Shown: positions 1 through 33,808 of the stretch, one piece after another
Layout of the letters: every line of letters begins with the position of its first letter
How positions within the stretch are numbered: position 1 is the first letter of the stretch
Assembly (NCBI GenBank): GCA_900318375.1
Contig: ONKG01000036.1
Location: 1 to 33,808 of the forward strand
Length of the DNA: 33,808 bases
Reading direction: 5' to 3'
Source of the DNA: an uncultured Lachnospiraceae bacterium
GTDB taxonomy: Bacteria > Bacillota > Clostridia > Lachnospirales > Lachnospiraceae
Program-made: the position numbers and the translations under genes
The notes under the pieces: model-generated
Databases searched by the model: none
What the model was told of the DNA's origin: nothing
The model's input: only the letters and a program-made list of their open reading frames with translations

Positions 1-560
1 GCCATATGAAGGGCTTTTCCACCTGAATTCCACTAACTTGTAGCTTGAAACGTGAGAAATATAGGCTTTTATATAGTCTCACCTATTGGGAAAGTTTTAC
101 TTGACACTTCTATCCACTAACAACACTCTTGATAATTAAAATATGGAGTATCAGATACTTCCATTCTTTATTTAATATTACAGCTGTTTTGTATAGGAAT
201 AATTCGCAAAGCAATCCAACAAGTATCCGAGAAAACGCCAAGAAAGCCGACAGGCATTCCTGAATCCTATCGGCAATATTTCATTCTATCTATTATATTC
301 TGTCTGTAAGGTTCGCCGAAGTTTGCATAGTATATTCAGGTGCTGTCCCGAATCAATAATCAGTATGTAACTATGTAAATTACAGTGTCTGTATTAAAAC
401 CTTTTTTTCAATTCATGTCAAGAGTATGAAGTCTCAATCTTTCTCCGGAATGGCAATTCTTTTTTGTGAATTGTATCTAAATATCAAAATTGCGTATTTT
501 TACGTATGAATTATCCTGCTTCTTGCAGGCAAAAAACTCTCCTATCCTGATCAAAGCCAC
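1..560. other. AT-rich stretch with no gene seen
   Basis: No reading frame here has a convincing ribosome binding site or recognisable product. An imperfect hairpin lies at 246-274 (GCCGACAGG pairing with CCTATCGGC around an 11-nt loop). Read on the minus strand it is followed by a T-rich run, so it could be an old terminator. Another weak inverted repeat (GTGAG/CTCAC) lies near 52-85. I see nothing else. Confidence 0.5.
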
Positions 561-603
561 AAAAAACCGGGCTGCGGCATCATTGTCTGATGTCGCAGCC
601 CGG
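561..603 (-). terminator. Intrinsic terminator of pckA
   Basis: A 16-bp stem (567-582 with 588-603, one G-T pair) encloses a 5-nt loop. On the minus strand it is followed directly by six T residues (complement of 561-566). It lies about 200 nt past the pckA stop codon, so the pckA transcript probably has a long 3' UTR. Confidence 0.85.
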
Positions 604-799
604 GCTGATTCACTACATATTATTATAGTACTTTATTATAGTAGGGTGCGGAGTCAGGATTGTTCCCTCCGCCTGTTGTTTCGTACAGAAGATAATCGTT
701 TTTCATACTGCCGCAGCATCGTCAGGATGCAGCTTACAGCTGAGGGTTGGCTGGAACAAGTGCCGAAGCGCTTGATTCTCTTTTCTTCTTATTAAAGAA

Positions 800-2413
800 T
801 TACAGCTGAGGGCCGGCGGGGATGAGTGCCTTGCCTGCCTCGTTGTAGGTGTACTTGACGAAGTTCTTGATGAAGCGGTTTGCAAGGTCCTCTGCCTTTG
901 CGTTCCACTCTGCAGCGTCTGCATAGGTGTCGCGAGGGTCAAGGATTGCGGGATCTACGCCGGGAAGCTCGGTGGGAACTTCGAAGTTGAAGATCGGGAT
1001 GCGCTTTGTGGGAGCCTGGAGAACGTCGCCGTTCAGGATTGCGTCGATGATGCCGCGGGTATCCTTGATGGAGATACGCTTGCCTGTGCCGTTCCAGCCG
1101 GTGTTGACAAGGTATGCCTTGGCGCCGCTCTTCTCCATTCTCTTAACCAGCTCTTCTGCATACTTTGTGGGATGCAGCTCCAGGAATGCCTGGCCGAAGC
1201 AAGCGGAGAAGGTAGGTGTGGGCTCGGTGATGCCGCGCTCTGTGCCTGCAAGTTTTGCTGTGAATCCGGACAGGAAGTAGTACTTGGTCTGCTCGGGAGT
1301 CAGGATGGAAACGGGAGGCAGTACGCCGAAAGCGTCAGCGGACAGGAAGATTACGTTGTCAGCTGCAGGGCCTGCGGAAACGGGGTTGACATTGAGAACG
1401 ATGTTTTGAATGTGGTCGATCGGATAGGAGACACGGGTGTTCTCTGTGACACTCTTGTCTGCGAAGTCGATCTTGCCGTTCTCGTCGACAGTGACGTTCT
1501 CAAGCAGAGCGTTGCGCTTGATGGCGTTGTAGATGTCAGGCTCGGACTCTTTGTCCAGGTTGATGACCTTTGCATAGCAGCCGCCCTCGAAGTTGAAGAC
1601 GCCGTTGTCGTCCCAGCCGTGCTCGTCGTCGCCGATCAGCAGACGCTTGGGGTCTGTGGAAAGAGTGGTCTTGCCGGTGCCGGAAAGGCCGAAGAAGATG
1701 GCAGTGTTCTTGCCCTGCATATCTGTGTTTGCGGAGCAGTGCATGGAAGCAATGCCCTTCAGAGGCAGGTAGTAGTTCATCATGGAGAACATACCCTTCT
1801 TCATCTCGCCGCCGTACCATGTGTTGATGATGGTGGCTTCGCGGTCTGTGATGTTGAAGAGGACAGCGGTCTCGGAATTGAGGCCGAGCTCTTTGTAATT
1901 CTCAACTTTTGCCTTGGAAGCATTGAAGACTACGAAATCGGGCTCGAAGTTCTCAAGCTCTTCCTCTGTAGGCTGGATGAACATATTCTTGATAAAGTGT
2001 GCCTGCCATGCAACTTCCATGATGAAACGGACAGCCATGCGGGTGTCTTTGTTTGCACCGCAGAATGCGTCAGCGACATAAAGCTTCTTGCCGGAGAGCT
2101 CTTTCATTGCGATGTCTTTGCAGGCCTTCCAGGTTTCCTGGGAAGCAACGTGGTTGTCATTGGGATACTCGGGAGTGGTCCACCATACGGTGTCCTTGGA
2201 GTTCTCGTCCATGACGATGAATTTGTCTTTTGGGGAACGGCCGGTGTAGATGCCGGTCATGACGTTGACTGCGCCCAGCTCGGTCTCGACGCCCTTGTCA
2301 AAGCCTTCGAGGTCTTTACTCATCTCTTCCTCATACAGGAACTCAAAGGAAGGGTTGCGGATGATCTCTGTTGTGCCGGTGATGCCATACTTTGTAAGAT
2401 CGATATTTGCCAT
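800..2413 (-). CDS. pckA: Phosphoenolpyruvate carboxykinase (ATP)
   Basis: Interconverts oxaloacetate + ATP and PEP + CO2 + ADP in the cytosol. In rumen- or gut-type anaerobes it often runs toward oxaloacetate. The 537-aa length fits the ATP-dependent family. Visible motifs: GRSPKDKF (about residues 58-65, substrate-binding Arg), YGGEMKKG (about 200-207, metal/substrate Lys), SMHCSAN (His225), P-loop GLSGTGKTT (about 242-250), kinase-2 GDDEHGW (about 261-267) and TRVSYP near residue 325. I chose the ATG at 2413 rather than the in-frame ATG at 2419 because AAGAGG lies about 7 nt upstream of 2413 and overlaps the earlier codon. It is transcribed alone, from its own promoter to its own terminator. 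Identification is near certain. Confidence 0.97.
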
Positions 2414-2487
2414 TCTCATACCTCTTTCTGAATCATTAATACATCATTAATGTACTTAATAAAGGACACTTATCCTCTCTTGGAGAC

Positions 2488-2516
2488 ATTATACCCATTA
2501 GCCACGATAAACGCAA
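2488..2516 (-). promoter_or_regulatory. Sigma-A-type promoter of pckA
   Basis: On the minus strand a perfect TATAAT (complement of 2488-2493) lies 17 bp downstream of TTGCGT (complement of 2511-2516). Transcription would start near 2481, about 70 nt before the start codon. The leader holds a near-duplicated ATTAATGA motif (about 2432-2455) of unknown role. Confidence 0.7.
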
Positions 2517-2739
2517 CCGACAGAATATAGGAAATAAATAATTTTACATGCTTTTTTCGTGCTTATGAACAATTTTGCAGGCTAAATATTTATAATTATG
2601 TCTTTTTGCTTTACGTTTTACGTTCCCGGTATCGTAAAGGGATTTCTGCCCAAAGTACCGGATGGAAAAAAAGCAGGAAGCTGCCTCTGACTCTGTCATG
2701 CAGCGCTGCCAACGCGATCAGCCTGATCAGGCTGATCGG

Positions 2740-2822
2740 AGTGAGCAGTCTGATCAGTCTGAGCGGGAGTGAGCAGTCTGATTAGTCTGAACGGGAGTGA
2801 GCAGTCTGATCAGCCTGCCTGG
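2740..2822. repeat. 28-bp tandem repeat, three units
   Basis: Units start at 2740, 2768 and 2796, each beginning AGTGAGCAGTCTGAT; the third diverges at its end. A related partial unit (AGCCTGATCAGGCTGATC) precedes them at about 2719-2736. The array lies between the pckA promoter and the stop codon of the HAD gene. I see no coding content in this 480-bp gap. Confidence 0.85.
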
Positions 2823-2902
2823 AGTAATCGGAATAATCGGCGGATGCGGGAACGGCAAAGCGGCGAGTCCTGCAGTCAGGTCTATGTCAGATTTTCAGGT
2901 TT

Positions 2903-3679
2903 TCAGATTTCGTCCCGCATGGAATCCTCGAGGGCTTCGACGATGGTGGGCACCACCTTTGTGACGCGGTCCTGCACTTCCTTGGGTGCATAGGGGAAGG
3001 TGTAGGAGACGTCGGATGCATCGATGAGGGGCAGGTCATTCATAGAATCGCCGATGCCGTAGAGGCGGATGTCGCCGTACTCGTGTTTCATGTACTCGCG
3101 CAGGAACTTAACGCCTTCTCCCTTGGAGCATCCCTTGGGAGCAATGTCGATCTCGATGACATTCTGGAAAGCGTTGACGTAGTCGCCGAACTCGGCGTTG
3201 ATCTCGGCTGCCATGCGGGCGGCATCATCGAGGCTCTCGGTGTGGATGGAAACCTGGTGGATGAGGCCTTCGGGGCAGTCGTCTACGCCGGTGATGATGT
3301 AGTATTTTCCGGGGTAGTCCATTTCCTTGAAGACGCAGATATCACCTTCGACGTCAAGGGTGAAGCGGAAATTGTCGGTGCCGTATTTTTTGATGATGGC
3401 ATCAGCGACCTTGGGGTCGACGCCTTTTTTGCGGATTTCCTTGAACTGTGTATCGACGATGTTGGCGCCGCTGCTGGTGATATAGAAGTCGGGTTCAACA
3501 AAGCCGGTGATGAAGGGGGTCAGACCTCCGACCTGACGGCCGGTGCACAGGCCGAACAGGTGGCCCGCCGCCTGGTACTCACGGATCTTGGCTACATTCT
3601 CGGCCGGAAGCTTTCTGTCGTCTTCGGCGAGGTAGAAGTACAGGGTTCCATCAAAGTCGCTCGCAAATACTTTTTTCAT
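2903..3679 (-). CDS. HAD-superfamily (Cof-type) phosphatase
   Basis: Cof-like haloacid dehalogenase-type hydrolase of 258 aa. Motif I is DFDGTL (residues 8-13, nucleophilic Asp8). CTGRQVGG stands in the motif II region. The C-terminal motif IV is GIGDSMNDLPLI (about residues 207-218). Members usually dephosphorylate sugar phosphates, nucleotides or cofactors; the substrate cannot be read from sequence. Start at 3679, with AAAGGAT about 12 nt upstream. It lies downstream of the GH32 gene on the same strand, separated by a 150-bp gap filled by a palindromic element, so it may be cotranscribed with GH32 and might act on a sugar phosphate (inference). Confidence 0.85.
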   Translation of the reverse strand: MKKVFASDFDGTLYFYLAEDDRKLPAENVAKIREYQAAGHLFGLCTGRQVGGLTPFITGFVEPDFYITSSGANIVDTQFKEIRKKGVDPKVADAIIKKYGTDNFRFTLDVEGDICVFKEMDYPGKYYIITGVDDCPEGLIHQVSIHTESLDDAARMAAEINAEFGDYVNAFQNVIEIDIAPKGCSKGEGVKFLREYMKHEYGDIRLYGIGDSMNDLPLIDASDVSYTFPYAPKEVQDRVTKVVPTIVEALEDSMRDEI

Positions 3680-3727
3680 ATTAAATGGGTATCCTTTCAG
3701 ACTTTAGGCAGGAGGAGACAGGAGGGG

Positions 3728-3790
3728 AGGAGACAGGGGACGGTTCTCCGTCTCCTGCTTCAGGAGACAGAGAACCGTCCCCTGTCTCCT
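3728..3790. repeat. REP-like palindrome with GGGGACGGTTCT core
   Basis: A 30-bp inverted repeat (3728-3757 with 3761-3790, one mismatch) encloses a 3-nt loop. The core GGGGACGGTTCT is flanked by copies of the word GGAGACAG/GTCTCCTG, and further copies of that word extend over about 3705-3815. It lies between the GH32 stop and the HAD start. It resembles repetitive extragenic palindromes mobilised by RAYT/IS200-like Y1 transposases; that link is inference, and no transposase is in the window. It would form a very stable RNA hairpin without a U-tract. Confidence 0.8.
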
Positions 3791-3828
3791 GTCTCCTTTC
3801 TGTCTCCTCGTTTTGATATCCTTTCAAA

Positions 3829-5289
3829 TTACACTACAAAATCATCTTTGACAGAGGGATTGAGCTTGTAGATCTTCACCGCTGCGCCGTCGGTGACGGT
3901 GTAGTGGAACTCTTCTGCCTCGGGATAGCTGTGGGTTGTGAAGGTGGCTTCGCCGTCATTGACAAAGTACTCTGTGGAGCTGTGGTCCACGAAAATGCGG
4001 AGACTCTTGAGAGGATTCTCAAGAGGCATGTCGAGGACTTCGCCGACAGCCATGTTGAAGCGCTTGTTGAGACCTGTGCGGTCGACGGTGCAGGTCTTCG
4101 ATGCCGCATCGTAGTGGAGGCGAAGGCCGCCGGAGCCGTCAGCCTTTGTGTAGAGGTTGAGGTCGAAATCGGCATCCCCGGCGGGCTCAACGATCATTTC
4201 GCAGGCTGCGGGAAGTGTGCCGTCCGCAGGCGCTTCGCCGGCGCGGAGGGCTTCGATTCCGCTGACAGGAGTCTGGAGGAGTCTGCCGTCTTTGACGCGG
4301 AGCTCTCGGCACAGGCCCATGCTGCCTTCCCAATCCTCTTCCTCTGTGGGATAATGGTTATCGGGGAGTCCCACCCAGCCGATCAGAATGGCCTTGTCGG
4401 GATCGCCGACATTGGAGGCACCCTGGGCTGCGTAGAAGTCGAAGCCGTAGTCAAGGTGACGGTAGCCGAACTCGGGGGTGAAGGTCAGGGTGTCATAGTC
4501 CATCTTTCCGATGAGGTAAACGTTGTGATTTGTGCTCTCGGCGCGGCCGGGGAGCTTGGTGTACTGAGGGGAGAAAATCAGAACGTCACTGCCGCTGATG
4601 TTGACGATGTAGGGGCATTCCCACATACCGCCGAAATCCTCGAAGCCGACGACGTTGAGCTGGCCGGCGAAGGACCAGCCGGACAGAAGATCTTCGGACT
4701 GGTAGATCAGAACAGTACCTTTTTTGTCGAGCGTCTGAGCACCGATGAAGATATAGTATTTGTTTTTTTCTTCGTTATAGACGACCTTGGGATCGCGCTG
4801 ATGCTCGCTGTAGTCGTCGCGGGGACCGAACAGGGGCTCAGGGAGTTTTTCGGGGCGGCCGTCTTTGCCCAGCTTGGCGGCGCAGGTGTAGGGTGTGCGG
4901 ACCCAGTTCTCATCGCGGTGGTTGCCGGTGTAGAAGAAATAGAGGTCGTCGCCCGCGCAGATGGCACTGCCGGAGTGGCAGCCCTTGTTGTCATAGATGG
5001 TATCGGCAGCAAGTCCGACACCCTCATTCTTCCAGCTGATGAGATCCGGACTTGTTACGTGGTACCAGTATTTGAGGCCGTGCACGGCACCCCAGGGGCA
5101 CCACTGGTAGAAAAGATGCCAGGTTCCGTTGTGGCAGGTGAATCCGTTCGGATCACTTGAAAGACCAGTGACGGGCTGTACGTGATAGGTCTGACGATAA
5201 GCGGATTTGCTGATTTTCTCATGAAGATCCACGATCTCGTCAGGGCTCTGAAGCACTCTATAGCGCTCTTCCGTTGTCCATTGTCTCAT
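3829..5289 (-). CDS. scrB: Glycoside hydrolase family 32 (sucrose-6-phosphate hydrolase / beta-fructosidase)
   Basis: Cleaves beta-fructosides such as sucrose or sucrose-6-phosphate. The 486-aa protein has no signal peptide, so it is cytoplasmic. GH32 landmarks in order: SSDPNG with nucleophile Asp46 (the usual WMNDPNG start is changed to LSSDPNG), KYWYHVTSPDL, GCHSGSAI, QRDPKV (about residue 167, transition-state stabiliser) and WECPYI (about residue 224, acid/base Glu). A C-terminal beta-sandwich follows, with the typical VDHSSTEYFVN near the end. AGGAGG lies about 10 nt before the ATG at 5289. The PTS sucrose permease gene is 22 kb away, so scrB is assigned by family and absence of a signal; another fructoside is possible. 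Confidence 0.9.
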   Translation of the reverse strand: MRQWTTEERYRVLQSPDEIVDLHEKISKSAYRQTYHVQPVTGLSSDPNGFTCHNGTWHLFYQWCPWGAVHGLKYWYHVTSPDLISWKNEGVGLAADTIYDNKGCHSGSAICAGDDLYFFYTGNHRDENWVRTPYTCAAKLGKDGRPEKLPEPLFGPRDDYSEHQRDPKVVYNEEKNKYYIFIGAQTLDKKGTVLIYQSEDLLSGWSFAGQLNVVGFEDFGGMWECPYIVNISGSDVLIFSPQYTKLPGRAESTNHNVYLIGKMDYDTLTFTPEFGYRHLDYGFDFYAAQGASNVGDPDKAILIGWVGLPDNHYPTEEEDWEGSMGLCRELRVKDGRLLQTPVSGIEALRAGEAPADGTLPAACEMIVEPAGDADFDLNLYTKADGSGGLRLHYDAASKTCTVDRTGLNKRFNMAVGEVLDMPLENPLKSLRIFVDHSSTEYFVNDGEATFTTHSYPEAEEFHYTVTDGAAVKIYKLNPSVKDDFVV

Positions 5290-5516
5290 TGGGTGCGGTC
5301 CTCCTGTACTTAATATGTTGTTTTCTGCAGTTTTTCCGGATCTCCCGAGCGGAATTCATGGGCTGGACAGCATTTTCCTGCGGATGCTGCTGTGGGTATT
5401 TTCGGTTTTTCCGCACCTGATTTCCGGATAGTTCTTTTAAAAAAATACATAGCTAAATTATACTGGAAAATGCGTGCTTTCTCAATTATTAGAGGTAAAC
5501 AATCAGTAATCATTTG

Positions 5517-5630
5517 TCAGTAATGTCCTGGTTGAGCAATGTTTTGCGTCAGTAATGTTTTGGCTCAGCAATGCCTTGGTTCAGCAATGTTTTGGCCCGG
5601 TAATGTTTTGCCTCGGCAATGTGTTGCGAG
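5517..5630. repeat. 16-bp tandem repeat, seven units
   Basis: Degenerate unit of the form CAGYAATGTTTTGGCT. The AATG anchor recurs at 5522, 5538, 5554, 5570, 5586, 5602 and 5618, exactly every 16 bp. It occupies the 532-bp gap between the divergent GH32 and permease genes. The rest of the gap (5310-5513 and 5631-5780) shows no coding content I trust. The regular spacing could hold a protein array, or be a neutral minisatellite. Confidence 0.85.
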
Positions 5631-5790
5631 TGTTTTCTGCACATCAGGTCTGTTGTGACATGATTGAAGTTTTTATTATTTTCGCATATACTGAAGGGTA
5701 GCATTCCGCCCGGTGTTTTTTTCAGATATTATCCGCCCCGGAATCATACATTTGCTATATTCAGCCACATCTGTGGTTTGCTCTCTTGTT

Positions 5791-5796
5791 TATAAT
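5791..5796 (+). promoter_or_regulatory. Likely -10 box for the PerM-type permease gene
   Basis: A perfect TATAAT at 5791-5796 lies 25 nt before the start codon, with AAGGAT (about 5808-5813) as ribosome binding site. No good -35 hexamer is seen 16-18 bp upstream, so activity may need an activator. The leader would be only about 20 nt. Confidence 0.5.
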
Positions 5797-5821
5797 CGAC
5801 GCTTAGGTAAGGATTCATTCA

Positions 5822-7495
5822 ATGAAATTTAACAAAAACCTGCTAAAAGAAAAATGGTTCTCCTATACCATTGCGCTGTGCTCTGCGGTAGTGCTCTATT
5901 TGCTGCTGACGCATATGGGTGGATTTCTGGAGGCACTGAAGTCCCTGTGGCATGTCGGGGCACCGGTCTTCATGGCATTTGTAATCGCATACGTGCTGGG
6001 ACCTCTGGTAAATCTTTATTCAAAATATGTCCTGTACAAGCTGGAGCAGGAAAAGCTGCGGCATACGCTCTCTGTCCTGCTTGCCATTTTATCCGTGGTC
6101 CTGTCGATCGTGATCCTGGTCGTGGCACTGGTCCCGCAGGTCATCGACAGTGTGGTGATGTTCGCCGGAAACCTGAACGGATATGTTCTCTCTTTCCAGC
6201 GTCTGATGCGGCAGCTGAACACTTTTGCCCGGCAGCATGACCTTGACCTGTCGCAGTTTATTTCCTCAAGTGATGAGCTGCTGCAGTCGATCACGAGGAT
6301 CCTGCCCGAAAACATCAATAAGATTGTAAACGTCTCTTACAGCTTCGGATCAAAAATGTTTGAATGGGTCATTTCCTTCATCCTCGCGATCTATCTTATG
6401 CTGGACCAGAAAAAACTTCACGACGGCTTTTCAAGGCTTCTCCATGCGATTCTTCCCCTGAATGTGTACAGGAACACCTCCACTTTCTGGAGCCGCTGCA
6501 ACAGGATTCTGATTCAGTACATTGCCTTCGATGTACTGGATGGTCTGATCATCGGTCTGTGCAACTGGGTTTTCATGGTCATTATGAATATGCCTTATGT
6601 CGCGATCATTTCCGTGATCGTCGGTATCACGAATCTGGCGCCCACTTTCGGTCCCATGGCGGGTGCGATCCTGGGTTCCTTCATCCTGGTACTGGTCAAG
6701 CCCATGTACGCACTGCTGTTTCTGATTTTTACCCTGATCCTGCAGACATTGGACGGTTATGTGATCAAGCCTCGTCTGTTCGGTGAGCAGCTCGGTGTCT
6801 CCTCTGTCTGGATCCTGATCGCCCTCATTGTCGGCGGCCGCATGCTGGGTGTCGTGGGCATCCTTTTGGCAATTCCCTTTGCAGCAATCGGTGATTTCGT
6901 CTACCACGACTATTTCATCAAGTGGCTTGAAGAACAGAATCCCGACCACAAAAAAATAAAGGCAGCTGCAGCTGCCGGAGTAAAGGCCGCGGGTTCTGTA
7001 ATTGCAGATGCCGCATCAGATCTGGCCGGCGATATTGGAGAGGAGGTTGCTCCCGATTCGGATTCTGATCCTGATTCCGGTTCGGATTCTGGTTCTGATT
7101 TCGATTCTAATTCGGATTCTGGTCCTGATTTGGATTCTGGTTCTGGTTCCGATTCTGGTTCCGATTCCAAAGAAGCTTCTGGTGAAGGCAGAGCAGTTCC
7201 TGCGAGCCAAGGCAGTCTGGCGGCTGGGGGCGATGCCGATGCGGAAACTGCGGGCGAAGTTCATGGAGACAGCGCAGTTTCTACAGGCGAAGGCAGCACA
7301 GAGTACGTTGGCAATGACAATGCTGACGCAGGGGCTCCGGGCGAAGTTCATGGAGACAGCGCAGGTTCTGCAGGCCAAGGCAGCACAGAGTACGTTGGCA
7401 ATGACAATGCTGACGCAGGGACTCCGGGCGAAGGCAGCCTGGAGGCTGTTGACGGAAAAACCGGGGACGAAGCAGTTTGCGGCTCGCAATCATGA
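5822..7495 (+). CDS. AI-2E/PerM-family (UPF0118) membrane transporter with acidic low-complexity tail
   Basis: Polytopic inner-membrane protein of 557 aa. Residues 1-375 form the family core: several hydrophobic helices, a central soluble stretch (about 105-180), and the conserved VGITNLAPTFGPMAGAILG-like segment near 265-285. The family includes TqsA and PerM-like exporters and Na+/H+ antiporters; the substrate is unknown. Residues from about 400 are not part of the family: an Asp/Ser run of SD/DSGSD repeats (about 415-455), then a 29-aa unit (GEVHGDSA...) present twice, encoded by an exact 87-bp repeat (7254-7340 and 7341-7427). The tail is probably cytoplasmic and disordered. RBS AAGGAT. 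Monocistronic. Confidence 0.85.
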   Translation: MKFNKNLLKEKWFSYTIALCSAVVLYLLLTHMGGFLEALKSLWHVGAPVFMAFVIAYVLGPLVNLYSKYVLYKLEQEKLRHTLSVLLAILSVVLSIVILVVALVPQVIDSVVMFAGNLNGYVLSFQRLMRQLNTFARQHDLDLSQFISSSDELLQSITRILPENINKIVNVSYSFGSKMFEWVISFILAIYLMLDQKKLHDGFSRLLHAILPLNVYRNTSTFWSRCNRILIQYIAFDVLDGLIIGLCNWVFMVIMNMPYVAIISVIVGITNLAPTFGPMAGAILGSFILVLVKPMYALLFLIFTLILQTLDGYVIKPRLFGEQLGVSSVWILIALIVGGRMLGVVGILLAIPFAAIGDFVYHDYFIKWLEEQNPDHKKIKAAAAAGVKAAGSVIADAASDLAGDIGEEVAPDSDSDPDSGSDSGSDFDSNSDSGPDLDSGSGSDSGSDSKEASGEGRAVPASQGSLAAGGDADAETAGEVHGDSAVSTGEGSTEYVGNDNADAGAPGEVHGDSAGSAGQGSTEYVGNDNADAGTPGEGSLEAVDGKTGDEAVCGSQS

Positions 7496-7527
7496 GCCAG
7501 GCTGTGAAACCATCAAATCATCAGCTC

Positions 7528-7586
7528 ATAAAAAACACAGGCAGAATCAGGAAGTATTTCAACGATCCTGCTTCTGCCTGTTTTTT
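7528..7586. terminator. Bidirectional intrinsic terminator
   Basis: A 16-bp stem with one mismatch (7537-7552 with 7566-7581) is followed by six T residues on the plus strand and preceded by an A-run at 7528-7535 that becomes a U-tract on the minus strand. It lies between the convergent permease gene and rpe and can end both transcripts. Confidence 0.85.
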
Positions 7587-7672
7587 GCTCAATTCACCTG
7601 TCTGTTTGATGATTTTCGTATGTTGTTCGATTTTATTACTGATTTACGTTTTTTTAGTGATTTGCGATTTTT

Positions 7673-8338
7673 TTACCGATTTGCAAGATATTCGACAAAG
7701 CGTTTTGTCTCGCCAAATGTATCCGCGCCGAAGACTGCGGAGCCGGCGACGAAAATGTTGGCGCCTGCTTCAAGGGGAATGTTGATATTGTCATATTTAA
7801 CACCGCCGTCGACCTGAATATCCGTGGTCAGTCCCTTCTCTGTGACATAGTCTCGCGCTGCCCGAACTTTTCCGATGGTCTCGGGCATCATTTTCTGGCC
7901 GCCGAAACCGGGCTCAACGGTCATAATGAGCAGCATATCGACTTTGTCCATATAGGGAATGACGTCTTCAAAAGGGGTCTTGGGCTTGATGGAAATACCG
8001 ACTTTGCATCCGTGACTGCGGATTTCATCGATCACAGCCTGAGGGTCCTCTGCCGCCTCAAGGTGGAAGGTGATGAGGTCCGCGCCGGAAGATGCAAATT
8101 CCTTAATATAGCGGATGGGATCCACAATCATGAGATGGACGTCGAAGACCATGTCGGTCGCGCTGCGGATGGATTTGATCACGGGCATTCCGAAGGAGAT
8201 GGAGGGAACAAAAATACCGTCCATAACATCGATGTGGAGGAATTCGGCGCCGCCTTTTTCCACAGCCTTGATTTCTTCTCCGAGGTTTTTGAAGTCCGCT
8301 GACAGCATGGATGGTGCGAGGATCATTTTGGGTTTCAT
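7673..8338 (-). CDS. rpe: Ribulose-phosphate 3-epimerase
   Basis: Interconverts D-ribulose-5-phosphate and D-xylulose-5-phosphate in the pentose phosphate pathway. The 221-aa TIM-barrel protein shows LAPSMLSADF at the N-terminus, HIDVMDG (metal His and catalytic Asp), FDVHLMI, MTVEPGFGGQ and VDGGVK near the C-terminus. I chose the ATG at 8338 over the earlier in-frame ATG at 8392 because AAGGAG lies about 9 nt upstream and family proteins begin here; the extra 18 residues would be a Lys/Arg run encoded by the pyrimidine-rich spacer. It is the last gene of the holB operon, 80 bp after rsmI. Confidence 0.95.
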   Translation of the reverse strand: MKPKMILAPSMLSADFKNLGEEIKAVEKGGAEFLHIDVMDGIFVPSISFGMPVIKSIRSATDMVFDVHLMIVDPIRYIKEFASSGADLITFHLEAAEDPQAVIDEIRSHGCKVGISIKPKTPFEDVIPYMDKVDMLLIMTVEPGFGGQKMMPETIGKVRAARDYVTEKGLTTDIQVDGGVKYDNINIPLEAGANIFVAGSAVFGADTFGETKRFVEYLANR

Positions 8339-8418
8339 AATTTTTTCTCCTTTTCTTTTCTTTTTTCTTTTTCCTTTGATTGTTTTCCTCATCCGGATTA
8401 CGGATTCAGGGGTTGCTT

Positions 8419-9273
8419 TTACTTGACCTTGAGCTGCTGGTAGATATCCCGGCGGGAAAGGCCTCGGTCGGCAGCGACGCGGCGCATGGCTTCCTTCTGG
8501 GTCAGGCCCTGGTCAAGGTATTGCTGCATGTGATCTTCGAGAGGCAGAGTCTCAAAAGCGGCGCGGGTCTGCTCCTCGAGGGCTTTGGGATCGGCGCCTG
8601 CAAGGACAAGGACATATTCGCCGCGGGGCTCGTTTTCTTCATAATAGCGGATGGCCGTTTCCAGTGTGAGCGGTATTGCCTCCTCGAAACGTTTGGTCAG
8701 TTCACGGCAGAGCGTGACACGGCGGCTGCCGCCGAGAGTTTCGGCCAGTTCCGCAAGGGTAGCCCTGAGATGGTGGGGAGCCTCATAGAGGATGATAGTG
8801 CGTTCTTCTGTGCGGAGCTGCTCCAGAATCCTGCGGCGCTCTTTTTTTTCTGTTTTTTCCGGAGGAAGAAATCCCTCGAAACAGAAGCGTCTGGCGGGCA
8901 TGCCGGACATTGTAAGAGCCGTGATCAGGGCACAGGCACCGGGGAGAGATGTGACGCGGATCCCCTCTTCGATGCACAGGGCTGCCAGAACCTCGCCAGG
9001 GTCGGAGATGGCGGGAGTTCCCGCATCTGTGACGACGGCAATGTTTTCGCCGCGGCGCAGACGTTCGAGCAGTTCTCCGGCTTTGTCGTATTTGTTGTGC
9101 TCATGATAGCTTGTCATGGGCTTCTTGATTTCAAAATGATTGAGCAGGCGAAGGGTGTTGCGGGTGTCTTCCGCCGCGATCAGGTCGGCCTCCCGAAGAG
9201 TATCGAGAACGCGCTGTGTGATGTCGCCGAGGTTCCCGATGGGGGTGGCACACAAATATAAGGTTCCAGACAT
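8419..9273 (-). CDS. rsmI: 16S rRNA (cytidine-1402 2'-O)-methyltransferase
   Basis: SAM-dependent enzyme that methylates the ribose of C1402 in the decoding centre of 16S rRNA. The 284-aa protein shows the family signatures LYLCATPIGNLGDIT at the N-terminus, AAEDTRNTLRLL, the TSYHEHN motif, VVTDAGTPAISDPG (SAM site, about 78-91), LPGACALITAL and FEGFLPP. Start at 9273 (ATG) with GGAGAAAAACGG upstream; the longer frame from 9342 has no homologous content. Part of the conserved Firmicutes order holB-ricT-trmN6-rsmI. A palindromic element lies between it and trmN6. Confidence 0.96.
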   Translation of the reverse strand: MSGTLYLCATPIGNLGDITQRVLDTLREADLIAAEDTRNTLRLLNHFEIKKPMTSYHEHNKYDKAGELLERLRRGENIAVVTDAGTPAISDPGEVLAALCIEEGIRVTSLPGACALITALTMSGMPARRFCFEGFLPPEKTEKKERRRILEQLRTEERTIILYEAPHHLRATLAELAETLGGSRRVTLCRELTKRFEEAIPLTLETAIRYYEENEPRGEYVLVLAGADPKALEEQTRAAFETLPLEDHMQQYLDQGLTQKEAMRRVAADRGLSRRDIYQQLKVK

Positions 9274-9375
9274 ATTCCGTTTTTCTCCAATGCAGGAATT
9301 GTTTCGTCTTTCCAGCCATGCCGACCGCCAGAGCGGCATCAATGAGTCAGGCAGGGCGGTTGGGACACCGGGGAC

Positions 9376-9457
9376 AGTCAGGCGGGACGGTTCTGTGAGT
9401 CAGGCGGGACGGTTCTGAAAAACTCATTGTGCGCAATGAGTTTTTCAGAACCGTCCC
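9376..9457. repeat. REP-like element: perfect 24-bp inverted repeat plus 22-bp direct repeats
   Basis: 9406-9429 pairs perfectly with 9434-9457 around a 4-nt TGCG loop, with core GGGACGGTTCTG. Just before it AGTCAGGCGGGACGGTTCTG occurs twice, 22 bp apart (9376-9395 and 9398-9417). The word GAGTCA/TGACTC recurs on both flanks (about 9341-9470). The element starts 8 bp past the trmN6 stop codon, inside the operon, so it would be transcribed as a long hairpin between trmN6 and rsmI. It shares its core with the element at 3728-3790. Confidence 0.85.
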
Positions 9458-9464
9458 CAGTGAC

Positions 9465-10391
9465 TCATTCGCCGTAATAAATCTGCAAAAGTTCAGGTGT
9501 ATAGGTGCCGTCTTTTTCATAGACGATCAGAGGCGGTTCAACACGGAGTTCAGGGCCTCCGCCGCGGACGCAGTCGAGGAGCACCATGTTGGGGGCCTGG
9601 TCTGCATGGGGGTAGACAAGGCGCATGCGTTTGGGCTCGAGTCCTCTTCGGCAGAGCGTGGTGATGAGCTCCGGCAGGCGCAGCGGACGGTGTACAAGAT
9701 AAAAATGTCCGCCGGGGCGAAGGAGCTTTGCGGCGACCCGAGCGACATCGTCAAAGGTACAGAGCAGTTCGTGGCGGGCGATGGCGCGGGGGTCAAGTCC
9801 CTGCAGGGGATCTGTCGATGCAGAAATATCCTGGCGGGCAGACTTCTGGTCAGCAGACTTTCCGCCGTCTTGACTGCCGGCTTTCCTGTTCCCTTTTCCG
9901 CTTACTTTGCCGCTTCCTGCAGTTCTGTAAGGCGGGTTACTGGTAATGAAATCAAAAGAAGCAGCTGCAAAGATGCGGTCTGCTTCTCTGATATCTCCCT
10001 GTACAATGGAAATACGGTCCTGAAGGCCGTTGAGGGCAACGCTCCTCTCTGCAAGATCCGCGCTCGCAGGCTGGATTTCCAGACCGGTCAAGTGTTCGCA
10101 GTCTGTCCGGTCGGAAAGCAGAATGGGAATAATGCCGTTTCCTGTGCCGAGGTCAAGACCACGGCGGGTTTTTTTCATCTGCACATAGGCGGAGAGAAGG
10201 ACAGCGTCCATGCCGAAGCAGAAGCGGGCGGGATCCTGGATGATGCGAAGTCCGCACGGCTGCGGAGCATTTTTCTCTCCACAGTCTGCATCGAATGTCT
10301 GCAGGCGGCTATTGATCTGCCCGGGAGTGCTTCCCCCGCGCTGAAGATCGTCGATCCGTTCTCCCGGACGCAGATATTCATTTTCAGTCAT
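9465..10391 (-). CDS. trmN6: tRNA1(Val) (adenine37-N6)-methyltransferase-like protein (YabB/TrmN6 family)
   Basis: SAM-dependent N6-adenine methyltransferase, expected to modify A37 of tRNA. It shows LDLGTGNGIIPILL (SAM-binding motif I, about residues 80-93) and SNPPYR (catalytic NPPY, about 150-155). Directly after NPPY comes a roughly 40-residue Gly/Ser/Lys/Gln-rich insert before the conserved ARHELLCTFDDV helix; the family normally has a short loop there. The start is ambiguous: the ATG at 10391, or an in-frame TTG at 10400 sitting 4 nt from AGGA. I prefer the ATG but cannot exclude the TTG. It follows ricT within 30 bp and is translationally close to it. Confidence 0.85.
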   Translation of the reverse strand: MTENEYLRPGERIDDLQRGGSTPGQINSRLQTFDADCGEKNAPQPCGLRIIQDPARFCFGMDAVLLSAYVQMKKTRRGLDLGTGNGIIPILLSDRTDCEHLTGLEIQPASADLAERSVALNGLQDRISIVQGDIREADRIFAAASFDFITSNPPYRTAGSGKVSGKGNRKAGSQDGGKSADQKSARQDISASTDPLQGLDPRAIARHELLCTFDDVARVAAKLLRPGGHFYLVHRPLRLPELITTLCRRGLEPKRMRLVYPHADQAPNMVLLDCVRGGGPELRVEPPLIVYEKDGTYTPELLQIYYGE

Positions 10392-10418
10392 ATCTATCAA
10401 TTATTCCTGAGCGATGAT

Positions 10419-11765
10419 TTATTCAGAATCCGTCTGGCCAATCTGGCTGTTCTGGCTCTCATGTACATTCTGGGCGGTTTGACTGTTCTGGCCTGCCTGT
10501 CCGTTTTTGCCCGGCTGGCTGTTCTGACCCGGCTGCTGGCGGCGGTCCTGACGGCGGTCAGAGCGGCGGTCTCTGCGGTTTTTGCTGTGCTCTTTTCTGC
10601 CGCGGTCTTTACCCGCATTTTCATCGTTCTCCGAGGCCTCGCGGAATTCGGCTGTCTCACGGCTGTCCATGTTGTCGCGGGGTTCGCGATTGTCACGGTT
10701 TCCCCTGCTTTCACGGTTTTCCCGTCCGCCTCTGTTTTCGCGGTTTCCACGTCCCTCACGGCCTTCTTTTTTATCCCGGGCTTCTCTTCCCTCACGGGAA
10801 TCTTTCCCGTCTCTGTTCTCGCGGGCTTCCTTGCTTTCCTTGCTCTCCCGAGCTTCTTTGCCGTCCTTGGCACCCGCTTTCTGGGGCTGGGTATTTTTCT
10901 GCATAGTGGGTCTGCTGGTCCCCCTCTTGCGGCGGCGCAGAATGGTGAGGTCGCTGACAGCGTATTCGTGAAGTTCCTTCTCATCATCCACTTCGACGAT
11001 GATGCGGGCAGTCTGGCGCAGGATATTGACGCTCTCGACAAGGCCGTTCATGCCGTCGGAAGCCACCACTTCATCGCCTGCGTGGGGAAGGGTCTTGTTG
11101 AGTTCTTCATAGGTCTCCGCCTCGTTTTTGAGGCAGCACATCAGCCTGCCGCAGACACCGGAGATTTTGCCGGGGTTGAGGGACAGGTTTTGTTCCTTTG
11201 CCATCTTGATGGAGACGGGCACAAAATCGGATAGCCATGTATGGCAGCAGAGCGGGCGTCCGCAGCTGCCGTAGCCTCCCAGGATCTTGGTCTCGTCGCG
11301 TACGCCGACCTGGCGCAGCTCGATGCGGGTGCGGAAGACCCCTGCGAGGTCTTTAACGAGCTCACGGAAATCGACACGACCGTCAGCTGTAAAATAAAAG
11401 AGCACCTTGCTGTTGTCAAAGGTGTATTCGGCGTCGATGAGTTTCATCTCGAGGCCTCTCTTTTGGATGCGCTCACGGCAGATCCAGAAAGCTTCCCTCT
11501 CCCGCTCACGGTTTTTCTTCTCGCGCCGGTCATCCTCCTCGGTACTGATGCGGATTACGGCCTTGAGAGGCTGCGTGATGTTTTTCTCATCGACTTCCAT
11601 GGGTTCACCGACTACAAAGCCGTATTCCATGCCTCTTGCTGTCTCGACGATCACATGGCTGCCGCGGGAAAGCTCAAACTCACCGGGATCGAAGTAATAT
11701 ATTTTGCCGGCAGTCCTGAAGCGGATTCCTACTACTCTGACTTTGCCGGTTTCTGTTTTTTCCAT
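10419..11765 (-). CDS. ricT: PSP1-domain protein RicT/YaaT with long charged disordered tail
   Basis: RicT (YaaT) in Bacillus forms a complex with RicA and RicF that stimulates RNase Y-dependent mRNA maturation and affects sporulation and competence. Residues 1-275 are the conserved PSP1 core: an N-terminal beta-rich part, LKDLAGVFRTRIELRQVG-like sequence near 140-155, and the Cys-rich GGYGSCGRPLCCHTWL / GVCGRLMCCLKNE motifs (about 165-215) that match the Fe-S-binding cysteines of RicT. Residues from about 295 to 448 are a low-complexity tail: Arg/Glu/Lys/Asn-rich (REGREAR, RENRGGREN), then Gln/Asn-rich (QNSQPGKNGQ). RBS AGAGG, ATG at 11765. It follows holB after a 190-bp T-rich spacer. Confidence 0.92.
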   Translation of the reverse strand: MEKTETGKVRVVGIRFRTAGKIYYFDPGEFELSRGSHVIVETARGMEYGFVVGEPMEVDEKNITQPLKAVIRISTEEDDRREKKNREREREAFWICRERIQKRGLEMKLIDAEYTFDNSKVLFYFTADGRVDFRELVKDLAGVFRTRIELRQVGVRDETKILGGYGSCGRPLCCHTWLSDFVPVSIKMAKEQNLSLNPGKISGVCGRLMCCLKNEAETYEELNKTLPHAGDEVVASDGMNGLVESVNILRQTARIIVEVDDEKELHEYAVSDLTILRRRKRGTSRPTMQKNTQPQKAGAKDGKEARESKESKEARENRDGKDSREGREARDKKEGREGRGNRENRGGRENRESRGNRDNREPRDNMDSRETAEFREASENDENAGKDRGRKEHSKNRRDRRSDRRQDRRQQPGQNSQPGKNGQAGQNSQTAQNVHESQNSQIGQTDSE

Positions 11766-11958
11766 AAAACACCTCTGAAAATACCCTTGCGGTACTCCTG
11801 CTCCTGCAGCCCTTTCTCAGCGGAACTGCAGCTTTTATTTCCAACTTGCTATTTCTGTTTTTCTATATTCTGCTTTGATATTTCTGTTACTGATATTTTT
11901 ATTATAGATATTCCTGTTTCTGATAACTCTATTTTGCTATCTCTGCTTCTGAATATCT
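11766..11958. other. T-rich low-complexity spacer between holB and ricT
   Basis: A loose repetition of GATATTTCTG / CTGATA-type words (about 11865-11970) on the plus strand. I see no hairpin strong enough for a terminator, so holB and ricT are probably still cotranscribed. Confidence 0.4.
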
Positions 11959-12966
11959 CTATATCTGATATGCGCCGCGAATCTCCAGGAGCATCATCTG
12001 CAGGGTGAGCTCTGCGTTCACATTGGAGAACAGGCGTCGGCGGGCTCGGAAGACAGCTTCGGAAGCTGCCTGGAGGCCTTGCCAGGAAACTGTATGCGCG
12101 GCTTCTATAATATACTGTACTTCATCAGTAAAAATCAAGTTTTCTGTGCGATGTGTGGCGCGGCATACGAGGAGATCCCGATTCCATGTCAGAATCAGGT
12201 CGATGAGGTCCTGAGTCTCTTCCTCCTCAACGGCCTCTTTTGCAAAGGAGGCAAGCTGTGCAGCGTCCGTTTTGTCGATTTTTCGAAGAAGCAGAATTGT
12301 CTTTTCGCGCAGCGCGGCGAAATGTTCATTTTCGAGAAGAAGTGCTGCCCTTCCGATACTGCCGCCTGAAAAGCGGGCACACAGACGCGCGCGGTCTTCT
12401 TGTGCTCCAAAGCGTTCTCTGAGGCAGTCTTCGACGGCCTTTTCGGAGACGGGGCGGAGAGGCAGTGTGACGCAGCGGCTCATGATGGTCGGCAGAAAAG
12501 CGCTTGTTCCGTCTGCGAGCAGAAAAATCACAGCGTAGGAGGGGGGCTCCTCCAGGGTCTTAAGGAGAGCATTCTGTGCTGCAGGGGTCATTTTTTCCGC
12601 ATCCGGGAGGATATAGACCTTGTGGGCAGCACTGTAGGGCTTGATCTTGACATCCGCGCGCATTTTGCGGATATCGCCGACACCGATACTGTTTTCCTTT
12701 TCGCGTTCCACTGTGATAATGTCCGGGTTACTGCCGGCGGCAGCCTGTATGCAGGAAAGGCATTCTCCGCAAGGCTCGAGAAGGTCTCCCTCCTGTCGGG
12801 GGTTCTCGCACAGGAGCGCAGCCGAAAAGCTCCGGGCGATCATGTGCCGCCCGGAGCCCTTTGCTCCATTGAGTATATATGCGTGGGACACACCGCCGGT
12901 TCGCAGCGCGTTCTGCAGGTGAGAAACAATAATGTCCTGCCCGATGATTTCAGAAAACTTATCCAT
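11959..12966 (-). CDS. holB: DNA polymerase III subunit delta'
   Basis: Clamp-loader subunit of the replicative polymerase. The 335-aa protein shows IIGQDIIVSHLQNAL at the N-terminus, a degenerate P-loop GAKGSGRHMIA (about 35-45), the zinc-binding CxxC pattern CGECLSC (about 66-72), LPDAEKMTPAAQNALLKTLEEPP (about 120-143) and the SRC sensor motif near 165, all typical of delta'. The degenerate P-loop fits the non-ATP-binding role of delta'. It heads the conserved operon holB-ricT-trmN6-rsmI. The yabA and yazA genes that accompany these in Bacillus subtilis are absent here. Confidence 0.93.
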   Translation of the reverse strand: MDKFSEIIGQDIIVSHLQNALRTGGVSHAYILNGAKGSGRHMIARSFSAALLCENPRQEGDLLEPCGECLSCIQAAAGSNPDIITVEREKENSIGVGDIRKMRADVKIKPYSAAHKVYILPDAEKMTPAAQNALLKTLEEPPSYAVIFLLADGTSAFLPTIMSRCVTLPLRPVSEKAVEDCLRERFGAQEDRARLCARFSGGSIGRAALLLENEHFAALREKTILLLRKIDKTDAAQLASFAKEAVEEEETQDLIDLILTWNRDLLVCRATHRTENLIFTDEVQYIIEAAHTVSWQGLQAASEAVFRARRRLFSNVNAELTLQMMLLEIRGAYQI

Positions 12967-13051
12967 ATCAGACAGTATAGCGCAGATGAAGAGAATTTTC
13001 CAATCACAGAACGAAAAACCCGCCGCGGTCTGACTTTAATCGGCTGATTTA

Positions 13052-13184
13052 CTTCGCTTTTTCGAAACATGCGTGACCTTTTGCCTTCCGCGCACTCCGG
13101 TCGCTTGCTTCTCTCCCGCACAGTAGTGATCTTTCACATTTAAAACGGCTCCGTCGCTTCGCTTTTTCGGAACATGCGTGACGT
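13052..13184. repeat. Pair of ~27-bp direct repeats upstream of holB
   Basis: CTTCGCTTTTTCGAAACATG followed by CGTGAC (from 13052) recurs with one substitution from 13157, 105 bp apart. Both lie in the gap upstream of holB (12967-13440), which otherwise has no recognisable gene. Possible regulatory site or dispersed repeat. Confidence 0.6.
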
Positions 13185-13261
13185 GAAGCTTTTAATTCTC
13201 AAATATCGCTTTCTTTTTCGCAATATGAGGTACAGTTAAAACAATGGGTGTCCCGAAAAGC

Positions 13262-13362
13262 GAAAAAGAGCGGGATGACAGCGATTGCTGTCGTCCCGCA
13301 GCCAAAAAAGCATGATTTAGGGCTGTTGCATAGCTGATATTTTTCAGCTAATACAACAGCCC
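13262..13362 (-). terminator. Two hairpins downstream of pyk, one a likely terminator
   Basis: On the minus strand an extended hairpin (13320-13362: nine outer pairs plus an inner TAGCTGA/TCAGCTA stem) is followed by a second one (12-bp stem, 13271-13282 with 13287-13298, one G-T pair) that ends in a T-run (complement of 13262-13267). The second looks like the pyk terminator. The first may be an extra stem or a small mobile palindrome. Confidence 0.65.
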
Positions 13363-13440
13363 CGTCCAAAAAGGAATGTATTTGAGACAATTGCGGGAAC
13401 AGCCATGGAACGTCGGGAATGGTTCCGGCTGTCCCATAGA

Positions 13441-13590
13441 CAAGCGGGACAGACGAAACCGTCCCCGGTATCCCAGGCAAGCGGGACAGACGAAACCGTC
13501 CCCGGTATCCCAGGCAAGCGGAACAGACGAAACCGTCCCCGGTATCCCAGGCAAGCGGGACAGACGGAACCGTCTCTCGTGTCCCGCTCG
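13441..13590. repeat. 37-bp tandem repeat, four units, with GGGACGGTT core
   Basis: Units start at 13441, 13478, 13515 and 13552 (CAAGCGGGACAGACG...), exactly 37 bp apart; the fourth is altered at its end. On the minus strand each carries CGGGGACGGTTTCGTC or a variant, close to the core of the elements at 3728 and 9406. The array ends about 20 bp beyond the pyk stop codon. Since 37 is not a multiple of three, the frames across it are unlikely to be genes. Confidence 0.88.
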
Positions 13591-13611
13591 TTTCGAATGA
13601 TTCGTCTCCGC

Positions 13612-15027
13612 TTAAAATACTTCAAAGACGCGGATCATGTTGGTGTTGCCGGTTTCTCCCAGGGGAACACCCGCTGTGAGGATGACCGTGTCGCCTTTTT
13701 CGGCGATGCCGGCCTGTTTTGCTGCCATGACAGCGGCTTCAAAGAGCATTTCCTCGTTGTCTTCCTGGGGAATGGTCATGGGAACGACACCGAAGAGGAG
13801 GTTCATCTGGCATGCCACGGGTTCGCTGACAGAACATGCGACAATGGGACATGTAGGTTTGTATTTGCTGATGCGGCGGGCTGTGAAGCCGGACATGGTG
13901 ACGGTCACGATTGCCTTGGCATTAATATCCTGGGCGACCATGCAGGTCGAGTGGGAGATTGCTGTAGTGATATCCGCACCGACTTCGTCGGGACGTTTAA
14001 CGAAGCGTCTGCGGTAGTTGACGTCATTCTCCGCCGCTTCGGCGATCCTGGACATTGTCCTGACTGCTTCCACGGGATAGGCGCCGCTTGCGGTCTCGCC
14101 AGAGAGCATGATGGCGGTGGTACCGTCATAGATGGCATTGGCGACATCGGTTGCCTCGGCGCGGGTCGGACGGGGATTGTGCATCATGGAATCCAGCATC
14201 TGGGTAGCTGTGACGACAATTTTTCCGCGCACTTCGGCGAGGTGGATGATGTGCTTCTGGTAGACGGGAACTTCCTCGAGAGGGACCTCGACACCCAGGT
14301 CTCCACGGGCAACCATAACACCATCGGCGACATCGAGGATCTCATCGATGTTGTTGACGCCCTGCGTGCTCTCAATCTTGGCGATGATCTTCATTCTGCT
14401 GTTGTGGGCATTGAGAATCTCACGGATCTGACGGATGTCGTCTGCAGTCCTGGTGAAGGAGGCTGCAATATACTCGTAGCCCATCTTGCATCCAAATTCG
14501 ATATCCGCTCTGTCCTGCTCACTGATAAAGGGCATGGACAGGTCTGTATCCGGCACGTTGACGCCTTTGTGGTTGGAAACGGGGCCCCCGTTAATGACGG
14601 TACAGAAAATCTCTGTATCCGTAGTGCTGTTGACACGGAGTTCGATCAGACCGTCATCGATCAGAATCACACCTCCCTCAGAGACATCTTTTGGCAGGTT
14701 CTTGTAGCTGATGGAGGCACGTTCTGCAGTTCCCATCACCTCTTCTGTTGTCAGTGTAAAGGCACTGCCTTTTTCCAGCATGACCTTTCCGCCCTCAAAA
14801 TCACGGAGGCGGATTTCGGGGCCTTTGGTATCCATCAGCGTGGCGACCGGTACTCCCATCTCCCTGCGAAGACGGACGAGGCGTTTGAACTTGGCCTTAT
14901 GTTCCTCATAAGTGCCATGGGAAAAATTGAATCTCGCCACGTTCATACCTGCATCAATCAGCTGACGCAGCATTTCTTCACTTTCACTCGCCGGACCAAT
15001 CGTGCAGATGATTTTTGTCTTGCGCAT
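13612..15027 (-). CDS. pyk: Pyruvate kinase
   Basis: Transfers phosphate from PEP to ADP, the last step of glycolysis. The 471-aa protein has the complete A/B/C-domain architecture without the extra PEP-utiliser-like domain some Firmicutes carry. Motifs: KIICTIGPAS at the start, VARFNFSHG (about 29-37), MDTKGPEIRL (about 66-75), IIAKIESTQGV (catalytic Lys near 220), MVARGDLGVE, TATQMLDSM, PTRAEATDVANAI and MLSGETASG. AAGGAGG lies 8 nt before the ATG at 15027. Flanked by tandem repeats on both sides (13441-13590 and 15103-15255); no neighbour appears cotranscribed. Confidence 0.98.
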   Translation of the reverse strand: MRKTKIICTIGPASESEEMLRQLIDAGMNVARFNFSHGTYEEHKAKFKRLVRLRREMGVPVATLMDTKGPEIRLRDFEGGKVMLEKGSAFTLTTEEVMGTAERASISYKNLPKDVSEGGVILIDDGLIELRVNSTTDTEIFCTVINGGPVSNHKGVNVPDTDLSMPFISEQDRADIEFGCKMGYEYIAASFTRTADDIRQIREILNAHNSRMKIIAKIESTQGVNNIDEILDVADGVMVARGDLGVEVPLEEVPVYQKHIIHLAEVRGKIVVTATQMLDSMMHNPRPTRAEATDVANAIYDGTTAIMLSGETASGAYPVEAVRTMSRIAEAAENDVNYRRRFVKRPDEVGADITTAISHSTCMVAQDINAKAIVTVTMSGFTARRISKYKPTCPIVACSVSEPVACQMNLLFGVVPMTIPQEDNEEMLFEAAVMAAKQAGIAEKGDTVILTAGVPLGETGNTNMIRVFEVF

Positions 15028-15102
15028 AGGCTCTACCTCCTTACTTTCAGTTTACCAGTTTACGCCCGAATCGGCACTGCAGTAAATCAGAATTTAAAAT
15101 CC

Positions 15103-15255
15103 GGGAATACAGGATTCAGGGACGCATGACCCGGGATGCATGATCCGGGGATGCATGATCCGGGAATACAGGATTCGGGGACGCATGACCCGGGATGCAT
15201 GATCCGGGAATACAGGATTCAGGGACGCATGACCCGGGATGCATGATCCGGGAAT
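15103..15255. repeat. 15/44-bp composite tandem repeat upstream of pyk
   Basis: About 15-bp modules (GACGCATGACCCGGG, GATGCATGATCCGGG, GAATACAGGATTCAG) combine into a higher-order unit that restarts at 15121, 15180 and 15224 (spacing 59 and 44; the difference is one extra 15-bp module). It fills most of the 350-bp gap between the gntP stop and the pyk start. Modules contain ATGCAT and CCCGGG palindromes. I see no gene in the gap. Confidence 0.87.
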
Positions 15256-15377
15256 TTATACGGGAATTAAAAAATCTGAATTACAGTAAATATTATATTC
15301 TATCTTCCGTCTCTTCGGAATGCAGATATGTGTTTTTTATCTATATCCATGTTTTCATATTCCATGTTTTTAGTATC

Positions 15378-16640
15378 TCAGTGCAGAACCAGATATAAAA
15401 TCACGGATACGATTGTACTGGTAATTCCGATTGCAGCCTCGAAGGGAATGATCTTCATGCGGTCGCCGATACTCATGTTGACGGAGCCGCCGGTCGCATG
15501 GAAGAAGGAGCCGTGGGGCAGGGAGTCAAGGACGGTGGCGCCTGCATGGACCATAGCCGCTGCGGCAAGTCCGGATACGCCGTTGGCCAGAAGAGTGGGC
15601 GCAAAGGTCTGGGCTGCAACAGTTGCACCGGCCGTTGTGGATGCTGTCGCTGCTGCCATCAGGACACCGGAAAGGGGGGCGAGAACAAAGGCAGGCATGT
15701 TCATGGCTTCGAGCACTGTGGTAACGTCGTACTGCAGGGCAGACGCCTTGATGATACCTGCGATGGTGCCGGTGCCGATCAGCAGGATGGAGACACCGAT
15801 GACCTTGCTGAGGCCGAATTCCGTGTATTCGATAAAATGCTTTGCTTTCCCTGTCGCGATCGTGCTGACGGCTCCGCCCACGGGGAGTGCAATGAGGGGG
15901 TCGATTGCGATTCCGGCGAGGGGACGGAGAGCCAGCATGATGATTACCACGGCGGGGCCGAGGATAGCGGGAAGGAAACCGGGAAGTTCCTTGTCTCCAG
16001 CGCCCTCGAGGTCGGATGCCTGGATCTCTTCACCTTTCTTTTTTACAAGGAAGGAAGAAAGTACAATTGCCATGACCAGGGCGCAGAGAGCAGGAATGAT
16101 ATTGCGTGCCATGACAGAGGTAAGGGGTTGTTCGAAAGCCTCGGAAACGGCAATGGTGTTGGGGTTGGGGGAGATAATGTTGCCGGCCTTGCCGCCGCCA
16201 ATCATGGCGACCAGGATTCCGCTTCTGGAGAGGCCGGCGCGCCTGCCGATGGCAAGTGCTATGGGGGCAACGGTGATGACGGAGATATCAACGAAAACAC
16301 CTACGGCACAGATGATCATGGTCGCTACGGCAATAGCTGCCACGGCGCGTTTCTCACCGAGCTTCTCAACAATAGTCTCGGCGATTTTTTCCGCCGACCC
16401 CGTTTTGATAAGAGCGCCCGCGAGGATTCCGCTTGTCAGAATCCTCAATACAGAGGACATCATGGACCCTGCTCCGCTGACCATAGTGCTGACGGTCACA
16501 TCCAGACCGCCGCCTCCGATGAGGCCGCCGATCAGGGCGCCGAAGATCAGGCTGTAGGCAGGTTGTACTTTTTTGATGATCAGAATGATTGCGATCACAA
16601 GTCCGATGATTGCTCCCAGGGTGGTGAACTGTGCATCCAT
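15378..16640 (-). CDS. GntP-family sugar-acid:H+ symporter
   Basis: Membrane permease of 420 aa with about 12 hydrophobic segments. Family signs: LGAIIGLVIAIILIIKK at the N-terminus, GALIGGLIGGGGLD, the SGILAGALIKTGSAEKIAE block (about 70-88), GGGKAGNIISPNPNTI (about 155-170) and MVHAGATVLDSLPHGSFFH near residue 380. GntP transporters move gluconate, glycerate or related acids. The CdaR-type regulator just upstream on the same strand suggests a glycerate/sugar-diacid substrate (inference). RBS AAAGGAG, ATG at 16640. It has its own transcription unit, since a terminator lies between it and the regulator gene. Confidence 0.92.
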   Translation of the reverse strand: MDAQFTTLGAIIGLVIAIILIIKKVQPAYSLIFGALIGGLIGGGGLDVTVSTMVSGAGSMMSSVLRILTSGILAGALIKTGSAEKIAETIVEKLGEKRAVAAIAVATMIICAVGVFVDISVITVAPIALAIGRRAGLSRSGILVAMIGGGKAGNIISPNPNTIAVSEAFEQPLTSVMARNIIPALCALVMAIVLSSFLVKKKGEEIQASDLEGAGDKELPGFLPAILGPAVVIIMLALRPLAGIAIDPLIALPVGGAVSTIATGKAKHFIEYTEFGLSKVIGVSILLIGTGTIAGIIKASALQYDVTTVLEAMNMPAFVLAPLSGVLMAAATASTTAGATVAAQTFAPTLLANGVSGLAAAAMVHAGATVLDSLPHGSFFHATGGSVNMSIGDRMKIIPFEAAIGITSTIVSVILYLVLH

Positions 16641-16804
16641 TGTTTTTCTCCTTTTTGGCTAATTGAAATATCTGTCTGTCACCTGTTTTCTGCTGTTACC
16701 AAAGAGTTCCATTTGTATGCATACTTTCTTTCCATGGTTTTTCTCTCGTGTTTCTATGTAAATGATATCGAAAGCACCTTGATTCAGCCATGCGCCCGCA
16801 GAAT

Positions 16805-16846
16805 AAAAAAAACGCCTGCTCATGTGCCCTCAGCACAAAACAGACG
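16805..16846 (-). terminator. Intrinsic terminator downstream of the cdaR-like gene
   Basis: On the minus strand an interrupted stem (CGTCTG...GTGC pairing with GCAC...CAGGCG, 16813-16846) is followed by eight T residues (complement of 16805-16812). It separates the regulator transcript from gntP. The rest of the 530-bp gap holds a GC-rich hairpin at 17015-17043 and the left copy of a diverged duplication. Confidence 0.65.
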
Positions 16847-17014
16847 TTCTGCTTATTTCTTTATAATATTTCTTCAAAAAACGCAATCTGCCCTTAAAAA
16901 AAGGATTGTCCAGCTGTAAATTGACCTGCTGTAATTTAATAATCTTGCCCATGCAATTTTTAGTCTATGCAATCTCCGAAAAACAGCGACCGGGTGTTAT
17001 TTTAATCTTCCAAA

Positions 17015-17192
17015 GCGCTGCCGCTCCCGGGGGGCGGCAGCGCGAAGAGAATATACGCAGCATGATAGGCACGTCATTCATGTCGGTGTTTTCTCCGATG
17101 CGATTACGGGATGTTTGCAGCCGCCGCGCAGGAAAACATTCGGAATAAAAAACTTGTATCGACCGGATTTTCACTCCTTCAGACTGTGATAG
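17015..17192. repeat. Left copy of a diverged repeat flanking cdaR
   Basis: It begins with a GC hairpin (GCGCTGCCGC with GCGGCAGCGC), then TTTTCTCCGATGCGATTACG, GGATGTTTGCAGC and TTGTATCGACCGGATTTTCACTC. The same ordered blocks recur with substitutions at 18362-18496, on the other side of the cdaR-like gene and in the same orientation. This copy slightly overlaps the 3' end of that gene. Confidence 0.65.
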
Positions 17193-18313
17193 AGCAGAAT
17201 CAGGAATGTTCGGTCAGAGGCACTGCGGATCGGGTCAATGTCCAGCATATCCTTGATTTTGTTATATCGGTACATAATAGTATTCTTATGGATAAATAGG
17301 GCTTTTGCCGCTTCGGTCAGGTTAAAATTGGCGTCAATAAGAGCGGCGACTGTTTCGATGAGCTGTCTTCTTTCATCTCCCTGCAGCTGACTGCCATACT
17401 GGTAAAAGACACGATGAAGCTCCTCTTTGGGCAGGACTGAGTAAAAATATTCCGACGCGTTGTCGTAAAAAAACTTCACTCTGTCTTCACCAGTCAGATC
17501 TGTCAGATGCTTATATCTGGATTCCAGCCACTTGCAGTGGCGGTAAGAGTAAATATACTGGGAAAAGGCGCTCTGCGGAGTCCCGACAAAAAAGACTGCT
17601 TTCATTCCTCCCCGGTCCATGCGGCGGAGTGTTCCGTTCATATAGGAGAGAATCTCTCTCCGGAGGGAAAAGGCTCCCCCTTTCCTGTTCTCGCGCAGAG
17701 TGCGGAACAGCAGCACATGGGTATCGTCCAGGATCGTGCTCAGATCCTGGATCCAGTGACCGTCATTGGCGCGGATGGCTTCAAGAATTCTGTCTGCCGG
17801 TGTGTTGTCCAGAATTCTGCACAGGACCGGTACACGGATAATAGAGTCCTTATAGCCCAGCAGCTGAGCGGCCGTACGCAGTTCATTGGGATCGGCATTC
17901 TCGACACGGACCAGGAGCTGAAAGAAATTTTCCTTTCTTCCCTGGCGCAGGAGGAGGCTCTCCTGCTGTTTTTCATATTTGAGCATGGCTTCGATGGCAA
18001 GACGCGTAACCATGGCGACCTCCCGGATGTGAGCCGGATCACCGGTGACGCCCACGACACCTTCTTTTTTGCCGTTGACCATGATGGCCATGTTAATGCC
18101 GGGCAGAACGCCGGGGTACATCCTCTCGTCATCGATGGTGACAATCTCTTCTTTACCGCGGATGATCCTGTCCGCCGCTTCATGATAGGTCCCGACGCGT
18201 TTTGGATCACGGCTGGCAATGATCACACCGGATTCGTCCATAATATTGATATTGTATTCTGTATATTCAGTGATCTGGTCAATGAATTTCTGCGCCATTT
18301 CCTGTCTGATCAT
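17171..18313 (-). CDS. CdaR-family transcriptional regulator (sugar diacid recognition)
   Basis: Cytoplasmic DNA-binding regulator of 380 aa. The N-terminal ~135 residues form a diacid-recognition domain (IMDESGVIIASRDPKRVGTYHE-like segment near 24-45, then GVVGVTGDP near 83-91). The middle is a GGDEF-like/PucR linker region, and the C-terminal ~60 residues are a PucR/CdaR helix-turn-helix (FNLTEAAKALFIHKNTIMYR, about 332-351, followed by KIKDMLDID). CdaR proteins activate sugar-acid uptake and catabolic genes in response to glycerate or glucarate; the adjacent gntP is the obvious target. GGAGG lies 7 nt before the ATG at 18313. Confidence 0.9.
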   Translation of the reverse strand: MIRQEMAQKFIDQITEYTEYNINIMDESGVIIASRDPKRVGTYHEAADRIIRGKEEIVTIDDERMYPGVLPGINMAIMVNGKKEGVVGVTGDPAHIREVAMVTRLAIEAMLKYEKQQESLLLRQGRKENFFQLLVRVENADPNELRTAAQLLGYKDSIIRVPVLCRILDNTPADRILEAIRANDGHWIQDLSTILDDTHVLLFRTLRENRKGGAFSLRREILSYMNGTLRRMDRGGMKAVFFVGTPQSAFSQYIYSYRHCKWLESRYKHLTDLTGEDRVKFFYDNASEYFYSVLPKEELHRVFYQYGSQLQGDERRQLIETVAALIDANFNLTEAAKALFIHKNTIMYRYNKIKDMLDIDPIRSASDRTFLILLYHSLKE

Positions 18314-18361
18314 GTTCGCACCTCCGCCTTATAAAGACGCTGTTCATTCTTCCACCGCTTT

Positions 18362-18496
18362 TCGCTCCCGGGAGCAGCAGCGCGGGGAGAAATCCCGAAA
18401 CGGGTTTCTCCGATGTGATCACAGGATGTTTGCAGCGTCCCGGGGCACAAAGATCCGGAGTGAAAAATATCGTATCGACGATATTTTCACTCTTCG
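18362..18496. repeat. Right copy of the diverged repeat flanking cdaR
   Basis: TTTCTCCGATGTGATCACAG, GGATGTTTGCAGC and a TATCGACGATATTTTCACTC segment match the left copy at 17015-17192 in order and orientation. The end of this copy forms a good hairpin (GTGAAAAATATCGT with ACGATATTTTCAC, about 18461-18491). It lies in the 5' leader of the cdaR-like gene. Confidence 0.65.
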
Positions 18497-18571
18497 CCGC
18501 GCAATCCTCGCGGACGAGTCCTGATGGAACAAACAGCCTGTGCATAAATATCCTGTATATAACTTTATCAT

Positions 18572-18755
18572 TTCCGCAGCCTTTTTGCGACTGCCGCTCT
18601 CGGATCTGCTCCTTTCCTTTTTTTCCGCAGCCTTTTTGCGGCTGCCGCCTTCGGATCCGTTCCTTTCCTTCCTTATTTTCGCAGCCTTTTTGCGGCTGCC
18701 GCTCTCGGATCCGTTCCTTTCTTTCCGTATCTCCGCAGCCTTTTCCGCAGCAATC
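18572..18755. repeat. 51/54-bp tandem repeat
   Basis: CGCAGCCTTTTTGCGGCTGC modules begin at 18575, 18626, 18680 and 18734 (spacing 51, 54, 54; the last is partial). Each holds a small GCAGCC...GGCTGC palindrome and a CTCTCGGATCCGTTCC segment. Spacing is a multiple of three, so long frames cross it on both strands, but none has an RBS or recognisable product. It is part of the 800-bp gap 18314-19112. Confidence 0.85.
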
Positions 18756-18812
18756 ATAACAATACATGTCCTCATGAAGGGCATATACAGGTGACATTGA
18801 TGACGATTGCTG

Positions 18813-18894
18813 CAGATTGTGTGCAGTATAGTTTCAGATTGTGTGCAATTTAAATGTAGATAGGCTTTTAATCGTCGGGATTTTGCGGTATTAT
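18813..18894 (+). promoter_or_regulatory. Possible activator site and promoter of the flavodiiron gene
   Basis: CAGATTGTGTGCA occurs twice as an exact 13-bp direct repeat (18813-18825 and 18835-18847), 22 bp apart, about two helical turns. A TATTAT -10-like box follows at 18889-18894, with no good -35. Same-face repeats upstream of a weak promoter suit an activator, but this is inference. The leader would be about 210 nt; I see no known riboswitch in it. Confidence 0.4.
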
Positions 18895-19112
18895 ATGTAT
18901 TTGAGAAGGTATGCTCACTTCGTGGGGCTGCCTGTTGTCAGTGTAACAGCGGTGCTGTTTCAATACAGTCGATTTCTGTCGGGATTCGTTTTACAGATTT
19001 GATTTACAGACTTTACAGAGAAAAATGCCGATGGAGTCATTTCGAGTCAGCCGCGCATCCAATTTTTACAGAACCAACATAGTTTATTTTATGAAATGGA
19101 GAATTCCGTATT

Positions 19113-20273
19113 ATGAAGATCACAGATTCTATCAAGTATGTCGGTGTAAATGATCATCAGATTGATCTGTTCGAGGGTCAGTATGTTGTCCCCCTCGGCA
19201 TGGCTTACAATTCCTACGTCATCCTGGACGAGAAGATTGCCGTCATGGATACCGTGGATGCGAAGTTTACCGATGAGTGGCTCGGCAATTTGAAGGAAGT
19301 CTTCGGAGACAGAAAGCCGGATTATCTGATCGTGCAGCATATGGAGCCCGATCATTCCGCAAATATTATGAATTTCCTGGCTGTCTATCCCGACACCACC
19401 GTAGTCGGCAACGCAAAGACCTTCACCTTCATGGGCCAGTTCTTCGATCTGGATCCCGCCATGAAGAAGCTGGTCGTCAAGAATGGCGACAAGCTGGAGC
19501 TGGGCTCTCACGTACTCAATTTCGTTTTCGCGCCCATGGTCCACTGGCCGGAAGTCATGGTCACCTATGACAGCACGGACAAGGTCCTCTTCTCCGCAGA
19601 CGGCTTCGGCAAGTTCGGCGCCAATGATGTTGAGGATCCGGAAGGCTGGGCATGCGAGGCACGCCGCTACTATTTCGGCATCGTCGGCAAATACGGTATG
19701 CAGACCCAGAACCTGCTCAAGAAGGCATCAGGTCTCGACATCCAGATCATCTGCCCTCTTCACGGTCCCGTTCTGTCCGAAAACCTCGGCTACTACATCG
19801 ATCTGTATGACAAGTGGTCCGCATACACACCCGAGGAAAAGGGCGTGCTGATTGCCTACACTTCTGTCTACGGCCACACAAAGCAGGCCGTCATGGAGCT
19901 TGCCGAGCTTCTGAAGAAAGAAGGCTGCGAAAAGGTCGTCGTCACAGATCTGGCCCGCGACGATATGCCCGAGGCTGTCGAAGATGCTTTCCGCTATGAC
20001 CGTCTGGTCCTGGCTACCACCACTTATAACAACAGCATCTTCCCCTTCATGCACACTTTCATCGAGCATCTGACGGAGCGCTTCTATCAGAACCGCACCA
20101 TCGGCTTCATCGAGAACGGCACCTGGGCGCCCGTTGCCAAGAAGACTATGCACTCCATGCTGGAGGGCTGCAAGAATATCAAGTTCCTTGAGACCTCCGT
20201 TACGATCAAATCCTCTCTGAAGGATGACAGCAGAGCCGCTCTGGCCCAGATGGCCAAAGAGCTTTGCAGCTGA
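19113..20273 (+). CDS. fprA: Flavodiiron protein (FprA family)
   Basis: Soluble oxygen and/or NO reductase that protects anaerobes. Residues 1-240 form a metallo-beta-lactamase-like di-iron domain with all expected ligands: HMEPDH (His76, Glu78, Asp80, His81), MVHWPE (His144), SADGFG (Asp163) and CPLHGP (His217). Residues 245-386 are a flavodoxin-like FMN domain (IAYTSVYGHTKQA). The 386-aa length is typical of class A, with no fused rubredoxin or flavin reductase, so electrons must come from a separate rubredoxin not in this window. GGAGAA upstream, ATG at 19113. Monocistronic, with its own terminator. Confidence 0.96.
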   Translation: MKITDSIKYVGVNDHQIDLFEGQYVVPLGMAYNSYVILDEKIAVMDTVDAKFTDEWLGNLKEVFGDRKPDYLIVQHMEPDHSANIMNFLAVYPDTTVVGNAKTFTFMGQFFDLDPAMKKLVVKNGDKLELGSHVLNFVFAPMVHWPEVMVTYDSTDKVLFSADGFGKFGANDVEDPEGWACEARRYYFGIVGKYGMQTQNLLKKASGLDIQIICPLHGPVLSENLGYYIDLYDKWSAYTPEEKGVLIAYTSVYGHTKQAVMELAELLKKEGCEKVVVTDLARDDMPEAVEDAFRYDRLVLATTTYNNSIFPFMHTFIEHLTERFYQNRTIGFIENGTWAPVAKKTMHSMLEGCKNIKFLETSVTIKSSLKDDSRAALAQMAKELCS

Positions 20274-20330
20274 TCGTCGATAATGATTTAGACGCTGCAG
20301 TCTGTTCCGGATTTTGCCGGAAAGACCAGG

Positions 20331-20369
20331 CCGGGAGCAGACATTCAGGTCTGCCCCCGGTTTCTGTTT
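20331..20369 (+). terminator. Intrinsic terminator of the flavodiiron gene
   Basis: A GC-rich stem (CCGGGAGCAGAC with GTCTGCCCCCGG, 20331-20342 and 20349-20360) with a 6-nt loop is followed by TTTCTGTTT, 58 nt after the stop codon. Confidence 0.75.
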
Positions 20370-20438
20370 CCCGGAAAACCATGCACCTTGTTCTGCAGAC
20401 GACAAGAGTATTGAAGAGATTATAGAGGCGATAATATA

Positions 20439-22421
20439 ATGAATACCCCCTTTTCTATCGGAAGAACGACTATTTTGACCCGCCGCAGCGATCGTACGTC
20501 ATCGGCCTTCCGCAGGTTAACAGCTTTCCTATTGGTTTTTTTCCTCATTCTCGGAACGCTGTCCGCACCGGTCCAGGCTGCGATCACTGTGAAAGAACCG
20601 GACGCATCCCTTAAAAACAGGACTACCATGTATGTCTCGTCAACTCTTTCGGGACGGCATGGTCTTTGTGTTCTGCTGGAAAATGTGGACGGGGCAGGAA
20701 GAAAGCAGTTCGGCCTGATCGATACAGGCAATGCGAATACCTCCGCCATGAGAGCTTTCCTGGATAAACACGGGGTGAAAACTCTGGACTTTCTGATCAT
20801 GACGCATATGCACAATGATCACTACGGAAATACGGTCTGGGTCATCAACAACTATAATGTCAAAAAGCTGTACATCAAGCAGTTCGATTCGACCTGGTCG
20901 AATGGCAATCAGGCCGTGTATGAAAAGATCATCCGCGCGGCTGTCCTGAGTCCGAATGTAAAGCAGATCTATGGTGTAGGCTATGGTCTCTCCGTAAACA
21001 AAACCGCAAGTCCCAAGGCTTCAAAAAGCTTCGTGGATTTTTTGAAAGCCCATGGCAAAGATAAATACAAGTTCAAGGGCCTTTTTAACTCTTCCAACAC
21101 AGCGCTTTACCTGGGGGCGGCTTCATTGCGGATCTTCAACTGGGAAATCTGGGCCTCCGACGGTACAAGCACCTGGGTTCCCGGCAAAAATTTCCGCTGC
21201 AAGGTTCAGCAATTCGCGCCCGACCGCTCTGACAACCATTATTCTCTGGGTGTCCGTGTCACACGGGGCAGCGAGAAGATCTGGATCGGCGGAGATATGA
21301 CCAATCTCCGTCTGAAAAATATGCGGCACGCGCCCTACGAAGGAGATGAAGACAGGCTTGCCTCACAGATCGGCAAAGTCAATGTCGCAGTCCTTAACCA
21401 TCATGGAAGAGGCGGTTCAAACGCAGCCTCCTTCCTGAGGACACTCAAACCTTCTTACGTCGTTTATACCAGTACCAAAGCGGAGATTATGTCGGGCGGC
21501 AATTCATTTGCCCAGAGTACATTGAACTTTATCCGCAATACGCTCCGTTTGAAGAATGACCACATTTTGTGGGCATATGACTACTGGGGCAGTCATCTGG
21601 ATGATGTCGCGGTCACCCTGACCTCAAACGGCAAGACTTCTTCCTCAAAGAGCGGCAGTACGGCCAATACCGGCAGTTCAGCCAACAAGGCTCTTACGGC
21701 TTCGCTGCTTCCCGGAAACACCTATTCCAATTATGATGTGACCGGAGACGGCAAAAAAGACATTGTCACGATCTCCGCTCCCAAGTCGGGAAGTAATTTC
21801 AAGGGCCTTTCCATCAGCGTCAACAAGAAGGTCGTCTGGAGTACAAAAGTCTCATTCAAAGACAAAAAGCCGGTGACACTGGTCCGTCTTCCCGGCAGCA
21901 AGCCCTATGTATGCATCTCCATCCTGTCTCCTTCCGGAAATAAAGGAAAGGGAAAGGTTCTGGGTCTCTATCGATACGGCAAGATCGGATCCACCGGCAG
22001 CAAGTTCGGTCTCACAGAGTCCTACAATTATCTGACTCACATGCCGATCAGCAAGTACACCTATCGTACTTCTCCTTCGATTTCCTGTACTGCCAAGAGG
22101 ATCACAGTGGTTACATCCGGTTCGGATACGCTTTCCTCCAATGCCTTTGTCACTTTCGCTCTCGAGTTGAACAAGGGTACCTTAAAGCCCGTCGATACTG
22201 TCTACCCCTACACCACTGTCATGGGGAAGACCGGGACCATCAAGCTGAAGACGAAGACAAAGCTGTATGGCTGGCTCGATGCAGAAAAAAAGAGCACTAC
22301 TCTCGCCAAGGGCAAAAAAGTCACTGTTGTCGGAGTCCGCAAAAACAAAGCGGGCAAGACCCGTTACCGTATTATCGATTCCAAGAAGAAGGTGTGGTGG
22401 ATCGATGCCCCTTCTTCCTGA
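20439..22421 (+). CDS. Secreted metallo-beta-lactamase-fold protein with calcium-loop and SH3-like C-terminus
   Basis: Exported 660-aa protein. Residues 1-48 look like a long signal peptide: basic N-region, hydrophobic LTAFLLVFFLILGTL, then APVQAA. Residues 55-395 form an MBL fold of the ComEC/Rec2 C-terminal type: THMHNDHYGN (His123, His125, Asp127, His128), GGDM (Asp286) and NHHGRG (His321/322). A Ser/Thr-rich linker (400-420) follows, then DVTGDGKKDIV (433-443), an FG-GAP/EF-like calcium loop. The last ~65 residues resemble a bacterial SH3 domain, suggesting wall attachment. Related proteins are extracellular hydrolases of unsettled substrate (DNA or phosphoesters possible). SD GAGGCG. A 13-bp array begins at its stop codon. 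Confidence 0.75.
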   Translation: MNTPFSIGRTTILTRRSDRTSSAFRRLTAFLLVFFLILGTLSAPVQAAITVKEPDASLKNRTTMYVSSTLSGRHGLCVLLENVDGAGRKQFGLIDTGNANTSAMRAFLDKHGVKTLDFLIMTHMHNDHYGNTVWVINNYNVKKLYIKQFDSTWSNGNQAVYEKIIRAAVLSPNVKQIYGVGYGLSVNKTASPKASKSFVDFLKAHGKDKYKFKGLFNSSNTALYLGAASLRIFNWEIWASDGTSTWVPGKNFRCKVQQFAPDRSDNHYSLGVRVTRGSEKIWIGGDMTNLRLKNMRHAPYEGDEDRLASQIGKVNVAVLNHHGRGGSNAASFLRTLKPSYVVYTSTKAEIMSGGNSFAQSTLNFIRNTLRLKNDHILWAYDYWGSHLDDVAVTLTSNGKTSSSKSGSTANTGSSANKALTASLLPGNTYSNYDVTGDGKKDIVTISAPKSGSNFKGLSISVNKKVVWSTKVSFKDKKPVTLVRLPGSKPYVCISILSPSGNKGKGKVLGLYRYGKIGSTGSKFGLTESYNYLTHMPISKYTYRTSPSISCTAKRITVVTSGSDTLSSNAFVTFALELNKGTLKPVDTVYPYTTVMGKTGTIKLKTKTKLYGWLDAEKKSTTLAKGKKVTVVGVRKNKAGKTRYRIIDSKKKVWWIDAPSS

Positions 22422-22494
22422 TAAATTTTCCTGATATATTTTCCTGATATGTCTTCCTGATATATTTTCCTGATATGTCTTCCTGATATACGGT
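22415..22494. repeat. 13-bp tandem repeat, six units, starting at a stop codon
   Basis: CCTGAT recurs at 22417, 22430, 22443, 22456, 22469 and 22482, exactly 13 bp apart, in units TTCCTGATATATT or TTCCTGATATGTC. The first unit contains the TGA stop (22419-22421) of the secreted MBL gene, so the array seems to have grown from the gene end. Confidence 0.9.
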
Positions 22495-22546
22495 AAAAGG
22501 CACCGCACATACAGGAAAAGACACTGCATTTTTTATCATAAAGAAA

Positions 22547-22608
22547 CAATCTAAGATACAATCTAAGATACAATCTGCCCGGCCGGTTCCATTACATACC
22601 GGCCGGGC
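22547..22608. repeat. 12-bp repeat and perfect 11-bp hairpin
   Basis: ATCTAAGATACA-type units repeat two to three times (about 22548-22576). A perfect inverted repeat follows (GCCCGGCCGGT, 22577-22587, with 22598-22608; 10-nt loop). No T-tract follows, so it is only a weak terminator candidate for the MBL gene. Confidence 0.6.
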
Positions 22609-22690
22609 ACACTGCATATATGACACTTCCCTGTGCAAAGTGCTTTCGTGCTTCACATGGGTTCTATTCTGAGAAAGGAAAATAAATCAC

Positions 22691-22939
22691 ATGGTTTACA
22701 GAACAAAAGGCACTTGCTCCAGCAAAATCGAACTGCAGATTGATGAGGACCACATCATCCGCTGTGTCCGCTTCACAGGCGGCTGCAACGGCAACCTTCA
22801 GGGCATCAGCAAGCTTGTCACCGGCCGCAAAGCCGAGGAAGTCATCGAGGCTCTTGAGGGCACCAGATGCGGCTTCAAACAGACATCCTGTCCCGATCAG
22901 CTTGCTCAGGCTCTCAAGCAGGCTCTCGCCGCATCATAA
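22691..22939 (+). CDS. TSCPD-domain protein (TIGR03905-like)
   Basis: Small 82-aa protein made almost entirely of a TSCPD domain. It has four conserved cysteines (GTCSS, GGCNGN, TRCGF, TSCPDQLA), with the signature TSCPD near residues 65-69. The same domain is found at the end of some vitamin-B12-dependent ribonucleotide reductases; stand-alone versions are common in Clostridia and their function is not established. The cysteines could bind metal. AAAGGA lies about 10 nt upstream. It lies 210 bp ahead of murG on the same strand, possibly cotranscribed. Confidence 0.88.
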   Translation: MVYRTKGTCSSKIELQIDEDHIIRCVRFTGGCNGNLQGISKLVTGRKAEEVIEALEGTRCGFKQTSCPDQLAQALKQALAAS

Positions 22940-23150
22940 CAATCATTCAAGCTTTTAATTCAAACCTTTAGTTCACGCCTTTAAAGCCGGCCCGCAGGGT
23001 ACATACCCGCAGATGCAGCCCGGAGGATGCTGCCCTTATAAGAGCTTTGCACAAAGTTCTTCACAGCATAGACGCTGCGGCGCGCATCCGGCGCACAAGG
23101 CTCGCAGGCGAATCCTGAATTTAAGGCATTTATTTCATCAGAGGATAATT

Positions 23151-24245
23151 ATGGCAAATACCGGAAAGAAAAAAATCGTGCTCACCGGGGGCGGTACGGC
23201 AGGACATGTGACACCCAACATCGCCCTTCTTCCCGCGCTTCGCGAGGCGGGTTACGAAATTGCTTATGTAGGCTCGGAAGACGGGATTGAAAAAGAACTG
23301 ATGCGTGACTGCGGCATCCCTTATATCGGCGTACCCACGGGAAAACTCCGCCGTTATTTTGATTTGAAAAATTTCACAGACCCCTTCCGTGTGCTCAAAG
23401 GCTATGCCAGGGCAAGAAAATTTCTCAAGAGTTTTCATCCGGACGTGGTCTTTTCCAAAGGAGGGTTCGTCAGTGTTCCCGTTGTTCGTGCAGCTGCGAG
23501 CCTGAAGATCCCCTGTGTCATCCATGAGTCCGACATGACCCCCGGCCTGGCCAACAAACTCTGCTTCGGCGCAGCGGCAAAGGTGTGCTGCAATTTCCCG
23601 GAGACTGTTGCAAACCTTCCCAAAGGCAAGGCTGTCCTTACCGGAACTCCCATCCGCGCGGAGCTCTTTTCAGGAGACCGTGAAAAGGGCCTCACTCTCT
23701 GCGGATTTACTTCCTCTTCGGAAAAGCCCCTTCTCATGATCATGGGCGGCAGCCAGGGTGCTGCCTCTGTCAACGATGCCGTGCGCAGTCATCTGGAAGA
23801 ACTCCTGCAGGATTTCCGCATCGTTCACCTCTGCGGCAGCGGAAAATATGACAGCTCCAAGGACGGAATCGAGGGCTATAAGCAGTTTGAATACGTCAAG
23901 GATGAGCTCAGGCACCTGTTCGCTGCAGCAGACCTGATCATCTCCCGTGCAGGCGCCAACGCCATCTTCGAGATCCTGGCCCTGCGGAAGCCGAATCTTC
24001 TTATCCCCCTCTCTGTAGGAACAAGGGGCGACCAGATTCTCAATGCCCGCTCCTTCGAGGCACAGGGCTTCTCCAAGGTTCTTGTTGAAAGCGAAGAAGA
24101 AGGCATTCTGGACAAAAAACTTGTGTCTACCGTCCGCGATCTCTACCGCGAGCGCGGCAAATACACAGCTGCCATGACCGATGCAGGCCAGCAGGGAGCA
24201 ATCCCCAAGATCATGGAGCTTCTGAACACACTCGCCGGCAGATAA
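23151..24245 (+). CDS. murG: UDP-N-acetylglucosamine:undecaprenyl-PP-MurNAc-pentapeptide GlcNAc transferase
   Basis: Makes lipid II from lipid I at the inner face of the membrane. The 364-aa GT28 protein has VLTGGGTAGHVTPNIALLP at the N-terminus, FSKGGFVSVPVVRAA (about 103-117), HESDMTPGLANK, IMGGSQGAASVN, and the UDP-GlcNAc-binding SRAGANAIFEILALRKPNLL (about 265-284) with a nearby Gln-containing TRGDQILNA. I chose the ATG at 23151 (GAGGATAATT upstream) rather than the frame opening at 23013, whose extra residues have no family similarity. It is not in a division/cell-wall cluster here. Confidence 0.93.
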   Translation: MANTGKKKIVLTGGGTAGHVTPNIALLPALREAGYEIAYVGSEDGIEKELMRDCGIPYIGVPTGKLRRYFDLKNFTDPFRVLKGYARARKFLKSFHPDVVFSKGGFVSVPVVRAAASLKIPCVIHESDMTPGLANKLCFGAAAKVCCNFPETVANLPKGKAVLTGTPIRAELFSGDREKGLTLCGFTSSSEKPLLMIMGGSQGAASVNDAVRSHLEELLQDFRIVHLCGSGKYDSSKDGIEGYKQFEYVKDELRHLFAAADLIISRAGANAIFEILALRKPNLLIPLSVGTRGDQILNARSFEAQGFSKVLVESEEEGILDKKLVSTVRDLYRERGKYTAAMTDAGQQGAIPKIMELLNTLAGR

Positions 24246-24299
24246 AATATACAAGGGTACAGTAAAAACGACATACCGGAAGCAGTACAGATAAAAACC

Positions 24300-24470
24300 A
24301 TACTGCAAAACTATACTGTAAAAGAAATACAGCATAATAGTACAGCAAAGGTAATACAGCAAAATAGTACTGCATAATAGTACAGCATAGTAGTACTGCA
24401 TAAATAGTACAGCAAAAATAGTACAGCATAATAGTACTGCAAAAATAGTACTGCATAATAGTACAGCAAA
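24300..24470. repeat. AGTACTGCA/AGTACAGCA short repeat array
   Basis: About a dozen irregular 11-17 bp copies of AATAGTACTGCAT or AATAGTACAGCA alternate downstream of murG, with AGTACT palindromes inside. Together with the terminator and the 31-bp array it fills the 386-bp gap between convergent murG and ptsI. Confidence 0.8.
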
Positions 24471-24472
24471 AA

Positions 24473-24505
24473 GCCCGCCGCGAAAATTCGCGGCGGGCTC
24501 TGTTT
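24473..24505. terminator. Intrinsic terminator of murG, probably bidirectional
   Basis: A perfect 12-bp stem (GCCCGCCGCGAA, 24473-24484, with 24487-24498) is followed by TCTGTTTTT on the plus strand and preceded by an A-run that serves as a U-tract for minus-strand ptsI. Confidence 0.88.
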
Positions 24506-24537
24506 TTATAATCCTTTTGCGGGGCCGGGGCGTATGG

Positions 24538-24661
24538 ATCAGACCCTGTCAGGGCTTCGGATGAAGGAATCAGACTTTGTCAGGACTTCGCCTCAAGAAA
24601 GCAGATTCCGCCAGGGCTCCACTCGAAGGGATCAGACTTCGTCAGGGCTCCACTCTGTGGA
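24538..24661. repeat. 31-bp tandem repeat overlapping the 3' end of ptsI
   Basis: Four units start at 24538, 24569, 24600 and 24631, exactly 31 bp apart (ATCAGACTTCGTCAGGGCTCC-like). The fourth contains the ptsI stop codon and its last nine codons, so the array appears to be a degenerating duplication of the gene end. Read in frame, the third unit still spells EWSP like the true C-terminus. Confidence 0.88.
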
Positions 24662-26284
24662 TTTGGAGAGGTCGATGCTGCGGATGATCTTACGCAGAGG
24701 AAGGACGCTCTTTGCGTTGACGGAGAGCTCGTCTACGCCCATGCGGAGGAAGGTCTCTGTCAGAGTCGGGTCTGCACCCAGCTCGCCGCAGATACCTACC
24801 CATGCGCCGTGTCTGTGGCCTGCGTCTACAGTCATCTTGATGGCTCTGAGGACTGCAGGGTGATGTGTATTGGAGAAGCGCTCCAGCTTCGCATTCTGGC
24901 GGTCGATCGCGCAGGTGTACTGGGTCAGGTCGTTGGTGCCCAGGGAGAAGAAGTCGACTTCTTCTGCCAGCTCATCAGCGACAAAGACAGAAGCAGGAGT
25001 CTCGATCATGATACCGACCTGGAATTTGCCAACCTTATGGCCTTCTTTGATGAGCTCCTGTTTGCACTCTTCCATGATCGCCTTGGCTTCAACAAGCTCC
25101 CACTTGCTGATGATCATGGGGAACATGATGCCCATGTTGCCGTATGCGGAAGCGCGCAGCAGAGCGCGGAGCTGTTTCTTGAAGAAAGCTTTTCTGGTCA
25201 GGCAGATACGGATCGCACGGAAGCCCAGTGCAGGGTTCTCTTCCTTGTCCAGATTCATGTAATCGATGGTCTTGTCCGCGCCGATATCGCAGGTACGGAT
25301 GATGACAAGCTTGGGAGCCAGAGTCTCAACAACGCGCTTGTAAGCTACGAACTGCTGCTCTTCTGTGGGCTCTTCCTTGCTGTTGAGGTATACGAACTCG
25401 GAACGGAAGAGGCCGACGCCTTCTGCGTCGTTCTCGTTCACGCTGCCCAGGTCGGCAGGTCCGCCGATGTTGGCATATACATGCACGCTGCGGCCGTCGA
25501 TGGTGGTGCTGGATTTGCCCTTGAGTTCCTGAAGAAGCGCATCCTTCTTGAGATCAGCATCGAATTTTGCCTTCAGGGTCTCCATCAGATCGGGAGTGGG
25601 ATCGATGTAGACACAGCTGTTGTAGCCGTCCAGGATGGCCATCTTGCCGTCCCAGCTGTCGTCGATATCCTTGACCTGGATCAGGGAAGGAAGGTTCATG
25701 GAACGGGCCAGGATCGCGGTGTGGCTGTTGGAGGAGCCCTCGCGGGTGATCATGCCAAGCAGGAGGGACTTGTCGAGCTTGACGGTCTCCGAAGGAGCCA
25801 GATCCTCGGCAACAAGGATGGAGGGCTCTGTGCCCTGCATGCTGCTTGCGTCGTTGCCCATGAGGAAGTCAAGAACATCGGTCTCAACGTCGATGAGGTC
25901 GGCACTTCTCGCCTTCATGTAAGGGTCATCCATTTCCGCGAACATCTGCGCATAGTTGTCAAATGCGGTCTTGACAGCATACTCTGCGCTTCTCTTCTGC
26001 TCTGTGATGATCTCTTTGGTGGAATCCTGCAGATCCTCATCTTCGAGCATGAGCTGGTGTGCCTCAAAGATTCCGGCGCTCTCTTCGCCTGCATCTTTTT
26101 TGGCTTTCTCATACAGAATGCCCTGCTGGTCAATGGCCTTCTGAAGAGCTGTTTCAAAACGCGCTACTTCCGCTGCGGGATCTTCAACGATACCCTCGTT
26201 GATATTGTATGTAGGTGCTTTGTAGATTTTGATCTTGCCGATGCCGATGCGGTTAAGGATACTCTTGCCGGTTGCAACTACCAT
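24632..26284 (-). CDS. ptsI: PTS enzyme I (PEP-protein phosphotransferase)
   Basis: Transfers phosphate from PEP to HPr, the entry step of the PTS; cytosolic. The 550-aa protein has an N-terminal HPr-binding helical domain, the phosphohistidine segment SSNSHTAILARSMNLP (His188; the family's usual GGRTSH is GSSNSH here), GVGLFRSEFVY, the PEP-binding FFSLGTNDLTQYTCAIDR, and the active-site Cys in VGICGELG near the C-terminus. I chose the ATG at 26284, preceded by CAGGAGGAAC, over the longer frame from 26362. It follows the ptsH remnant at 26392-26592. The C-terminal codons are part of a 31-bp array. Confidence 0.96.
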   Translation of the reverse strand: MVVATGKSILNRIGIGKIKIYKAPTYNINEGIVEDPAAEVARFETALQKAIDQQGILYEKAKKDAGEESAGIFEAHQLMLEDEDLQDSTKEIITEQKRSAEYAVKTAFDNYAQMFAEMDDPYMKARSADLIDVETDVLDFLMGNDASSMQGTEPSILVAEDLAPSETVKLDKSLLLGMITREGSSNSHTAILARSMNLPSLIQVKDIDDSWDGKMAILDGYNSCVYIDPTPDLMETLKAKFDADLKKDALLQELKGKSSTTIDGRSVHVYANIGGPADLGSVNENDAEGVGLFRSEFVYLNSKEEPTEEQQFVAYKRVVETLAPKLVIIRTCDIGADKTIDYMNLDKEENPALGFRAIRICLTRKAFFKKQLRALLRASAYGNMGIMFPMIISKWELVEAKAIMEECKQELIKEGHKVGKFQVGIMIETPASVFVADELAEEVDFFSLGTNDLTQYTCAIDRQNAKLERFSNTHHPAVLRAIKMTVDAGHRHGAWVGICGELGADPTLTETFLRMGVDELSVNAKSVLPLRKIIRSIDLSKSTEWSPDEV

Positions 26285-26391
26285 AACTTGTTCCTCCTGG
26301 ATTAAAATAAAACAATCAGGGGTGTTACTGTCCGAACCCCGAACAGTCGCACCCCCGGACAATCTGGCAATCTAATTAAAAGGATTAGATA

Positions 26392-26592
26392 TTAGAAGTT
26401 CTCTTTCAGGAATTTCTCGATTGCTTCTGCGCAAGCAGCTTCATCATCGCCCTCAACCTGGACAGTGATCTCATCATTCTGCTTAACAGCCATGCCCATC
26501 AGAGCAAGGAGCTTTCTCATATCGCAGCTCTTGTCGCCCTTCCAAACAGTGATCTTGGAGCTGAACTTCTTTCCTTCTCTGTTATTAATGTA
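26392..26592 (-). pseudogene. ptsH: HPr remnant lacking the phosphorylatable histidine region
   Basis: Translating the minus strand from 26568 gives 58 residues of HPr: KFSSKITVWKGD, then KLLALMGMAVKQNDEIT and VEGDDEAACAEAIEKFL, ending in TAA at 26392-26394. The first ~27 residues, which should hold the GIHARPAG motif with the phosphorylated His15, are absent. An in-frame stop lies at 26593-26595 and no start codon lies between. An AAGGAAAG that looks like the ribosome binding site (complement of 26569-26576) runs straight into internal HPr codons, as if a deletion had joined RBS to codon ~28. Lys stands where Ser46 would be. Confidence 0.8.
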
Positions 26593-26645
26593 TTACGGTA
26601 CATATTGACGACATACAAATATGCAGTCTCTCAAAAGCTATCGCT

Positions 26646-26651
26646 ATTATA
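26646..26651 (-). promoter_or_regulatory. Likely -10 box for the ptsH-ptsI transcript
   Basis: A perfect TATAAT on the minus strand, preceded by a T-rich region without a strong -35. Transcription would begin near 26639, giving a leader of about 65 nt before the RBS-like AAGGAAAG. The rest of the gap (26660-26912) shows no gene. Confidence 0.5.
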
Positions 26652-26787
26652 CTACGAAATGGTTAAAGAAAAAACAGTGTTTTTCATTTTTTTCACAATT
26701 TTAAGAACTTTTTTAAAGGTCCTTTTGTTACTATTTCCAACACTTGCACATGCAGAGACCCTGAGGTATCGGTATATATTGTACAAG

Positions 26788-26821
26788 CAGAGCCGGCTCT
26801 TGTCAGAGCCGGCTCTGTTTT
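26788..26821 (+). terminator. Terminator-like hairpin between scrA and ptsH
   Basis: A perfect 13-bp stem (CAGAGCCGGCTCT, 26788-26800, with 26805-26817; loop TGTC) is followed by TTTT on the plus strand. The minus-strand side has little U-tract, though both neighbours are on the minus strand. It may still end the scrA transcript, or a short plus-strand RNA. Confidence 0.5.
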
Positions 26822-26912
26822 CGTCATTTTGACATATGTACCGGGCTGTATTTACATACAGCCGTCACGGCACCGCCTTACCGCCTTATTCAGGCTTTTT
26901 CCGTAATGCTGA

Positions 26913-28844
26913 TTACTGGCCGCCGCACTTGACATCATTGTAGTCATCCGCATTGGTGAGCAGGACGACGACAGTGTCAGGGTGGTTTGCAGCTTTGATC
27001 TTGTCGATATCGAAGTTGAGGAGCAGCTGGCCGGCCTTGACCTGATCGCCTTCAGCGACCTGAGGATCGAAGCCGTCGCCGTTCATGGCTACGGTATCAA
27101 CACCGACGTGGATCAGAAGTTCCATGCCGGAGGGGCTTGCAAGGCCGATAGCGTGCTTGGAATCAGCGACAGAAGTGATCTCGCCGTCGAAAGGAGCTAC
27201 GACATAGCCTGCAGAAGGCTTGATGCCTACGCCGTCGCCGAGGACGCCGCTTGCAAAGGTCTCATCTTCGATGTTCTCACGTGCAATGACAAGGCCGTTT
27301 GCGGGAGCCTTGACTTCGCCTGCTTCACAGCTGATGACGGTCTCGGTGGGAACCTTGATCTCAGCAGCGGGAACAGCGGCGGGTTTCTTCTTCTCTTCTT
27401 CTTTCCAGAGGATATTGGTCAGAACGAAGGCAATACCGCCGGAGATAAGGAGAACGATGGTGTACAGGGCCGCATTGTCGATGGTCAGGTAGCCGGGAAT
27501 ACCGGTTACGCCGTAAGCCTTAGCGCCAATGCCCATAAATGCAGCAATAAGAGCACCGACAGCACCGCCGATCATACCGGAGATGAAGGGCTTGAAGAAG
27601 CGCATATTGACACCGAAGATCGCGGGCTCTGTGATACCCAGGGAAGCGGACAGAGCGGAAGGGATCGCGACAGATTTTGTCTTTGCGTTTTTAGCCTTGA
27701 GACCGACCGCAAGGCAGGCGCCGAACTGTGCGAAGTTGGCTGCGGAAGCGATAGGCATCCAGGTGTTGAGGCCGCCTTCAACAGAAAGCATACCAGCCTC
27801 GATAACGTTGTACATGTGGTGCAGGCCCATGACGACGGTCCAGGGATAGATCGCGCCCATGATACCGGAACCAAAAGGATTAGAAACGAGAATCTGTGCG
27901 CCCTGCAGAACCTTTGTCTCAAGGAAGGAGAAGATAGGTCCAATCACAACAAGAGTGACCAGCGCGGTAGCGAAAACGGTGCAAAGAGGAGTGACGAACA
28001 GGTCGATCATCTCCGGAACGTGTTTGTGCAGCCATTTTTCAATGGTGCTCATAAACCAGACTGCGATAATGACAGGAATTACATGGCCCTGATATCCCGA
28101 TCTCTGAATAGATACGACATTTCCTATCAGGTTCCAGCGCGGTATAGCAGGAGCAGCAACCTTAGCCCAGTCTCCGGTAAACAGATAAGGGCTTCCTCCC
28201 TCTATTTCCATATTAAAGAACTTATAAATCTGTTCGGCATTCGCAACATTCCAGCCGTTCAGGAATGCGGAGTGGATCATCAGCAGACCGATGACCGCGC
28301 CCAGGAACAGGTTGCCTCCGAAGACTCGCGCCGCAGAGATTGCGACAATAACAGGCAGATATGCGAACGCTGTATTTGCGACAGTGTCAAGGAACGCATA
28401 CCAGTCACTTCCTGCAAAATTCAGTCCATCGATCTTACCAAGAGCCTCGACGAGACCCATCATAAGACCGGATGCAACGATTGCCGGAAGGATCGGGACG
28501 AAAACGTCACCGATTGTTTTCAGCGCGCGTTTCCAGATCGGAGCCTTGGCTGCCGCGGCTGCCTTGACGTCGTCCTTTGTGCCCGCCGCAACACCTGTGA
28601 TTGCTACGAACTCATCAAAGACCTTATTGACGGTGCCGGTGCCGATGATCAGCTGGAGCTGTCCGCTGGACTCGAACATACCCTTGACGCCGTCGATCTC
28701 CTCGAGAGCCGCCTTGTTGACTTTCCCGTTATCCGCGATAACGAGACGCAGTCTTGTCGCGCAGTGCGCGGCGGAGACCACGTTTGCGCCGCCGCCGATA
28801 TTATCAGCGATTTCTTGCGCACATTTGTGGTAATCCAATGCCAT
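26913..28844 (-). CDS. scrA: PTS sucrose-type permease, IIBCA fusion
   Basis: Imports and phosphorylates a beta-glucoside-class sugar, best matching the sucrose subgroup. The 643-aa protein has IIB at residues 1-85 with phospho-Cys28 in AAHCATRLRL, a membrane IIC domain (about 100-465; VFVPILPAIVASGLMMG, RSGYQGHVIPVI, GLHHMYNVIEAG, PSALSASLGITEPAIFGVN), and a glucose-type IIA at the end (about 500-643) with His579 in LLIHVGVDT. Start at 28844 (AGGGAGGAAAC upstream); the longer frame to 29033 is leader DNA holding the promoter. Its own promoter carries a LacI/CcpA-type operator. Trehalose is the main alternative substrate. Confidence 0.9.
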   Translation of the reverse strand: MALDYHKCAQEIADNIGGGANVVSAAHCATRLRLVIADNGKVNKAALEEIDGVKGMFESSGQLQLIIGTGTVNKVFDEFVAITGVAAGTKDDVKAAAAAKAPIWKRALKTIGDVFVPILPAIVASGLMMGLVEALGKIDGLNFAGSDWYAFLDTVANTAFAYLPVIVAISAARVFGGNLFLGAVIGLLMIHSAFLNGWNVANAEQIYKFFNMEIEGGSPYLFTGDWAKVAAPAIPRWNLIGNVVSIQRSGYQGHVIPVIIAVWFMSTIEKWLHKHVPEMIDLFVTPLCTVFATALVTLVVIGPIFSFLETKVLQGAQILVSNPFGSGIMGAIYPWTVVMGLHHMYNVIEAGMLSVEGGLNTWMPIASAANFAQFGACLAVGLKAKNAKTKSVAIPSALSASLGITEPAIFGVNMRFFKPFISGMIGGAVGALIAAFMGIGAKAYGVTGIPGYLTIDNAALYTIVLLISGGIAFVLTNILWKEEEKKKPAAVPAAEIKVPTETVISCEAGEVKAPANGLVIARENIEDETFASGVLGDGVGIKPSAGYVVAPFDGEITSVADSKHAIGLASPSGMELLIHVGVDTVAMNGDGFDPQVAEGDQVKAGQLLLNFDIDKIKAANHPDTVVVLLTNADDYNDVKCGGQ

Positions 28845-28981
28845 ACCAGTTTCCTCCCTCTTTAGTTGAGATGATTGGGACGCACCGTCCTGTCCAGCCG
28901 AAAAAGGGGGATGATCCGCAGATATCCGCAGATATTTACGAAAAATACCGAATTTCCGTATAGACCGGCGATGTATCATGA

Positions 28982-29056
28982 CAGAAACGTTAACAGTTAC
29001 ATTTTTTATAAACTCATTTGTAAACGTTTTCAAGTCAACTTTATTTTATTTTAATT
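28982..29056 (-). promoter_or_regulatory. scrA promoter with overlapping LacI/cre-type operator
   Basis: On the minus strand TTGAAA and TATAAA are separated by 17 bp. Between and across them lies TGAAAACGTTTACA (29019-29032), a full match to the cre/LacI-family consensus TGWAANCGNTNWCA. A half-matching copy (CAGAAACGTTAACA) lies at 28982-28995. A repressor or CcpA bound here would block RNA polymerase. The 180-nt leader has no gene. Confidence 0.75.
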
Positions 29057-29159
29057 TTTTCTATTTGTAAATCGGATTTTTTCCCAATAGTGGACTTTAT
29101 TTTTGTGCAAATTGTTTAAAGCCCACAAACCAAATCCTATTAATATAATTAAAGTATAT

Positions 29160-29173
29160 TGAAAACGATTCCA
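29160..29173. promoter_or_regulatory. Second LacI/cre-like operator upstream of scrA
   Basis: TGAAAACGATTCCA matches the cre consensus at 13 of 14 positions. It lies about 140 bp from the promoter operator and 9 bp past the HAD stop codon, suitably placed for looping or for a separate CcpA site. Confidence 0.6.
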
Positions 29174-29181
29174 AAACAAAA

Positions 29182-30030
29182 TCAGGTGTCGGCGCCGCAC
29201 AGTCCCAGGTCGATGAAGGCCTTCAGGAGGCCATCCTCTGACACTGCGGGACAGACGATGTCGCTCTCCTCTTTCAGGGCTTTGCTGCCGTTGTCCATGC
29301 AGACGCTGACAGCCACTGTGCGGATCATTTCCAGATCGTTCATGCTGTCGCCGAATCCGATGGTGTCCTCCACGGACATGCCCAGCGCGTCGCAGATCCT
29401 GAGGATCCCTCTGCCTTTGTCATATTTGCGGTTGATCAGCTCCCCGTTCAGGCAGCCTTTGGCTTCGACATGCTGGAGCACAAAAGCGTAGTCTTTTTCC
29501 AGAGCGGCCCGGGCCTCGTCCAGCTGGCTGTTCTCCAGACACATGACGACGACCTTGTAGATGGGCCTGCCGTCCCATTCGCTGATGGGATGGATGTCCA
29601 GCTGCCCGGCCAGGGCGGCCCGCCAGCGTTCGATCTCACTGTTGCCGCGGTCTGCCGCGCTGTTGTGGGCTCCCAGGAATTCATCCAGCTTCTCATCCCC
29701 GTAGGTACAGTCTTTGGCTTCGATCGTGCAGAATACGCCGCCGTTATGAAGGGTGCGGAGGGCTGTCTCCGTATCCTCCCTGGACATGGGCATATCATAG
29801 ATCACTTTGTCTCCGATGGTCACATAACCGCCGGCGCCGGCCACTACACCGTCAAAACCGTACTGAAGCAGGGGCGACAGCATGGCATAATTGCGCCCTG
29901 AGCATAAAAAGACCAGATGCCCCTTTGCCTGGGCGGCCCGAATGGCCCGCAGGGCGCTTTCGGGCGGTTCGTTATGTCCCGGCAGCGTCAGTGTTCCGTC
30001 AATATCCAGAAAAATAAGTTTACGTTCCAT
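29182..30030 (-). CDS. HAD-superfamily (Cof-type) phosphatase
   Basis: Cof-like phosphatase of 282 aa. Motif I is FLDIDGTL (residues 7-14, nucleophile Asp9), motif II CSGR (about 43-46), the KGRGILRI lysine region near 208, and motif IV GFGDSMNDLEMI (about 227-238). A large cap domain lies between about 85 and 200. The substrate is unknown. Its place between the LacI regulator and scrA suggests a sugar phosphate, perhaps relieving sugar-phosphate overload (inference). AAGGGGAAG lies 6 nt before the ATG at 30030. It is unlike the HAD protein at 2903-3679 outside the motifs. Confidence 0.87.
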   Translation of the reverse strand: MERKLIFLDIDGTLTLPGHNEPPESALRAIRAAQAKGHLVFLCSGRNYAMLSPLLQYGFDGVVAGAGGYVTIGDKVIYDMPMSREDTETALRTLHNGGVFCTIEAKDCTYGDEKLDEFLGAHNSAADRGNSEIERWRAALAGQLDIHPISEWDGRPIYKVVVMCLENSQLDEARAALEKDYAFVLQHVEAKGCLNGELINRKYDKGRGILRICDALGMSVEDTIGFGDSMNDLEMIRTVAVSVCMDNGSKALKEESDIVCPAVSEDGLLKAFIDLGLCGADT

Positions 30031-30428
30031 ATTTCTTCCCCTTTCTTAATCAAACCACCCAGGCGGCCGGCCTGCTGCTGTGCCGGCCGGAACTATGTCT
30101 GATACCGCTGGTATCATTCACTGGCATGCCCGGCCTGAAGGACATATGAAAATCCCGGTCGCAGGCTGTGCCTGTCCTGTGCTGCCCGTAAACAAAAACT
30201 CCGGACGGCCCGGAGTTTCTGTCTGTATGCTCTGCCGGGCAGCGGCCCGGAACACCCCAAATGTTCCGGCCGGACCCGGGTGTAACCCTGTGCCTTTTCT
30301 CCCTTCCTGTCCGGCCGCCGGCCAGCCTCCTGTTCAAAAAGACACATTTGCTATATCCCAAAGACTTCATATCTCCCAGAAATATGAAGCTCCTCTGAAA
30401 TCAACCGTTTTCTTTCCTGCTTCGCTTA
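30031..30428. other. GC-rich gap between lacI and HAD gene, with a minus-strand terminator
   Basis: A 9-bp stem (AAACTCCGG, 30196-30204, with 30210-30218) is followed on the minus strand by TTTTTGTTT, a likely terminator for the LacI gene. Many GCCGGCC/CCGGCCGG words recur (30062-30098, 30260-30325). A small hairpin (CTTCATAT/ATATGAAG, 30365-30389) lies near the lacI stop. I see no gene. Confidence 0.6.
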
Positions 30429-31412
30429 CTAAACCGATTCCCGTTCCAGCAGTTCGAAAGGAAGCATCTCCCTGCTGTCCCGGCCGGCCGTCTGCCCGCC
30501 GATGAGATCCAGCAGGAGCCTGGCCGCTTTCTCCCCGCAGCCTCTGAAGTCCAGACGGATCGTTGTCAGGGCAGGATTGGAGACCCTGCCTGCCCAGCTG
30601 TTGCCAAAGCCGGCAACACTGACATCCTCCGGTACCTTTCTGCCCTTTTCTTTCAAAACGCGCATGGCTCCCAGAGCGATGGCATCAGTAGCACAGATCA
30701 CACCGTCCAGATCGGGCGCTTCCTCCAGCAGCTCCGCCATACATTTCCTGCCGGATTCCGCGTTGAATTCACCGATCCTGCGGGGCATGCTCTCACTCTC
30801 CATACCTGCCTCCCGCAGGGCCAGCTGAACGCCCAGGCGCCGGGCCAGTCCCGCTGCCAGGTCCCGTTCCGTGACGCCGATATAGGCGATCTTCTTTCTG
30901 CCTCTGGCGATCATGTGCTCTGCCAGAGTGGCTGCGGCATAGTAATCATTGTGGTATACACAGGGCATCCCTTCAAAGTTCTGGCCAGTAATGACGACCG
31001 GAATCCGCATTTCCGAAATCAGGGCTTCTTTTTCCGGCGTCATGCTTCCGGCCATCAGAATGATTCCGGCGACCTGGTTGTTCTGCATCAGCTCCAGATA
31101 GCGGATCTCCTTCTCATCACTCAGCTCCGCGTTTCCCAGCAGGGTCATATAGCCGGCTTCCGCAAGGGTATCGCTGATTCCGGCCATGACGGCGCTGACC
31201 GAATCCGAGTGGATCTTGGGGACGATCACACCGACCTGCCCGCCCCGGCCGGTCCGCATGGACCGGGCCATCAGATTCGGACGGTAACCGGTAAGCTCTA
31301 TGGCTTTCCGTATCTTTTCTCTTTTCTGATCGCTCAGCGAGCCTCCATTTATATAACGGCTCACAGCCGCGGAGGATACGCCCGCCAGCTGCGCAACTTC
31401 CTTAATAGTCAT
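30429..31412 (-). CDS. LacI-family transcriptional regulator (ScrR-like)
   Basis: Sugar-responsive repressor of 327 aa. A helix-turn-helix at residues 2-24 (IKEVAQLAGVSSAAVSRYIN) and hinge region (YRPNLMARSMRTG, about 43-55) are followed by a periplasmic-binding-protein-like sensor core (VGVIVPKI, GIILMAG, VYHNDYYAA, IGVTERD, ICATDAIALGAM). Its operator is likely the TGAAAACGTTTACA site at the scrA promoter, a natural LacI-family palindrome. ScrR is the likely role from context. The start at 31412 has only a weak RBS (AGAG). Transcribed with the HAD gene or alone. Confidence 0.88.
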   Translation of the reverse strand: MTIKEVAQLAGVSSAAVSRYINGGSLSDQKREKIRKAIELTGYRPNLMARSMRTGRGGQVGVIVPKIHSDSVSAVMAGISDTLAEAGYMTLLGNAELSDEKEIRYLELMQNNQVAGIILMAGSMTPEKEALISEMRIPVVITGQNFEGMPCVYHNDYYAAATLAEHMIARGRKKIAYIGVTERDLAAGLARRLGVQLALREAGMESESMPRRIGEFNAESGRKCMAELLEEAPDLDGVICATDAIALGAMRVLKEKGRKVPEDVSVAGFGNSWAGRVSNPALTTIRLDFRGCGEKAARLLLDLIGGQTAGRDSREMLPFELLERESV

Positions 31413-31471
31413 AGCTTATCTCTAACAGGGATACTGCCTGAATACTACGGTTCTGCAGGTTTACGGATTCC

Positions 31472-31507
31472 TGCGTTCACAGGAAGTCCCCGCCTCCTGT
31501 GAACGCA
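31472..31507. repeat. Perfect 13-bp inverted repeat between the GH13 fragment and lacI
   Basis: TGCGTTCACAGGA (31472-31484) pairs perfectly with TCCTGTGAACGCA (31495-31507), loop of 10 nt. It lies 13 bp past the glycosidase stop codon. No U-tract follows in either direction, so it could be a weak terminator, mRNA stabiliser or protein site. Confidence 0.6.
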
Positions 31508-31520
31508 TATGATCGTCAAT

Positions 31521-32045
31521 TCATGCTTCCGGCTTTTCCTCTGCCGCGGGCTCCGCAGCCGCCTTCTCTTCCGCTTTTACAGGGGCGGCTTCCGCCTTTT
31601 TGGCCGCGGGCTTGCGGGTCCTTTTGGCCGCTGCCTTTTTGGCAGGTTTCTCAGGAGCGGCTTCCGCCTTTTCCTCTGCCGCAGGCGCTTCCGCTGCCGG
31701 CGCTTCCGCTGCTTTTACCTCTTTTTTGGGAGCGGCTTTTTTCCGGGCCGGTTTCTTTGCCGCCGGTTTTTTGGCTGCCGGCTTTTCCGCGGGCGCTTCC
31801 GCTTTTACTTCTTCCGCCTTCACTTCTTCGGTCTTTACTTCTTCCGCTTTGACCGCTTCCGCTTTAATGGCGGGCACCTTTCTCATGGGCCGCTTGCGGT
31901 TGAAGCTGGTCATCAGCCATACAAATCCGTAAGGCTCCAGGCGGTAGTTCTCGGCCAGGCAGTGCTCGCCGGTCACAAGGTTGTAGTAATCCTCGACTTC
32001 GCTGATCCAGGCGGTCTGTTCACCGTCACTGAAGTTGAAGAGGGC
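31521..32045 (-). CDS. C-terminal part of a GH13-like glucosidase with Lys/Ala/Glu-rich tail (5' part lost at a junction)
   Basis: The protein after the junction starts ALFNFSDGEQTAWI, then YYNLVTGEHC and YRLEPYGFVWL. This is the C-terminal beta-domain of GH13 enzymes of the amylosucrase / alpha-glucosidase type, not YidC. A tail of about 115 residues follows, of repeated KAEEVKAE and AAKKPA-type units, lacking any known domain and probably disordered. The catalytic part is missing because Bacteroidota yidC is joined in frame at 32031-32045, forming one open frame 31521-33419. By position upstream of the LacI gene and scrA, the full gene probably encoded a sucrose- or alpha-glucoside-cleaving enzyme (inference). 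Confidence 0.65.
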   Translation of the reverse strand, partial: ALFNFSDGEQTAWISEVEDYYNLVTGEHCLAENYRLEPYGFVWLMTSFNRKRPMRKVPAIKAEAVKAEEVKTEEVKAEEVKAEAPAEKPAAKKPAAKKPARKKAAPKKEVKAAEAPAAEAPAAEEKAEAAPEKPAKKAAAKRTRKPAAKKAEAAPVKAEEKAAAEPAAEEKPEA

Positions 32046-33369
32046 AATCCAGATAGGTGCCTGAATCAGCATCGGCAGACAGCCCCCCATGGGCGAAACG
32101 CCATATTGCGAGTAGAGCTGCATCATCTCCTGCTGTTTCTTCATGGCGTCTTCCTGCTTGGGATATTTCTTGTTGAGCTCGTCGATTTTGGGCTTCAGAA
32201 CGCGCATACGTGCGCTGGCGAGGTAGCTCTTCTTGGTGGCGGGGTAGACGAGTGCCTTGACGATGATCGTCAGCAAGAGGAGTACGAGTCCCATGTGGAG
32301 TCCGAATCCCTTGAGCCAGTCGAAGAGGTAGATGATGAACCAGCGGTTGATCCATCGTACGATGGGCCATCCGAGGTAGACGAGGTCTTCGAGTTCGAGG
32401 TCTTTGTCGGCGATGAGGCTGAGGTCATTGTGAGCCTTCAGGGTGTGGAAGTCATTGGGACCGAGGTACATCTGCAGTTGCGTGGGCTGTGTTCCCGTGG
32501 GGTCAAAGGCGGTCTGCATCGTTGCCTCGTAGTTCTTCAGGTATCCTTGTCCTTTCTCGTAGAGTTTGGAAGTAAGGTGGACATCGTGGAACTCCTGCTG
32601 GCTGATGAGCACGGCGGAGAAGAACTGGTTCTTGAATGCAATCCAGTCGAGGTTCTCTTCTATGTCCTTTTCCTTGTCGGAGGTTTCGGAGAGGTAGTCT
32701 GTGCTGCCATCGGCTTCGTGGTATCGGATGCAGGCATAGCGCTGCTCGAAGTCGAATCCTTTCTCGAGCTGGCGGGCTCGGTCAGTCCAGCGGAGGTCGA
32801 GAGTGCGCATGGACGGGGCGAAGAGGTTGTTGATGCCTCGGGCAGTGACGACCATGTCGAGCATATAGGAGTTCGGATGCAGGCAGTAGTCAATGTCGAG
32901 GGAACCGGAGGCGAGGGGGAGGCGGAGGGTGATGGCCTTGTCTGTGCGATTAAGCGCATCACCCGACTCGGACTCGAAAGGTGAAGGTCCGGAGGAAGAA
33001 ACTACTTGAAAGTAGAGGTCGCGGGTGACGATGTTTTCCTGCTTTCCGGCGAGGGAGAGGGTCATGCTGGCATCTTCCTTGCTGAGGAGTCGCACGGGCT
33101 GCTTCTGCTGGTCGAGGTGGTTCTTGATGACGGCTTCCTCCACCATACCGCCATGGGTGTTGATGGTGATGCGGACGAGCTCATTCTCGAGGGTGATGAG
33201 CTGCTCTGTGCCCTGGCTTACAGCAAAGAGTGCTGAGGTGGAGTCGATGGGAGTGGAGGCAGAACTGGATGACTCGGCTGCAGCTGCCGCAGCTTCGGCT
33301 TCGAGACCAGGTGAATGCGATGAGCACAGCTGCCATGAGGACGAATCCTGTAACGGTGTTTTTATCCAT
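32031..33369 (-). pseudogene. yidC: Membrane protein insertase YidC (Bacteroidota type), frameshifted and truncated
   Basis: YidC inserts and folds inner-membrane proteins. The start MDKNTVTGFVLMAAVLIAF (33369) is the Bacteroidota YidC N-terminal membrane anchor. A frameshift at 33303-33306 moves the reading frame; it then continues with an Ala/Glu linker, the large periplasmic domain (LITLENELVRITINTHGG; YLGPNDFHTL), and the insertase core through KIDELNKKYPKQEDAMKKQQ and GGCLPMLIQAPIWIALFNF. After 32045 the sequence stops being YidC, so the last transmembrane helices are absent. Firmicutes YidC/SpoIIIJ lacks the periplasmic domain, so this piece is foreign to the rest of the window. No Shine-Dalgarno, as usual in Bacteroidota. 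Confidence 0.88.
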
Positions 33370-33423
33370 TGATGCTTTTTTTCTTTTTTTTTCTTCCGAC
33401 GGGAAGCCGTCGGACACACGGAA

Positions 33424-33808
33424 TTATGATTGGATTTCTTCGTTAATGTCTTCGATGTATTTGAGCAGTTCTTCGCGCCCCAGCCGTGTCTCGGCAGAGG
33501 TTACGAAGTGTGGCGGGAGTGGTTCCCAGTCCTCTGCAAGGCGTGTGAGGTAGGCATTGATGTTCTCCGTCAGACGGGCACGGCTGAGCTTGTCGGCCTT
33601 GGTGAAGACGATGCTGAAGGGCACGTTGCTCTCTCCCAGCCAGTTCATGAACTCGAGGTCAATCTGCTGTGGCTCATGGCGGCAGTCGATGAGGACAAAG
33701 AGGTTGGAGAGCTGACGTCGCTGGAGAATGTATCCTGAGATCATCTGTTCGAGCTTGGCGCGCTGTGTCTTGCTGCGCTGGGCAAAGCCGTAGCCTGGGA
33801 GGTCTACG
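33424..33808 (-). CDS. engB: Ribosome-biogenesis GTPase YihA/YsxC/EngB, 5' end beyond the window
   Basis: Small GTPase needed for 50S subunit assembly. The visible 127 residues begin in G3 (VDLPGYGFA), followed by the switch region, [19 protein letters not shown]4 TKAD (in FTKADKLSR) and G5-like TSAET near the end, stop TAA at 33424-33426. The G1 P-loop lies beyond 33808. The reading frame runs to the window edge, so the internal Met at 33744 is not the start. It lies 54 bp upstream of yidC on the same strand and shares its non-Firmicute look. Confidence 0.92.

Follow-up and report, generated by a model that had tools for sequence, protein, structure and literature searches.

The long open reading frame at 31521-33419 on the minus strand of the window, the window being one whole contig of 33,808 bases (G000:C64), is most simply interpreted as an artefact of assembly or library preparation, i.e. 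a misjoin, and not as a gene fusion; from the sequence comparisons described here, we would put the probability of this reading at about 0.95. The frame, which has 632 codons for 632 aa, consists of the first three quarters of a Bacteroidota YidC followed by a GH13 gene end (169 codons past the motif ALFNF), and it is very unlikely that a real protein is made from it. A first-pass annotation had described the frame as a Bacteroidota YidC turning into a GH13 end, and had attributed it to a false overlap or microhomology join. The description is borne out by the domains and the DNA matches on each side, and the attribution is supported in that both parent genes are intact elsewhere, with the block at which they meet uninterrupted there. 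The genome around the window comprises 3.93 Mb in 193 contigs, at 82.28% completeness and 4.65% contamination. Judged by DNA comparison, the contig is a mosaic of three sources, the nearest along its length being the same-genus genome G010 (~29.3 kb), a G043-like source, also of the genus (2.7 kb), and a RUG11694-like source (1.8 kb). The earlier picture of two differing sides thus holds for the switch at the junction, but is too simple for the part below it, which follows two same-genus sources.

Table 1. Features of the contig and of its two junctions
Feature	Position	Strand	Description
Main contig part	1..29338		Collinear with G010:C33 (reversed), then G010:C23; pieces 72-95% identical
HAD-type hydrolase gene (Hydrolase_3)	29182..30030	-	In-frame mosaic: C-terminal 63 residues as G010, rest as G043
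Second junction	29339..29364		Block of 26 bp on which window, G010 and G043 agree; 2.7 kb from the first junction
G043:C31-like segment	29365..32045		HAD N-terminal part, LacI-type regulator 30429-31412, GH13 end
GH13 gene end	31521..32045	-	Final 174 codons, counting ALFNF, and stop codon, with Lys/Ala-rich tail; intact 743-aa homologue L121:13547-15778
Junction	32031..32045		15 bp common to both sources, 19 bp to the reference loci L003 and L121
Bacteroidota yidC piece	32031..33369	-	Cut after codon no. 482 of 648 (L003 numbering); start out of frame
77-bp gap site	33306..33306	-	77 bp of L003 absent; native ATG (33369) thus out of frame
engB/ysxC 3' part, Bacteroidota	33424..33808	-	Cut by contig end; within the 98.8% L003 match

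A distance of 1.8 kb separates the junction from the contig end, and both of the genes joined there are cut. Above 32031 the window matches one Bacteroidales locus, L003, at 93-99% (93.2% over 32031-33306 and 98.8% over 33306-33808), while below 32031 and down to ~29339 it matches the same-genus genome G043 at 97-99% (96.8% over 29248-32049 and 98.6% over 30357-32049). The block between them, GAAGTTGAAGAGGGC, occurs once in the window, and the earlier claim of a 15-bp identical block at ALFNF was confirmed, since L003 and the G043 GH13 locus have the block in identical form. The window is unlike both loci at 32046 and like both at 32047-32049, and the similarity to G043 stops at 32049. Comparing L003 (11.5 kb) with the G043 locus L121 (18.3 kb), the longest sequence common to the two is this very block, at 19 bp, and such sharing is expected by chance 0.002 times in random DNA of equal base content. 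Both proteins read ALFNF at the block, as GEKLIALFNFSDGEQ in GH13 and as APIWIALFNFVPNA in YidC, and it is because the phase is the same that the frame stays open. Repeats of at least 20 bases between 31500 and 33808 were limited to a single weak pair within yidC and codon-level ones in the Lys/Ala tail, and no inverted repeats were found.

On the Bacteroidota side, a search of genome contigs with the frame returned 234 relatives, and the best 80 of the 234 were analysed. Their titles are Bacteroidales, Bacteroidaceae, Prevotellaceae or genera thereof, with the exception of L057 (JAMPGY010000004.1), a 184-kb contig titled Clostridium sp. that carries a Bacteroidota-type yidC and whose title may be wrong. 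The nearest relative among these best 80 of 234 is L003 (RUG11694), where yidC is intact with 648 codons. In 76 of the same 80 loci the DNA similarity ends at 32030-32032 (at 32031 for L003), and in the other 4 at 32036-32049. The YidC halves around ALFNF are adjacent in 79 of the best 80, the 80th, L018, ending there, and none of the 80 Bacteroidota yidC loci matches the GH13 end. Most protein-level matches among the best 80 of 234 do reach ~19 residues past the junction, to query residue 482 or further, and in the three loci inspected this overrun is gapped extension with few identities. The residues past the junction (464-632), which the first-pass annotation had proposed to search separately, gave no match in the best 80 of 234 loci, even at E 1. 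Compared to the Bacteroidota YidC (NF002356; L003:5021-6967, 648 aa), the window copy is without everything past ALFNF and its start is frame-broken; the ends of the 77-bp gap overlap by a single base relative to L003, and the GTG at 33419 is a mere opening of another frame and not a gene start. The genome has a complete YidC of its own, of the short form and 440 aa long, on another contig, with neighbours that, as read from their translations, appear to be dnaA, rnpA, jag and mnmE; a short YidC beside such genes is what would be expected for a Firmicute. When L003:6481-9500 was used as a query for the remainder of the Bacteroidales locus in the same genome there was no match, a search without a positive control that shows little.

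The GH13 side has its matches in the genus of the binned bacterium. Forty-six of 61 genus genomes, among them the window's own, have a match to the 63 residues running from the junction onwards. Outside the window's genome the best match is that of G043, with 100% identity and inside an intact GH13 gene of 743 codons. In all of the 24 other genus loci that were returned (45 other genomes match), the GH13 halves are adjacent and the YidC match is absent. A search of the same genome for the front of the GH13 gene gave, as its best hit, a different, complete copy on contig C128 (84% identical, 496 residues). This copy belongs to a second GH13-LacI-HAD-PTS locus (G000:C128:8379-14144; L122, L124) whose PTS gene, which reaches the contig end, shows 90-92% identity to the PTS gene of the window. 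Two matches to the GH13 end per genome occur in only 2 of the 61 genus genomes, G000 and G058, and therefore more than one population may be mixed in the G000 bin. Long Lys/Ala/Glu-rich tails are carried by the GH13 proteins of both the window (31521-31870) and the L122 gene, and the family nearest to this tail is histone H1-like, at 12.7 versus 80 bits, far under the cut-off. In G043, the region upstream of the intact GH13 gene holds a putative transposase-like gene (L121:16518-17900), read from its translation.

A second source switch was found inside the HAD hydrolase gene. The 26-bp block in which it occurs lies in the part coding for the motif GFGDSMNDLEMI. To the left of the block (29182-29338) the window shows 96.8% identity to G010 against 56.1% to G043; to the right, the identity to G043 is 97.4% (29365-30021) and that to G010 68.9% over the first 61 bases. 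Thus the last 63 residues of the HAD protein are those of G010 letter for letter, and its front is that of G043. The gene order is common to the window and G043:C31 and, along it, the identity rises from 71-77% (83% in one short piece) to 97% inside the HAD gene; left of the second junction the identity to G010 is uneven, in the range listed in Table 1. The second switch fits an artefact, but it might instead be natural recombination, with DNA exchanged by sister species at a conserved motif; this would have about one chance in three. Elsewhere in the G010-like part there are apparently dispersed repeat families, at 18343-18495, where at least 28 G010 matches are listed at 73-98%, and at 3706-3813, a short stretch with many G010 matches on both strands.

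It is most likely that a Bacteroidales engB-yidC fragment was joined, in the assembly or in a chimeric library molecule, to a GH13 end from the genus of the binned bacterium, and that the join took place at the same 15-19 bases coding for ALFNF; the misjoin would have happened there because both genes carry them. We infer that the join arose during assembly or library preparation, not in nature, counting in favour of this the sharp similarity ends at one block, the intact parents elsewhere, the genome's own complete YidC, the 77-bp gap that breaks the frame, and the second switch nearby. The tetranucleotide comparison that the first-pass annotation had called for agrees, by a small margin: the distance of the 1763-bp tail to the rest of the contig is 0.343, whereas 35 half-overlapping pieces of equal length lie at 0.200-0.330. 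However, while the tail is at 0.225 from the rest of L003, the remaining window is also only 0.256 from L003, and composition is therefore weak evidence. A point against a misjoin is that an overlap of 15 bp, or at most 19 bp, is below the smallest k-mer sizes in common assemblers, about 20-27. A plain k-mer repeat alone would thus be insufficient, and the join would require either a read that was itself chimeric, or a step of local assembly or merging, or strains as sources that share more bases than the references do. The rumen study whose genomes carry RUG names, as L003 does, assembled single samples with IDBA-UD and made its co-assemblies with MEGAHIT, starting at k 27 (PMC6785717). A chimeric library molecule, in which template switching during amplification at the 15-19 bp gave hybrid reads that were then assembled, is one route contained within the artefact reading: it would suit an overlap too short for a k-mer repeat and would give the assembler its path, but hybrids should be rare beside the two parents, and as the specific route it is possible but rather unlikely.

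The alternative to any such artefact is a real horizontal transfer, in which a Bacteroidota engB-yidC fragment entered the GH13 gene at the 15-bp microhomology and left a genuine, probably non-functional fusion. The frame is open over its whole length, and sequence alone is no proof of the origin of a join, yet we regard this as highly improbable. The first-pass annotation had named the same fusion in other genomes as what would speak against a false join; with a 335-base query across the junction, a full-length match was obtained in the window's own genome only, and in none of the 61 other genus genomes searched. Twenty-nine of these match, all from query position 157 or later, i.e. on the GH13 side, and the 32 without any match are uninformative. 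A scan of viral contigs for an exact 31-base match to the junction found nothing. Moreover, the foreign part reaches the contig end so that its far side is not seen, the 93-99% identity to one Bacteroidales MAG would mean a very recent event, and such a transfer would have left the GH13 gene cut and YidC truncated and frame-broken. A combined natural history, in which a very recent engB-yidC transfer into a Firmicute lies beside a patch recombined from a sister species at about 29339-32045, is just as improbable.

The domain content of the frame agrees with two genes that were each cut at the junction. YidC_periplas is found at residues 75-362, and NF002356 (NCBIfam) matches residues 35-463 with 477.5 bits at a cut-off of 460, while the NCBIfam YidC models that reach this region stop at residues 461-466. 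The 60KD_IMP domain is incomplete, with residues 376-477 covering only positions 1-98 of 163, and in the L003 YidC it is matched over positions 1-163. No Alpha-amylase catalytic domain, by which a GH13 enzyme would be recognized, was found in the window protein by domain search; it is this domain that is missing in comparison with the GH13 protein with the Lys/Ala-rich tail (L121:13547-15778, 743 aa), the intact G043 homologue having Alpha-amylase at 85-350 of 743. Residues 460-498 of the frame have a below-cut-off likeness to a beta-galactosidase C-terminal domain (E 0.011), as do residues 565-609 of the intact homologue, at E 0.00053 and just below the cut-off. A functional YidC-GH13 fusion protein, which has the open frame in its favour and nothing else, can accordingly be rejected as next to impossible, since both parent domains are cut, the later part of 60KD_IMP being gone and the GH13 catalytic domain lying outside the fused part, and the native start is out of frame.

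Chimeric contigs by misassembly are a known class of error in MAGs, termed relatively rare in the GUNC paper (PMC8201837). The contig resembles such cases in having several sources in one contig with short common sequence at the joins, and differs in that both joins are inside genes and the frame stays open, offering hybrid proteins to a gene caller. Contig-level contamination scores may miss the foreign part, because it makes up only ~5% of the contig. If annotated unchanged, the contig would yield a 'YidC-GH13 fusion' and a cross-phylum transfer, both of them false, and possibly a hybrid HAD hydrolase as well; it provides a clear worked case of how in-frame chimeras can arise at a short coding motif common to two genes.
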